A DNA stretch of 51,671 nucleotides from Hyphomicrobiales bacterium (GTDB lineage Bacteria; Pseudomonadota; Alphaproteobacteria; Rhizobiales; Aestuariivirgaceae): the NCBI GenBank assembly GCA_016792865.1, contig JAEUMJ010000069.1, positions 1-51,671 of the forward strand, given 5' to 3'. A program made the translations under genes and the position numbers. The notes under the pieces are model-generated. The model was not told the origin of the DNA, searched no databases, and saw only the letters and a list, made by a program, of their open reading frames with translations. This document shows positions 1-51,671 of the stretch, in pieces (the first letter of the stretch is position 1; the number at the start of each line of letters is the position of its first letter).

Positions 1-113
1 TCCTCGGTGGCGGGTTCCACGATATCGAGCATGGTGGTGGAGGTGCTGGCGCGGAAGGCCCCATCGATAAAGAGCTTTCCGGAAAGACGCTTGAATTCTG
101 TCAACGCGGCCAT
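1..113 (-). CDS. Aldehyde dehydrogenase, N-terminal fragment (runs off the window)
   Basis: Thirty-seven codons of an open frame enter from the left edge. The peptide has the usual N-terminal layout of NAD(P)-dependent aldehyde dehydrogenases: a short lead, LFIDGAF, then DIVEPATEE, which matches the common 'I(D/G)GEF...NPATEE' opening. The ATG at 113-111 is preceded by a GGGGGA ribosome site about eight bases upstream, so the start is well placed. It is divergent from a PuuR-like regulator, a common arrangement for dehydrogenases that oxidise aminoaldehydes from polyamine breakdown. That substrate is inference; the catalytic Cys and Glu lie outside the window. Confidence 0.8.
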   Translation of the reverse strand, partial: MAALTEFKRLSGKLFIDGAFRASTSTTMLDIVEPATE

Positions 114-134
114 GGCATTTCCCCCGTTTTCTTG

Positions 135-154
135 TGTTCAATTTTTTTAGAACA
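135..154. promoter_or_regulatory. Inverted repeat between aldehyde dehydrogenase and XRE regulator genes
   Basis: TGTTC and GAACA arms are separated by a ten-base T-rich spacer, 21 bases upstream of the dehydrogenase start. Read on the minus strand one half is AATTGAACA. From memory, the reported E. coli PuuR site also ends in TGAACA, so this is a candidate operator for the divergent XRE-cupin regulator. No experimental support can be given. Confidence 0.4.
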
Positions 155-265
155 TGGCACAATAGATTTAACACGGCAAGAGTGCGTGACGCGGGCGCAG
201 CGGCGAGGTTGACGATGCGTCGCAGTACCGTAATGAATGCAATGCTTTGACAGGGAGACAGGGGA

Positions 266-943
266 TTGACCGAAGCGACGTCGGCACGGGCACGCAACAA
301 GCCTGATGGGAAGACGAGGCCCGCAAGCAAGGCCAAGCCTGCCAGCAAGACAAGGGCGAAACAGAAAGCGAAATCGCCATCGCGTGATCAGGCCAGCAAC
401 CTTGCCGTGGGGGCGCGTCTTCGGGCGGTGCGCGAAACGGCGGGCCTCACGCAGCGGCAGCTCGCCAAGAAGGCGGGCGTGACCAACGCCACTGTTTCAC
501 TGATCGAGCAGGAAGCGCACGCACCTTCGCTTGCCTCGCTGCACCGCATTCTCTCGGCCATTCCCATTTCGATTGCGGACTTCTTCGCGCTGCCCGTGTC
601 GCAGCAGAATGTCCTGTTCTATCAGGCGGACGACCTCGCCGTGGTGACGCGCGGCGCCGCCGATCTCCGCGTGCTGGGCAGCGAGCGGCGCGACAAGAAA
701 CTGCAGGTGTTCATCGAGCGTTACAAGCCGGGTGCAGGCACCGGGAACGAGCCGCTGGCCCATGACGGCGAGACGGCAGCCGTTGTGGTGAGTGGCATCG
801 TCGAGGTGGAAGTGGATGGCAGGAAGAATGTGATATCGGCAGGTGGCGGCTATCAACTGATCGGGCGGCAGCCCTACCGCCTCACCAACATCGGCAAGAC
901 GATTGCGGTGGTGGTGTGCGCCTGCACACCGGCGATGATCTAG
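266..943 (+). CDS. XRE-family regulator with C-terminal cupin domain (PuuR-like)
   Basis: A 225-residue DNA-binding regulator. Residues about 48-103 form an XRE helix-turn-helix (VGARLRAVRETAGLTQRQLA, then VTNATVSLIEQ). Residues about 145-220 form a small cupin barrel that would sense a ligand. This two-domain layout is typical of PuuR-type regulators of amine and aldehyde catabolism. The first 45 residues are an unusual Lys/Ala/Pro/Ser-rich basic tail resembling histone H1 tails. The start is TTG with CAGGGAGA about seven bases upstream. It is divergent from an aldehyde dehydrogenase gene, its likely target. Its TAG stop overlaps the stop of the convergent LacI gene inside one CTAG. Confidence 0.85.
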   Translation: MTEATSARARNKPDGKTRPASKAKPASKTRAKQKAKSPSRDQASNLAVGARLRAVRETAGLTQRQLAKKAGVTNATVSLIEQEAHAPSLASLHRILSAIPISIADFFALPVSQQNVLFYQADDLAVVTRGAADLRVLGSERRDKKLQVFIERYKPGAGTGNEPLAHDGETAAVVVSGIVEVEVDGRKNVISAGGGYQLIGRQPYRLTNIGKTIAVVVCACTPAMI

Positions 944-1965
944 CCCGGCCCGGCGATGGACATGTCGGGCGTGCTCTGCCGGCAAACCAGCTCGTAGCCG
1001 ATATCGATCACGTCCTGGCCCGTTCCGGCGCCACGGTTGAGCAGGCGAAGCGCCTGTTCCGCTGCAATCTTCCCCATTTCGTATCGATGCGTGGCAATGG
1101 ATGAGAGCGTGGGTGATGCAAAGGCCGCGAACTCCAGGTCATGGAAGCCGAGAATGGCGATGTCATCCGGCACCCTGAGGCCGAGGCGCATGCACTCCTG
1201 CATCGCGCCGAGAGCAAGGTTGTCGTCGATGCAGAACACCGCTTCCGGAAATCCGTCCTGCTTGAATTGCGCCATGACGCGCGCCCCCAGCGCGATGGAG
1301 CTTGACTGTTGCTGGGATTTCATCAGGGACGGCGAAGCGAGCCCCGCATCCTCCATCGCACGCTCGTAACCCCGGCGCCGCTCGGTGGCGCGTTCGTCAC
1401 GATTGCCCATGAGGAAGCCGACTCGCCGGTAACCTGCCTTGATGAGCGAGGAGGTGGCGTCATACCCCGCCCGCACCTGATCCAGCCCGATGTTGATGCC
1501 GATGGGCTCCTGCGCAAGCTGGAAGGTCTCGATCACCGGGATGCGGGATTGTTGCAGCAGGCGTCGCGTAAGGTCCGTGTGATTGACGCCGACGACGATG
1601 ATCGCCTCGACACGCTGGCCCAGGAGCGTGCGGACCGCATTCTCCTCCTCTTCCAGCGAATAGCGGCTGTTCACCACCACGACCTGGAAGCCCACCGGGA
1701 GGAACACCTCGTGCAGCGCCTGAAGGTATTCCGAGAAGATCACGTTGTAGAGCGTGGGAACGATGACCCCGATTGCGTGGCTTCTGGCGGAGGCAAGGCG
1801 GCTGGCCGCGATGTTGGGAACATAGCCGAGTTTTTTGACAGCGTTATCAATACGCAGGCGCAACTCCTCGGACACGATTTGCGGGTTCCGCAACGCCCGC
1901 GAGACCGTGATCGGGCTCACCCGCGCCAGTTTGGCCACATCATCCAACGTGATTTTACGGCTCAA
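940..1965 (-). CDS. LacI-family transcriptional repressor
   Basis: A 341-residue LacI/GalR regulator. The N-terminal helix-turn-helix (ITLDDVAKLARVSPITVSRA) is followed by the hinge region and a sugar-binding periplasmic-protein-like domain from about residue 60 to the end. The frame stays open to an ATG at 2043, but that extension has no family resemblance. A TTG at 1965 gives the normal N-terminus and has GGGGA about ten bases upstream. It is divergent from a CUT2 sugar ABC operon, so it most likely represses that operon when its sugar is absent. A palindrome at 2045-2058 in the shared intergenic region is the probable operator. The effector sugar cannot be read from sequence. Confidence 0.88.
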   Translation of the reverse strand: MSRKITLDDVAKLARVSPITVSRALRNPQIVSEELRLRIDNAVKKLGYVPNIAASRLASARSHAIGVIVPTLYNVIFSEYLQALHEVFLPVGFQVVVVNSRYSLEEEENAVRTLLGQRVEAIIVVGVNHTDLTRRLLQQSRIPVIETFQLAQEPIGINIGLDQVRAGYDATSSLIKAGYRRVGFLMGNRDERATERRRGYERAMEDAGLASPSLMKSQQQSSSIALGARVMAQFKQDGFPEAVFCIDDNLALGAMQECMRLGLRVPDDIAILGFHDLEFAAFASPTLSSIATHRYEMGKIAAEQALRLLNRGAGTGQDVIDIGYELVCRQSTPDMSIAGPG

Positions 1966-2043
1966 AATCGATGTATCCCCAGTTGCTATGCAGTCCTTAG
2001 CCGGAGCCAAAGGGCTTTGGCTAGGGCCTCGGAAGCCGCACAA

Positions 2044-2058
2044 TTGACAGCGCTATCA
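2044..2058 (+). promoter_or_regulatory. -35 element overlapping a LacI-type operator
   Basis: TGACAGCGCTATCA at 2045-2058 is a 14-base palindrome with one mismatched pair and a central CG, the usual form of LacI-family operators (TGA...TCA). It overlaps a perfect -35 hexamer TTGACA at 2044-2049, about 95 bases upstream of the ABC operon. The -10 box is not clear: the sequence 15-17 bases downstream (ATAAGGTT) matches poorly. A second small inverted repeat, TATCA-N4-TGATA, shares its left arm. Repression by steric block of RNA polymerase fits this geometry. Confidence 0.6.
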
Positions 2059-2153
2059 TATCTGATAAGGTTTTGCCATGGCAGAGGGAGAAACCTTCCT
2101 CCTTGCCCAAGAAGCAAAACGACACAGCAATTCCTTTCAGGGAGGAACCCAAA

Positions 2154-3290
2154 ATGACCATCAGGAAAAATCTGTCCCGTGTTCTGGGCCTGGCCGCCAC
2201 GACAGCCTTTGTGACTGCCTTTGCCGGGGCAGCACTGGCCGCCGAAACCGTGAGCGGTCCCGCAACCGACCCCACCTGCATGGTGCCGTGGTCAGCCGAC
2301 ACGAAGTTCTACCAGTTCCCGAAGAAGGAGGGCCCCTATCGCATCGCCCTTGCCAACGGCTACATCGCCAATACCTGGCGCATCCAGATGATCCAGACGG
2401 CAAAGGCCTATGCGGCACAAGCCGACGTGGCCGCCAAGCTGAAGGAGTTCAAGGTGGTCTCCACCGGCGAAGATGTGCCGGCCCAGATTTCGGCCATCAA
2501 CAACTTCATCGATGCGGGCTATGACGCCATCGTGGTGAACGCGCAGAACCCCACGGCCTTCGGCCCGGTGATCAAGCGTGCCAAGGAAGCGGGCGTCGTG
2601 CTGGTGGCCTTCGACAACATCCTCGACACGCAGGATGCCATCAACGTGAACGTGGACCAGAAGGGCCTCGGCGTGTTGTGGGCGAACTGGCTGATCAAGC
2701 ACCTGCCGAATGGCGGCAAGATCCTGGAAGTGCGCGGTGTTGCAGGCACATCGGTTGATACCGACCGCCACAACGGCATCCATGAGACCTTCGACGCCTC
2801 AGGCAAGACCTGGAACGTGACGGAAGTCGTGGGCAAGTGGGATGACGGCGTGGCCCAGAAGGTGACCGCCGACGCCATTGCCACCAATGGTCCCTTCGAC
2901 GGCATCACCGCGCAAGGCGGCGACACCGGCGTGGTGCAGGCCATGATGGACGCCAAGCATCCCTTCGTGCCCTTTGGCGGCGAAACGGAAAACGGCTTCC
3001 GCAAGTTCTGCGCCAAGTATGCGGGTGAAGGATTGAAGTGTTCCTCCGCCGGCACCGGCCCAGCCCAGGTTGCGGTTGCCATCAAGGTGGCGATTGCAGC
3101 CCTTGAAGGACAGGTTGTTCCGCAATCCGTGAAACTCCCCACGGCCATCGTGGAAGACCCGAACTTCAAGGAGGGCGAGGATTACTACCCCGACCAGTCC
3201 GACAACTTCTTCGTGGGTAATTCCTTCCCCACTTGCGGAATCAACTTCACGGCCCAGGAAATCATGGGCCAGTCGAAGGAAAACCAGTAA
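2154..3290 (+). CDS. CUT2-type ABC transporter, sugar-binding protein (system A)
   Basis: A 378-residue periplasmic binding protein of the RbsB/XylF-like type. Residues 1-30 are a Sec signal peptide ending AGAALAA. The mature part has the two-lobe fold signatures: PYRIALANGYIANTWRIQM near the start, ISAINNFIDAGYDAIVVNAQ, GVVLVAFDN and a C-terminal lobe. Several cysteines (TCMVPW, FCAKYAG, LKCSSAG, PTCGINF) could form disulfides. The ATG at 2154 has GGAGGA seven bases upstream; a longer frame from 2073 is not used because it lacks this. It is the first gene of the operon, under the putative LacI operator. The ligand is unknown; a pentose or similar is likely for this class. Confidence 0.88.
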   Translation: MTIRKNLSRVLGLAATTAFVTAFAGAALAAETVSGPATDPTCMVPWSADTKFYQFPKKEGPYRIALANGYIANTWRIQMIQTAKAYAAQADVAAKLKEFKVVSTGEDVPAQISAINNFIDAGYDAIVVNAQNPTAFGPVIKRAKEAGVVLVAFDNILDTQDAINVNVDQKGLGVLWANWLIKHLPNGGKILEVRGVAGTSVDTDRHNGIHETFDASGKTWNVTEVVGKWDDGVAQKVTADAIATNGPFDGITAQGGDTGVVQAMMDAKHPFVPFGGETENGFRKFCAKYAGEGLKCSSAGTGPAQVAVAIKVAIAALEGQVVPQSVKLPTAIVEDPNFKEGEDYYPDQSDNFFVGNSFPTCGINFTAQEIMGQSKENQ

Positions 3291-3308
3291 CTCCGCATTT
3301 CATCCGGC

Positions 3309-3343
3309 GTACCGCGGGCAATCCTGCCTGCGGTACGTTTTTT
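3309..3343 (+). terminator. Intra-operon terminator/attenuator after binding-protein gene
   Basis: A 12-pair stem (GTACCGCGGGCA / TGCCTGCGGTAC, with one G-T pair) and a four-base loop end at 3336, followed by GTTTTTTG. It sits 19 bases after the binding-protein stop and before the ATPase start. Partial termination here would make more binding protein than membrane complex, the usual stoichiometry of ABC importers. Confidence 0.8.
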
Positions 3344-3373
3344 GACGAGAGCTCCATGACCGGGACTGGCAGC

Positions 3374-4897
3374 ATGGCCGAAATCGCGCCCATCCTCACC
3401 ATGAAGGGCATCACCAAGCGTTATGGCGGTGTCGTGGCGTTGCGGGATGCCGACCTTGAAATCATGCCGGGCCGCATCCACGCCGTGCTGGGTGAAAACG
3501 GTGCAGGAAAATCCACCCTCATCAAGATCATGTCCGGCGCCGTCGCACCCGACGAAGGCCAGATGACACTGGCGGGAAGCAACGTCAGCTTCACCTCGCC
3601 TGCGGCGGCAAATGCTGCGGGAATCGTCTGCGTCTTTCAGGAACTGTCGCTGATCCCCGATCTTTCCGTCGCCGACAACATCGTGATCAGCGGACCGCCC
3701 ACGCGCGGCGGCATGATCGACCGCAAGGCCCAGCGGAAGATTGCCGAGCAGGCCCTTGCCGATGCCGGGGCCACCGACGTTCACCCCTCCGCCCTGGTGA
3801 AAGACCTGCCCCTGTCGCGGCGCCAGATGGTCGAGATCGCGAAAGCCCTCGCCCGCAAGCCGCGCGTGCTCATTCTCGATGAGGCAACTTCCGCCCTGAC
3901 GGCTGCCGACGTGCAGCAGGTCTTCTCGGTGATCAAGCGCCTGCGCCAGGAAGGCACGGCCATCATCTACATTTCTCACCGCATGCACGAGATTGCGGAA
4001 CTCGCCGACGATTGCACCGTGTTCCGCAATGGCCGCAAGATTGCAACCTACAAGGCCGGCAGCAAGACCGACAATGAAGTGGTCGAGCTGATGATCGGGC
4101 GCGAGTACAAGAATGTGTTTCCGCCCAAGGGAACCGGCCCGCACGAGGGCCAGGCTGCGATAGCCTGCAAGGGGCTGTCATGGGCGGGTCGCCTCAACGA
4201 CATTTCGCTGGCGATCCATCCGGGTGAGGTGATCGGGCTTGGCGGCCTCGATGGACAGGGGCAACGGGAATTGTTGCTGGCCCTGTTCGGGGTATTGCGC
4301 GGTGTCTCCGGCGAGATCACCATCAATGGCAGGCCATCGGCGGCCAGTGATCCTTCGGAAGCAAGGCTGCCGGGCTTCGGCATGGCGCTGATCCCGGAAG
4401 ACCGCAAGACCGAGGGCCTGATGCTGCCCATGAGCATTGCCGACAACCTCTGCTTTGCGGCCCTCGATCGCATCTCGTCGCGCGGAATCATTGACCGCAA
4501 GGTGGCGGAGGCAAGGATCGGGGAGATGATCGAGCTTCTGCAGATCAAGGTGGCGAGTGCCGACCTGCCGGTCTCTTCCCTTTCCGGCGGCAACCAGCAG
4601 AAAGTGGTGATTGCCAAGTGGCTGATGAATTCGCCGCGCATTGTCCTGCTGAACGACCCGACACGCGGCATCGATGTCGGGACCAAGCAGGAAATCTATC
4701 TGCTCCTGCGCAAGCTTGCCGCATCCGGCGTTGCCATTCTCTTCTACTCCACCGACTATGACGAGCTGATCGGCTGCTGCGACCGCGTGCTGGTGATGTA
4801 TGGCGGCGCCATCGTGCGCGAACTGGCGGGCGACGCCATCACCGAACATGCGCTGGTTTCCAGCGCCCTCAACATTGGCGAGGCGGCACACACATGA
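3374..4897 (+). CDS. CUT2-type ABC transporter, double ATP-binding subunit (system A)
   Basis: A 507-residue RbsA/XylG-like ATPase with two tandem nucleotide-binding domains. Domain 1 has Walker A GENGAGKST (about residues 40-48), a degenerate signature LSRRQ and Walker B LILDEATSAL. Domain 2 has the typical degenerate P-loop region GGLDGQGQRE, signature LSGGNQQK and a Walker B reading VLLNDPTRGID, where the usual Asp-Glu is Asn-Asp. Reduced activity in one site is common in this family. An ATG at 3356 (GACGAGAG upstream) would add six residues and cannot be excluded. The stop overlaps the next start as ATGA, showing translational coupling with the permease. Confidence 0.87.
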   Translation: MAEIAPILTMKGITKRYGGVVALRDADLEIMPGRIHAVLGENGAGKSTLIKIMSGAVAPDEGQMTLAGSNVSFTSPAAANAAGIVCVFQELSLIPDLSVADNIVISGPPTRGGMIDRKAQRKIAEQALADAGATDVHPSALVKDLPLSRRQMVEIAKALARKPRVLILDEATSALTAADVQQVFSVIKRLRQEGTAIIYISHRMHEIAELADDCTVFRNGRKIATYKAGSKTDNEVVELMIGREYKNVFPPKGTGPHEGQAAIACKGLSWAGRLNDISLAIHPGEVIGLGGLDGQGQRELLLALFGVLRGVSGEITINGRPSAASDPSEARLPGFGMALIPEDRKTEGLMLPMSIADNLCFAALDRISSRGIIDRKVAEARIGEMIELLQIKVASADLPVSSLSGGNQQKVVIAKWLMNSPRIVLLNDPTRGIDVGTKQEIYLLLRKLAASGVAILFYSTDYDELIGCCDRVLVMYGGAIVRELAGDAITEHALVSSALNIGEAAHT

Positions 4898-5871
4898 ATG
4901 AATGGCGTTACTGGCTGGCCGAGAACAAGAACACGCTGATTGCCGTGGCCCTGTTCGTCTTCATGTTCGCGATCTATGCCTCGAACCACCCGGCGGGCTT
5001 CACGCCGAACGTGGTGCAGACGGCAGCGAACAAGGCGACACTCCTGGCCTTCGTGGCCATGGCACAATCTCTCGTCATCATCACGGCAGGAATCGACCTT
5101 TCCGTCGGCATGATCCTTGTGCTGGCCAACTGCCTTGCCTCCTGGATCGTGGTGGGCACGGCCATCGAGACGACATTCGGCATCATTGCCGTGCTGGCAA
5201 GCGGAGCATTCTGTGGGGCAGTAAACGGACTGATCGTGATCTTCGGGCGCCTCCAGCCCATCGTCACGACGATTGCAACGGGGGCGATGTTCTACGGGTT
5301 GGCGCTGTTCCTGCGGCCCTTCCCCGGAGGATCGGTGAACGAGACCGTGGCCGACTTCATGACCAGCAAGGCGCTCGGCTTCTTTCCCATGAGCTTCGTG
5401 GCCCTGGCCGCCGTGGTGCTGATGGTGTGGGTGCCTTACAGCCGCTCGGTGATCGGCCGTGCCGCCTATGCTGCGGGGTCGTCGGAACACGCGGCCTACA
5501 TGTCGGGCATGCCGGTGAAGATGGCAAAATTCACGGCCTATGTGCTGTCCGGCCTGCTGTCGGCCATCGGCGGACTTTACCTGACATTCTTCTCCTACAC
5601 CGGCGAGGCGGCCTATGCGAGCGGCAACACCTACACGCTGTTCTCGATTGCCGCCGTCGTGCTGGGCGGCGTTTCACTGATGGGCGGGCGAGGCAGCGCT
5701 GTCGGCGCCATTTTCGGCGCGCTCGCCTTCCGCACCATCGGCGACCTTCTCTTTGTCTTTGATTTCGACCCGCTCTGGCAGCCATTGTTCCAGGGCGTCG
5801 TGCTGCTCCTCGCCGTGAGCATCAGCGCCTTCGGACTGTTCCGGGTCCGCAACAAGCTGGAGTGGTTCTGA
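4894..5871 (+). CDS. CUT2-type ABC transporter, permease 1 (system A)
   Basis: A 325-residue inner-membrane permease of the RbsC family with about ten hydrophobic segments, starting VALFVFMFAIYA. It carries the family signature ITAGIDLSVGMILVLAN near residue 65 and the C-terminal GGVSLMGGRGSAVGAIFGAL loop that contacts the ATPase. The ATG lies inside the ATPase stop (ATGA), and its own stop overlaps the start of a second permease. Most ribose-type systems use one permease as a homodimer. Two different permeases here suggest a heterodimeric channel, as seen in some autoinducer-2 and rhamnose importers. Substrate unknown. Confidence 0.86.
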   Translation: MNEWRYWLAENKNTLIAVALFVFMFAIYASNHPAGFTPNVVQTAANKATLLAFVAMAQSLVIITAGIDLSVGMILVLANCLASWIVVGTAIETTFGIIAVLASGAFCGAVNGLIVIFGRLQPIVTTIATGAMFYGLALFLRPFPGGSVNETVADFMTSKALGFFPMSFVALAAVVLMVWVPYSRSVIGRAAYAAGSSEHAAYMSGMPVKMAKFTAYVLSGLLSAIGGLYLTFFSYTGEAAYASGNTYTLFSIAAVVLGGVSLMGGRGSAVGAIFGALAFRTIGDLLFVFDFDPLWQPLFQGVVLLLAVSISAFGLFRVRNKLEWF

Positions 5872-6851
5872 TGACCAGCGATACACCCGTGCTCGAACGC
5901 ATGATGCCCCGCCCCTTGCGCCGTTTTGATCCGGCGGTGGTGATCGCCTTCTGCTGCATCATCCTGCTGCTGCTGGTGGGCGCGCTCTATTCATCGAGTT
6001 TCCTGTCGCCAACCTACCTGTTGCAGCAATTGAAGGTGGCTTCGTTCCTGGGGGTGATCGCCACCGGCATGATGCTGGTGATCCTCCTCGGCCAGATCGA
6101 CCTGTCCGTTCCCTGGGTGGTGACCACGGGTGCGATGATGGCCTGTGCCGCCGCAAGCTTCGGCCCGATGGGATCGGCCCTTGCCATTCCCTTCGGCATT
6201 CTCTGCGGCGCATTGATCGGACTCGCCAATGGCTTTGCCACCGCATACCTGCGCATACCCTCCATGATCATCACCCTTGCCACCAATGCCGTGGCCCAGG
6301 GACTCATGGTGGTCTACACGGGCGGCTTCTCGCCACAGGATTCCGCCACGCCGGCAATGCGCTGGCTTGCGACAGGTGAACTCATCCCCGCCGTGCCGAA
6401 CGGCGTGCTCGTCTGGATCGTGGTGGGCACGGGTGCCGTGTTCCTTTTCAACCGCACCACCTTCGGCAGGAGCGTCTATGGCATCGGCAACCGGGAACGG
6501 GCGGCCTTCCTCTCCGGCATCAACACGCGGCGGATCGTGATGCTCTCCTTCGTCATCTCCGGGGCGCTCAGCGCCTTCGGCGGGGTGCTGCTGGCAGGTT
6601 ATGCCTCGAAGGCGGCGCAGTCCATGGGTGACGCCTATCTCCTGCCCGCAATTGCCGCCGTGGTGCTGGGTGGAACCCATGTGCTGGGCGGACGGGGCTC
6701 CTACGGCGGCACGGTGGCGGGTGTCATCCTCATCACGCTGCTGCAATCCATTCTCTCTGTCATGCAGATCGAGGAAGCCGGGCGGCAGTTGATCTTTGGC
6801 GCGGTGATCATCATCATGCTGCTGATGTACGGACGACAGAAGGCAGCCTGA
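5871..6851 (+). CDS. CUT2-type ABC transporter, permease 2 (system A)
   Basis: A 326-residue RbsC-type permease, paralogous to the gene before it. It has about ten transmembrane segments, the signature ILLGQIDLSVPWVVTTGAMM and the C-terminal VLGGTHVLGGRGSYGGT loop. The start overlaps the previous stop by one base (TGATG), with GGAG nine bases upstream. A GTG nine bases earlier is possible but less likely. It is expected to pair with permease 1 in a heterodimeric channel. The following DMT gene begins only eight bases after the stop, so it is probably cotranscribed. Confidence 0.86.
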   Translation: MTSDTPVLERMMPRPLRRFDPAVVIAFCCIILLLLVGALYSSSFLSPTYLLQQLKVASFLGVIATGMMLVILLGQIDLSVPWVVTTGAMMACAAASFGPMGSALAIPFGILCGALIGLANGFATAYLRIPSMIITLATNAVAQGLMVVYTGGFSPQDSATPAMRWLATGELIPAVPNGVLVWIVVGTGAVFLFNRTTFGRSVYGIGNRERAAFLSGINTRRIVMLSFVISGALSAFGGVLLAGYASKAAQSMGDAYLLPAIAAVVLGGTHVLGGRGSYGGTVAGVILITLLQSILSVMQIEEAGRQLIFGAVIIIMLLMYGRQKAA

Positions 6852-6859
6852 ACCACGCC

Positions 6860-7732
6860 ATGCCCCGGCAAGCCGCGAATCTCCTCGCTCTCTTTGCGGC
6901 CTTTCTCTGGGGCCTTTCCTTCTACTTCCAGAAGGAAGCGATGGCGCATGTCGGCCCGCTTCTTTTCACCGGCTTGCGCGGGTTGATTGCGGCAGTGGCG
7001 CTTCTGCCTTTCGTGCTGCGTGAATACCGCAACAGCAGTGACAGCATCGGCCCCGTGCTCCGCTATGGCCTCGCAGGCGGAGCGATCTTTCTCGTGGCGG
7101 GCGGATTGCAGCAAGCCGGAATGATCACCGCCACCCTCACCAACACCGCATTCCTCACGGCACTTTATGTCGTGGTGACCCCCTTCCTGCTCTGGCTCCT
7201 TCGCGGCGAACAGCCCGGCATCGTCGTCTGGACATCGGCGGCAATCGCATTCGTCGGCATCTGGCTCCTGGGCGGGGGAACGCTCGGAACCTTTTCGGCC
7301 GGCGACATGCTGATCGCGTCCTCCAGCCTGTTCTGGTCATTGTTCATGGTGGTGACGAGTGCGTCCGGCAAGCTTGCGAAACCGCTTCAGTACACCTTCG
7401 TGCAGTTTGTGACGGTTGCGGTGCTTGCCCTTCCGCTTGCGGCGGTGTTTGAAACCGTGAACGCCGACGCCATCAAGGCCGCTGCCCCTTCGCTGCTTTT
7501 CGTGGGCGCGATTGCAAGTGCCCTCACCTATGCCCTGATGGCGAATGTGGTCCGCTACATCGAAGCCTCCCGCGCCGCCATCCTGCTGTCTGCCGAAGTG
7601 CTCTTTGCCGCAGCACTGGCTTACCTGCTGCTGGACGAGCGCCTCGGTGTGCTCAACTGGCTGGGAGCGGCCCTGATGTTCGCGGCCGTGCTGCTTGTGC
7701 AACTGGTGAAGCCGAAGAAGAAGGCGAGCTAG
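6860..7732 (+). CDS. EamA/DMT-family transporter
   Basis: A 290-residue membrane protein with ten predicted helices in two EamA repeats (about residues 5-140 and 150-285). It opens LLALFAAFLWGLSFYFQKEA and ends with a short basic tail (KPKKKAS). Members export metabolites, amino acids or drugs, and the direction and substrate cannot be predicted. It lies eight bases after the second permease of system A, so it may be the last gene of that operon. Export of a by-product of the imported compound is one possibility. Its TAG stop shares CTAG with the stop of the convergent permease gene. Confidence 0.83.
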   Translation: MPRQAANLLALFAAFLWGLSFYFQKEAMAHVGPLLFTGLRGLIAAVALLPFVLREYRNSSDSIGPVLRYGLAGGAIFLVAGGLQQAGMITATLTNTAFLTALYVVVTPFLLWLLRGEQPGIVVWTSAAIAFVGIWLLGGGTLGTFSAGDMLIASSSLFWSLFMVVTSASGKLAKPLQYTFVQFVTVAVLALPLAAVFETVNADAIKAAAPSLLFVGAIASALTYALMANVVRYIEASRAAILLSAEVLFAAALAYLLLDERLGVLNWLGAALMFAAVLLVQLVKPKKKAS

Positions 7733-8784
7733 GCCCTCTCCCTGAACTTTTCCACGTAGACGTTGATCACAAGTGCCGCCAGCAGGATGAGGCCACGGAT
7801 CAGGATTTTCTGGAAGCTGTCCATCTGGATATGGTCGAGACCATTGTTGACGACGCCCAGCACCAGAAGCCCGATGATGGTATTGCCGATGCCGCCCTTG
7901 CCGCCAAAGAGGCTGGTGCCCCCCACCACCACGGCCGCAATCGCATCAAGCAGATAGGTATCGAACTGGTTCTGTTGCGCCGAACCGAAGTAGGCGACGC
8001 CCAGCATGCCGGCAATGCCGGAACAGAGGGCCGAGATCACCATGACGGCCGCAATGATGAGCTTGACGTTGACGCCGGAATACTCCGCCGCCTCGCGGTT
8101 TCCGCCCACCATGTACACGTAGCGCCCGAAACGCGTGTAGGTGAGGACGAAATGCCCGACGATGAAGAAGATGAGGCAGACGATGATCGTCCAGCCCACC
8201 GGAATGAACAGCGCCTTGCCCGCCGCATCGACACCGAGCGGGATCTGGAATGCTGTCTTCGAGCCGAGCGTGGTGATGAGATCGGGATATTGATAGGCGA
8301 TCTGGCCGCGCACGAGAAGCGCCGACACGCCATTGGCGATCTGCATGATGGCCAACGTCATGATGAATGATGGAATCCCGATCTTGGTCATTCCGAACGC
8401 GGTCACAAGGCCGAATGCCAATGCCGAGAGCAGCGTGAGGATGATGGCGATCCAGCCATTGAGCGGGATGTTGTTGATGTTCACATAGTCGGGCTGGATG
8501 GTGAAATAGGCCACGGTGATGCCGACCGCATTCGCCACGGCTGCAACGGAAAGGTCGATTTCCGCCGTGAGGATGACGAAGGTCAGGCCCACCGCGATGA
8601 TCCCGGTGATCGACATCTGCCGGATGATGTTCACCGCGTTGTCCATTGTCGCAAAGGTCGTGGTGGTGGAGGAGAAGAAGATCACCAGCGCCACCAGCGT
8701 GAGAAGCGGCGCGATGGTGCGCAGCTTGTCCGCGAAAAATCCCTTCGGGTTGAAACTTCTGTCTGCAATGGGTGCGCTGCTCAC
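7729..8784 (-). CDS. CUT2-type ABC transporter, permease (system B)
   Basis: A 351-residue RbsC-like permease with about ten transmembrane segments. It has the family signature ILTAEIDLSVAAVANAVG near residue 75 and the ATPase-contact loop VVGGTSLFGGKGGIGNT near the C-terminus. It is the last gene of a minus-strand operon (binding protein, ATPase, permease). The start is GTG with AAAGGCGAC upstream, 16 bases after the ATPase stop. It is longer than the system A permeases by an N-terminal cytoplasmic lead. A single permease is present, so a homodimeric channel is expected. The ligand may be methylthioribose or a related pentose, judged only by the nearby mtnK. Confidence 0.86.
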   Translation of the reverse strand: MSSAPIADRSFNPKGFFADKLRTIAPLLTLVALVIFFSSTTTTFATMDNAVNIIRQMSITGIIAVGLTFVILTAEIDLSVAAVANAVGITVAYFTIQPDYVNINNIPLNGWIAIILTLLSALAFGLVTAFGMTKIGIPSFIMTLAIMQIANGVSALLVRGQIAYQYPDLITTLGSKTAFQIPLGVDAAGKALFIPVGWTIIVCLIFFIVGHFVLTYTRFGRYVYMVGGNREAAEYSGVNVKLIIAAVMVISALCSGIAGMLGVAYFGSAQQNQFDTYLLDAIAAVVVGGTSLFGGKGGIGNTIIGLLVLGVVNNGLDHIQMDSFQKILIRGLILLAALVINVYVEKFRERA

Positions 8785-8800
8785 GTCGATGTCGCCTTTC

Positions 8801-10333
8801 TCACGCTGCTGCCAACAGGTCGGACTTGGTGACCGTGCCCGAACTCAATTCACTCACGACTGCGCCGCGCTTCACAACGTAGATCTTGTCGGCAAGCGTC
8901 AGGATGGTTTCGGGCTCGGTGGAGAGCACCAGGATGGAGACGCCCTTGTCGCGCAGCGTCTTGATGATGCGGATCACGTCTTCCTTGGCCCCCACGTCCA
9001 TCCCGCGTGTGGGTTCGGAGAGGATCAGGATCTTGGGCATGTTGGTGAGCCACTTCGCCAGCGCAACCTTCTGCTGGTTGCCGCCGGAAAGTGAACCCAG
9101 GGGAATATCGGTCAAGGGCGGCCTGATCTGCAGGTCCTTGATGTGATGCTTTGCGACTTCGCGCTCTTCCTGCGGCTTCACCAGAAGCTTGTGGATGCGG
9201 TCGAGCATGGCAATGCTGACGTTCTTGTACACGGGTTCGGTGCGGAACAGCATCATGCTGCGGTTTTCCGGCACGAAGGCCAGCCCTGCCCGGCGCGCCG
9301 CCGCCGTTGAACGGAAATGCGCGGGCTTTCCTTCCAGCGTGATGCTGCCGCGCGAAAAGGCATGGCGACCGAACAGCGCCCGCGCAAACTCGATGAGGCC
9401 ACTGCCCATGAAGCCATACATGCCGGTGATCTCACCGCGCTTCAACTCCACCGAGACGCCGTTCAGGCTGCGACCGTCGGAAATGTCGCGCGCGGCAAGC
9501 AGCGGCGGCTCATCCTGCCTGGCATTCAGCACGGCGGTTTCGCCCATGTGCATTTCAGCCGAACCACGGCCAATCATGTGGCCGATGATCTTGTCCTTGT
9601 CGAGATTGGCGCGGAGTTCCGTCGCCACGCGACGGCTGTTGCGGAAAACCGTGATGCGGTCGGAAATCTCCAGCACGTCGTCGAGGAAGTGGGAAATGAA
9701 GATCAGGCCCCGGCCTTCGGCCCGCAGCTTGCGCAATGCCACGAAAAGCCGCGCCACTTCCGGCGGCGACAGGGCCGAGGTGGGCTCGTCCAGAATGATG
9801 GTGCGGGCGCCCGAGAAGAGCACACGCGACAATTCGATCAACTGCTGCACGCCGACAGGCAGGCTGCCGACGCGGGTATTGGGATCGAGATCAAGGCCGA
9901 GGCTTGCAATGAGCGTGCGGGCCTGCGCCTTCATGCCGGCCCAGTCGATGATGCCGCCCGCCTTCACCGGCTGCACGCCGAGAAAGACATTTTCGGCAAC
10001 ACTGAGATCAGGTACCACCGAGAGCTCCTGATGCACCATGCCGATGCCGGCAGCAATCGCATCGCGCGCCGAGCGGAACTGAACCAGCCTTCCCTCCACC
10101 CGCATCTCGCCTTCATAGCCCGTGTGCACACCGGCGATGATCTTCATGAGAGTGGATTTTCCGGCACCATTCTCGCCGACAAGGCCATGGATCTCGCCGG
10201 GATTGACCGAGAAATCCACGCCTTGCAGCGCGACGACGCCACCAAAGGACTTCGACACGTTCCTGAGTTCGATCAACGGCGTCTGCACGCCGTTGACCGT
10301 TGCTTCTGTTGCATCAGCCACGGGAGACTTCAC
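8801..10333 (-). CDS. CUT2-type ABC transporter, double ATP-binding subunit (system B)
   Basis: A 510-residue RbsA-like ATPase with two nucleotide-binding domains. Domain 1 has Walker A GENGAGKST (about residues 53-61), and IILDEPTSALSPPE as Walker B and D-loop. Domain 2 has the degenerate first motif MGSGLIEFARALFG, signature LSGGNQQK, and a Walker B reading ILILSEPTRG, where the usual Asp before Glu is Ser. The start is GTG, six bases after the stop of the binding-protein gene; no strong ribosome site is seen, which suggests translational coupling. It powers import with the downstream permease. Confidence 0.87.
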   Translation of the reverse strand: MKSPVADATEATVNGVQTPLIELRNVSKSFGGVVALQGVDFSVNPGEIHGLVGENGAGKSTLMKIIAGVHTGYEGEMRVEGRLVQFRSARDAIAAGIGMVHQELSVVPDLSVAENVFLGVQPVKAGGIIDWAGMKAQARTLIASLGLDLDPNTRVGSLPVGVQQLIELSRVLFSGARTIILDEPTSALSPPEVARLFVALRKLRAEGRGLIFISHFLDDVLEISDRITVFRNSRRVATELRANLDKDKIIGHMIGRGSAEMHMGETAVLNARQDEPPLLAARDISDGRSLNGVSVELKRGEITGMYGFMGSGLIEFARALFGRHAFSRGSITLEGKPAHFRSTAAARRAGLAFVPENRSMMLFRTEPVYKNVSIAMLDRIHKLLVKPQEEREVAKHHIKDLQIRPPLTDIPLGSLSGGNQQKVALAKWLTNMPKILILSEPTRGMDVGAKEDVIRIIKTLRDKGVSILVLSTEPETILTLADKIYVVKRGAVVSELSSGTVTKSDLLAAA

Positions 10334-10339
10334 CGGCTG

Positions 10340-11395
10340 TCAGATCAGGAAGTTCTTCTGCAGCCAGAGATGACCCGCCGCCGTTTCCTTGGTGATGACG
10401 GGGCCATCGGCAAGGATGAAGTTCGGGATATCCTTGCCCGCCTTCTCGCCACCGACAACCGCGGCAACACCGGCGGCAACAGCCCAGCCGTGAATGCGGC
10501 ACGACGGGTTGCGCACGGTTGCCACCATGGTGCCGTCAAGCACGGCATTCACGGCGGGCGGCATGGCGTCCACACCTGCGATCAGGATGTCGGTGCGGTT
10601 CTTCGCCTTCATGACGTTATGGGCAGCGAGCGCCATGTCGTCGTTGTGGAAGAATGCACCCTTGATGTCCGGATACTGGGTGAGGAGCGAGTCCCAGATG
10701 CGTGTCACCTTGGTCACGTCCCAGTCGGCCGGTTGTTCGTCCAGCAGCTTGATCTTGCCGTTGCCATCGACCACCTGATGGAAGCCCTTGGCGCGGCCCT
10801 GCGCACCGGAGTGGCCGAGCGCACCTTGCGTCATCACCACATTGCCTTCGCCGCCGATGGCGTTGATCAGTGCGGCAGTGACGACCGAGCCCATCATCGC
10901 GTTGTCAGGCGCAATGAAGGTGTGAAGTGCAAGCTGTCCTTCGGGCGCCATCATCGTGTCCATGGCAATCACGGGCGTGCCCGCATCGATCACGCGCTGG
11001 ATCGGTTCGTTCAGGGTGCCAATGCCGAAAGCCTGGAGGGCGACGAAATCCCACTTCTGGGTGGCGAGGTTCTCGACCGTGGCGCGCTGCTTCGTGGCGG
11101 AAAGCTCACCATCGAACCAGGTAATCTCCACGTTCATCAGCTTGCCCCAGGCTTCGGCAGCCTGCTTGCCCTGGGCGCACCAGGTCGCCTGCAGGCCGGC
11201 GTTGCCCATGGCGGCCTTGAGAGGCTTGCCCGACGGCTTCAGTTCCTGCGCAATCGCCGGATCGAAACCGGCGTCTGCCATCATGATGGCTCCAAGGGCG
11301 GCTGCACCACCCATCGCCTTGAAGATGTCGCGGCGGGACGCATCCGCCATGAACTTGCGATCGTCCAGGATTGTTTCTTCTTTCTTGTTAGCCAT
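10340..11395 (-). CDS. CUT2-type ABC transporter, substrate-binding protein (system B)
   Basis: A 351-residue periplasmic binding protein. The N-terminus carries SRRDIFKAMGGAAALGAIMM, which resembles a twin-arginine (Tat) signal rather than a simple Sec signal, with a hydrophilic lead of about 20 residues. Tat export would mean folding, possibly with a bound ligand, before secretion. The mature part has the type I binding-protein pattern (ETI...LATQKWDFVALQAFG, FHNDDMALAAHNVM, ILIAGVDAMP). It differs clearly from the system A binding protein, so the two systems should have different ligands. The ATG has GGGAGA seven bases upstream. It heads the system B operon, 217 bases after mtnK. Confidence 0.86.
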   Translation of the reverse strand: MANKKEETILDDRKFMADASRRDIFKAMGGAAALGAIMMADAGFDPAIAQELKPSGKPLKAAMGNAGLQATWCAQGKQAAEAWGKLMNVEITWFDGELSATKQRATVENLATQKWDFVALQAFGIGTLNEPIQRVIDAGTPVIAMDTMMAPEGQLALHTFIAPDNAMMGSVVTAALINAIGGEGNVVMTQGALGHSGAQGRAKGFHQVVDGNGKIKLLDEQPADWDVTKVTRIWDSLLTQYPDIKGAFFHNDDMALAAHNVMKAKNRTDILIAGVDAMPPAVNAVLDGTMVATVRNPSCRIHGWAVAAGVAAVVGGEKAGKDIPNFILADGPVITKETAAGHLWLQKNFLI

Positions 11396-11426
11396 TTGGG
11401 TCTCCCATGCTGATGTTCGTTCTTGT

Positions 11427-11440
11427 TGAATTCGAATTCA
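11427..11440. promoter_or_regulatory. Perfect 14-base palindrome upstream of system B operon
   Basis: TGAATTCGAATTCA is a perfect palindrome with a central CG, 32 bases upstream of the binding-protein start. The TGA...TCA ends and central CG are typical of LacI-family operators. It differs in the middle from the site at 2045-2058, so a different LacI-type regulator outside this window may bind it. Confidence 0.5.
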
Positions 11441-11507
11441 GTAGACGCAGACCGGCAGTTTACCTGCTCTTCTCGACTTCCAACCTCTGCGGAGGAAGGT
11501 CGCAAAA

Positions 11508-11536
11508 TTTGTCATACAATAGTTCGGTTGTGTCAA
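11508..11536 (-). promoter_or_regulatory. Candidate promoter of system B operon
   Basis: On the minus strand a perfect -35 hexamer TTGACA lies at 11536-11531. Seventeen bases on is GACAAA, a weak -10 match; TATGAC three bases closer is an alternative. The TGAATTCGAATTCA palindrome would then fall in the 5' leader and the repeat at 11576-11595 just upstream. Confidence 0.4.
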
Positions 11537-11575
11537 GGATGCTTGGATGAAAGAACCTCCGTCCTTGCTGCACTG

Positions 11576-11595
11576 CAAATGATTGCTGTCATTTG
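11576..11595. repeat. 20-base inverted repeat between mtnK and system B operon
   Basis: Arms CAAATGA and TCATTTG (seven perfect pairs) flank a six-base spacer. It lies about 40 bases upstream of the candidate -35 of system B and just after the mtnK stop at 11613. It could be an activator site or the end of the mtnK transcript; there is no T-run. Confidence 0.4.
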
Positions 11596-11612
11596 TTGCG
11601 AACTCCGAACTT

Positions 11613-12869
11613 TCACGGGTGCGCGTGTTCTTGCGCTGCAACAGCAACGTCACGGATACCGGTGAAGCCATGTGCATGAAGCAGAAGCTGGCGCGCAAAA
11701 GTGAGCGCAAGCGTTTCTGCGCGGGCGCGAATCTCCGGATTGCCGATGCTCTCCATGTCCTGCACATGGGCAAGGCCGAGAATGCGCCGGATCATCTTGC
11801 ACCCGGCGAAGCCGAGCGCATCGCGGAACAACCTCTGCATGAACGTCCTGCGATGGGCCGCGAGGGCCTGGGCATCAGCCACTTCCTCGAAAAGACCTTG
11901 CGCAAAGACCTCGCCCTTGCCTCCGGCTTGCCAGAGTTCGAGGAAGCGGCTCTCGAACACCGTCCACAACACCTCCGTCTGCTCCAGCAACCAGTCGCAA
12001 TAGCTGTCGGGCCGGCCATCCACCGCCTGCCCGCGGTGCGAGAAGAAGGAGAGCAGGTAGTTCGCGATGATCGCCCCCACATCGAAGGCCATGGGGCCGA
12101 CAAAGGCAAATTCGGGGTCAATGACGCGCGTGTCCTCCTCCGTCACCATGACGGAGCCGGTGTGGAGGTCGCCGTGGATCAGGGCCTGTGCCTCGGTGAG
12201 GAACTGCCACTTCTTTTCCTGCGCGGCGAGCTTCAGCGGGTTGTCACGCTCGAATGCCGCCTTGATGCCATCGAGATAGGGTGTGGTCCAGCGATTGAGG
12301 GCTGCCTGGCGATAGGGATCGGTAAAGACGAGATCCTCGGTGATCCGGCACAATGCGGTGTTGGAGGCAAAGAGTTCGATCCGCGCCTTGTGGGCCTCGG
12401 CGGAGGATGCAAGCATGGAGGTATTGAACAGCGTCAGCGCCATGAAATCGGCGATGGTCGCAGCCGCCTTGGGATAGTACTTCCGCTGCATCAGGCCCTT
12501 GCGCAGGATGATGTGGGGCGAGAGGTATTCCATCACGATGAGGGCCATGCGGTCATCGAAATGATGGACTTTCGGCGTCAGTCCGGGAGCGTGCTTCTCC
12601 TGGATGAAAAGTGCGTTGCTTTCGAAGAACGAGCGCTTGAGCGGCAACGGCCAGCTTTCACCGACGAGCCGCACATAGGGAAGAGCCTGCTTGACGACGA
12701 CCGCGCCTTCGCCTTCCACGATGAAGACGAGATTGAGATTGCCATCTCCCACCTCGCGGATGCGCCATGCCGCGTGGTCCTGTCCCAAACGCTCCCGCGC
12801 AACGGGAATGGCATGAAGGTAGTGACGAATGCCTTCGGCATCCAGCGGGGCATAGCCGGCTTTGGACAT
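11613..12869 (-). CDS. mtnK: S-methyl-5-thioribose kinase
   Basis: A 418-residue kinase that phosphorylates 5-methylthioribose at C1 with ATP, the entry step for the methionine salvage or deoxypentose shunt. It has the protein-kinase-like fold: WRIREVGDGNLNLVF as the nucleotide loop, VVVKQALPYVRL with the conserved Lys, catalytic LIHGDLHTGS (Asp 234), and metal-binding VIDPEFAFVGPMAFDVG. The length matches the family. The frame is open for a further 118 codons upstream, but the ATG at 12869 has GGAGGA nine bases upstream and gives the normal N-terminus. No mtnA isomerase is in the window. It lies upstream of ABC system B in the same direction, suggesting import and phosphorylation of one compound. 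Confidence 0.9.
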   Translation of the reverse strand: MSKAGYAPLDAEGIRHYLHAIPVARERLGQDHAAWRIREVGDGNLNLVFIVEGEGAVVVKQALPYVRLVGESWPLPLKRSFFESNALFIQEKHAPGLTPKVHHFDDRMALIVMEYLSPHIILRKGLMQRKYYPKAAATIADFMALTLFNTSMLASSAEAHKARIELFASNTALCRITEDLVFTDPYRQAALNRWTTPYLDGIKAAFERDNPLKLAAQEKKWQFLTEAQALIHGDLHTGSVMVTEEDTRVIDPEFAFVGPMAFDVGAIIANYLLSFFSHRGQAVDGRPDSYCDWLLEQTEVLWTVFESRFLELWQAGGKGEVFAQGLFEEVADAQALAAHRRTFMQRLFRDALGFAGCKMIRRILGLAHVQDMESIGNPEIRARAETLALTFARQLLLHAHGFTGIRDVAVAAQEHAHP

Positions 12870-12991
12870 TTCTGAAAATCCTCCGCCCGGCACTAAAGAC
12901 CAAATTTCGGAAGTCGTGAAGCAGGGTCTTGCGCCGGAGATTGCCTCTTGCCGGGGGGACGTGGCATTGTCGGCGGGAAAGGCAGAGAGTG

Positions 12992-13540
12992 ATGGATCAG
13001 GCAACGGCAGACGAACTGGAAGCGGCAATTCCCCATGTGCTCGCCGCCCCGGCAAGCGATGGTCCGGTTCACCTGCTGTGTACCCGCCCGGCCCGCAACC
13101 AGCGGGTATTCCAGCAAAGCCTCGCACTCTCCCGCATGCATGGCGTGGAGGGAGACTTCGAGATGCGGGAACCCTGGCTGAAACTGGGTGACGGACGCGC
13201 CGACCCGCGCATCCAGGTCTCAATTCTGCCGCTGCGGGTGCTCGATCTCGTGTGGCGCGACCGCGAGGCGATGGCCTATCCCGGTGACACCATCATCGCC
13301 GACCTCAACACGAGCGAAGACAACCTGCCCAACGATTGCCTGATCCGGGTCGGCACGGCGGTCCTGCGGGTTTCCGATATCTGGAACCGTGGTTGCGCCA
13401 AATGGCGGGCGCGCTATGGCAATGACGCCTATGCCTGGTCCAGCAATGCAGCGAACAAGGCGCTCCGCCTGCGCGGCATTCTCTGCGCCATCGAGCAGGA
13501 CGGCACCGTGGCCGTGGGTGATGTGATCTCGAAACTGTGA
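12992..13540 (+). CDS. MOSC-domain protein
   Basis: A 182-residue protein with the MOSC fold, found in molybdenum-cofactor sulfurases and YiiM/YuaD-type proteins. The core is GDTIIADLNTSEDNLP, followed by LIRVGTAVLRVSDIW, then the conserved Cys in NRGCAKWRARYGND. That cysteine normally carries or transfers sulfur to the cofactor or a metal centre. There is no signal peptide, so it acts in the cytoplasm. The ATG at 12992 with AGAGAG upstream is chosen over an in-frame ATG at 12929. It is divergent from mtnK. Partner enzyme unknown. Confidence 0.78.
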   Translation: MDQATADELEAAIPHVLAAPASDGPVHLLCTRPARNQRVFQQSLALSRMHGVEGDFEMREPWLKLGDGRADPRIQVSILPLRVLDLVWRDREAMAYPGDTIIADLNTSEDNLPNDCLIRVGTAVLRVSDIWNRGCAKWRARYGNDAYAWSSNAANKALRLRGILCAIEQDGTVAVGDVISKL

Positions 13541-13576
13541 TCCGTTGGCGGGGGTCAGCACCCGCGACGGCCAGGC

Positions 13577-14977
13577 TCAGATTGCGCCCTCGCGGGTCAG
13601 CTCATCCGTCACCTTGCCGATGGCCGCTCCCAGTGTCTCCACGACAAAATCGACATCCCCTGTCGTCATGGTGAGCGGCGGGGAGAGAACGTCGAGGTGC
13701 CCGATGGGCCGGACCATCAGCCCGTTTGCCTCGCAGATGTTGGAAATGCGCTTTGAAATGTGAACGTCATCGGGAAGCTTCTCGCGCGTCTTCTTGTCCT
13801 TCACATATTCCACACACATCATCAGCCGCTTGCCACGCACGTCGCCCACGATCGGGAAGTTGCTGAGGCTGCGCAACCGCTCCTCCAGATAGTCGCCGAC
13901 ACGGGCGGCATTGCCACACAGATCCTCGCGCTCGATGATCTCGATGTTCTTGAGCGCCACGGCGGAGGCGACAGGATGGCCCGCATAGGTGAACCCGTGC
14001 GTGAACCACACGTCGGGGTCGGGCGCCGAAATCGATTCATGCACGGCATCGGAATAAATGACTGCCGAGAACGGGATATAGCCGGACGTCAGGCCCTTCG
14101 CGCTGACGATGATATCCGGCTCGATGCCGAAGACATCCTGCGAGGCGAACATGTGCCCGAGCCTGCCGAAGGCCACCACCACCTCATCGGCAATGAAGAG
14201 AATGCCGTTGCGGGTGCACAGGTCGCGCATGCGCGGCAGGTAGCCGGGTGGCGGGATGGTGACGCCGCCGGAAGCCTGCGCCGGTTCCGCAATGAAGGCG
14301 GCAATGTTTTCCGCACCCAGTTCCTCGATCTTCTGGCGGAACTCCTCCACCAGGAAATCCGAGAACTCCTCCACGCTCATGCCCTCCGGGCGGCGATAGG
14401 GATAGGGCGCCGACAGATGATGCACCAGATCCGGAATGTACCTGAAGTGCCCGGACTGGTCGCCTTCACGCATGCCCACAGTCATGCCGAGATAGGTGGA
14501 GCCGTGATAGGAATTCTTGCGTGAGATGATGTAGCGGCGACTGGGCTGGCCGCGGCGGGACTGGCAGAAATGCGCCAGGCGGATTGCCGTATCGACTGCG
14601 CAGCTTCCCGAATTGGCGAATGCCACATGATTGAGAGAGCCGGGTGCGAGACTGGCAAGCTTGGCTGCCAGTTCTGCTGCAGGAGGATTGGTAACATCCA
14701 CGAAGACGTTGGAATAGCAGAGCTGCATGGCCTGTTCGGCCATGGTCTCGGCGATTTCGCGACGGCCATAACCGACATTCACGCACCACATGCCGCCAAT
14801 GCCGTCGAAGTAGCGCTTGCCGTTCACATCGCGCAGATAACAGCCGTCACCTTCAACGATGACCAGTGACCCTTCCTTCCTGAAACTGTCGAAATGGGTA
14901 TAGGGATGGAGGAAGTGATCGTGATCCTTCTGCCAGAGATCCTGTCCGTTAAAGCGGTTGTTGGCAGCGTGAAGCAT
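13577..14977 (-). CDS. Class III (omega-amino acid type) aminotransferase
   Basis: A 466-residue PLP enzyme of the class III group, which moves an amino group from an omega-amine or beta-amino acid to pyruvate or a 2-oxo acid. Visible motifs are DGIGGMWCVNVGYG near the N-terminus, FANSGSCAVDTAIRLAH (cofactor phosphate site; the usual Glu of SGSEAN-type motifs is Cys), YHGSTYLGMTVG, IADEVVVAFGRLG with the PLP-binding Asp, and the Schiff-base lysine in SAKGLTSGY (Lys 294). Polyamines or taurine-like amines are plausible donors. The frame is open 25 codons upstream, but the ATG at 14977 gives the usual length. Confidence 0.88.
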   Translation of the reverse strand: MLHAANNRFNGQDLWQKDHDHFLHPYTHFDSFRKEGSLVIVEGDGCYLRDVNGKRYFDGIGGMWCVNVGYGRREIAETMAEQAMQLCYSNVFVDVTNPPAAELAAKLASLAPGSLNHVAFANSGSCAVDTAIRLAHFCQSRRGQPSRRYIISRKNSYHGSTYLGMTVGMREGDQSGHFRYIPDLVHHLSAPYPYRRPEGMSVEEFSDFLVEEFRQKIEELGAENIAAFIAEPAQASGGVTIPPPGYLPRMRDLCTRNGILFIADEVVVAFGRLGHMFASQDVFGIEPDIIVSAKGLTSGYIPFSAVIYSDAVHESISAPDPDVWFTHGFTYAGHPVASAVALKNIEIIEREDLCGNAARVGDYLEERLRSLSNFPIVGDVRGKRLMMCVEYVKDKKTREKLPDDVHISKRISNICEANGLMVRPIGHLDVLSPPLTMTTGDVDFVVETLGAAIGKVTDELTREGAI

Positions 14978-15064
14978 GATGATGGAGTCCTGGACCTGGG
15001 TGGGAGCGCGGATTTCGCGTCCCTGTTGTACAGGTTGGACCGCTCGCGGCAAGTTCGCAAGTGC

Positions 15065-15087
15065 GGCAATGGTGCTTCACCATTGCC
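15065..15087 (-). terminator. Perfect 10-pair hairpin between exported-protein and aminotransferase genes
   Basis: GGCAATGGTG and CACCATTGCC pair perfectly around a three-base loop, 27 bases after the stop of the minus-strand exported-protein gene. No T-run follows on either strand, so it may be a Rho-dependent or mRNA 3'-end hairpin rather than a classical terminator. Confidence 0.45.
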
Positions 15088-15113
15088 ACCATGCACAACA
15101 GTAGCAGCAGGCG

Positions 15114-15647
15114 CTACAGCGCGCCTTCGTCCGTAAGCGACATCACGTTGGCGACCTTCCCCTTCTTCACCAGGCATTGCCACCTGGCCTTGTTGGGTCC
15201 AACCCCGATGATGACCTCGTTGTTGGCTTCGGAGCTGGAGGCACTCAGCACCGTCACGTCGCCATTGTTGGTCGTGTTCGACACGGCGGCGAGGCAAACC
15301 TCCTGGTCGGTGGAAGGCACCCCACCGATGGAGCCGTCGGCATTGGGCGCGGCGCTGCTGCTGTTGATCTGGCAGACGTCACCGGGAGTGGTGCTCACGA
15401 AGACCTGCGCGCCATCGCGACCGATGTCCAGCGTCACGCCATTCACCTGTGCGCGCCACGACGTGCTTGTCAGGGTTTTCACCTTCACCCGCACGCCGTT
15501 GACTTTCACCTTGCCACTGCCGTTCGAGGTGACGGTCATGCCGGCACCGCAGGTGGCGTTGAATTTCGGCGGATCAGCAAGGGCGGGTGAAGATGCCAAT
15601 ACTGCAGTGAACCCGGCAACAGCGGCGACAAGGACAGGCTTTTTCAT
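15114..15647 (-). CDS. Exported protein of unknown function
   Basis: A 177-residue protein I do not recognise. Residues 1-25 are a clear Sec signal peptide (KKPVLVAAVAGFTAVL..., cleavage near SPALA-DPP). The mature part is rich in Val, Thr, Ser, Gly and Asn, with beta-strand-like repeats (KVKVNGVRVKVKTLTSTSW). Four cysteines (ATCGAG, DVCQIN, EVCLAA, WQCLVK) may form two disulfides. The ATG at 15647 has GGGAG eight bases upstream; the frame upstream of it has no signal-peptide logic. A hairpin lies in its 5' leader. It probably acts in the periplasm or outside the cell. It stands alone, and the neighbours give no hint of role. Confidence 0.7.
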   Translation of the reverse strand: MKKPVLVAAVAGFTAVLASSPALADPPKFNATCGAGMTVTSNGSGKVKVNGVRVKVKTLTSTSWRAQVNGVTLDIGRDGAQVFVSTTPGDVCQINSSSAAPNADGSIGGVPSTDQEVCLAAVSNTTNNGDVTVLSASSSEANNEVIIGVGPNKARWQCLVKKGKVANVMSLTDEGAL

Positions 15648-16091
15648 GTGGTACTCCCGGAACATGCATGACCCTTCCGCAGGCCGTCGCCTGTCCGGAA
15701 GGACGGTGGGGACCAGCATCATTCCGGCCGCGCAGACCGTCAAATGAGTAAAGAGGCCATCATTCCGCGCTCAATTGAAGCCTGCTCATGTGATGTTGGG
15801 GACATGGGGAAAGCGCCACCGGCGAGGCGCGGGCGGCGAGGAAACCGATCAGGCGCATTGGTGACACGAGGCGCCCGCGTTGCGTGCATGACCATAGCCC
15901 CGCAAGGCTTGATTGCGGGAACGAGGCCGGAATGCTGGATATCGCTCCTCACGGTGCCTGATCCCCCAGACCTGCAATGCGCGTTTTTCAACACCGTCGA
16001 GGGAACCACACCTGCAACGGGAGCATTCTTCAGGAGCGGGCTTGTCTGACAGGTTGCAGCACAACGACCGGGCACAACAAGGAGTTTACCC
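15648..16091. other. Gene-free stretch with a leader hairpin
   Basis: These 444 bases lie between two divergently transcribed genes. I see no convincing coding frame. A hairpin at 15673-15702 pairs CCTTCCG-CAGGC with GCCTG-CGGAAGG, with a two-base TC bulge on one side and a CGTC loop. It falls in the leader of the minus-strand exported-protein gene, 26 bases before its start, and has no T-run. The right end carries AAGGAG, the ribosome site of the next gene. Promoters for both genes must be here but none is clear. Confidence 0.5.
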
Positions 16092-16448
16092 ATGACGTCC
16101 AACGACCCAAATCGTGACCCATCCGGGCGGGCGAACATCCGGAACAATGTAACTGGCGGCAGCGGCGGCACCATCGCGCTGATCGCCGCGGTCATTGTCG
16201 TGATTGTCGTCGGGCTGCTGCTGCTCAACAGGCAGAGCACCGCTCCAACCACACCAACGACGACAACGACGCAGGAGAACACAACGACCCCGCCTGCACC
16301 GACCCCAACACCGGAAACCACTCCGGCACCCACTCCGGCGCCAGCCCCCGAACCTGCTCCGGCTCCGACCCCTGCACCTGACACGGGAACCGGGACTGAT
16401 CAGACCCCTGCAACGCCTCCAGCGACGACGCCTCCGGCCAACCCCTGA
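16092..16448 (+). CDS. Small single-span membrane protein with Pro/Thr/Ala-rich tail
   Basis: A 118-residue protein. Residues 1-26 are polar and rich in Asn, Asp and Gly. Residues about 27-46 form one strong transmembrane helix (TIALIAAVIVVIVVGLLLLN). The remaining 70 residues are a low-complexity tail of Thr runs and repeated P-A-P-T-P-like units, with no cysteine and few charges. The tail would reach into the periplasm and could span or bind peptidoglycan; this is inference. The ATG follows AAGGAG by eight bases. A strong terminator directly downstream shows it is a monocistronic gene. Similar tails occur in many unrelated membrane proteins, so no family is assigned. Confidence 0.72.
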   Translation: MTSNDPNRDPSGRANIRNNVTGGSGGTIALIAAVIVVIVVGLLLLNRQSTAPTTPTTTTTQENTTTPPAPTPTPETTPAPTPAPAPEPAPAPTPAPDTGTGTDQTPATPPATTPPANP

Positions 16449-16482
16449 GGCGCACCTGACCTGACTCTGGAGTGCATGACCT

Positions 16483-16523
16483 GTGCCCGTTGTCCACCCT
16501 CGGTGGCGGCGGGCACTTTCTTT
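16483..16523 (+). terminator. Rho-independent terminator
   Basis: A long stem pairs GTGCCCG...CCACC with GGTGG...CGGGCAC around a CTC loop (about 15 pairs, with three G-T pairs and one bulged T), followed by TTTCTTT. It ends the small membrane-protein gene. Its T-run reaches the stop codon of the convergent gene. Confidence 0.85.
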
Positions 16524-16969
16524 CAGTAGCGCCCGAACACCGTGGGTTCGGCATCGGCGGAGAGCAGGAACACATCATAATGTCCACTGCCCGGCACACC
16601 CATGCCGGGAGATCCTTCCGGCATTCCCGGAACAGCGAGACCCACCGCACCCACGGGTGGCGCTCCGAGAAAGCGCAACACGTCGCGGGACGGAATGTGA
16701 CCGACGAAAGCGAAGCCATCGGCAACGGCAACATGGCAACTTGCCATTTGCGACAGGGCTTGCGGCAGACGCCCGTTGTAATCGGGATCATCGATGACGC
16801 TGACGTCGAAGCCGGCTTCACGCATATGCGCCACCCAGCTTTCGCAGCAACCGCAGCCGGGACTGCGATAGACATTGAGCTTGGGCAAGCCCGTGGCGTG
16901 GGCAGGAGATGGAAGGAACGACAAGGCTGTCGCGCTAATCAAGGAGGAGAGAAGCAAACGTCGTTTCAT
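16523..16969 (-). CDS. DUF411 family periplasmic metal-binding protein
   Basis: A 148-residue exported protein. Residues 1-26 are a Sec signal peptide ending SPAHA. The mature part begins with LNVYRSPGCGCCESWVAHM, whose CGCC motif and thioredoxin-like context are the mark of DUF411 proteins. These are often found with copper-resistance genes and are thought to bind Cu or other soft metals. Conserved C-terminal parts (HIPSRDVLRFL, GLAVPGMPEGSPGM) are present, so the protein is complete. No copper efflux gene is adjacent here. The ATG at 16969 has AAGGA about nine bases upstream. Confidence 0.85.
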   Translation of the reverse strand: MKRRLLLSSLISATALSFLPSPAHATGLPKLNVYRSPGCGCCESWVAHMREAGFDVSVIDDPDYNGRLPQALSQMASCHVAVADGFAFVGHIPSRDVLRFLGAPPVGAVGLAVPGMPEGSPGMGVPGSGHYDVFLLSADAEPTVFGRY

Positions 16970-17444
16970 TGTGCAGGTGTCCTTTTGGCTGGCCAGGGTG
17001 AATGCGGCAATGCGGCCCCGGCAAGAAGCCATACGCAGCAGGGGCGATCCATGATCCACGTCAAGCCCTTCCACGTTGCAAAAAAACGCAACACCACCTC
17101 CGCATTCAGAAAGCACAACGATGGGTCGCCGTTGGGCATTGCCGCGCACTTCCTCCGTGTGCTGACGGACCCGGCAAGCGCAGAAGATGCAGCCAGGGTA
17201 CCCATGCATCAAATTTTATCGAATGCCCAAACCTCGTATTCAGCCTTAGCGAAAACGCTTAACGGCGGGGTGGCCGCATTGATCCCTTTTAAACGAACTG
17301 GCTCCATAGACCAGTGACGTGGATCGCCCTGACGCGCTCCGGGCCGGGCATGATGCCGGGTCTCGCCTCCGGACAGCCCGGAATGTGCCCCCTCATCGCT
17401 GAACATTCGCGGGCCGGATGAGTGCCCGCCAGAAGGCCAGAGTC
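16970..17444. other. Gene-free stretch between divergent genes
   Basis: These 475 bases separate the DUF411 gene and the signalling operon. Frames that cross it have no ribosome site and no recognisable content. The part near 17210-17310 is AT-richer than its surroundings and probably holds the promoter of the signalling operon (for example TTGATC at 17279), but no full -35/-10 pair is convincing. Small inverted repeats are present (GTTGC...GCAAC near 17080); none looks like a terminator. Confidence 0.4.
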
Positions 17445-17945
17445 ATGCTCAGACGTATCTTTCTCGCCGGCGCCATCGCGCTTCTCCTTCCCTCCTCCAG
17501 CTTCGCACTCGACAAGCCCAAGGGCGATGTCGTGCTGCGGGTGACAGGCAATGTCGCTCACCACAACGACGGCAAGGCCGCCGCATTTGATCTCGAGATG
17601 CTGGAAGCCCTGAAGGGCCGCAAGGCCAGCATGGAAACACCATGGACCAAGGGCCAGACCGAGTTCCAGGGCCCGCTTCTCCGCGCCGTTCTTGAAGCCT
17701 CGGGCGCGGAAGGAAAACTGCTGAAGGTCAAGGCCATCAACGACTACACCTCAGATGTGCCCATCGCCGATGCCCGCGATTTCGACACCATTCTCGCCGT
17801 TCGCATGAACAGCAAGCTCATGTCGGTGCGCGAAAAAGGTCCGCTGTTCCTGATCTATCCCTTCGACACCCATCCGGAACTCTACAACGAAAAATACTTC
17901 TCGCGGTCTGTATGGCAGATCATGGAAGTCGAGGTCGTGAATTGA
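17445..17945 (+). CDS. Periplasmic molybdopterin-fold (SUOX-like) protein lacking cysteine
   Basis: A 166-residue exported protein. Residues 1-20 are a Sec signal (LRRIFLAGAIALLLPSSSFA). The mature part has the pattern of small oxidoreductase molybdopterin-binding-domain proteins: VLRVTGNV, FDLEMLEAL, GPLLRAVLEASGA, INDYTSDVPIAD and a C-terminal GPLFLIYPFD...SRSVWQIMEVEV. Catalytic sulfite-oxidase-type domains use a cysteine as molybdenum ligand, but this protein has no cysteine. It is thus unlikely to be a normal molybdoenzyme and may be a ligand-sensing partner. Its stop overlaps the TTG start of the kinase gene, which indicates a joint function. The ATG at 17445 is preferred over 17418 because of AAGG upstream and signal-peptide length. 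Confidence 0.75.
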   Translation: MLRRIFLAGAIALLLPSSSFALDKPKGDVVLRVTGNVAHHNDGKAAAFDLEMLEALKGRKASMETPWTKGQTEFQGPLLRAVLEASGAEGKLLKVKAINDYTSDVPIADARDFDTILAVRMNSKLMSVREKGPLFLIYPFDTHPELYNEKYFSRSVWQIMEVEVVN

Positions 17946-20137
17946 CCGACCCCATTGCCAGAAGCCAGGATGCCGTTCGGCTTGCCAGCAAGGCGGCCAA
18001 GGTCCTGCTGATCTCGTCAGCAATCCTGCTTCTGGCACTGGCTGCCATCTTCGCGACCATCATCGCACGACAGGATTCGCTGCGGGACAGCATCCGCGAA
18101 GACAGGCTGTGGGCCACCTACCAGTTCGACCGGGAAGCGCGCACACTCGACAACCTGATCGATCACTATGTCCTGAGCCCGGTCGTTCCGGCGCCAAGAC
18201 CACAAGAGCTGGGCAAGCGCTACGATATTCTCTACTCCCGGCTCACCCTGCTGGAAGAGGCGAGCTTCGACGAAAAACGTGCGTCGCTGGGCGGCACCGA
18301 ACAGGAGCGGCAGGAGGCGCGCGCGCTCACGCTTGGGATGCAGGAATTCTTTGACGGCCTCGTACAGGGCAGGATGCCGTCCAATGCCGACATTCTGGCC
18401 ACCCGCGAGAAATCGAGTCGCCTGTCGCAAGTCACGGGCGAACTGCTGAACAAGACCAATGCCGCTGTCTCCGAAGCCCGGACGGCGGAGCGCGACGAGA
18501 TCCTCTCGCTGCAACGGTTCTCGGCGATCATCGTGGTGACGATCTGCTTCACCATCGGCCTCCTCATTCTCAGCCTGTTGCGGCAGGTGAAGCTCTTCAA
18601 GTTGACCAGCCAGGAACTGGGCCGCACCACTGCAACGCTGGGCGAGGCTTATGCGTTGGCGGAAGCGGGTAACCGCGCCAAGTCGGAATTCATGGCAACC
18701 ATCGGCCATGAGATCCGCACGCCCCTGAATGCCATTCTGGGATTGTCGGAACTGCTGTCCTATGCCCGGCTCTCGCCCGCCGACCACGAAAGTGTTGCCG
18801 CCATCAACAGTTCCGGAACCGCACTCCTGGAGATCATCAACGAGATCCTGGATTTCACCAAGCTGGAAGCGGGTCCGATGTCGCGAGAACAACTGCCTTA
18901 CCAGCCCGTGGCGCTGGCGACCGAACTCATCCGCGTCATGCGCTCGCGGGCGGAGGCAAAGCGCACACGGATTGATCTCGTCTGCGACGGCATTGACGAG
19001 AATGCCTGGTACATGGGCGATCCCACCCATATCCGTCGCATTCTCTTCAACCTTCTCGGCAACGCGATCAAGTTCACCGACAACGGCATCATCCGCCTCA
19101 GCATCAGGGCCGGTGAAGCGGGCAAGATGCATTTCGCCGTCGTCGATACCGGCATCGGCATTCCCGAAAGCGCGCGCAGCAAGCTGTTCCAGCCCTTCAG
19201 CCAGGTGGACAGCTCGACCAGCCGTCGCTTCGGTGGAACCGGCCTTGGCCTTGCCATCTGCAAGCGCATTGTCGAGGAACTGGGTGGCAGCATCGGCGTG
19301 GAGAGTTCTCCCGGCATCGGCAGCCAGTTCTGGTTCGACGTTCCCGCCGCGGTGGCTGATGCACCGGAGCCGGAGAGGACCCCGCCCGCGCCCGCGCCCG
19401 CGCCATCGCCCGCCCGCGGCCTGCACATCCTCGTGGCCGAAGATCATCCGATGAATCGCGATGTCATCCGCCAGTTCCTCGAAAAGCTGGATCAGTCTGC
19501 CGATGTCGTCACGGATGGCGCGGAGGCGGTGGCTGCGGTCATGCGCCGGCACTATGACCTCGTCATCATGGACATGCAGATGCCGGTCATGGATGGCATC
19601 GAAGCCACCCGCAACATGCGGAAGCTGGGCATCAACGTTCCGATTGTGGCACTCACCGCCAATGCCAGCGACAGCGACAGGGACGCCTGCATTGAAGCGG
19701 GCATGAACGGCTTTGAATCGAAACCCATATCGCTGGCAGCCCTTTCCGGCATGTTGCGCAGGTTCGGCAGCATGGATGGGGCGGAGGCTGGCACGTCCGC
19801 AAGCGCCGCGCCCGCCGCCGCAACGGGAAAGATTCACCGCATCGATGAGTTGCGCAGCGTCGTGGGCGAAGACGGCGTTCAGGCGCTGATCGGCGCCTTC
19901 ACCGGGGAGTTGCCGCGCCTCATGACCAAGCTCCATGCGGCGGTGACTGAGGGAAATGCAGGCGAGATTGATCTCGCACTTCACACGATCAAGGGTTCCG
20001 CCGCCAATCTGGGCCTGAGCACGCTCTCTGATCTGGCGCAGTCACTCCGGGGCCTGCCGCCGGAGCGGATCGACATCGGGCAGGTGGAAGCCGAGTGCAG
20101 CCGCGCCGTGGGTGCGCTCAACCAGCAAGCGGCATGA
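17942..20137 (+). CDS. Hybrid sensor histidine kinase (HisKA-HATPase-REC-HPt)
   Basis: A 731-residue inner-membrane phosphorelay kinase. TM1 is at about residues 18-42 and TM2 at about 195-217. The roughly 150 residues between them form a helical periplasmic sensor region. Then come HisKA with His 256 in MATIGHEIRTPLNA, HATPase with NLLGNAIKFTDNG and GTGLGLAICKR, a Pro/Ala linker, a receiver with Asp 544 in IMDMQMPVMDG, and a C-terminal HPt with His 681 in LHTIKGSAANLG. All catalytic residues are present. The TTG start overlaps the stop of the upstream gene (TTGA), with GAGG upstream. The output partner is most likely the HD-GYP regulator 11 bases downstream. Confidence 0.9.
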   Translation: MTDPIARSQDAVRLASKAAKVLLISSAILLLALAAIFATIIARQDSLRDSIREDRLWATYQFDREARTLDNLIDHYVLSPVVPAPRPQELGKRYDILYSRLTLLEEASFDEKRASLGGTEQERQEARALTLGMQEFFDGLVQGRMPSNADILATREKSSRLSQVTGELLNKTNAAVSEARTAERDEILSLQRFSAIIVVTICFTIGLLILSLLRQVKLFKLTSQELGRTTATLGEAYALAEAGNRAKSEFMATIGHEIRTPLNAILGLSELLSYARLSPADHESVAAINSSGTALLEIINEILDFTKLEAGPMSREQLPYQPVALATELIRVMRSRAEAKRTRIDLVCDGIDENAWYMGDPTHIRRILFNLLGNAIKFTDNGIIRLSIRAGEAGKMHFAVVDTGIGIPESARSKLFQPFSQVDSSTSRRFGGTGLGLAICKRIVEELGGSIGVESSPGIGSQFWFDVPAAVADAPEPERTPPAPAPAPSPARGLHILVAEDHPMNRDVIRQFLEKLDQSADVVTDGAEAVAAVMRRHYDLVIMDMQMPVMDGIEATRNMRKLGINVPIVALTANASDSDRDACIEAGMNGFESKPISLAALSGMLRRFGSMDGAEAGTSASAAPAAATGKIHRIDELRSVVGEDGVQALIGAFTGELPRLMTKLHAAVTEGNAGEIDLALHTIKGSAANLGLSTLSDLAQSLRGLPPERIDIGQVEAECSRAVGALNQQAA

Positions 20138-20148
20138 TGGAGGGTAAG

Positions 20149-21210
20149 ATGACCGCCAAGAGAACGGTCGTCGTGGTGGACGACGACAAGACCAACCTGA
20201 TGCTGATGGAAATGCTGTTCCGCAGCTTTGCCGACTATCAAGTGCTCACCTTCTCCAGCGCGCTGCAAGCCCTGACCTCGCTGGTGACGCAGGACTTCGA
20301 AGTCGCCATTGTCGACTACATGATGCCCGAAATGGACGGCATTTCATTCGTGAAGCAATTGCGCATGCAGGAGCGCCACGCCGACAAGCCCATCGTGATG
20401 GTGACCGCCGACAAGGAAGCGGACGTGCGCCTCGCCGCGCTCGATGCGGGGGCCGTGGATTTTCTCCAGAAGCCCATCGAACCGATCGAGTTCCGCGTGC
20501 GCATGAAGAACCTGCTGCGGCTCTCCGAAGCCCAGCGCAAGCTCTCCGACCGTGCCGCCTGGCTGAATTCGGAAGTGGAAAAGGCCACGCAGTCGCTGCG
20601 GGAGCGCGAGGAAGAGATCATCGGCAGGCTCTCGCGGGCCGCCGGTTACAAGGACATGGAAACAGCCCTCCACACGTTCCGCGTCGCACGCTATTGCTCG
20701 GCACTTGCCCGGCAGCTGGGTGAGAGTCCCGAATTCTGCCGCGATATCCAGCTTGCCGCGCCCATGCATGACATCGGCAAGGTGGGGATCGGCGATTCAA
20801 TTCTCGGCAAGCCTGGGGCATTGACCGATGAGGAGCGCGAGGAAATGAAGAAGCACACGCTGATCGGTGCCGAAATCCTTGCCAATTCAAGCTGCGACCT
20901 CCTGCATCTTGCTGCCGAGATTGCGCTCACCCATCACGAACGCTGGGATGGCCGTGGTTATCCCATGGGAAAGGCCGGAGAGAACATTCCGCGGTCCGGA
21001 CGCATTGCGGCGGTGGCCGATGTCTTCGATGCGCTGACCACGGAGCGCCCCTACAAGGATGCCTGGCCGGCGGAGCGCGCCTTCCTGTATCTGCGCGAGC
21101 AGGCAGGGCGGCAGTTCGATCCCGCCTGCGTGGAAGCCTTCGAACGCTGCAAGGACGAAATCCTTTCCATCATGCGCTCCGATCCCGATGCCCATGCGAT
21201 TGCGGCCTAG
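20149..21210 (+). CDS. Response regulator with HD-GYP phosphodiesterase domain
   Basis: A 353-residue cytoplasmic protein. Residues about 5-125 form a receiver with the acidic pocket VVVDDD and phospho-acceptor Asp 56 in IVDYMMPEMDG. Residues about 160-345 form an HD-GYP domain with MHDIGKVGIGD (His 207, Asp 208), HHERWDGRGYP and the IAAVADVFDALT helix. Such domains hydrolyse cyclic-di-GMP. All key residues are present, so activity is expected, controlled by phosphorylation from the upstream hybrid kinase. The ATG at 20149 has GGAGGG five bases upstream; ATGs at 20134 and 20137 overlap the kinase stop but lack a site. It is the last gene of the operon. Confidence 0.9.
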   Translation: MTAKRTVVVVDDDKTNLMLMEMLFRSFADYQVLTFSSALQALTSLVTQDFEVAIVDYMMPEMDGISFVKQLRMQERHADKPIVMVTADKEADVRLAALDAGAVDFLQKPIEPIEFRVRMKNLLRLSEAQRKLSDRAAWLNSEVEKATQSLREREEEIIGRLSRAAGYKDMETALHTFRVARYCSALARQLGESPEFCRDIQLAAPMHDIGKVGIGDSILGKPGALTDEEREEMKKHTLIGAEILANSSCDLLHLAAEIALTHHERWDGRGYPMGKAGENIPRSGRIAAVADVFDALTTERPYKDAWPAERAFLYLREQAGRQFDPACVEAFERCKDEILSIMRSDPDAHAIAA

Positions 21211-21220
21211 GCCGAAAGGG

Positions 21221-21336
21221 TCGCAGGGCAATGCAGCGACGTGTGCGAGACCCGTTCGGGCCACCTTCTCCTGACGGGGGCGTTACAGGAGACGGTGGCA
21301 GAGCAGACCATCTTGTGTCACCACATTGCCCTGCGA
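21221..21336. repeat. Nested long-range inverted repeat, possible structured RNA or element
   Basis: A perfect 13-base outer stem pairs TCGCAGGGCAATG (21221-21233) with CATTGCCCTGCGA (21324-21336). Inside it, CCACC-T-TCTCCTG (21261-21273) pairs with CAGGAGA-C-GGTGG (21286-21298), twelve pairs around one mismatch. No protein frame fits, and no T-run follows. It lies between convergent genes. It could be the 3' end of the signalling operon, a small RNA or a short mobile palindromic element. Confidence 0.5.
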
Positions 21337-21343
21337 TTTCAGG

Positions 21344-21358
21344 CGGCCGTAGCGGCCG
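21344..21358. terminator. GC-rich hairpin between convergent genes
   Basis: CGGCCG-TAG-CGGCCG forms a six-pair hairpin with a three-base loop, two bases beyond the stop of the minus-strand small-protein gene. It reads the same on both strands and lacks a T-run, so it is only a possible two-way terminator. Confidence 0.35.
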
Positions 21359-21360
21359 GA

Positions 21361-21657
21361 TCACCTTGCCAAGAACCACGCATTCGCATCTTCGACGCGG
21401 TAGCGGTTGCTGCGCGGCAGCAGCGCTTCACAGGCGCCGTCGTTCTGGCACAGCAGCTTTTCGGTGCGGTTCTGCATGCGCAGGCGGAAGAGAAGGCCAC
21501 GATCTGTGTCTTCCGAACTGCACAGGGCATTGCGTGCGCAGAGGGAACGGTATTGCTGCAGCAAGTCAGAGGAGGCGCTGGCGTGAGAGCCTGTCCCCGT
21601 CGTGACGAGAAACGCCGACATGCACAATGCGAGCAGGGTTTTGCGGTGGGATGTCAT
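21361..21657 (-). CDS. Small exported protein of unknown function
   Basis: A 98-residue protein I do not recognise. Residues 1-29 look like a Sec signal peptide (TLLALCMSAFLVTTGTGSHA). The mature part is helical and polar and has four cysteines (LCARNALCSS, LLCQNDGACEALL) spaced as two pairs, suggesting two disulfides in the periplasm. The ATG at 21657 has AAGGA close upstream; an in-frame ATG at 21714 would place 19 residues before the signal and is less likely. It stands between the signalling operon and the cyclase gene. Nothing in the context gives it a function. Confidence 0.62.
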   Translation of the reverse strand: MTSHRKTLLALCMSAFLVTTGTGSHASASSDLLQQYRSLCARNALCSSEDTDRGLLFRLRMQNRTEKLLCQNDGACEALLPRSNRYRVEDANAWFLAR

Positions 21658-21774
21658 TTCCTTGTTCTCCTGGGCAGTGCCCGTTTCGCCAGCCTTGCGA
21701 CGAAGGATGAACAAGCTTGAGGCTTCTGTCTGTGAACTGCTTCACATCGGCTGATTCCTGCCGACAGCGTGAGA

Positions 21775-23556
21775 TCAGGGAATTCCCACCGCCCGCAGGT
21801 CGGCGACAAACTGGTCCGACAGCGCCTTGTCACGGAACGGCCCTGACCTGGCCCACTCTGCCGCCGTGAAGGCAGGATCGAGAAGCAGCACCGTTGCTGC
21901 CGCCTCCGCTCCGTCACGCTGCCGGCCCTGACGGTTCAGCGCGACGGAAAGGCCGATCCAGGCACGCACATAACCGGGGTGATGTTGCAGCACTTCCCGG
22001 TAGATTCGTTCGGCTTCCTCCACATCGCCCACGGCGAGGCAGGAGAGGCCGAGATTGGAGGCAATCCAAGCCGGTGCATGGGCGCTCAGGGAAAGGGCGC
22101 GGGTGTAGGAGGTGATGGCCGCGTCATGCTTGCCCATGAGATCACGCAATGCACCCTGATAACCCACCATCTCCGGGCTGTACGGAACGAGATCGACAGC
22201 CTTCTGCATGGCATCTTCCGCTTCCGGCCAGCGGTCCTGAAAATAGTGGAGGAAGCCCTGCAATCCGCAGGCATCGGGATGATCGGGCGCGATCCGGTTC
22301 ACGGCCTGACAGAGGCTTTCCGCCTCGCTGATCGATGTCTCGCTGTTGCGGCTCCATCCAAGGCGGACCTCGTCGAGATAGCAGAAGGCAAGTGCAACCG
22401 AAGCACTGAGATAGCCCGGATCGAGCTTCAGGGCCTCGCGGTAAAGTTCCTTCGCCTTTTCATGGCCCTGCCGCGTGAAGCGCCGCTCCATGTCGCGGGC
22501 CATCTGGAAGAGTTCCCATGCCTTGCCCGACTTCGCACCCCGGCGCCAAAGCCGGACCTGCTCTCCGTCCGTCAGGTGAAGCTGCAACGCCGAGACGATT
22601 TCCTGCGAGATCTGGTCCTGCACATCGAAGGAATGGTTGAGATCGCATTCGAAGCGGTCCGTCCACACGGTTGTGCCATCGGCACTGGACACGAGTCGCG
22701 CGATGATCCGGAGAAAGGGGCCCCTGCCCTGTACCGCACCGGAAAGGACATAATCATGCGGCACCGGAACCTGACCTGCAGGATCGGTCACCGTCACGGT
22801 GTTGCCGAGACGGGAAAGGATGAGCCGCACCTCTTCCACCAGGGCTTCGCCGAACAGCGCACCCTTGCGGGTGCGGTTGATGTTGCTGAAACTCTCAAGC
22901 CGCAGCACGGGCTTTCGCAGCCGCTTCAGGAGCTTGGGCGAAGTGCTGTGTTTCGTTTCCGACTGGCGGATGAAGGCGTCGTAATCCGCGAGGATGGCGC
23001 GATGGACCGGTATGGGCCGGTCGATGTTCTTGAGCTTCTTCGTGCCCAGGTCTTCGACAATCAGGTTCGCCGGCACCGCAAGATTCTCGAAACCGTCCGT
23101 GAAATAGATCTCCCCCGGTGCCGCAAGGGCCTGCAAGCGAGCCGCCACGTTGATGGCATTGCCGAACAGGTCGTCACCGATGGCATAGATCTCGCCATGC
23201 GCGATTCCGATCTTCCAGTGACCGGCGTTGGGAATCTGCGATTTCTTGTGATGCTCCAGCAGGCGCTCCTGCGCCCATGCCGCAGCCTCAAGCGCCTCCC
23301 CGAAATTCTCGAAGGTCGAGAGAACGAAGTCCCCCGGCGTCTGCAGGACCTGGCCGCTTTTCCGCCTGATGCAATTCGAGAGGATGGACCGGGTCTTGCG
23401 TAACACCGCAATGCCAGTCGAGACATCGCGATGCATCAGCTCGCTGTATGCCACCAGGTCGGCGGTGAGCACGGTGAGCTTCCGGCCGATGCCGGACAGA
23501 TACTCCCCCGAAATTTCCGGAAGGTCGTCGTCTCTCATGGAAGAACGCGCGGCCAT
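21775..23556 (-). CDS. Class III adenylate/guanylate cyclase with C-terminal TPR region
   Basis: A 593-residue cytoplasmic protein. Residues about 25-190 form a class III cyclase domain. The two metal-binding aspartates are Asp 33 (LTADLVAYS) and Asp 76 (TPGDFVLSTF), and the transition-state residues are Asn 136 and Arg 140 (GNAINVAARLQ). A loop IGIAHGEIYAIGDDLFG is normal for the bacterial group, so activity is expected. Residues about 220-330 resemble the linker domain of such proteins, and residues about 345-590 are helical TPR repeats, a likely protein-interaction sensor. It is divergent from the YcaO gene and lies 3.4 kb from a CRP-type regulator. cAMP is the likely product; cGMP cannot be ruled out. 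Confidence 0.87.
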   Translation of the reverse strand: MAARSSMRDDDLPEISGEYLSGIGRKLTVLTADLVAYSELMHRDVSTGIAVLRKTRSILSNCIRRKSGQVLQTPGDFVLSTFENFGEALEAAAWAQERLLEHHKKSQIPNAGHWKIGIAHGEIYAIGDDLFGNAINVAARLQALAAPGEIYFTDGFENLAVPANLIVEDLGTKKLKNIDRPIPVHRAILADYDAFIRQSETKHSTSPKLLKRLRKPVLRLESFSNINRTRKGALFGEALVEEVRLILSRLGNTVTVTDPAGQVPVPHDYVLSGAVQGRGPFLRIIARLVSSADGTTVWTDRFECDLNHSFDVQDQISQEIVSALQLHLTDGEQVRLWRRGAKSGKAWELFQMARDMERRFTRQGHEKAKELYREALKLDPGYLSASVALAFCYLDEVRLGWSRNSETSISEAESLCQAVNRIAPDHPDACGLQGFLHYFQDRWPEAEDAMQKAVDLVPYSPEMVGYQGALRDLMGKHDAAITSYTRALSLSAHAPAWIASNLGLSCLAVGDVEEAERIYREVLQHHPGYVRAWIGLSVALNRQGRQRDGAEAAATVLLLDPAFTAAEWARSGPFRDKALSDQFVADLRAVGIP

Positions 23557-23637
23557 GGATGTTCCACTTGTGGGCTGGTGGCCGCTTCTATACCATCACC
23601 ATTCCGGCGCGTCGATCAACGACTATGAGGCACCTGA

Positions 23638-24837
23638 ATGCCCCATGACGGTACCGCACTGTCCAACGTCATTGAACGCCTCCATCACATCGAGGTCGGA
23701 AACGGCTGCCCGTTCCACATTGCGGCAGCGGTGCTGAAACCCGATGCCTGGGGACGGCGCCGTGTGGTGAGCGGGAGGGGCCTGAGTGCCGATGAAGCGG
23801 CCCGCAATTGCCTTTTCGAGGCGGAGGAACGGCAGGGCGCGGTTTTCTCCGGGGATCATCCGACCCTGCGCGGTTCGGCCCGCAACCTTGAAGATGAAGC
23901 CGTAAATCCGTCACGACTCCTGCAGATCTCTGCGGCACAGTATCTCTCGCGCCATGACTGGAACGCCGCCGTTCCGGCAGACCATGCCCTGCCCGGTCCA
24001 TTCGACGAGCAGGCGGATGTCACATGGGTGGTGGCTTCATCGCTGCTCACCGGCCGGAGGACACTCGTGCCGGCGGCGTGTTGTTGGCTCGGATTCCCCC
24101 GCGCACTGGAAGAGGGTTTTCCGGTGCCGGATTCAAGCGGACTTGCCGCGGGGCCTGATCGGGATGATGCCATCGCGCGGGCAGTGGCCGAATGCGTGGA
24201 GCGGGATGCTGTCTCGATCTGGTGGTACAATCGCGTTGCAAGGCCCTCTGCCGCACTCACCGCTCGCGATCTCGCCGTCTGGCAGCCCTTCTCCGCGTGG
24301 GTCAGGCGCTGTGGCCGCCGCTGGTGGCTGTTGGACCTGACCCATGATCTGGCCCTGCCCGTTGTCGCGGCAGTGTCCTGCGATGAGCAGGGTTCGGCTC
24401 TTTCCCTCGGCTTTGGCTGTGCGCCCGACCTTGCCACAGCCGCCACCCAGGCCATGGGGGAACTGGTTCAGTTCGAGATGACGAGGCGGACACTCCGCAT
24501 CGAGGGCGAAGGCGCATATCCTCACCTTGTCTCATGGTGTTCCACGACAAGACTCCGCGACAATGAATTCCTCTCCCCCTCTGACGGGGCGCCTCGCATG
24601 CAAGCGCGCGGGTGGACGGCAGTGGATGCCCTCCGCCATGCCGGGCTTGAGGCCCATGTGGTTGATTGTCCCGGCCGTCGGAACGACGTGAAGATCGTTC
24701 GCGTGCTCGTGCCCGGCCTGAGGTCGATCTGGCCCCGCCTTGCACCGGGCCGCCTCTATGATGTTCCGGTGGCGCTGGGCTGGCGGGAAAAACCACTGGC
24801 AGAAACCGAACTCAATCCCGTTCCGATGCTTTACTAG
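23638..24837 (+). CDS. Stand-alone YcaO-family ATP-dependent cyclodehydratase-like enzyme
   Basis: A 399-residue YcaO protein. This family uses ATP to activate a backbone amide and makes azolines, thioamides or amidines. The three ATP/Mg motifs are intact: EAEER (Glu 61 to Arg 65), AECVERDA (Glu 185, Glu 188, Arg 189) preceded by SSGLAAGPDRDDAI, and GELVQ (Glu 275, Gln 278). The C-terminus ends NPVPMLY, a partial form of the proline-rich tail seen in azoline-forming members. No E1-like partner, TfuA or dehydrogenase gene is adjacent. The ATG has GAGG seven bases upstream. It is followed 26 bases later by a GNAT acetyltransferase, probably in one operon. The substrate is unknown; the neighbouring 128-residue protein is a candidate. 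Confidence 0.88.
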   Translation: MPHDGTALSNVIERLHHIEVGNGCPFHIAAAVLKPDAWGRRRVVSGRGLSADEAARNCLFEAEERQGAVFSGDHPTLRGSARNLEDEAVNPSRLLQISAAQYLSRHDWNAAVPADHALPGPFDEQADVTWVVASSLLTGRRTLVPAACCWLGFPRALEEGFPVPDSSGLAAGPDRDDAIARAVAECVERDAVSIWWYNRVARPSAALTARDLAVWQPFSAWVRRCGRRWWLLDLTHDLALPVVAAVSCDEQGSALSLGFGCAPDLATAATQAMGELVQFEMTRRTLRIEGEGAYPHLVSWCSTTRLRDNEFLSPSDGAPRMQARGWTAVDALRHAGLEAHVVDCPGRRNDVKIVRVLVPGLRSIWPRLAPGRLYDVPVALGWREKPLAETELNPVPMLY

Positions 24838-24863
24838 AAAGGAATACCCGGAAAGGACACCAG

Positions 24864-25451
24864 ATGCCCGTGCGGTTGCGCCCAGCGAGGAAAGGGGATG
24901 CGGCCCAGCTTGCCGTTCTGATGGACATTGCAAGCCAAGGGCTTGTGTCGCATCTCTGGAGCAGCCTGGCCCTGCCCGGCGAGTCACCCTTCGAGATCGG
25001 CCGTAGCAGGATCATTGAACGTTCGGCGCTTCCTTCGCACTACTCGAACTGGACCGTTGCGGAAGTGTCGGGTGATGTGGCTGCCGCTTCGGCGGGCTAC
25101 CGGGTGCCGGACCCCTATGACGCGGATGACAGCGGCGAACTGCCCGACGCCTATGCGCCGCTCCTCGAACTTGAGGCGCTGGCCTCCGGTGACTGGTTCC
25201 TCGCCGTGCTTGCCGTGTTTCCGGAATTCCGCCGCCGAGGGCTGGCGAAACGCATGCTGCTTGCGGCGGAGGTGGAAGCGAAACGCAGCGGCGCCAGGTC
25301 AATCGCCCTGACGGTGAGCCGGGCGAACAGCATGGCGCGGGAGCTTTACCTGCAATCGGGCTTCATCGAGACGGCACGGCGCAAGCGGGTGTTCCTGGGC
25401 GGCGCCGGTCGCTGCGACGATGAATGGCTGCTGCTGCGGAAGTCACTCTGA
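24864..25451 (+). CDS. GNAT-family N-acetyltransferase
   Basis: A 195-residue acetyltransferase. The fold is visible as an N-terminal LRPARKGDAAQLAVLM strand-helix, a central FLAVLAVFPEFRRRGLAKRM holding the acetyl-CoA pyrophosphate loop (RRRGLA), and the C-terminal VSRANSMARELYLQSGF segment. It is cytoplasmic and complete. The ATG at 24864 follows GGAAAGGA. It lies 26 bases after the YcaO stop in the same direction, so it may modify the same substrate or protect against the product, as acetyltransferases do in several peptide-modification clusters. That pairing is inference. The gene converges on the small-protein gene with only 11 bases between stops. Confidence 0.83.
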   Translation: MPVRLRPARKGDAAQLAVLMDIASQGLVSHLWSSLALPGESPFEIGRSRIIERSALPSHYSNWTVAEVSGDVAAASAGYRVPDPYDADDSGELPDAYAPLLELEALASGDWFLAVLAVFPEFRRRGLAKRMLLAAEVEAKRSGARSIALTVSRANSMARELYLQSGFIETARRKRVFLGGAGRCDDEWLLLRKSL

Positions 25452-25462
25452 GGCGGAGCGCC

Positions 25463-25849
25463 TCATCTTCCGCATCCGAAGAGAACGGCGGTTCCGAGAT
25501 CCTTTTCCTTGCGTTCCCGGTCCTCCGGGGACTGATTGTCGTAATAGTCCCGCTTCCAGCGCTCCCATGTCTCAACACCGGCACCACCCGCATCCGGCGT
25601 CGGGATGCTCAGCCAGACAAGCCGCGTATTCTCGTCAAGGTCCGTGTCGAAGACAATGTCGATCTCGATCTTCTTCTTGTTGTAGCTCCTGTCCTCGAAA
25701 TCGATCAGCGGCGAGATCTCCGCAATCAATGCCTTGCGGTCGATGACGGGCGCTTCCGGATTTTCCTTCATCGCCCTGTCCCAGGCCCGGAAGATGGCCT
25801 GCCCGATCAGCTTGCTGCTTTCCTTGTCCTTGAGCTTCAGTCTTGCCAT
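25463..25849 (-). CDS. 128-residue protein with a single C-terminal cysteine; candidate substrate
   Basis: I do not recognise a named family. The protein is hydrophilic and strongly charged. Residues 1-50 are helical (SSKLIGQAIFRAWDRAM), the middle has a beta-like stretch KKKIEIDIVFDTDLDEN, then comes a Gly-rich turn and an acidic/basic helix. It ends GTAVLFGCGR, and Cys 126 is its only cysteine. A long charged leader and a short Gly/Cys tail is the layout of ribosomally made modified peptides, but the leader is long and could equally be a small folded protein. The ATG has GAGGA upstream and follows the protease stop by 18 bases, so the two are cotranscribed. There is no signal peptide. Confidence 0.7.
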   Translation of the reverse strand: MARLKLKDKESSKLIGQAIFRAWDRAMKENPEAPVIDRKALIAEISPLIDFEDRSYNKKKIEIDIVFDTDLDENTRLVWLSIPTPDAGGAGVETWERWKRDYYDNQSPEDRERKEKDLGTAVLFGCGR

Positions 25850-25867
25850 GTCTCTGTCCTCGATGTC

Positions 25868-26806
25868 CTAGAATCCGGAAACGACGAAGCGCGACCGGTC
25901 CAACCCCAGGGGGCCGGAGGGCGTGCGCGACGCCTGCATGAAATAGGTCTCGTCGATGCTGCCGGGGATGCCACTGACCACGAGGCCCACCAGATTGCGG
26001 TCAGCGTCGAGGACAGGCGCTCCTGAGTCACCTTCCGCCCCGAAGTACCCGCTGACGACCTTGACCAGATACGGCGTCGGATCGCTGGTCGTTGCCCGCC
26101 AGCCCCAACCGAGATCGCGGCCACTGGTCAGCCCCGTCGTGGCACCATACTTCGAGACACGATCGCCCTTGCGCGAGCGCCTCACCCCCGTGATGGCACC
26201 AAGGCCGCGTGTCTCCAGTGCCTTGTAGGGAACGCTGGCGTCGATATCGGCCCCTGCCAGATCAATCCACTTCGCGCCCACAGGCGGCACGATATTCCAT
26301 TTGAGATACATGGACTGCGGGAAATGAGGAGTGGATGCAGTGGCGCTTCGGGGGAAATCCAGTACGTGATTGCAGGTCAGGATCCGCCCGGCACAATCCA
26401 TGCCTTCCACCGTGATGCCGCTTCCGGCAGGAGCGGCGAAGGAAATTGTTCCCCATTGCGTGGCGACGTCATTCCAGACCGGATCGCCCCCCATCAACGG
26501 ACCGCTGTATTGCAGTGGCGGAGGAACCGGGCCGCCCAGCAGGCGCGGGCGGCGCTCATCACGGGTCACCACCAGTTTCAGGGTCACGGACTTGCCGCTC
26601 GGCAAGCGGACCTCCACGGCGTCTGGAAGCGGTGCGGCACCGGACGGCTTGAACGGCACCGTTACCGGAACGCGATCCTCCCTCACCGGGCCGATTGCAT
26701 TGATGTCGGAATACCCGGCCTTCTTCAGCACTGAAAGCACCTGGCGCAGGATCTCGATGTCGTCATCGTCTTCGGAATATTCGGGAGTTTCTTCGCTACC
26801 TGTCAT
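25868..26806 (-). CDS. Cytoplasmic trypsin-like serine protease
   Basis: A 312-residue protein of the chymotrypsin fold. The putative triad is His 147 (LTCNHVLDF), Asp 187 or 189 (AGADIDASV) and Ser 261 (GDSGAPVLD), followed by the C-terminal NLVGLVVSG strand. There is no signal peptide; instead it begins with an acidic stretch (YSEDDDDIEIL) and a roughly 100-residue N-terminal region that could bind a partner or act as a pro-segment. Cytoplasmic trypsin-like proteases are uncommon in bacteria. The ATG at 26806 has AGGAAAG about nine bases upstream; a longer frame to 26947 lacks this. It lies directly upstream of the 128-residue protein gene, suggesting that it cleaves or matures that protein. 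Confidence 0.83.
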   Translation of the reverse strand: MTGSEETPEYSEDDDDIEILRQVLSVLKKAGYSDINAIGPVREDRVPVTVPFKPSGAAPLPDAVEVRLPSGKSVTLKLVVTRDERRPRLLGGPVPPPLQYSGPLMGGDPVWNDVATQWGTISFAAPAGSGITVEGMDCAGRILTCNHVLDFPRSATASTPHFPQSMYLKWNIVPPVGAKWIDLAGADIDASVPYKALETRGLGAITGVRRSRKGDRVSKYGATTGLTSGRDLGWGWRATTSDPTPYLVKVVSGYFGAEGDSGAPVLDADRNLVGLVVSGIPGSIDETYFMQASRTPSGPLGLDRSRFVVSGF

Positions 26807-26832
26807 CGCCAGTTCTTTCCTGAACGAAATTG

Positions 26833-26852
26833 GGCGGCACGACCCTGCCGCC
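26833..26852. promoter_or_regulatory. Hairpin/inverted repeat between protease and CRP-type genes
   Basis: GGCGGCA and TGCCGCC (seven perfect pairs) flank a six-base spacer, 27 bases before the protease start. It may be an operator or a leader hairpin for the minus-strand protease operon. Confidence 0.4.
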
Positions 26853-26926
26853 ATCAGTATGCGCCCCGGCGAAAGATTTGCTGAAAACACCTGCATTGGC
26901 AAGGCCGTGCGTGACTGAGGGAAGGA

Positions 26927-26954
26927 TTGCCTCCGCATGGGCCGCATCTATAGT
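26927..26954 (+). promoter_or_regulatory. Probable promoter of the CRP-type regulator gene
   Basis: TTGCCT at 26927-26932 and TATAGT at 26949-26954 are separated by 16 bases. This would give a very short leader of about 13 bases that includes the AGAGGGG ribosome site before the ATG at 26974. Confidence 0.5.
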
Positions 26955-26973
26955 GATGGCAGAGGGGTGGACC

Positions 26974-27681
26974 ATGCATTCACGCAACGATCGCGGAGCG
27001 ACCGCCGGCAGAGATACGCTGGAACTCGCACGGCTCTTCGCGCGTGTACCGGAGGAGATCCGGCAACGCCTTCTTGCCGCCGCGCCGCCGCTGAACCTCA
27101 GGAAGGGCGCAAGCCTGTTCGAGCGCGGCGACAGCGGCGGCACGATGTATGTGGTGCAGGACGGGCGCATCGAGATTTCCATCATCAACGATGCGGGCCG
27201 CAAGATCGTCCTGAACCAGGTTGGTGCCGGGCATTGCGTGGGTGAGATCAGCATGATCGACGGCAAGGCCAGAACCGCCTCGGCCATCGCACTGGAAACC
27301 ACCAGGCTTTTCTCCGTTCCGCGGGCTGCCTTTGTCGACGCGGCGGCGGCCTGCCCGCAACTCTCGATCAATCTCATGGAAATCCTCTGTGAACGCCTGC
27401 GTTGGGTGAGTGACTCGGTTGAGGAATATGCGCTCCATTCCTTCGAGCTTCGACTGGCCCGCCGCCTGCTGGTGCTGAACCGGAGTTTCGGTGACGGGGA
27501 AAAGAGCATCGGGATTACCCAGACAGACCTTGCCGATTTCGCGGGCGCCACGCGCGAGTCCGTGAACAAGACATTGATGCAATGGAAACAGGATGGCCTG
27601 GTGGAGGTTCAGCGCGGCAGGATTTTCCTGAAGGAAATGCAGGTTCTGGAGCGCATTGCCTTCGGCGATCTGGCGGACTGA
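26974..27681 (+). CDS. CRP/FNR-family transcriptional regulator with cyclic-nucleotide-binding domain
   Basis: A 235-residue regulator. Residues about 20-135 form the cyclic-nucleotide-binding barrel. Its phosphate-binding cassette reads GEISMIDGKARTASA, in which the Glu and the Arg-Thr that hold cAMP in CRP have matching residues. Residues about 140-165 are the dimer helix. Residues about 185-220 form the winged helix (ITQTDLADFAGATRESVNKT). There are no FNR-type N-terminal cysteines, so a nucleotide rather than oxygen signal is likely. The ATG follows AGAGGGG. It is divergent from the protease operon. With the cyclase at 21775-23556 it could form a local cAMP circuit controlling the genes between them. 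Confidence 0.88.
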   Translation: MHSRNDRGATAGRDTLELARLFARVPEEIRQRLLAAAPPLNLRKGASLFERGDSGGTMYVVQDGRIEISIINDAGRKIVLNQVGAGHCVGEISMIDGKARTASAIALETTRLFSVPRAAFVDAAAACPQLSINLMEILCERLRWVSDSVEEYALHSFELRLARRLLVLNRSFGDGEKSIGITQTDLADFAGATRESVNKTLMQWKQDGLVEVQRGRIFLKEMQVLERIAFGDLAD

Positions 27682-27866
27682 AGCGAACGCGCCTTTTTGC
27701 GGAGCTTGGCCACCTGAAGATCCGTGACCTCTGCCACCTCGGCGGGCGGAACAGGCGGGTCCTGCGCCGGCATCACCGGCTCAAGCCGGGTTGCCACGAA
27801 GCTCTTGCTGACCGGGTCGAAATCGAGCCTGTAGCTGTAGCCCTTGAATTCATGATGGTTCTTCAT
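27609..27866 (-). CDS. Small protein of unknown function coupled to an EamA gene
   Basis: An 85-residue protein I do not recognise. The first half has an aromatic pattern (FKGYSYRLDFDPVSKSFVATR), then a Pro-rich linker (PVMPAQDPPVPPAEVAEV), and the last 30 residues are very basic. A GGAGGA ribosome site lies five bases before the ATG, and the ATG overlaps the EamA stop (ATGA), which supports real translation. The last 73 bases run antisense to the 3' end of the CRP-type gene, so the basic tail is encoded opposite another gene and may be incidental. It is likely cytoplasmic. Confidence 0.6.
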   Translation of the reverse strand: MKNHHEFKGYSYRLDFDPVSKSFVATRLEPVMPAQDPPVPPAEVAEVTDLQVAKLRKKARSLQSARSPKAMRSRTCISFRKILPR

Positions 27867-28852
27867 TCAGTCCTCCGTGTGTAGGAAGGTTTGACCCGGC
27901 GCGACGGCACCGGAACGGGACGGGATGCAGCACTGCCGTGAAAGGACAGGCTGCGCATATCCTCTTGCGGGCGCCCCCGCAGCCAATCGGCGATCCATGC
28001 GGGACGTTGCACCAGCACGATTCCGGCCGAGACGAGAACCGCCCCGGAAGCACTCGTCGCCGTCAGCAGTTCATCGAGCAGGAAATAGGCGGCAATGGCA
28101 CCCACCACCGCTTCGCCGCTGCCGATGATGGCGGCCTCGCTGGCGCTTGTGTGATTCTGGGCAACGATCTGGATGTAATAGGCGCCCGCCGTTGCAAACA
28201 GTCCGAGGAACAGGAGTTCGGGCAAGGCTGCGGCAAGGCGGGCCAGCGTGACCTGCTCGAAGGTGAGGCCGAGCGGCAAGGTGATCGCCGCCGTGAAGGA
28301 GAATTGCAGGAGCGTGAGTGCGGAGGCATCGCCACCCTTTCTCGCGTATTCGCCGACATGGATCATCCAGAAGGCATAGGCGACCGCGGAGGCCAGGCAG
28401 ATGGCATCGCCCGGCCGGACGCCGTGAAGCGAGCCACCGGACATCAGCATCGCGCCGGCGAGAATGAGCAAGGCCGCAAGCCAGACAATCACATGCGGGC
28501 GCTGCTTCAGCAGCACCCAGGCCAGAACGGGCGTGATGACAGTGGTGGTATTGATGAAGAACCCGGCATTGGTGACGCTGGTCAGGCCATAGCCGATCTG
28601 CGACAGGGTGACGGCGACGCAGAACGAGATCGAAGCTGCAATCGCGGACAGGCGTGCGGGCTTGGCGACAAGGCCGTTCAGCCGCGATGTCGTTCGCAAG
28701 ACCGGAATGAACACCAGCGCCGCAATGAGGGACCGCAGCCCCACAGCCGTGAAGGGACCGACATGCACAAGCACGGTTTGCAGCGCCACATTGCCCGTTC
28801 CCCAGAGGATAGCGGCAAGGATCATCAACCGGTTTGCCTGACCATGTGACAC
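27863..28852 (-). CDS. EamA/DMT-family transporter with long C-terminal tail
   Basis: A 329-residue membrane protein with ten helices in two EamA repeats (about 8-140 and 150-285). It opens MILAAILWGTGNVALQ and has ASEAAIIGSGEAVVGAIAAY in the second repeat. It carries an extra 40-residue basic C-terminal tail (RGRPQEDMRSLSFHG and on). The start is GTG with AGGGAAG about eight bases upstream. Substrate and direction are unknown; amino acids or metabolites are usual. Its stop overlaps the start of the small protein gene. Confidence 0.84.
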   Translation of the reverse strand: MSHGQANRLMILAAILWGTGNVALQTVLVHVGPFTAVGLRSLIAALVFIPVLRTTSRLNGLVAKPARLSAIAASISFCVAVTLSQIGYGLTSVTNAGFFINTTTVITPVLAWVLLKQRPHVIVWLAALLILAGAMLMSGGSLHGVRPGDAICLASAVAYAFWMIHVGEYARKGGDASALTLLQFSFTAAITLPLGLTFEQVTLARLAAALPELLFLGLFATAGAYYIQIVAQNHTSASEAAIIGSGEAVVGAIAAYFLLDELLTATSASGAVLVSAGIVLVQRPAWIADWLRGRPQEDMRSLSFHGSAASRPVPVPSRRVKPSYTRRTE

Positions 28853-28976
28853 GCGGGGCTTCCCTGTTTCGCAGGCGTACCGGGGAATGCCGGTTCGCTG
28901 TTCTCAGGGAATTTGGGGCGCGGCGGGGCCCTTGTCTGTGAGGGGCTTCACATTGCGCAGGCCCATGGCCGTGACG

Positions 28977-29888
28977 CTAGACCGTGGCCTCGATCGGTTC
29001 GGCCAACTTCGGGTTCGAGCGGGCGGCGATGAGGCAACCAAAGATAATGAGTCCCCCGCCCACCAGCGTTGTCCATTCCACTTGCTCGCCGAAAAAGTAC
29101 CAGCCCAGCGCCATGGCCCAGAGAAAGGCGGAGTATTCGGTGGGAATGAGGTATTGCGCCTCAGCACGGGCGTAGGCCCAGCTCATCAGGTATTGGCCGC
29201 TGAGGGAAAGGCCGGTCACGGCGATGATGGGCCAGAGAAGATGGGAAGGCAGCGCGGTGGCGAGCCAGGGCGCGGGCACGAGAAAGAGTACGGTGAGCAC
29301 GATGTTCTGGAAGAACATGATCTCGGTCGGTGTTGCCAGTTGGGCCTGACGCCGCATCAGCACCAGATTGTAGGCGTAGAAGGCCGTCGAACCCAGGACC
29401 GACAAGGTGCCGAGCAGAACGTCTTCAGAAAAACGAAGCTGCGTGAACTGCCCGGCAGTGATGACGATGACACCGCCCAGGCCCGCAAGCGAAGCCCAGA
29501 TGGCTTGCTTCTGGATGCGTTCTCCCAGCACCATCGCGGCAAGGAACAACGCGATCAGGGGTGCGACGAAGCTGAGGGCGATGCCTTCCGCAAGCGGCAG
29601 CCGCGCCAGCCCCCAGAAGAAGGACAGGATGATGATGGCGATCAGGACGGCACGCAGGCAATGCAGCCTGATGTTGGCCGCACTGGGCCGTGTGGGTGTT
29701 CCCGAATACCACGCCACGCCGGAAACGGCGGCTGCAAAGATGCTGCGCCACATCACCGTATTGTAGACCCCGATGGCAATGACGAGTGACTTCATGGCCG
29801 CATCCATGGCCGACAGGATGAGGATTGCCAATGCACAAACAAGCACCGGCACAAGCGGGCTGGCTGGAGCGGGGTTGGCTGAAGGCAC
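28977..29888 (-). CDS. EamA/DMT-family transporter
   Basis: A 303-residue membrane protein with ten predicted helices in two repeats. It resembles the group containing the S-adenosylmethionine/carnitine-type DMT carriers: DAAMKSLVIAIGVYNTVMWR at the N-terminus, AEGIALSFVAPLIALFLAAM in the first repeat and EYSAFLWAMALGWYFFGEQ in the second. The start appears to be GTG. It lies 124 bases upstream of the other EamA gene in the same direction but is not closely related to it. Substrate unknown. Confidence 0.84.
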   Translation of the reverse strand: MPSANPAPASPLVPVLVCALAILILSAMDAAMKSLVIAIGVYNTVMWRSIFAAAVSGVAWYSGTPTRPSAANIRLHCLRAVLIAIIILSFFWGLARLPLAEGIALSFVAPLIALFLAAMVLGERIQKQAIWASLAGLGGVIVITAGQFTQLRFSEDVLLGTLSVLGSTAFYAYNLVLMRRQAQLATPTEIMFFQNIVLTVLFLVPAPWLATALPSHLLWPIIAVTGLSLSGQYLMSWAYARAEAQYLIPTEYSAFLWAMALGWYFFGEQVEWTTLVGGGLIIFGCLIAARSNPKLAEPIEATV

Positions 29889-30066
29889 AGGGAATTCTCG
29901 TCGTCGCGGCGCGGAGGACGGAAGTGTTCTCCGGCAGGGTGTCGCCCCGCCGCCCCTTTAACAGAGTTCGCGGATGCCAGGTCACGGAACTTCGCCGTCC
30001 TGCCTTGTTGCGCAAGCAGGGCTCGCGTCTCTCGCGCCGCACCAGCGCCATCTGTCCGCGGCGGTT

Positions 30067-31839
30067 TCAGCCTTGCCAGAAGAACGCCAGCGCCGGGACT
30101 GCCACAAGCACCACGAGCAGCGAGAGCGGCAGGCCCAGCCGGATGTAGTCTCCGAAGCGATATCCGCCGGGGCCCATGACCAGCGTGTTGCACTGGTGCC
30201 CGATGGGCGTGAGGAAATCACACCCTGCCCCGATGGCAACGGCCATGAGGAAGGCTTCCGGCCTGTAGCCCAGCCCTTCGGCAAAGCGCGCCGCAATGGG
30301 AGCCACCACGAGAACCGTGGCGGCGTTGTTGAGGAACGGCGTCACGGCCATGGCCGTCACCAGCACAAGGGCAATCGCACCATGGACGGGAAGACCGGCC
30401 CCTGCCGATGACAGCCATTGCGCCAGAAGGTCCGTTGCCTGTGTCGCCTGCAGGGACTGGCTGACCGGGATCAGCGCTGCAAGCATGATCAGGATCGGTG
30501 CCTCCACGGATGTGTAGAGGTCACGCAACGGCAGCACGCGAAACAGGGCCATCGCCGCTGCGGCTGCAAAGAAGGCTGTCGCCACCGGCACCACACCGAG
30601 CGATGAGGCCAGCATGGCGGCAACGAGGATGACCACCGGAACGGCTGCGTGGCGCACGCTGCCCAGCAGCATCTTGCGTTCTGCCAAGGGAAGCAGTCCC
30701 ATGTCACGCATCAGGATGGCGAGGCCGGTTTCGCGGCCTTGCAACATCAGGATATCGCCGGCGCGGAAGGTGACGCTGCCCAGCTTCTGGCTCAGGCGCT
30801 CGTTGCGACGGCTGACCGCGAGCAGGTTCACCCCGCGCGTATGGAAGAGGCGTATGGTCTCGGCGGTCATGCCCACAAGGACGGAGTGCCCGGCGACGAC
30901 GGCTTCGATATTGATGACCGTGCCGGTTTCGTCGGAGGGGGCCACGCCCCGTTGCCCGGTCAGGTCGAGACCGGCATCCACAACGAGGCGGTCGATGGAG
31001 TCAGCGGGGCCTTCCAGGAGCAGCACATCATCCACGTCGAGGGTTGCATCCGGCAAGGGCCGCACCTGCTGCACACCGCCACGCAGGATGGAGATGACCG
31101 CCACATCCTCGCCGGCCAGCTCAAGGAGCTTCGCAATCGTCATGCCCTCGGAGGCAGCCTTGGCGGGCACCGTCGCCTCAACCAGATAGTCCTCGATCTC
31201 CACCGCATCCCGCGCCGAAAGGTCAACCCGCGTGCGCCGCGGCACCAGCCAGTGGAACCAGATCATGAACACCAGTCCGCACGCCGTGAGGATCAGCCCG
31301 ACCGGGGCATAGTCCAGCATTTGGAAGGGCTGGCCCGTCAGGTCTTCCCTGACCCGCGACACCACGATGTTGGGCGACGTTCCCACAAGGGTGACAAGCC
31401 CACCGAGGAGCGAGGCAAACGACATGGGCATGAGGAACACGGAAGGCGGCACATTCGAGCGCTTCGCGAACTGCAGCGCAATCGGCAACATGATCGCAAG
31501 AGCACCGATGTTCTTCACGAAGGTCGAGAGCACCGCAACGGTGACAACGAGGACGGAAAGCTGCGCCCGGAGATGCAGGGATTGCGGGAGCGTGCGGCGC
31601 ACGGCGTATTCCATGATGCCGCTGCGGCCAATCGCGGCGCTGACGACAAGGGCACTGCCGACGATGATGGTGATGTCGTCGCTGAAGCCCGAGAACATGT
31701 CCTTCGCGGGCACCACACCAGCGGCCACCGCCAACAGCAGGGTTGCCACCGCGACAAGGTCGTAGCGAAACCGGCCCCACACGAACATGGCCATCATTCC
31801 GGCGACAAGCGACAGCGCCAGGATTTGTTCAGTGGTCAC
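30067..31839 (-). CDS. SLC13/DASS-type permease with two central TrkA-C (RCK_C) domains
   Basis: A 590-residue membrane transporter. The N-terminal membrane half (residues 1-200) contains FVKNIGALAIMLPIAL and VGTSPNIVVSRVRED. Two cytoplasmic TrkA-C domains follow at about 210-375 (GEDVAVISILRGG..., VVAGHSVLVGMTAE...). The C-terminal half (390-590) contains FLNNAATVLVVAPIAARFAEG and GAGCDFLTPIGHQCNTLVMG. Family members carry dicarboxylates, sulfate or other anions with Na+; the central domains probably gate transport by binding a ligand. The start is GTG with AAAGGG upstream. It is a single gene, so the substrate stays open. Confidence 0.85.
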   Translation of the reverse strand: MTTEQILALSLVAGMMAMFVWGRFRYDLVAVATLLLAVAAGVVPAKDMFSGFSDDITIIVGSALVVSAAIGRSGIMEYAVRRTLPQSLHLRAQLSVLVVTVAVLSTFVKNIGALAIMLPIALQFAKRSNVPPSVFLMPMSFASLLGGLVTLVGTSPNIVVSRVREDLTGQPFQMLDYAPVGLILTACGLVFMIWFHWLVPRRTRVDLSARDAVEIEDYLVEATVPAKAASEGMTIAKLLELAGEDVAVISILRGGVQQVRPLPDATLDVDDVLLLEGPADSIDRLVVDAGLDLTGQRGVAPSDETGTVINIEAVVAGHSVLVGMTAETIRLFHTRGVNLLAVSRRNERLSQKLGSVTFRAGDILMLQGRETGLAILMRDMGLLPLAERKMLLGSVRHAAVPVVILVAAMLASSLGVVPVATAFFAAAAAMALFRVLPLRDLYTSVEAPILIMLAALIPVSQSLQATQATDLLAQWLSSAGAGLPVHGAIALVLVTAMAVTPFLNNAATVLVVAPIAARFAEGLGYRPEAFLMAVAIGAGCDFLTPIGHQCNTLVMGPGGYRFGDYIRLGLPLSLLVVLVAVPALAFFWQG

Positions 31840-31867
31840 TCAAAGCCCTTTCCCGGACTTCAATCCA

Positions 31868-32440
31868 TCAGCCACGTCGCGCCTTCACGGCCTTGCGGGC
31901 GGGAGCGCGTTTCGCCTTCTTCGCTGCCGGGCGCCTTGCGGTGCGACGTGCGGAGAATGTCAGCTTCTTGCTCTGGCCGGGCCGGGCTGTCTGTCGCGTC
32001 GCTATGGCCCAGGCAAACTTGACGGTGGACACGAGGGCATTGTCGCCCTCCCACAGTTCCGCCTGTTGCGGCGTGACCTCGATCGCAATCACGGAGGCGT
32101 CTTCCGGCCCGTCCGGCCAGAACGCCTGCGCGCCCGGCGACCACAGGTCACGCACCGTCTCGCGGTCCTTGCGCAGCCTGGCCTTGCCCCTGAGGGAGAG
32201 AAAGTCGGGCTTGCGGTTGAACAGCAGGAGCACCGAGGGATTCCGGCTGATCTGGTTATCCTTGATGGAAGCCTTGTCGGTGAGCATGAAGACCTTGCCT
32301 TCATCCTTCCGCGCAATCACGCCCATGGGCCTGCCCCACGGCTGCTTTCCATCCATCGTCACCAGCATGCAGAAATCCGCGGCACTTGCGACAGACCAGA
32401 CGCGGTCCTGGTCATGATCGTTCCTGATTGTGTTCGCCAC
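31868..32440 (-). CDS. FMN-binding split-barrel (pyridoxamine-phosphate-oxidase-like) protein with histone-like tail
   Basis: A 190-residue cytoplasmic protein. Residues about 15-155 form a flavin split barrel of the general-stress-protein-26 type (ADFCMLVTMDGKQPWGRPMG, KVFMLTDKASIKDNQISRNP, LSLRGKARLRKDRE). These proteins reduce or bind flavin or F420-like cofactors, and the exact role is unknown. The last 35 residues are an Arg/Lys/Ala-rich tail (RRPAAKKAKRAPARKAVKA) resembling histone H1 and could bind nucleic acid. The GTG start at 32440 has GGGAG seven bases upstream; the longer frame to 32545 has no domain content. Confidence 0.78.
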   Translation of the reverse strand: MANTIRNDHDQDRVWSVASAADFCMLVTMDGKQPWGRPMGVIARKDEGKVFMLTDKASIKDNQISRNPSVLLLFNRKPDFLSLRGKARLRKDRETVRDLWSPGAQAFWPDGPEDASVIAIEVTPQQAELWEGDNALVSTVKFAWAIATRQTARPGQSKKLTFSARRTARRPAAKKAKRAPARKAVKARRG

Positions 32441-32540
32441 GCGCTGCTCCCATGCAATGATCCCAATCCGCTGGCAAACGCCGGCCACGCCGATTGGTTC
32501 CGGTCCAGGGCGGAGCAACGCCCCTTCGCCACCGTCAACA

Positions 32541-32569
32541 CGCAAAACGGCCGCCCCGGAGGACGGCCG
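32541..32569 (-). terminator. Rho-independent terminator of the liv-hyu operon
   Basis: On the minus strand, CGGCCGTCC and GGGCGGCCG form nine pairs (one G-T) around a TCCG loop and are followed by TTTTGCG. It lies 26 bases after the stop of the binding-protein gene, the last gene of the operon. Confidence 0.85.
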
Positions 32570-32594
32570 CCTGCATCATGGATGGTCGCCGGGC

Positions 32595-33788
32595 TTACTT
32601 GCTGGCGAGGTAATCAACCGGAATGGCTTCCGAAATCGTCCACTCGTCGATCACCTTCGGCTTTCCGTTGGTGATTTCGGTGATCAGATAACGGCCCCTG
32701 TTCTGGTGGTGCAGTTCGCTGGTGAAGGTGCGGGGACCGAAGAGCGTCGGCTCATCCTTCATCTTTTCCAGTTCGGCCACGACAGCATCTGCATCGGTGG
32801 TCTTGGCGCGTTCAACGGCCTTGGCCCACACGTCGATCATCACGTAACCGGGATAGACATACTGGCTCGACGGATCGCCGCCGGTGACGGCCTTGTAGGT
32901 GGCGTTGAATTCCGTCACCTTCGGGTTCGGGTCATCGCCATGAACGGAACCCTGTTCCGGCACGATGAAGCCGGAAAGGTCAGGCACGGCCGAGAGCCAG
33001 TAGCTGCCCGACATGCCCGAACCGTTCAGGATCGGCGCCTTGATGCCTGCAGCGCGGATCTGCTTCACGGCGGATACGGCACCCGGCATCATGGTGCAGA
33101 GCATGATGGCGTCCGGTTCCTGCGGCAGGCTCTTGATGCGGGTGATCTGGGCCGCAATCGATGCGTCGTCGTTCTTGAAGGTGTCTTCGCCCACCAGCTT
33201 CGCATCCTTCAGGCGCGGCAGCATCCAGTCGAAGCCATCGCAGATGCCCTTGTTGTATTCCGTCCAGGTGTCAAGCAGGCGGTAGAAGTTGCGGGCATTG
33301 CGCTTGGTGTAGGCCCATTCCGCCATGGTTGCACCCTGCACGGCCGCCAGCACGGAAGCCGAGAAGGAGTGCGGGCCCACGCCCTGGATGCCGGCCTTCA
33401 CCGATTCAGCGCAGAGGAAGAATGACACCTTGCCCGCCCCCTCGGCGGCAAGTGCGGCGGGCGCACCGAAGTCGTAGTCACAGGAGACGACAACGAGGTC
33501 GGCACCCTTGTCGAGAACTTCAAGACCGGCCTTCGCGCCTTCGGCACGGTCGGTCTTGGTATCGGCAGCGACGATCTCGATCTGCTTGCCGAGCAGGCCG
33601 CCCGCCTTGTTGATCTCGTCGATGCGGATACGGGCCGCATCTTCGGCGGGCTTGTCGTAGGCCTGCATGAATCCGGATTGCGCGGTGGCAAAGCCGACGA
33701 TGATCTTCTCGTCGTCCGCACTGGCGGGCAACGACAGGGCAAGGGCGGAAAGGGCGACGCCCAATCCTGTTTTCATCCACGTTTTCAT
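32595..33788 (-). CDS. Branched-chain-type (HAAT) ABC transporter substrate-binding protein
   Basis: A 397-residue periplasmic binding protein. Residues 1-24 are a Sec signal peptide (GLGVALSALALSLPASA). The mature part has the LivJ/AmiC-like fold: IIVGFATAQSGFMQAYDKP, RIDEINKAGGLLGKQIEIV and VYPGYVMIDVWAKAVERA. LivJ-like proteins bind amino acids, amides or urea. Here the operon contains hydantoinase subunits, so a cyclic amide, oxoproline-like or N-carbamoyl compound is a reasonable ligand. The ATG has GGAGGAAG upstream. It is the last gene before a terminator, an unusual position since binding proteins often come first. Confidence 0.88.
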   Translation of the reverse strand: MKTWMKTGLGVALSALALSLPASADDEKIIVGFATAQSGFMQAYDKPAEDAARIRIDEINKAGGLLGKQIEIVAADTKTDRAEGAKAGLEVLDKGADLVVVSCDYDFGAPAALAAEGAGKVSFFLCAESVKAGIQGVGPHSFSASVLAAVQGATMAEWAYTKRNARNFYRLLDTWTEYNKGICDGFDWMLPRLKDAKLVGEDTFKNDDASIAAQITRIKSLPQEPDAIMLCTMMPGAVSAVKQIRAAGIKAPILNGSGMSGSYWLSAVPDLSGFIVPEQGSVHGDDPNPKVTEFNATYKAVTGGDPSSQYVYPGYVMIDVWAKAVERAKTTDADAVVAELEKMKDEPTLFGPRTFTSELHHQNRGRYLITEITNGKPKVIDEWTISEAIPVDYLASK

Positions 33789-33823
33789 GACTTCCTCCAT
33801 GGGTTTTGTGGTTATAGTTCCGA

Positions 33824-34897
33824 TCATCCCGTGGGTGCGCGCGAGCGCCCTGCGGGAAGTTGCTTGAAGGGCCAGTGCGGCCACGACAATTCCTTGTTTC
33901 GCGTGAGGCCCGACGGCCTGAACATGAGAATGACGATCATCACCACGCCGATGGCGATTTCCTGGACGCCAAGCGGCAGCGCGACGATTGACCCGCCGAA
34001 ATCCACGCCCTTCTCGAACCAGCGCAGGAGCTGGATGATGGATGACAGGATGACGACGCCCAGAACCGCTCCGGACAGGCTGTTCATGCCGCCAACGACC
34101 AGCATGGAAAGACAGATGAAGGTGAGATTGAGATAGAAGGTATCGGGCGTGACAACGCCCACCGAGTGCGCATAGAGGGCGCCACCGAGACCCATCATCG
34201 CACCGGAAATCACGAAGGCGATGAGGCGCTCGCGGGTGATGTCAACGCCGGAGGCGGAGGCGGCAATGGCCTCATCGCGTGCCGACCGGAGCGCAAGGCC
34301 CGAACGGCTGATGGAATAGGAATAGGCGACAATCACCACAAGGACGGCGCAGGCGAAGTACGGCCAGACCGTGCGGACAATCGGGATGCCGACGACGGAA
34401 CTCTGTGCACCGGTGACACTGTCCCAGTTCGAGTAGACCTGGATGATCACCGCAAGCACGGCGAAGGTGGCGATCGACGCGGCAATACCGGACAACCGCA
34501 TCAGCACCTTCCCGATGATATAGGCACAGAGGCCGGCAAAGATCGTTGCCGCCAGCAGGCCCCAGCCATAATGCAGCTTGGCATTGAGGATGATGTCGGG
34601 AAGGCCCTTGAGCTTCGACTTCTTCATCGCGGGCAGGATGGTGAGCCACGCCGTCATGTAGGCACCAAGACAGGTGAAGCCGATGTGGCCGAAACTGATG
34701 ACGCCGGAGTTTCCGATGAACACGTACAGGCCGACGACCAGAACGATGCGGATGAAGATCTCGATCACCGTCTGGTTGAAGGGGCCGGTTCCCACGATCA
34801 GCGCGGCAAGCGCAACGATGGCCAGGATCGCAATCAGGATCACCGGCGTCGAGAGTGTGCGTTGCAGGATGGTCTGGCTTCTTTGCATCGCGGTCAC
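33824..34897 (-). CDS. Branched-chain-type ABC transporter permease, LivM-like
   Basis: A 357-residue inner-membrane permease with about nine hydrophobic segments. It carries VYVFIGNSGVISFGHIGF... as a family signature near residue 65, then ALRSARDEAIAASASGVDIT (the loop that meets the ATPase), and GALYAHSVGVVTPDTFYLNL. The start is a GTG overlapping the LivH stop (GTGA); an ATG nine bases later is also possible. It works with the LivH-like permease as a heterodimer. The C-terminal 30 residues are soluble and vary in the family. Confidence 0.87.
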   Translation of the reverse strand: MTAMQRSQTILQRTLSTPVILIAILAIVALAALIVGTGPFNQTVIEIFIRIVLVVGLYVFIGNSGVISFGHIGFTCLGAYMTAWLTILPAMKKSKLKGLPDIILNAKLHYGWGLLAATIFAGLCAYIIGKVLMRLSGIAASIATFAVLAVIIQVYSNWDSVTGAQSSVVGIPIVRTVWPYFACAVLVVIVAYSYSISRSGLALRSARDEAIAASASGVDITRERLIAFVISGAMMGLGGALYAHSVGVVTPDTFYLNLTFICLSMLVVGGMNSLSGAVLGVVILSSIIQLLRWFEKGVDFGGSIVALPLGVQEIAIGVVMIVILMFRPSGLTRNKELSWPHWPFKQLPAGRSRAPTG

Positions 34898-35808
34898 ACC
34901 CTCTGCTTCGCGGACTTTTGGGTGAAGAGACCGTTGGGCCGCCAGATCAGCATGAAGATCACGGCACCGTAGACGAAGGCGTCACGGAAAGGCCGCGCAT
35001 CCGGCGGCAGGTAGGCTTGCATCAGGGATGACAGCCCGCCGATCAGGAAGCCGGCAAAGACCGCGCCCGGGAGGCTGCCCAGACCGCCCACCACGGTTGC
35101 GACGAAGGCAACAAGCATCAGGTTTGCACCCATCTGGATATCGGCGGTGCCGGATTGGGTGGCAAGGATCAGGCCCACAGCGGCGGCGAGCATGCCGGAG
35201 AGCGCGAAGGCCATCATGATCACGGTGTTGGCCCTGATGCCCAGCATGCGTGCCATGGTGAAGTTTTCGGCTGCGGCACGCATTTCCAGGCCATAGCGCG
35301 TGTGCTTGAGGAAGAGGACGAGGCCGAGCAGGATGACAAGCGTCACCGCGATGGTGATCACCTGCAACAGCGGGATGCGGGCGCCGAAGATTTCCAGCGG
35401 CAGGCTCACCGCCGACCACAGGTCGATGGACTTCGGCCTGCTGGAATAGAGCATCAACAGGAAATACTTGATGACGAATCCCAACGCGAAGGACGCGATC
35501 ATCATGGTTGCCGGATTGGCATTGCGGAAGCGGCGGAAGACGAGGATCTCCGAAAGAACGGAGATGCCCGCGCCCAGGACGAGGATGACGGGAATGAGAA
35601 CCCACGCCGGGAGGTTTCCGAGGAAGACGATCGCCGCCGCATCGATGGAGGGCCAGAGCATGGCAAAGACACAGAAGGCAATGTAGTCGCCATGGGCAAA
35701 GTTCACGAGCCGCATCACGCCGAAGATGAGGGCGATGCCAAGGGCGCCGAGGGCATAGAGGCTGCCCAGGCTGAGAGCGTCAAAGAAGACCTGGAGGAGT
35801 GCTGTCAT
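34894..35808 (-). CDS. Branched-chain-type ABC transporter permease, LivH-like
   Basis: A 304-residue permease with about eight transmembrane segments. It opens LGSLYALGALGIALIFGVMR, typical of LivH proteins, has the ATPase-contact loop RAAAENFTMARMLGIRANTV and ends with LPGAVFAGFLIGGLSSLMQA. The ATG at 35808 sits after a GGAGGA-like site; the frame extends to 35862 but the extra residues are not family-like. It overlaps LivM by four bases and begins one base after the LivF stop, so the operon is tightly coupled. Confidence 0.88.
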   Translation of the reverse strand: MTALLQVFFDALSLGSLYALGALGIALIFGVMRLVNFAHGDYIAFCVFAMLWPSIDAAAIVFLGNLPAWVLIPVILVLGAGISVLSEILVFRRFRNANPATMMIASFALGFVIKYFLLMLYSSRPKSIDLWSAVSLPLEIFGARIPLLQVITIAVTLVILLGLVLFLKHTRYGLEMRAAAENFTMARMLGIRANTVIMMAFALSGMLAAAVGLILATQSGTADIQMGANLMLVAFVATVVGGLGSLPGAVFAGFLIGGLSSLMQAYLPPDARPFRDAFVYGAVIFMLIWRPNGLFTQKSAKQRV

Positions 35809-35809
35809 C

Positions 35810-36532
35810 TCAATGCTCCTCGATGCCGAAGTAGGCGTTGCGCAGCGCGTCGCTCCGGGCAAGCTCGCGGGCGTCCCCTTCCAGCGCCACCTCGCCGGAG
35901 CGGAGCAGGATCATGCGACCGCCCGTCATCATGGCGCGGGTGGCGCTTTGCTCGACGATCAGGAGCGTCAGGCCACGGGTGTCGCGCAGTTTCAGGAGCG
36001 CCACATAGACATCGTCAATCACCTTCGGCGCAAGGCCGAGCGAAGGCTCATCAATCGCGATCAGCCTTGGAGCCGCCATCAGGGCACGCCCGATGACGAG
36101 CATCTGTTGCTGGCCGCCGGAAAGCAGCCCGGCAGGCTTGTCCTTGCGCTCCTTCAGGACGGGGAAGATGGCATAGATCTGCTCAAGGTCACGCTCGGCG
36201 GCATCCTTGTCGGTTCGCATGCCCGTGCCCAGACGGAGGTTTTCCTCAATCGAAAGGGTGCCGAACACATGCCGTCCTTCCGGCACCATCGAGAAGCCCA
36301 TTCGGGCAATCGCTTCCGGCGACTTTCCGCCTATGGCATGACCGGCGAGCATGATCTCGCCCTGGCGCGGCGTCACCACCCCGGCAATCGCCTTGAGCAG
36401 CGTTGATTTCCCCGCCCCGTTCGGCCCCGTGATGAAAAGCGTCTCGCCTTCGCCCATGGCAAATGAAGCGTCACGCAGCGCCTTGAGGCGACCGTAGCTG
36501 ACGCTGACATGATCCACGACGAGGAGGCTCAC
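35810..36532 (-). CDS. Branched-chain-type ABC transporter ATP-binding protein, LivF-like
   Basis: A 240-residue ATPase. Walker A is GPNGAGKST (about residues 35-43), the signature is LSGGQQQML and Walker B is RLIAIDEPSLGLAPKV, a LivF hallmark. All catalytic residues are present. The GTG start overlaps the LivG stop (GTGA). It forms the ATPase pair with LivG to energise uptake. Confidence 0.9.
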   Translation of the reverse strand: MSLLVVDHVSVSYGRLKALRDASFAMGEGETLFITGPNGAGKSTLLKAIAGVVTPRQGEIMLAGHAIGGKSPEAIARMGFSMVPEGRHVFGTLSIEENLRLGTGMRTDKDAAERDLEQIYAIFPVLKERKDKPAGLLSGGQQQMLVIGRALMAAPRLIAIDEPSLGLAPKVIDDVYVALLKLRDTRGLTLLIVEQSATRAMMTGGRMILLRSGEVALEGDARELARSDALRNAYFGIEEH

Positions 36533-37272
36533 AGGATTTCCCCCTCTGCATCTGCTTGCGTGCCCATGTAGGCGTGGCGCACGCGCTCGCTTGCCTTGAT
36601 GGCGGAGGGCGGCCCGTCTTCGATCACTTCACCCGAATCGAGGACATGGATGTGGCTGCAGATCGACAGCACCAGCCCGATGTTGTGCTCGATGAGGAGC
36701 ACGCCGCAGCCGACGTCCGTGGCGATGCGGCGGATGAGCCTCACGAGATCGGCGGCCTCCTCCGCCGACATCCCGGCAGCGGGTTCATCCAGAAGCAGGT
36801 ACTTGGGTTCCAGCATCAGGGCACGGCCAATGGCGACGCGACGCTCATCCGTATACGGAAGACCACCAGCCGTGCGTTCAGCCAGCGAGGATATGCCGAT
36901 CCAGTCCAGCATGGCCTCGGCCTTTTCCGCCGCTTCACGCCGCGACAGGCCAAGACCCACGCCCGTCACCTCAAAATTGTCGAGAACGGACAGTTCCGCA
37001 AAAAGGCGCCCGGACTGGAAGGTTCGGGCAATGCCCCGACGCCGCATCAGGTGCGGCTTGAGGTGCCCCACATCCTCGCCATCCAGAAGGACGCGCCCGT
37101 GGTCCGGCTGCTGGAAGCCTGTCAGGACATTCACGAACGTGGTTTTTCCCGCGCCATTTGGGCCGATGAGCCCCGTCACCTCGCCGCGCGGCACGGACAG
37201 GGTGACGTTCGACAGCGCCTTCAAGCCATCGAACGCGACCGATACCTGCTGTGCGGAAAGTGCGTTGCCCAT
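36529..37272 (-). CDS. Branched-chain-type ABC transporter ATP-binding protein, LivG-like
   Basis: A 247-residue ATPase. Walker A is GPNGAGKTT (about residues 37-45). The LivG-type insert HLMRRRGIARTFQSGRLFAE follows, and Walker B is KYLLLDEPAAGMSAEEA. The canonical LSGG signature is replaced by GLPYTDERRVAIGRAL, a variation known in some LivG-like proteins; reduced contribution of this site to hydrolysis is possible. The ATG has GGAGGT close upstream and follows the hydantoinase A stop by ten bases, so the enzymes and transporter are one operon. Confidence 0.88.
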   Translation of the reverse strand: MGNALSAQQVSVAFDGLKALSNVTLSVPRGEVTGLIGPNGAGKTTFVNVLTGFQQPDHGRVLLDGEDVGHLKPHLMRRRGIARTFQSGRLFAELSVLDNFEVTGVGLGLSRREAAEKAEAMLDWIGISSLAERTAGGLPYTDERRVAIGRALMLEPKYLLLDEPAAGMSAEEAADLVRLIRRIATDVGCGVLLIEHNIGLVLSICSHIHVLDSGEVIEDGPPSAIKASERVRHAYMGTQADAEGEIL

Positions 37273-37282
37273 GAACCTCCTG

Positions 37283-39361
37283 CTACCTCTTCTTTCGCGT
37301 GATCACATATGAGCCGCTGGCATCGAGCCTGGCGCTCCAGCCCGGTTCGATGACGATGGTCGTGGTCACTTCCTCGATGATGGCGGGGCCCACCACCGTG
37401 GCACCCGCCCCAAGCCTGGAGCCGTCATGGATCGCCGTGCGCGAGGCCTTGCCGGAGGCGTCGAAGATCGCCTTGCGGTAGCCCTTGACGGCCTTTGCCG
37501 CGCTGCCACCAGCCTTCAGCTTCGGTGCCTTGGGCTTGTCGATGCGGCCGTAGATGGTGGATTCGATGTTCACCACTTCCACCGCATTATGGCGTTCCGA
37601 ATAGGTGTAGAGTTCTTCGTGGCGACGGTGGAAGGCTTCCTTCACCTTGTCGATCGTCCTGGCGTTGATGGGGAAGGTGCCGATATCGACTGTGCATTCG
37701 TGGACCTGGCCCACGTAGCGCATGTCGAGGCTGCGCCTGATTTCGATCCGGTCCTTCGTGAAGCCGTCCTTCTGCAGATGATGAACGCCCTGCTGCTCGA
37801 TGGACGCGTAGAGATCATCAATGCGGGCGTAAGCCTTGTCGTTGTCGAGACGCAACGGGGCGGTGGCCATGTAGTTGTACTTCACATCTGAAATGATCTG
37901 GCCGAAGGCGCAAAGACCGGACGCAAGCTTCGGCAGGATGATGGTATCGATGCCCATTTCGCGGGCCAGGGCGCAGATGTGTGCCGCCGTTGCCCCACCT
38001 GCCCCCACCAGCACGAAGTCACGCGGATCATAGCCACGCTCCACCGAAACGCGGCGGATGCCGTTCACCATGTTGTTGTTCACGATGGTGTACATGCCAT
38101 AGGCCGCGCGCTCGACCGAGATGCCGAGCGGATCAGCCACCTTCTTCACGGCCTCGCGTGCTTTCGCGAGATCAAGCGGCAACTTGCCGCCCAGAAGGCC
38201 ATCCGGGTTGAGATAGCCCAGCACCAGGTTCGCGTCCGAGGTTGTGGGTTCCGTCCCGCCCTGACCATAGCAGGCAGGTCCGGGTTCGGACCCCGCCGAT
38301 TGCGGCCCCACCTGGATGATGCCGAGGGAGTCGATCCAGCCAATCGAGCCGCCTCCGGCGCCCAGTGTCTCCACCTGGATCATCGGCACGCCGATGCGAT
38401 AGCGCAGGAAATCGATATTCTTGTTGAGATTGGTCTGCCCATCCTTGGTGAGGGTGATGTCGAAGGACGTGCCGCCCATATCGACGGTGATCACGTTCTT
38501 CTTCTTGAAGGGAGCGCAGACATAAAGCCCGGCCTGTGGCGCAGAGGCAGGCCCGGAGTTGATGGCATAGACCGAGCGGTCGGTCATGGCCTGACCAATG
38601 GCAAGGCCGCCGTTCGACTGGAAGTACCGCACCGGCTGCTTTGCGCCCAGGGAGCGGAAGTAGGCATCCACCGCCGAGACGTAGCGGCGCATGACAGGCG
38701 CAAGATAGGCGTTCACCACCGCGGTTGAGGTGCGGGTGTATTCGCGCACCTGCGGATAGAGTTCCGAGCCGACCGTGAGAATGACCCCCGGAAGCATCTC
38801 GCGCACGATCTCCGCAGCCCGGCGTTCATGGGTCGTGTTGAGCACGGACCAGACAAAGGAAATGGCGACGGTCTCAACCCCTTCCTTCCGGAACAGCTCG
38901 CAGGCCGCCCGAACGTCCTGCTCCTCCATCGCGGTGCGCACCGAGCCGTCCGAGAGGATCCGCTCACGCACACCCTTGCGGAGGTAGCGGGGCACCAGCA
39001 TGGTGGCCGCCGGATACTCCGGATCGTACCGGAAGCCATCTTCCTTGTGGCCGTTGCGGATCTCGATCGAGTCCTCATGCCCTGCCGTGCAGATGAGACC
39101 GGTCTTGCCGCCGCGATGGGTGATGAGGGCGTTGAGGCCGACAGTCGTGCCGTTGATGCAGAGATCGCAACCGGCAACGATATCAGATGCGGGAAGGCCA
39201 AGATCATCGGCGATGAGCTTCAGGCCGTTCTCGATGGCCTTGGTGGGATCGGACGGCGTCGAGAGCGCCTTGAAGAGCTTCACCTCGCCGGTCTTCTTGT
39301 TGGCGATCACGAAATCGGTGAAGGTGCCGCCGGCGTCGATGCCAAGACGAAACTGGTTCAT
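37283..39361 (-). CDS. hyuA: Hydantoinase/oxoprolinase subunit A (HyuA-like)
   Basis: A 692-residue ATP-binding subunit of the hydantoinase A / oxoprolinase / acetone carboxylase family. The N-terminal domain starts FRLGIDAGGTFTDFVIANKK, an actin-like phosphate loop. The second ATPase part has ITVDMGGTSFDITLTKDGQT, and the central region has LVGAGGATAAHICALAREMG. These enzymes couple ATP use to opening a cyclic amide such as 5-oxoproline, a lactam or N-methylhydantoin, or to carboxylation. The exact substrate cannot be told. The ATG at 39361 has AGGAGGA upstream; the frame runs a little further to 39388. It follows the B subunit by 13 bases. Confidence 0.88.
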   Translation of the reverse strand: MNQFRLGIDAGGTFTDFVIANKKTGEVKLFKALSTPSDPTKAIENGLKLIADDLGLPASDIVAGCDLCINGTTVGLNALITHRGGKTGLICTAGHEDSIEIRNGHKEDGFRYDPEYPAATMLVPRYLRKGVRERILSDGSVRTAMEEQDVRAACELFRKEGVETVAISFVWSVLNTTHERRAAEIVREMLPGVILTVGSELYPQVREYTRTSTAVVNAYLAPVMRRYVSAVDAYFRSLGAKQPVRYFQSNGGLAIGQAMTDRSVYAINSGPASAPQAGLYVCAPFKKKNVITVDMGGTSFDITLTKDGQTNLNKNIDFLRYRIGVPMIQVETLGAGGGSIGWIDSLGIIQVGPQSAGSEPGPACYGQGGTEPTTSDANLVLGYLNPDGLLGGKLPLDLAKAREAVKKVADPLGISVERAAYGMYTIVNNNMVNGIRRVSVERGYDPRDFVLVGAGGATAAHICALAREMGIDTIILPKLASGLCAFGQIISDVKYNYMATAPLRLDNDKAYARIDDLYASIEQQGVHHLQKDGFTKDRIEIRRSLDMRYVGQVHECTVDIGTFPINARTIDKVKEAFHRRHEELYTYSERHNAVEVVNIESTIYGRIDKPKAPKLKAGGSAAKAVKGYRKAIFDASGKASRTAIHDGSRLGAGATVVGPAIIEEVTTTIVIEPGWSARLDASGSYVITRKKR

Positions 39362-39374
39362 GGTCCTGTCCTCC

Positions 39375-41144
39375 TCAAGCCGCCGCACGCAGCGCCCTGG
39401 TGGCGCTCATGTCGACTTCAAGGGTTTCAGGATCGGTGATCACCACACCGTAGTCGTCCCGCGCACCTTTCAGCGAAACGAGACCGTTCTTCACATCCCA
39501 CACCACCTTCTCGATGGGCCGTTCATAGGGATTGCCGTAGCCCCCTCCTCCGGGATTCATGTTGGTGACTGTTTCACCGGGCTTGATGGTCTCCATGATG
39601 TTGGTGCGAACGACATTCGTCTTGCCCGCCTTCTTCAGTTCGACACGACCGACCTTGGAGTCGATGTCGCGGGAACGCGCCCCGGCAGCGCCCATGGCGG
39701 GAATCCGCCGTCCTTCGCCAAACCCGATGCACAACATGTCCTTGTCGAGCGGTTCCACTTCCCACGCCGTGCCGGAGCCGCCCCGGAACTTGCCCGCACC
39801 GCCCGAGTCCGTCATCAGCGAGTAGCGATGGATGATGATGGGATAGGAGTATTCCAGCAGTTCCACATCACCGGATGTCAGGGCACCGAAGCAGCATTCG
39901 GGACCGACGGCGTGCCAGCCATCCTGCTGCGGCGTGGCCCCGCCGCCGGAAATGATGGTGGCGAGCACCATCGTCACGAATTCCTCGTTGGTGCGGGAAT
40001 CCCAACCCGCAACATTGAGGCCGTTGGCGTGTCCCCAGGACGCCGCAACCTTCGACGGCATGGCCTTCTCGAAGGCGAGGCGCACGGCATCCGTCAGGGT
40101 TTCCATCGGGGTCGTGGTGCAGTTCATGTGGGGGGCCGGTTCCTGCGCATTGCAGATCGTGCCCTTGGGGCCGAAGTCCACGCTGACGCAGCGATAGAGG
40201 CCCTCGTTGTAGGGCGGCGGCAGCGCCGCGAACATCATCAGCCCGAGATAGACGCCGCTGTGCGAATTGCCTTCGTAGGAGTTGATGAAATAGGGAATCT
40301 GCGGTGGCGACGAGATGGCAATGTGGCAGGTATCCTTCTTGATCGTCACGGTCGCCTTGATCTCGAAATCGCCGAAGCCGTGGCCCGCATCCTCCAGGAT
40401 GGCGACGCCTTCGTAAGTGCCGTCCGGCACCGAGGCGATGAGGGTCCGCATGTGACGGTCTGCCATGCCGAGCAATTCATTGATGCAGGCATCCACCGTG
40501 GAAGAGCCATACTTCTCGATCATGGCGAGGAGATTGCGCTCGCCCACCTGGCAGGCGCCGATCAGGGCATTGAAATCTCCCTCCTGGTCGCGCCGCGCCC
40601 GCATGTTGGTGAGGATCATGTTGATCACGTCGGTCCGGGGCTTGCCGCGATCCCAGATCTTCACCGGCGGAATGCGCAGGCACTCGGCATAGATTTCCTT
40701 GGCGTTGGGATTGTAGCCCGCAGGCACAGGCCCGCCGATGTCGGTAAGATGACCCTTGCATACCGTCCAGTAGACGAGCTTGCCCTTGTGGAACACGGGC
40801 TTGTACATGCAGGTATCGATGGCGTGGCTGCCCCCGAAAACCGGATCGTTGTGAAGGATGAGGTCGCCCTCGTGGATGTCGTCGCCGAAGAACTTCGCGA
40901 CGGCCTTCATCGCCGGGATGAGCGACCCGAGATGGATGGGGATATCCTGCCCCTGCAGGATCATCTCCGGCTTGGCGTTGAAGAGGGCGGTGGAATAGTC
41001 GTGCGCCAGGTTGAACACCGATGAGCGCGCCGTTTTCTCCAGCGACAGTGTCATTTCACGCTGGGTGGTTTCCAGGACGCCGCGCACCACCGACAGCGTG
41101 ATGGGATCGACCTTTGATTTCGCTTTGGATTTTGCCTTCATCAT
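39375..41144 (-). CDS. hyuB: Hydantoinase/oxoprolinase subunit B (HyuB-like)
   Basis: A 589-residue catalytic partner of HyuA. Visible family motifs are ETTQREMTLSLEKTARSS near residue 30, LHNDPVFGGSHAIDT, GHLTDIGGPVPAGYNPNAKE, and the C-terminal GGSGTAWEVEPL and MNPGGGGYGNP. The N-terminus is a short Lys-rich lead (KAKSKAKSKVD). The ATG has GAGG upstream, and a second ATG follows at once. It is the first gene of the operon hyuB-hyuA-livGFHM-binding protein, facing an AraC-type regulator. Together the operon should import and open an amide ring with ATP. Confidence 0.88.
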   Translation of the reverse strand: MMKAKSKAKSKVDPITLSVVRGVLETTQREMTLSLEKTARSSVFNLAHDYSTALFNAKPEMILQGQDIPIHLGSLIPAMKAVAKFFGDDIHEGDLILHNDPVFGGSHAIDTCMYKPVFHKGKLVYWTVCKGHLTDIGGPVPAGYNPNAKEIYAECLRIPPVKIWDRGKPRTDVINMILTNMRARRDQEGDFNALIGACQVGERNLLAMIEKYGSSTVDACINELLGMADRHMRTLIASVPDGTYEGVAILEDAGHGFGDFEIKATVTIKKDTCHIAISSPPQIPYFINSYEGNSHSGVYLGLMMFAALPPPYNEGLYRCVSVDFGPKGTICNAQEPAPHMNCTTTPMETLTDAVRLAFEKAMPSKVAASWGHANGLNVAGWDSRTNEEFVTMVLATIISGGGATPQQDGWHAVGPECCFGALTSGDVELLEYSYPIIIHRYSLMTDSGGAGKFRGGSGTAWEVEPLDKDMLCIGFGEGRRIPAMGAAGARSRDIDSKVGRVELKKAGKTNVVRTNIMETIKPGETVTNMNPGGGGYGNPYERPIEKVVWDVKNGLVSLKGARDDYGVVITDPETLEVDMSATRALRAAA

Positions 41145-41227
41145 GTCCTCGCTCGCTGCTGGCCCGGCAGGACATGGATGGGCGATGGGCCACGACGTGA
41201 CCGCAAGACCTCCCCCAGTCCGGCAAC

Positions 41228-41340
41228 TTGCGTGCCAGTTAAGGGAGTGAGGCTAGGGGCCAGCGCGCCGCAAGGTCTTTGCGTGTGGTGAACATGCATT
41301 TGACGCCGGGCGCACTTGGTGGTGTTCTCGTTGCACGCAA
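41228..41340. promoter_or_regulatory. Three spaced TTGCGTG repeats between hyuB and araC-type genes
   Basis: TTGCGTG occurs at 41228-41234 and 41279-41285 on the plus strand and inverted (CACGCAA) at 41334-41340. The spacings are 51 and 55 bases, close to five helical turns each. They lie in the 239-base divergent intergenic region and are candidate binding sites for the AraC-type regulator, with possible DNA looping. Confidence 0.4.
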
Positions 41341-41383
41341 GGTTTGGACCAACTATCGTCCGGTGGTCGCGGGAGAACCTGCC

Positions 41384-42361
41384 ATGAAGACGCTGATCAC
41401 GACGGCGGACACACAGCCGAGGGAACGGAGCCGGCACTGGCACGAAGCCATCGCCGCCACCTACTTTCCGCTCGATCTCACCTTCCGCGAACCGGAACGC
41501 TTTTCGGGAGAGGTCACCAGCTGGGATCTGGGCAACAACGTCTCGCTTTCGCGCCTGACCTCCGAAGCGTTGCGCTATCAGCGCCTGCCGCAGCATTTTC
41601 GCGCCGAGCGTGACGAGCATTTCCTGGTCACGGTTCCGGCGCAGTCGGAAATCTTCTTCTCCCAGTGCGGGAAGGATGTGCGTTGCAATCCGGGTGGCTT
41701 CATCCTGGAGCGGAGCCACGAGCCATACGAATTCAGCCACAGCGAAGCGGCTGACCTCTGGGTGCTGAAGGTCGAGGCGAAGGCCCTGGGCGGTCGCATC
41801 CGCCAGCCGGACCGCTTCTGCTCGCTGCAATTCAATGCTGCCGAAGGTGCGGGCGGCCTTTTCGCCGACATGCTCCATCTCATTCCGCCGCGCTTCGATG
41901 CCATGACAGCGGAGACGCGCAACACGGTCGGCCTTCAGCTTGTCGACCTGCTTGTGCTGGCGCTGCGGGCCGACGAACGGACGCTGACCAGCGGGGCATC
42001 CAGCGTGCGCGTGGCGCATCTCACCCGCATCGAGAGTTTCGTGCGGCGCAACCTCGGCAACAACGAACTGTCTCCCGAAGCAATTGCCCGCGGCTGCGGC
42101 ATGTCCACCCGCTACCTGCACGAACTCTTCCGCGACACCAACCAGACCGTGGGAAGCTGGGTGAGGGACCAGCGGCTGGAAGCATGCCGCGAGGCATTGT
42201 CCGACCCCGCCAACACCATGACGGTGGCCGAGATTGCCTACCGCTGGGGGTTCAGCGATCAGGCGCAGTTCTCGCGGAACTTCAAGGCCCATTTCGGACT
42301 CTCGCCTAAGGATTACAGGGCCCAGGCGCGGGCAAGGCCCGCACCCGGGAATTTGACCTAG
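41384..42361 (+). CDS. AraC-family transcriptional regulator
   Basis: A 325-residue regulator. Residues about 25-195 form an AraC-binding-like sensor domain (RSRHWHEAIAATYFPLDLTF, FLVTVPAQSEIFFSQCGKDV), like that of the FeaR/aromatic-amine group. Residues about 220-320 hold two helix-turn-helix units (AIARGCGMSTRYLHELFRDT, VAEIAYRWGFSDQAQFSRNF). The ATG at 41384 with GGGAGA seven bases upstream is chosen over an in-frame start at 41279. It is divergent from hyuB, so it most likely activates the hyu-liv operon in response to its substrate. Its stop shares CTAG with the BioY stop. Confidence 0.87.
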   Translation: MKTLITTADTQPRERSRHWHEAIAATYFPLDLTFREPERFSGEVTSWDLGNNVSLSRLTSEALRYQRLPQHFRAERDEHFLVTVPAQSEIFFSQCGKDVRCNPGGFILERSHEPYEFSHSEAADLWVLKVEAKALGGRIRQPDRFCSLQFNAAEGAGGLFADMLHLIPPRFDAMTAETRNTVGLQLVDLLVLALRADERTLTSGASSVRVAHLTRIESFVRRNLGNNELSPEAIARGCGMSTRYLHELFRDTNQTVGSWVRDQRLEACREALSDPANTMTVAEIAYRWGFSDQAQFSRNFKAHFGLSPKDYRAQARARPAPGNLT

Positions 42362-42921
42362 TCACGCGTGGCGGCGTTCCAGCCCGCGGCAAGAAGTGCC
42401 GTGGCCAGCGCCGCCTTCAGGGCTTCGGCGGGAAGGAAGGGCAGAAGCCCGGCAGCCACGGCCTTCTCGGCGCCGGTGAAGCCCGCCAGCCAGGCTACTC
42501 CCAGCGCAAAAATGAGAATTTCACCCAGCAGCATCAGCGCAATCACTTGCACCGGTGAGCGGCCAAGGCCCCTGTCGGTGAGGTGGCCCATGACGACCGC
42601 CGCAAGCAGGAAGCCGACAAGATAGCCCCCCGTGGGGCCGGCCATGTAGGCAAGTCCGGCCCCGCTTGCGAGAACCGGAAGGCCGACAGCACCGGCGGCA
42701 AGAAAGGCAAGCAGTGTCGTCCCGGCGAGGCGTGCGCCGTAGCCCGCGCCGATGAGCAGCACCACGGCCGTCTGCAAAGTCATCGGCACAGGCCAGAACG
42801 GCACCTGCACCTTGGATGAGACGGCCAGGGCGAGCACGCCGATGGCCACGAGCGCGGCCTTTGCGGCGGCGCTTTCGGCGGCACGCGGCCAGAGGGAGGA
42901 AGCGAGAGTTGAAGTTTGCAT
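42358..42921 (-). CDS. bioY: Biotin transporter substrate-binding component BioY
   Basis: A 187-residue membrane S-component with about six helices. Family motifs are VQVPFWPVPMTLQTAVVLL near residue 45 and YMAGPTGGYLVGFLLAAVVM near residue 95. It captures biotin; with an ECF module (BioMN, not here) uptake is faster, though some solitary BioY proteins may work alone. It ends an operon of biotin-dependent carboxylase parts, so supply of biotin to that enzyme explains its position. The ATG at 42921 has GAGG about nine bases upstream; an ATG two codons earlier is nearly as good. Confidence 0.88.
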   Translation of the reverse strand: MQTSTLASSLWPRAAESAAAKAALVAIGVLALAVSSKVQVPFWPVPMTLQTAVVLLIGAGYGARLAGTTLLAFLAAGAVGLPVLASGAGLAYMAGPTGGYLVGFLLAAVVMGHLTDRGLGRSPVQVIALMLLGEILIFALGVAWLAGFTGAEKAVAAGLLPFLPAEALKAALATALLAAGWNAATRD

Positions 42922-42931
42922 GGTCATGTCC

Positions 42932-43900
42932 TCACAGGATGTCACGGATCTTGTCGAGCAGCCTGGCGCGGTCCTTGCGGGCCTTCAGCGCCTGCGCCAC
43001 CGTGACCTCGACGAAGCGGGCCTGGCTGTGCGGCTGCAATTGTCCGATCAGGTCCATGTCGGCGGAGATCACGGTGCCCACCATGAAGTAGCCGCCACCC
43101 GAAACGGCGTCGCGGTGAAGCACGATCGGTTCCGTGCCCCCCGGCACCTGGATGGAGCCATAGGGATAGCAGGCATCGACAATGTTGGACGGATCGGACC
43201 CCGCGCCGAAAGGCTGTTCGCGGGGCACGAACTCAAGCGCCTTGCCGCCACGGAAGCGATAGCCGATGCGGTCCGCCTCCGGTGCCACCTTCCAGGTGTC
43301 CGCAAAGAAGTGCTTGCCCGCCTCGGTGGTGATGCGGTGCCAGTAGAGCCCCGGCACCATGCGCAGTTCCGCCGGCGCAGAAGGACCGCGCCGCAGCTTT
43401 TCAGGAATGGTCCGGCCTTCCTTCGCCGCCCTGCCCTTTCCGGTCGGGAGCTTGTCGCCCGCTTCCAGCTTGCGGCCCTTGAAACCGCCGAGTGCACCCA
43501 GGGTGTAGGTGGAGCGCGAGCCAAGCACGACGGGCACATCGATGCCGCCGGAGACCGCGATGTAGGCACGGGCACCCTTCTTGAGGAAATCGAAGCTCAG
43601 GGTCTGCCCCTTCTTCACCTTGAAAGAAGTCCACAGCGGCTTTGGCTCTCCGTCCACTTTCGGAGGCAGTTCGGCACCGGTCACGGCAACCGTTGCGTCT
43701 TCCGTGAACTTCAGTTCCGGCCCCATGAAGACCGCTTCGAGGACGGCGGCGTCTTCCTTGTTTCCGACCAGCAGGTTGGCGCAGCGCAGTGCAAAGCGGT
43801 CCATGCCGCCCGAAAGCGGAATTCCGATATGATAGTAACCAGGACGGCCCAGGTCCTGAACGGTGGTCGAAAGACCGGGCTTCACGACATTAACGGCCAT
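42932..43900 (-). CDS. pxpC: Biotin-dependent carboxyltransferase / 5-oxoprolinase subunit C family (KipA/PxpC-like)
   Basis: A 322-residue protein of the KipA/AHS2 family. It has VVKPGLSTTVQDLGRPGY at the N-terminus, ARAYIAVSGGIDVPVVLGSR in the middle and GGGYFMVGTVISADMDLIGQ near the end. In urea carboxylase the homologous domain forms half of the carboxyltransferase active site; in PxpABC it is part of 5-oxoprolinase. It overlaps the PxpB-like gene by 11 bases. With accC and accB in the same operon, a role in a biotin-dependent carboxylase is more likely than plain oxoprolinase, but both remain open. Confidence 0.85.
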   Translation of the reverse strand: MAVNVVKPGLSTTVQDLGRPGYYHIGIPLSGGMDRFALRCANLLVGNKEDAAVLEAVFMGPELKFTEDATVAVTGAELPPKVDGEPKPLWTSFKVKKGQTLSFDFLKKGARAYIAVSGGIDVPVVLGSRSTYTLGALGGFKGRKLEAGDKLPTGKGRAAKEGRTIPEKLRRGPSAPAELRMVPGLYWHRITTEAGKHFFADTWKVAPEADRIGYRFRGGKALEFVPREQPFGAGSDPSNIVDACYPYGSIQVPGGTEPIVLHRDAVSGGGYFMVGTVISADMDLIGQLQPHSQARFVEVTVAQALKARKDRARLLDKIRDIL

Positions 43901-44765
43901 TGAGCGCCCCCATCAGCTTGGCATTGTAGCCATCCATGTCCTTCCTGAATTCATCGAGCGAGAAGGACACATCGCGCATCTTCGGCGTGAATTTGCCCTT
44001 GTCCACGGCAGCCACGGTCTCATCGTATTCGGCGCGGTCAATCGGTTTCCACTTCACGATGTCACCCGGCTTGAACAGGCACATGAAGTCACGGAGGTAC
44101 TTGATCTTCTGGTTGGGGTCGTAGATCGGCATCGGCGTTATGCCGAACATCTGATAGCCGCCTGCGCCACGAACCGAATAGATGCACCCGAAGCAACCGC
44201 CATGGCCTACCGTGAGTTTCGGCGTGTCGGTACGCGGGCGCAGGTACTTCGGTGACTGGATCTGCCGCTGCCTGTCCACCATCTGGTAGAGGAACGGCAA
44301 GCCCGCGACAAATCCCACCATGGAAACAAACCAGGGTGCGCCCGAATGGGCCTTGATGAAGCCGTCCACCCCGTCAAGGTTGTTGATGCGGGCGGTGTAC
44401 TCGATATCGGTCGATTTCGGATCCTGGTGCCGTTCGCGGAAGCGCATCAGCGTTTCATGCGTCCACGGATCGTTATAGAGCACCGGAATCTCGATGATGC
44501 GGGTCTTCAGCGTATGCTTGCCCTTGGAGGCATCCCGTTCGATCGCCTTCAGTTCCTTCAGCATATCGGCGGGCTTGATGACATCCGGATTGAACTTGAT
44601 CTGGTAAGAGGCGTTTGCGGGGCAGATTTCCGTGACACCCTTGATCCTCGCCTTCTTCACGGCATTGGTGACGGACAGTGACTTGAAGAAGGCTTCAAGA
44701 GACATGGCTTCGTCGCATTCGACAAAGATGTGCTCGTCACCGCCAAATGAGTACCTGCTTTTCAT
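43890..44765 (-). CDS. pxpB: 5-oxoprolinase subunit B family (KipI/AHS1-like), long form
   Basis: A 291-residue protein of the KipI/AHS1 family. Conserved parts are IIEIPVLYNDPWTHETL, GFVAGLPFLYQMVD and GHGGCFGCIYSVRGAGGYQMFGI (shown here in its core GGCFGCIYSVRGAGGYQ). It is some 70 residues longer than E. coli PxpB (about 218), mostly by a C-terminal extension. The homologous domain in urea carboxylase is the second half of the carboxyltransferase. The ATG has GGAGG upstream. It overlaps the PxpC-like gene and follows accC by 16 bases. Confidence 0.83.
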   Translation of the reverse strand: MKSRYSFGGDEHIFVECDEAMSLEAFFKSLSVTNAVKKARIKGVTEICPANASYQIKFNPDVIKPADMLKELKAIERDASKGKHTLKTRIIEIPVLYNDPWTHETLMRFRERHQDPKSTDIEYTARINNLDGVDGFIKAHSGAPWFVSMVGFVAGLPFLYQMVDRQRQIQSPKYLRPRTDTPKLTVGHGGCFGCIYSVRGAGGYQMFGITPMPIYDPNQKIKYLRDFMCLFKPGDIVKWKPIDRAEYDETVAAVDKGKFTPKMRDVSFSLDEFRKDMDGYNAKLMGALNGR

Positions 44766-44781
44766 GTGTGGCCCGCCTCCT

Positions 44782-46149
44782 TCATTGGGTCAACCGATGG
44801 GCATTCTTTTCCAGCCACGGCTCCAGCCAGCGCGTATGCACATCGCTTGCAAGCACCTGCGGGTCCGTGGCGAGAATCTGGTGGAGTGATTTGGTGGTGG
44901 CGAGACCCTGCACATCAAGCTCCGCGAGGGCGCGGGCCATGCGCGTGATTGCGCCTTCGCGCGTCTCGTCCCAGACAATGAGCTTGCCAAGAAGAGAGTC
45001 ATAGAAAGGCGGCACCTGATAACCGGCATAGAGCATCGTATCGAAGCGCGTGCCCGGACCTCCCGGCACCTTCAGGCTTTCCACCGTTCCCGGTGCAGGC
45101 ATGAAGTTCTTCGCCGGGTCCTCGGCATTGATCCGCACTTCGATGGAGTGGCCGCGCCGGGTCACATCTGATTGGCTGAAGCGCAGGGGTTCGCCCGCGC
45201 AGACACTGATCATCTCGCGCACCAGGTCGATGCCGGTGATCATTTCCGTCACCGGATGCTCCACCTGGATACGGGTGTTCATTTCGATGAAGTAGAAGGA
45301 CTGGCTCTGGTCATCGTAAAGGTATTCCAGCGTGCCCGCCCCTCGGTAGTTCGTGCTGGCGGCGAGGGCAACGGCGGAGGCACACAGCTCCTGGCGGACC
45401 TTCTCCGGCAGGATGGCAGACGGCGCCTCCTCCCACACCTTCTGGCGACGGCGCTGGAGGGAACACTCCCGTTCAAAGCAATGAATGGCATTCCGCCCAT
45501 CGGCGAGGATCTGCACTTCGATGTGCCGCGCCCGCTCGATGACCTTTTCGACATAGAGTCCGCCATCTCCGAATGCCGCCTTTGCTTCGGCACTCGCCTG
45601 CGGCATCAATGTCTCGAATTCTTCCATTGAATGCGCAATGCGAATGCCCCGGCCACCGCCCCCGGCCGCAGCCTTGATCATCACCGGAAAGCCGATCTGG
45701 GCCGCCACCCGGCGGGCCTCGTCCGGATCATCAATCCTGCCTTCGGAACCCGGAACGCATGGCACGCCCGCCTTCTTGGCAGCCACGCGGGCCGCCACCT
45801 TGTCGCCCATGGTGCGGATCGCGTCACCCGACGGGCCGATGAAGACAAGCCCCGCTGCCGTCACGGCGTCGGCAAAGCCGGCATTCTCGGCCAGGAAGCC
45901 ATAACCGGGATGGACGGCATCCGCACCCGTTTCCCTGGCGGCATTCAGGATGGCGTCGATGTTGAGATAGGACCTGGCAGCATGGGGCGGGCCGATGTTC
46001 ACCGCTTCGTCGGCCATGCGCACCGCCAGGGACTCCACATCAGCCGCGCTGTGCACCTGCACGGTCTTGAGTCCAAGCTCCCGCGCTGCCCGGATGATCC
46101 GGACGGCGATCTCGCCCCTGTTGGCGACGAGGAGCTTCCTGATCTTCAT
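44782..46149 (-). CDS. accC: Biotin carboxylase subunit
   Basis: A 455-residue ATP-grasp enzyme that carboxylates biotin with bicarbonate. Motifs are IRKLLVANRGEIAVRIIRAA at the N-terminus, MIKAAAGGGGRGIRI (glycine-rich loop), ARHIEVQILAD, and FIEMNTRIQVEHPVTEMITG with the metal-binding Glu and Asn. All catalytic residues are present and the length is normal. It lies four bases after the accB-like gene. The house-keeping acetyl-CoA carboxylase copy would normally sit elsewhere with a standard accB, so this set probably serves a catabolic carboxylase. Confidence 0.88.
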   Translation of the reverse strand: MKIRKLLVANRGEIAVRIIRAARELGLKTVQVHSAADVESLAVRMADEAVNIGPPHAARSYLNIDAILNAARETGADAVHPGYGFLAENAGFADAVTAAGLVFIGPSGDAIRTMGDKVAARVAAKKAGVPCVPGSEGRIDDPDEARRVAAQIGFPVMIKAAAGGGGRGIRIAHSMEEFETLMPQASAEAKAAFGDGGLYVEKVIERARHIEVQILADGRNAIHCFERECSLQRRRQKVWEEAPSAILPEKVRQELCASAVALAASTNYRGAGTLEYLYDDQSQSFYFIEMNTRIQVEHPVTEMITGIDLVREMISVCAGEPLRFSQSDVTRRGHSIEVRINAEDPAKNFMPAPGTVESLKVPGGPGTRFDTMLYAGYQVPPFYDSLLGKLIVWDETREGAITRMARALAELDVQGLATTKSLHQILATDPQVLASDVHTRWLEPWLEKNAHRLTQ

Positions 46150-46153
46150 GGCT

Positions 46154-46390
46154 TCAACCGATTTCGGCGAGCGGCTGTCCCGCCATCACCGGTTCTTCAT
46201 TGTCGGCAATGAACTTCACGATCCTGCCCGCCGCTTCCGCCTTCACTTCGGTGAACGACTTCATCACCTCGATGAGGCCGATCACCTCTCCCTCCGCCAC
46301 CATGTCACCGTCGTTCTTGTAGGGCGGCTTGTCGGGCGAGGGCCGGCGGTAGAAGGTTCCCGGCAGGGGGGACAGCAAGTGCTTGCTCAT
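46154..46390 (-). CDS. accB: Short biotin carboxyl carrier protein
   Basis: A 78-residue protein made of a single biotinyl domain. The biotin-bearing lysine is Lys 44 in IEVMKSFTEVKAE, a variant of the usual AMKM motif. GTFYRRPSPDKPPY at the N-terminus is typical of AccB-like carriers, but the long Pro/Ala N-terminal arm of standard AccB (total about 150) is missing. The ATG at 46390 has GGAGAG upstream; the frame runs further to 46486 without domain content. It would carry carboxybiotin between the accC subunit and the PxpB/PxpC-like carboxyltransferase. Confidence 0.85.
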   Translation of the reverse strand: MSKHLLSPLPGTFYRRPSPDKPPYKNDGDMVAEGEVIGLIEVMKSFTEVKAEAAGRIVKFIADNEEPVMAGQPLAEIG

Positions 46391-46406
46391 GGGGCTCTCC
46401 AAAATC

Positions 46407-47132
46407 TCAGGATGTGCGATAGGGTTTGATGGCCTCGCGCACGGCAAAGGCAATATCGACGGCGTTCGGCGTATCGGAATGAACACAGATGGTGGCGGCC
46501 CCCACGGCAGCGTCCTTGCCGCCCACGGTCTTCACCTTGCCTTCACGAATGGCGCGCACGCACTTCGAGGCGGCGTCGGCGGGATCCTTGGCGTCGTGCT
46601 CGCGGGTGATGATCAGGCCGCCGTCATCATTGTAGTCAAGGTCGGCGTAGAATTCCGGCACGAAGGTGTGGCCTCGCGCGGTGTAGACCTTCTGGTGGTT
46701 GGTGTTGACCATGCCGAAAAGCGGCACCTTGAAAATATCCGCCACGTCGCACACCGCGTGGGCCACGTCTTCCATGCGGGCCGCCATTCCATACAGCGAA
46801 CCATGGGGCTTGATGTGACTCAGCGTCATTCCCTCAGCATCGAGGAAGCCCTTCAGCGCACCCACCTGGTAAATCAGGCAGTTGGCCAGTTCCTCCCGGC
46901 CGATCTTCATCTCGCGGCGGCCAAAGCCCTGCAAATCCGGCAGGGACGGATGTGCGCCCACCTTCACGCCGTGCCGCTTGGCGAGTTGGACCGTCTTCCG
47001 CATGTGGTTGAAATCAGAGGCATGGAAACCGCAGGCCACATTGGCCTCGTCGATGAGCGGCATCAGCCCTTCGTCGTCACCCATCTTGTACAGGCCAAAG
47101 GCTTCGCCCATGTCGCAGTTGATCGCTGCCAT
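46407..47132 (-). CDS. pxpA: 5-oxoprolinase subunit A family hydrolase (LamB/YcsF, PxpA-like)
   Basis: A 241-residue cytoplasmic TIM-barrel-like protein. Conserved parts are INCDMGEAFGLYKMGDDE, NVACGFHASDFNHMRKTV, GVKVGAHPSLPDLQGFGRRE, LSHIKPHGSLYGMA and a C-terminal TICVHSDTPNAVDIA. The family is needed for lactam utilisation in fungi (LamB) and for 5-oxoproline cleavage in bacteria. The ATG at 47132 has AGGGAAG upstream; a longer frame to 47261 crosses the divergent promoter region. It is the first gene of the operon, facing a LysR-type regulator. Confidence 0.88.
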   Translation of the reverse strand: MAAINCDMGEAFGLYKMGDDEGLMPLIDEANVACGFHASDFNHMRKTVQLAKRHGVKVGAHPSLPDLQGFGRREMKIGREELANCLIYQVGALKGFLDAEGMTLSHIKPHGSLYGMAARMEDVAHAVCDVADIFKVPLFGMVNTNHQKVYTARGHTFVPEFYADLDYNDDGGLIITREHDAKDPADAASKCVRAIREGKVKTVGGKDAAVGAATICVHSDTPNAVDIAFAVREAIKPYRTS

Positions 47133-47237
47133 GCGTTTCTTCCCTGTTGTCCGGCAGGTTTGGCGCCCGCCCTTGTCATTTTTTTTCAGATTGTGACGGA
47201 GGCCCGATATTGTAAAATACGAAAAATTGCTAACCGA

Positions 47238-47254
47238 TATCGGAAAATTCGATA
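47238..47254. promoter_or_regulatory. LysR-type box between pxpA and lysR-type genes
   Basis: TATCG and CGATA arms flank seven bases and end right at the regulator's start codon. It fits the ATC-N9-GAT form of some LysR sites. A second weak half-pattern, TATT-GTAA-AATA, lies at about 47208-47219, and CCGATATCGG at 47234-47243 is a perfect palindrome. Autoregulation and control of pxpA are likely. Confidence 0.5.
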
Positions 47255-48163
47255 ATGCCACTTTCCCTCAAGCAGATCCGGTATTTCATCGCGACAGCGG
47301 ATGCAGGTCAGGTCAGCCAGGCTGCGATCGAAGTCAATGTGTCGCAATCGGCCATCACCGCAGCCGTGAAGCAACTCGAACACGACCTCGGCGTCACCTT
47401 GTTCCGGCGCCATAATTCCGGCGTATCCCTGACGGCCGAGGGAACGCGCTTCCTGCAGCATGCCCGCAACATCATGGCTGCCGTGAACAGTGCCGAAAAT
47501 GCCCCGCTCACCGAGGAAAAGGCCATCACGGGCACGGTGAAGCTGGGTGTTTCGTACACGGTTGCGGGCTACTTCCTGCCCCGACACTATGCCCGCTTCA
47601 AGCGCAGCTTCCCCCGCGTCAAGGTGGATATCTACGAGTTGCCGCGCAATGCCATCGAAGGCGGCCTGAAGGATGGCTCGCTCGACATGGCGGTGATGCT
47701 CGTCTCCAACATGGCGGACCGCAATCACCTCGCCTACGAAACCCTGTTTCGGTCGCGCCGCCGCCTCTGGCTGCCGGTGGAGCACCCGTTGTTGCAGGCG
47801 GAAGTGATCACCCTCGAAGATGTGATGCCGCTGCCCTACGTGATGCTCACCGTGGACGAAGCCAGCCGCACGGCACAACGCTATTGGCAGCCAACGGGGC
47901 TAAAGCCGAACATCGTTTTCAACACATCGTCGGTGGAGGCGGTGCGCAGCATGGTTGCCGATGGCATTGGCGTGACCATCCTGTCTGACATGGTCTATCG
48001 CGCCTGGTCGCTGGAGGGCCAGCGCATCGAGCTGCGCAACATCGCCGCCGACATCCCGACCATGGACGTGGGCCTGGCCTGGAACAAGAAGCGCGTTCAG
48101 TCGGATGCCACCAAGACACTGCACGAATTCTTCAGCCTGTCCTTCGGCGGCGCTTCCGGCTGA
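47255..48163 (+). CDS. LysR-family transcriptional regulator
   Basis: A 302-residue regulator. Residues 1-60 form the winged helix-turn-helix (LKQIRYFIATADAGQVSQAA, then VSQSAITAAVKQLE). Residues about 90-300 form the effector-binding domain (GTVKLGVSYTVAGYFLPRHY, ADGIGVTILSDMVYRAW). The ATG at 47255 has only a weak GGAA upstream and sits against an inverted repeat, so repression of its own gene is plausible. It is divergent from the pxpA-accBC-pxpBC-bioY operon, which it most likely activates. Confidence 0.88.
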   Translation: MPLSLKQIRYFIATADAGQVSQAAIEVNVSQSAITAAVKQLEHDLGVTLFRRHNSGVSLTAEGTRFLQHARNIMAAVNSAENAPLTEEKAITGTVKLGVSYTVAGYFLPRHYARFKRSFPRVKVDIYELPRNAIEGGLKDGSLDMAVMLVSNMADRNHLAYETLFRSRRRLWLPVEHPLLQAEVITLEDVMPLPYVMLTVDEASRTAQRYWQPTGLKPNIVFNTSSVEAVRSMVADGIGVTILSDMVYRAWSLEGQRIELRNIAADIPTMDVGLAWNKKRVQSDATKTLHEFFSLSFGGASG

Positions 48164-48166
48164 TCC

Positions 48167-48469
48167 CTACTTCATTTCCACTTCGATGAAGGCGCATTCG
48201 AATTCATTGCCGTTGATGACATCGTGTTCCACTCCCTCGTTGCGGAAGTAGGGAATGCCATTCTTCATCGGCGCCAGGGTGCGCTTGCCGCCCCCCAGAT
48301 CGATTTCGAGCTGGCCATCGAACAGGGGAACCACAACATAATCATAGGCATGCCGGTGCCAGCCGGTGTTGTCGCCCTTCTTCCGGAAGCGCCATTCCGT
48401 GACGCGGACCCGTTCGTTGTCGATGAAGACGGTGGGGATGGCATTTCCGGGCTTGGCGCTGTCACACAT
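48167..48469 (-). CDS. Small cupin-domain protein
   Basis: A 100-residue single-domain cupin. The metal site is seen as GWHRHAYDYVVVPLFDG (motif 1) and PYFRNEGVEHDVIN (motif 2). Such small cupins can be isomerases, dioxygenase-like enzymes or ligand binders; no activity can be assigned. The ATG at 48469 has GAGGAG upstream. It converges on the LysR-type gene with three bases between stops, and may be unrelated to that operon. Confidence 0.75.
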   Translation of the reverse strand: MCDSAKPGNAIPTVFIDNERVRVTEWRFRKKGDNTGWHRHAYDYVVVPLFDGQLEIDLGGGKRTLAPMKNGIPYFRNEGVEHDVINGNEFECAFIEVEMK

Positions 48470-48538
48470 GGTCGTTTCTCCTCGCGCAAGGAGAAACCCG
48501 TCCCCGCCACCTGTCAACCTTCCAGAAAATCCTGCTTG

Positions 48539-48553
48539 TGTGACCAAGTCACA
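48539..48553. promoter_or_regulatory. TGTGAC-CAA-GTCACA inverted repeat
   Basis: Perfect six-base arms with a three-base centre lie in the middle of the intergenic region between the cupin and DUF2892 genes. It looks like a CRP/FNR-type site (TGTGA...TCACA) but has five bases between the cores where CRP sites have six. Confidence 0.4.
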
Positions 48554-48609
48554 GACGGACCGGTGCGGGGGCCGCTATGGGTAGCCTTACCAACCAAAGG
48601 AGGTTCATC

Positions 48610-48804
48610 ATGAAGACCAATGAAGGCTCAATCGACCGCGCACTCCGCATCATTGTCGGGCTTGGCGTCCTGTCGCTCGCATTCGTCGGGCCGCAGACGC
48701 CGTGGGGCTACATCGGCATCGTGCCGTTGCTGACCGGCCTGATCGGCTGGTGCCCGGCCTACACCCTGCTCGGCATCAACACCTGCCCGGTGAAGAAGGC
48801 CTGA
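48610..48804 (+). CDS. DUF2892 (YgaP-like) small inner-membrane protein
   Basis: A 64-residue protein with two hydrophobic helices (ALRIIVGLGVLSLAFVG and YIGIVPLLTGLIGW). The C-terminal part, GWCPAYTLLGINTCPVKK, has two cysteines and matches the DUF2892 family, which is also the C-terminal domain of YgaP rhodanese proteins. These are often found with sulfur-handling genes, but none is adjacent. An excellent AAAGGAGG site precedes the ATG at 48610. Its TGA stop abuts the stop of the convergent ABC gene in TGATCA. Confidence 0.83.
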   Translation: MKTNEGSIDRALRIIVGLGVLSLAFVGPQTPWGYIGIVPLLTGLIGWCPAYTLLGINTCPVKKA

Positions 48805-50457
48805 TCAGGCAACGGAAGGCACGGGAACGGCCTCCATCAGGGACCTGGTATAATCGTGGGCGGGGCTCTCGAAGAGCTTCCGCCGCGATCCCATTTCGAC
48901 AATGCGCCCGCCCTTCATCACGGCCACCTTGTGCGACATGTATTCCACGACCGCCATGTCATGCGAGATGAAAAGGTAGGACAGTCCCAGTTGCTCCTGA
49001 AGCTCCAGCATCAGGTCGAGCACCTTCGCACGCACTGAAACATCAAGTGCGGCGACGCTCTCATCGGCCACGATGAGCCTGGGATTGAGCGCCAGCGCCC
49101 GCGCAATGCAGATGCGTTGCCGTTGCCCGCCTGAAAACTCGTGCGGATAGCGTGCCGAGGCATCGGCGGGCAACCCGACCCGATGCAGCAATCCCGCGAC
49201 CTTCGCCTCGCGCTCCCCCTCGTCTGCCAGCCCGTGAATCAGGAGCGGCTCCGCAATCGCCTCGCCCACCGCCATGCGCGGATCGAGCGAGGCGTAGGGA
49301 TCCTGGAAGATCATTTGCGCCACGCGCCGCACCGGGCGCATCTGGCCCGAACCAAGCCCGCTGATCTCCGTGCCGCCGATCTTCACGCTGCCTGAGAAAG
49401 GAACAAGGCCGAGCAAGGCCTTGCCGGTGGTGGACTTGCCCGAACCGCTTTCACCCACAAGTCCCAGCGTCTCGCCGGGCAAGATGGCGAAGCTCACGTC
49501 CTGAACCGTGGCGGCAGTGATGGCGGCGCGCGCAAACCAGCGCCTCGCCGCAGCATAGGTCACCGAGAGGCCGTTCACCTCCAGAACGGGCGACGTGGCA
49601 GGAACGGGCGCGGGCCTGACCGCCGATACCCTGGGCGGCCCGTCGGTGCCGCTCCGTGAACCCAGAGCCAGAACGGAACCGAGCAGCCCCTTGGTGTAGG
49701 CTTCTCGCGGCGTGTTGAAGATGCGTGAGGCGGAACCCTCCTCCACGCAACGGCCCTGTTGCATGATCAGCACACGATCGGCCATCTGCGCCACAACGCC
49801 CATGTCGTGGGTGATGAGGATGATGGACGTGCCGAATTCCTGCTTCAGTTCCTTCATCAGCTTCAGGATCTGCGCCTGCACCGTGACATCGAGGGCCGTC
49901 GTGGGTTCATCCGCAATCATCACCTTGGGGCGGCAGGACAGCGCCATCGCAATCATTACGCGCTGGCGCATGCCGCCTGAGAGTTCGTGGGGAAACTGCC
50001 CCATGCGCTTCGCAGGTTCCGTTATGTGAACGGCATCGAGCATCCGCAGCGCCACGGCAGCGGCAGAGCTGCCCTCATCCTTGCCATGGGCGCGGATGGC
50101 CTCGGTCAATTGCGCCCCCACCGTCATCACCGGATTGAGCGAGGTCATCGGCTCCTGGAAGATCATGGCGATTTCGCCGCCCCTCACCTTCCGCATTTCA
50201 CCGTCGGGAAGACCCACGAGTTCACGGCCCTCCAGGGCGATCGAACCTTGCGAAACGCGCAGTGAAGCCTTTGGCAGAAGTCCCATGATCGCAAGCGAGG
50301 TCACTGACTTGCCGGAGCCGGATTCACCGGCAATGCACAAGGTCTCGCCGCGCCTGAGCGCGAAGCCGACATCCTGCAACACCGGCTTCAGGCCCGTGGG
50401 CGTTCGTGCATCAACGCATAGTCCCGAAACGGAAAGAAGGGCGGGCACGTCAGCCAT
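48805..50457 (-). CDS. Peptide-type ABC transporter, fused double ATP-binding protein (DppD-DppF-like)
   Basis: A 550-residue protein with two complete ATPase domains of the oligopeptide/nickel class. Domain 1 has GESGSGKS (about residues 44-51), ELSGGMRQRV and KVMIADEPTTALDVT. Domain 2 has GESGSGKST (about residues 335-343), EFSGGQRQRI and RLIVADESVAALDVS. Both have the C-terminal oligopeptide signature region, so both sites should hydrolyse ATP. Fusion of the two subunits is common in alphaproteobacteria. The ATG overlaps the acetamidase stop (TGATG). The matching permease genes are not in the window. Confidence 0.9.
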   Translation of the reverse strand: MADVPALLSVSGLCVDARTPTGLKPVLQDVGFALRRGETLCIAGESGSGKSVTSLAIMGLLPKASLRVSQGSIALEGRELVGLPDGEMRKVRGGEIAMIFQEPMTSLNPVMTVGAQLTEAIRAHGKDEGSSAAAVALRMLDAVHITEPAKRMGQFPHELSGGMRQRVMIAMALSCRPKVMIADEPTTALDVTVQAQILKLMKELKQEFGTSIILITHDMGVVAQMADRVLIMQQGRCVEEGSASRIFNTPREAYTKGLLGSVLALGSRSGTDGPPRVSAVRPAPVPATSPVLEVNGLSVTYAAARRWFARAAITAATVQDVSFAILPGETLGLVGESGSGKSTTGKALLGLVPFSGSVKIGGTEISGLGSGQMRPVRRVAQMIFQDPYASLDPRMAVGEAIAEPLLIHGLADEGEREAKVAGLLHRVGLPADASARYPHEFSGGQRQRICIARALALNPRLIVADESVAALDVSVRAKVLDLMLELQEQLGLSYLFISHDMAVVEYMSHKVAVMKGGRIVEMGSRRKLFESPAHDYTRSLMEAVPVPSVA

Positions 50458-51401
50458 CAGGTGAAGACGATGCGCGGGAAGTAGAAGGACACCACCCAGT
50501 TCGGCATGTCGACGATCTCGCTGATGCGAAGATCGCCGCAGACCGAGCAGAGCATGTAGGCATCGACAGGATTGAGTCCGTGCTCGGCAGAAAGAAGGTC
50601 AACCATGCGGGCCACGGCCTCCCTTGCTCCCGTCATCAGGTCAGGACCAATGCCGGTTGTCACTTCATAGCCTTCCGCATCGAGATGGCGGGTCACGGGC
50701 CCCGTTGTGGTGAAGCGGGGTGCCGCGAGGTTTGCACCCTTCACGACCTCCACTGTCGCTTCCACATCCATGCGGCTTTCAATGGCCGTGCCGCAGACTT
50801 CGCCATCGCCCTGCGCGGCATGGGTGTCGCCGATCGAGAACAGTGCGCCCTCCACCTCGACCGGAAGATAGAGCGTGACGCCGGCGGTAAGATCGCGGAT
50901 ATCGAGATTGCCGCCCACGCGGCGCGGCGGCACCACCGAATGATGTCCCGTTTCGGCGGGCGCCACCCCGATCGTGCCCGCAAAGGGTTTCAGCGGCACC
51001 CGGCCCTTGGGGCCGTACAGCGCCGGCGCCATGCTGGCGGCATCATACGTCCACACATGCAGGGCGGGATCCTTGAACTGGTCGGCCAGAAGACCGAAGC
51101 CCGGTATGTTTGCCGTCCAGCCATGGCCGGAGGGAATGAACTTGCGCAACGTCACTTTCAGTGCATCGCCGGGCCTTGCGCCTTCCACATAGACCGGTCC
51201 CGTGACGGGATTGATCTTGCCGAAATCGAGCGTCGCGATGGAGGCAACCGTTGCATCCGCACCCAGTTGCCCGCCGGAAGAATCCTGGCACTCGAAGTGG
51301 ATGGTTTCACCGGACTTCGCCACCAGCGCCGGTGCGAAGGAATTGTCCCAGCCAAAGTGATGCTTGGCGCGGTGAATGGTGTGATTGCAGGCAACGCACA
51401 T
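50457..51401 (-). CDS. Acetamidase/formamidase family amidase
   Basis: A 314-residue cytoplasmic enzyme of the FmdA/AmdA family, which hydrolyses formamide, acetamide or similar short amides to ammonia and the acid. Family motifs are AKHHFGWDNSFAPALVAKSG at the N-terminus, GDALKVTLRKFIPSGHGW, IGDTHAAQGDGEVCGTAIE (metal-site region) and YMLCSVCGDLRISEIVD near the end. The ATG at 51401 starts a complete domain. It lies between a binding-protein gene and the fused ATPase of a peptide-type importer, so the importer may take up amides or short peptides ending in amides. Confidence 0.87.
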   Translation of the reverse strand: MCVACNHTIHRAKHHFGWDNSFAPALVAKSGETIHFECQDSSGGQLGADATVASIATLDFGKINPVTGPVYVEGARPGDALKVTLRKFIPSGHGWTANIPGFGLLADQFKDPALHVWTYDAASMAPALYGPKGRVPLKPFAGTIGVAPAETGHHSVVPPRRVGGNLDIRDLTAGVTLYLPVEVEGALFSIGDTHAAQGDGEVCGTAIESRMDVEATVEVVKGANLAAPRFTTTGPVTRHLDAEGYEVTTGIGPDLMTGAREAVARMVDLLSAEHGLNPVDAYMLCSVCGDLRISEIVDMPNWVVSFYFPRIVFT

Positions 51402-51425
51402 GAGCTGAAACTCCGAAAGCTGTGA

Positions 51426-51451
51426 GGAGTCCCGCAGATGCGCGGGACTCC
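51426..51451 (-). other. Hairpin after binding-protein gene
   Basis: GGAGTCCCGC and GCGGGACTCC form ten perfect pairs around a six-base loop, between the binding-protein stop and the acetamidase start. No T-run follows on the minus strand. It most likely protects the upstream mRNA or partly terminates, raising binding-protein levels. Confidence 0.6.
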
Positions 51452-51464
51452 GGGAGGTGTTGGC

Positions 51465-51671
51465 TTACTTGACCCAGATCGCGTCGTAATTGATGACGCG
51501 CGTCGGATCGATGTAGATGTTGCCCTCGCCGCCCATGCGCAGCGACTTGGCGACAACCCTGCGTTCGTTGGTGACGGGCACCCACGGCGCATCTGCCATG
51601 ATGTCGGTGAAGATCTTTCCCCAGGCTGCCTGACGCTCTGCCGCCTTGGCAGGGTCGGACATGGAGTCGGC
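51465..51671 (-). CDS. Family 5 extracellular solute-binding protein, C-terminal fragment
   Basis: The last 68 residues of a periplasmic binding protein of the peptide/nickel class; the gene runs off the right edge. The fragment has the usual C-terminal shape: a helix (KAAERQAAWGKIFTDIM), then ADAPWVPVTNERRVVAKS and a short closing INYDAIWVK. It is the first visible gene of a minus-strand operon with an acetamidase and a fused double ATPase, so it should bind an amide or short peptide. Nothing can be said of its signal peptide or start. Confidence 0.8.
   Translation of the reverse strand, partial: ADSMSDPAKAAERQAAWGKIFTDIMADAPWVPVTNERRVVAKSLRMGGEGNIYIDPTRVINYDAIWVK

Follow-up and report, generated by a model that had tools for sequence, protein, structure and literature searches.

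A stand-alone YcaO enzyme of the family Aestuariivirgaceae lies in a gene set whose probable role is to alter the final few residues of a small protein; the set is probably also tied to a cyclic-nucleotide-type control circuit. The set was found in a stretch of 51,671 nucleotides, here called the window. Judged from sequence, we lean towards reading it as a self-contained, mobile cassette for protein or peptide modification, in which YcaO would modify the cysteine of a fixed tail on a 128-residue protein (P128) under regulatory control. If this is true, an azoline-clade YcaO would act on a folded protein whose tail is invariant, and would do so in the absence of the leader-binding partner that is usual for such enzymes. 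The peptide-editing chemistry is known, but this form of it would be unusual. YcaO chemistry would also be linked to regulators of the cyclic-nucleotide or SARP type throughout a bacterial family. Cys126 of P128 gives a handle on this reading that consists of one residue and one mass shift.

Organization and recurrence of the locus

The initial annotation had described an intact stand-alone YcaO closely followed by a GNAT acetyltransferase, a trypsin-like protease and a single-cysteine protein convergent to both, and a cyclase and a CRP-type regulator at the borders. This description has been corroborated by the domain match and retained ATP/Mg motif residues of YcaO, by the coordinates of all the genes (Table 1) and by the composition of P128, which has exactly one cysteine, at residue 126 of 128. 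The functional unit may be wider than the span from cyclase to CRP-type regulator. Because CRP-type palindromes also stand upstream of orf117 and EamA1, it may extend to both of these genes.

Table 1. Features of the YcaO locus, in positions of the window
Feature	Position	Strand	Remarks
orf117, small, secreted-looking protein	21361..21714	-	likely start ~21657; signal-peptide-like by eye
Perfect CRP-type palindrome TGTGAACTGCTTCACA	21731..21746		upstream of orf117
Class III nucleotide-cyclase-like domain with TPR region (cyclase-TPR)	21775..23538 (or 23556)	-	
YcaO, stand-alone, 399 aa	23638..24837	+	PF02624, 8.5e-56; non-TfuA SagD-like clade
GNAT acetyltransferase	24864..25451	+	gap to YcaO 26 bases
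P128, proposed folded substrate protein	25463..25849	-	one Cys
Gly-Cys-Gly-Arg codons	25466..25477	-	invariant C-terminal tail of P128
Trypsin-like serine protease	25868..26806	-	18 bases ahead of P128; without obvious signal peptide
CRP/FNR-type regulator	26956..27681	+	cNMP_binding and HTH_Crp_2; likely start 26956, not 26830
EamA/DMT transporter EamA1, proposed exporter	27863..28825	-	named via likeness to the EamA of L042
Perfect CRP-type palindrome TGTGAGGGGCTTCACA	28937..28952		112 bp upstream of likely EamA1 start

The earlier proposal that YcaO, protease and P128 form one system is backed by their co-occurrence elsewhere. Together with GNAT and the cyclase they make up a five-gene block (cyclase<- ->YcaO->GNAT-> <-P128<-protease) that is also present, between different flanks, in two other family genomes. 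Its members are 33-59% identical across genomes. Full cassettes number only three so far, and the one in G005 has a broken protease reading frame. YcaO itself is patchy, being found in 8 of 37 genus genomes. Order and orientation are kept in all three genomes, which on our favoured reading would mark a self-contained and mobile cassette. Near the other two P128 blocks there is no match to CRP or EamA.

A fixed tail and a paired protease

The sole cysteine of P128, Cys126, is part of a tail, GCGR, that is identical in all four P128 proteins. The other three are 31-48% identical to the P128 of the window, yet they have the same end, and the tail codons differ among the three P128s compared. Across these alignments the body of P128 is drifting while the last four residues stay fixed. 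Strong matches among 69 genomes occur only in the three with a YcaO block. Weak ones in G049 and G051 (E 0.006-0.009, partial, without the tail and in genomes without YcaO) were counted as chance. The fourth P128 belongs to one of the two other block-bearing genomes, which has its YcaO block elsewhere; it is paired with its own protease, with no YcaO in the 20 kb read. P128 was not found in plasmids, and neither P128 nor YcaO was found in viral contigs.

In NCBIfam, three P128s do not match the NHLP/proteusin leader families TIGR03793 and TIGR03795 up to E 10. With hhalign, NHLP-like precursors show no clear homology to P128 (probability 11%), and no homology was detected between P128, P125 and P142, the small proteins of different cassettes. 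A single solved-structure match of P128 (E 0.32) was taken as chance. AlphaFold2 models of P128 (pLDDT 55.8) and of the protease (pLDDT 37.7), each made from two sequences, were discarded because of their low quality.

In Pfam the protease scores below threshold (Trypsin_2, 24.0 bits against a cut-off of 27.6), and His147, Asp182 and Ser261 are invariant in the three intact copies. GNAT is 48-53% identical in both other cassettes. On the favoured reading P128 would be the substrate, and YcaO would bind its folded body directly. It would then use ATP on the Gly125-Cys126 backbone, most likely giving a thiazoline (-18 Da). Perhaps the protease then frees this short tail in its modified form, after which GNAT would cap it and EamA1 would export it, although these later steps are weaker than the first ones. 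The cyclase-TPR protein and the CRP-type regulator would switch the set.

What if P128 stays whole? In this unlikely scenario the GCGR tail, once modified, controls or blocks the partner protease, making the pair a YcaO-controlled protease switch, and the C-terminal Arg could occupy the trypsin-like pocket (the Arg specificity of the protease is putative). Protease and P128 are indeed paired in four of four cases, one of them without a nearby YcaO. The tail is invariant, in contrast to most RiPP cores, which are variable, and a clostripain-type protease pairs with Arg-ending small proteins at the TfuA-type loci L041 and L042. However, GNAT, and a haem peroxidase in the sister loci L044, L048, L049 and L052, resemble tailoring rather than protease control. 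In those four sister loci there is no match to either protease query.

The YcaO enzyme and its known relatives

The window YcaO has the PF02624 domain with ATP/Mg motifs that assigns it to the ATP-dependent amide-activating enzymes. Residues G46, G48, E61, E64, R65, G168, E185, E188, R189, D190 and E275, whose ATP/Mg roles we assume, are invariant in 12 aligned YcaOs. The protein ends in NPVPMLY and contains no RRE or E1 domain. Its best match is TIGR03604 (SagD-type, azoline-forming) at 167.5 bits, below the curated cut-off of 219.25. In a tree with a midpoint root, used for drawing only, it falls within a 17-row clade (support 100/98) that lies apart from TfuA-type YcaOs and includes relatives from TOMM clusters. 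The relatives from TOMM clusters form the C-terminal portion of longer proteins and have TIGR03795/NHLP-type precursors nearby, most of which are Cys-tipped at the C-terminus. From clade placement alone, the chemistry of the window YcaO would be azoline formation.

The usual YcaO partners had been called absent. For TfuA this stands, with no match near the window, as there is none there for peroxidase or C11. For the E1-like/RRE partner TIGR03882 it stands for the whole genome (no match at E 0.001), a negative with a weak positive control, since 5 of 14 control genomes matched and none above the cut-off.

Beyond the family, the nearest YcaOs (29-39% identity) adjoin NHLP/TIGR03795 (BMA_0021 family) TOMM clusters. 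The likeness extends to a feature of those clusters, a long precursor that mostly has a short Cys-bearing C-terminal tip. However, in eight of nine gene-called cases (L008 was not called) their YcaO makes up the C-terminal portion of a larger protein, whereas here it stands alone. Their precursors match TIGR03795 or TIGR03793, unlike P128, and the window adds a protease, GNAT and a cyclase. A second likeness is to MprC/MprE7. The available part of PMC12455567 describes azoline formation on a structured NHLP leader, with the YcaO engaging the folded leader by protein/protein contacts, and here too a YcaO is proposed to act on a folded protein. The same part gives MprC an RRE domain, whereas the window YcaO has none and its genome no TIGR03882 protein that could be found.

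A third relative is E. coli YcaO, stand-alone and RRE-less, which according to the available part of PMC13063428 thioamidates the folded protein uL16. This is a precedent for a folded substrate. The difference is that its substrate is a ribosomal protein and its product a thioamide, while the substrate proposed here is a dedicated protein, encoded at the same locus, with Cys near its C-terminus. It also raises an alternative that we consider unlikely, somewhat more so than the protease switch: YcaO acts on some other protein or forms a thioamide, with P128 a neighbour of regulatory or structural function. A housekeeping protein is a known target of such an enzyme (PMC13063428, as far as available), and the direct tie between YcaO and P128 is one of linkage alone. 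Nevertheless, TfuA is absent and the YcaO lies outside the TfuA clade. Its patchy occurrence is unlike that of a housekeeping enzyme, P128 is confined in its strong matches to YcaO-block genomes, and the terminal Cys is conserved.

Cyclase and CRP-type regulators

The cyclase domain is a borderline Pfam match (18.7 or 21.7-22.2 bits in two runs, cut-off 21.9). The genome has two PF00211 cyclases, one of which adjoins its only YcaO. Both metal Asp residues and an NVAAR motif are present, and in three cassettes Gln stands at the position of the usual purine-contacting Lys; the roles of the metal Asp, transition-state Asn/Arg and purine-site Lys residues are assumed. Because of this Gln, cAMP as the nucleotide is putative.

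A cyclase-TPR- or SARP-TPR-like protein lies at most 8 kb from YcaO in 28 of 35 loci, counted as tblastn matches (E 1e-6) to a query set, with Pfam run for the window, L044 and L048. Five of the seven other loci (L058, L062, L067, L069 and L070) end at most 4.3 kb from YcaO on at least one side, leaving L045 and L065 as true misses. For the cyclase-like proteins of L042 and L046, the name comes from similarity and inspection by eye. PF00211 has no match in G004 and one in G028, on a different contig, so counts based on domains are too low for proteins of this kind. Finding a cyclase close to YcaO has some precedent, since the available part of PMC8939145 notes adenylate cyclases in ATP-grasp clusters that also hold YcaO and TfuA.

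Close orthologues of the CRP-type regulator occur in 4 of 37 genus genomes, every one beside a YcaO locus (Fisher p 0.001, relatedness not corrected). Perfect CRP palindromes number five in the whole genome and two in the window, against 0.02 expected. The latter, TGTGA-N6-TCACA, precede EamA1 and orf117, a transporter and a secreted-looking protein, and the regulator would act through them. No exact palindrome stands in front of YcaO, cyclase or protease, and none lies in the cyclase-YcaO and protease-CRP gaps. EamA1 is 41% identical to the Pfam-assigned EamA of L042, and EamA (E 1e-30) is present in 7 of 8 genomes with YcaO versus 5 of 29 without (p 0.0005). At L042 (4109-4366), between the EamA and CRP genes of the G028 YcaO locus, lies an orf117 homologue (30% identity, 87 aa, E 6e-8 to 7e-8).

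G004 and G028 have a CRP orthologue and no perfect palindrome on the cassette contig. G026 has one of its two perfect sites on that contig, where it sits between the ends of convergent genes. G005 (66% complete) has ten perfect palindromes and no detected orthologue, so the motif is not exclusive to this regulator. In L049 (twice) and L052 the interval from YcaO to the Cys-tail gene contains a SARP-type direct repeat, TTCACG-N5-TTCACG; L048 has only a near match there.

A wider scheme, doubtful and slightly more so than a different YcaO substrate, is that Hyphomicrobiales-type bacteria have a family of cell-signalling circuits. YcaOs would make short modified peptides from fixed C-terminal tails of dedicated proteins, and cyclase- or SARP-fused TPR domains would sense them and relay to a CRP-type regulator. 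The modified peptides would then be pheromones, and the output a cyclic nucleotide. It is improbable that the genes serve conflict or defence, with the cyclase-like protein sensing a threat and the protease as effector. Weak PADLOC matches link the cyclase to PycC (6.6e-5) and the regulator, via its cNMP-binding part, to Pycsar-type effectors, and the distribution is patchy and mobile, but PADLOC gives no match for YcaO, GNAT, P128 or protease, and the CRP-type sites precede a transporter and a secreted protein. Chance adjacency of separate transcription units would fit genes on both strands in several units with varying flanks, but is contradicted by the shared order and orientation of five genes in three genomes and is very improbable.

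YcaO loci across the family

The favoured cassette reading can be set against all family YcaO loci, for which 35 of 37 rows were used (the fragment G037:C644 and G037:C477 were dropped; L040, the same contig as L002, was counted once; L045, L050 and L051 lie outside the tree). TfuA is present at 25 of the 35. All eight azoline-clade loci in the tree have a small protein with Cys in its last three residues at most 2.3 kb from YcaO. Small, complete called proteins with such a Cys also occur at 2 of 24 TfuA-clade loci: L054, with two of them 3.6 and 8.3 kb from YcaO, and L073, where it is TfuA itself. Of 508 called genes, six encode a product ending in C-x(0,1)-R, and each is one of the Cys-tail proteins beside a non-TfuA YcaO; P128 of L002, which the gene caller missed, was read separately and is not one of the six. 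At the ninth non-TfuA locus, L045, YcaO is fused, and the called complete genes include no TPR regulator and no Cys-tailed small protein.

YcaO-TfuA thioamide-type loci resemble the window in having a cyclase-TPR- or SARP-TPR-like protein, sometimes with CRP and protease, beside YcaO. They differ in that TfuA is present, YcaO is in another tree clade and no called protein ends in C-x(0,1)-R. Partners with such tails thus accompany non-TfuA YcaOs and were seen with none of the TfuA ones, a natural contrast.

A conserved five-gene block

When gene coordinates were read in the window, every gene named in the initial annotation was found where it had been placed. The YcaO, the only one in its genome, is a full-length PF02624 protein (Pfam) whose ATP/Mg residues are invariant across 12 aligned relatives, and 26 bases separate its end from the start of the GNAT gene. 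The protease retains His, Asp and Ser and scores under the Pfam cut-off. The single Cys of P128 is residue 126 of 128. The cyclase domain of the cyclase-TPR protein gives a borderline Pfam match and has the catalytic Asp pair, with the purine-site Lys replaced; the genome has two PF00211 cyclases, one of which adjoins the YcaO. The regulator carries cNMP_binding and HTH_Crp_2 domains (Pfam). An 85-aa reading frame (window 27609-27866) overlaps the regulator end and by eye is like a 73-aa frame beside EamA in L052.

The suggestion that YcaO, protease and P128 belong together has been corroborated. Searches with the window proteins (tblastn) recovered the block in a Hyphomicrobiales MAG (L002/L040, taken as one contig with G046:C110, as identities match) and in G005, a genome of the same genus (L039), gene order and orientation being unchanged: cyclase<- ->YcaO->GNAT-> <-P128<-protease. 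In local alignments, identities to the window are 47-50% for YcaO, 57-59% for the cyclase, 48-53% for GNAT and 43-45% for P128; the protease reading frame is broken in L039. Because the gene flanks are unlike between these genomes, the block appears to move as a unit. On sequence grounds, then, it is a real conserved unit, and comparison establishes linked inheritance, the invariant Cys tail and the clade and regulator associations.

Placement of the YcaO

A tree of 41 YcaOs (L045 not included) splits into groups of 17 and 24 rows (support 100/98). The 17-row clade holds eight non-TfuA family loci together with nine relatives (Richelia, Myxococcales, Acidobacteria, Pseudoalteromonas and Psychromonas). 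In the 24-row clade, TfuA lies within 1 kb in 23 rows and the remaining row ends at a contig edge. The window YcaO therefore groups apart from thioamide-type enzymes, but it has no N-terminal partner. In eight of the nine outside relatives (those gene-called; L008 was not), a protein of 639-752 residues carries the YcaO as its C-terminal portion. Neighbours of four outside YcaOs were scanned for precursor families: those in L004 and L006 pass TIGR03795, that in L009 falls slightly under the cut-off (40.8 vs 41), and that in L003 matches TIGR03793 under cut-off. A TIGR03882 search, with a weak positive control, gave no match in the window genome, and the fused non-TfuA family YcaO of L045 has no Cys-ended small partner among its called genes.

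Cysteine-bearing tails

Window P128 is 31-48% identical to the other three P128s. Twenty-one positions are invariant, including the whole of the final four, GCGR. The codons of this tail differ in the three genes compared, which argues that constraint acts at the protein level. At sister family loci whose YcaOs are related, different small proteins end in RKCR or RRCR (L048, L049 and L052), TKCR (L044) or NQCI (L043, where the contig end truncates a YcaO 2.2 kb away). C-x(0,1)-R ends occur in six of 508 called neighbourhood genes, all six being these Cys-tailed proteins. Cys within the last three residues is found in 10 of 186 complete small called proteins; seven are again these, and the other three sit in two TfuA-clade loci, one being TfuA itself.

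A P128 profile matched one of 397 genomes in the order sample, the window's own, and strong matches among 69 family genomes are confined to the three cassette genomes. A further contig of G046 carries one more P128, which immediately follows its own protease (32% identical); no YcaO lies in the 20 kb read.

Features at related loci
Feature	Locus	Position	Remarks
Orphan protease-P128 pair	L099 (G046)	8729-10112	flanked by ruvB-like and ybgC/tol-like genes (assigned by eye); tail AVLFGCGR
Animal-haem-peroxidase-family protein	L048	7585-9273	Pfam
Animal-haem-peroxidase-family protein	L044	11469-12956	Pfam
Animal-haem-peroxidase-family protein	L049	1720-3330	38-39% similarity to L048
Animal-haem-peroxidase-family protein	L052	10163-11803	38-39% similarity to L048
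SARP-type 11-bp direct repeat TTCACG-N5-TTCACG	L049	4503-4519; 4589-4605	YcaO/Cys-tail gene gap
SARP-type 11-bp direct repeat TTCACG-N5-TTCACG	L052	8961-8977	YcaO/Cys-tail gene gap
Near match to TTCACG-N5-TTCACG	L048	about 10440	YcaO/Cys-tail gene gap

Each of the four peroxidases neighbours a YcaO from the azoline clade and a small protein ending in Cys-Arg; possibly these loci are a peroxidase-tailored version. Eight genus genomes hold eight perfect copies of the direct repeat, three of them in YcaO/Cys-tail gene gaps. A TfuA-type set also recurs (L046, L050, L051, L071, L073), in which YcaO and TfuA are accompanied by a large cyclase-like protein, a protein of 341-399 aa (the L046 copy has no Pfam match) and one of 159-245 aa.

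Proposed mechanism

What might the block do? YcaO would act directly on folded P128, at its Gly-Cys; the protease and GNAT would work after this step, and EamA1, the window EamA/DMT transporter, may export. Counting against this, no homology of P128 to NHLP-type precursors was detected by family scan or profile comparison, and structure prediction gave no usable model of P128. In the leading alternative, P128 would remain intact as part of a protease switch. EcYcaO-uL16 (PMC13063428) is a precedent for a folded substrate without an RRE, and the proposed YcaO-P128 pair would be like it in both respects; MprC/MprE7 offers a precedent for a structured leader (PMC12455567). Overall, the proposed system is coherent as a variant of YcaO modification, and one simple test would decide it. 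No description of this cassette arrangement was found in the literature searched.

Regulators and palindromes

A protein matching cyclase-TPR or SARP-TPR queries lies within 8 kb in 28 of 35 family YcaO loci. Since genomes of the genus have only 0-11 PF00211 cyclases, a count affected by the degenerate members that PF00211 overlooks, this association is not background there. The argument loses force for other genera, where cyclases number up to 41. Orthologues of the window regulator (E 1e-25; 49-57% identity) occur in exactly G004, G026 and G028, making four of 37 genomes with the window, and each adjoins a YcaO and a cyclase-like protein.

The palindrome TGTGA-N6-TCACA occurs twice in the window vs 0.02 expected (five in the 3.4-Mb genome), once before EamA1 and once before orf117, which encodes a small secreted-looking protein. 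In G028 an orf117 homologue is flanked by EamA and the regulator and preceded by a palindrome with one mismatch (TGTGATCTGGATTACA). In G005 an EamA homologue lies on another contig, and a perfect palindrome precedes its called start by 113 bp. On a G004 contig (L093 2109-3286), the palindrome TGTGAAGCAGATCACA lies close to a fragment of a DMT-like transporter (named by eye) and a small protein that contains Cys, an arrangement that resembles the window's CRP-site genes.
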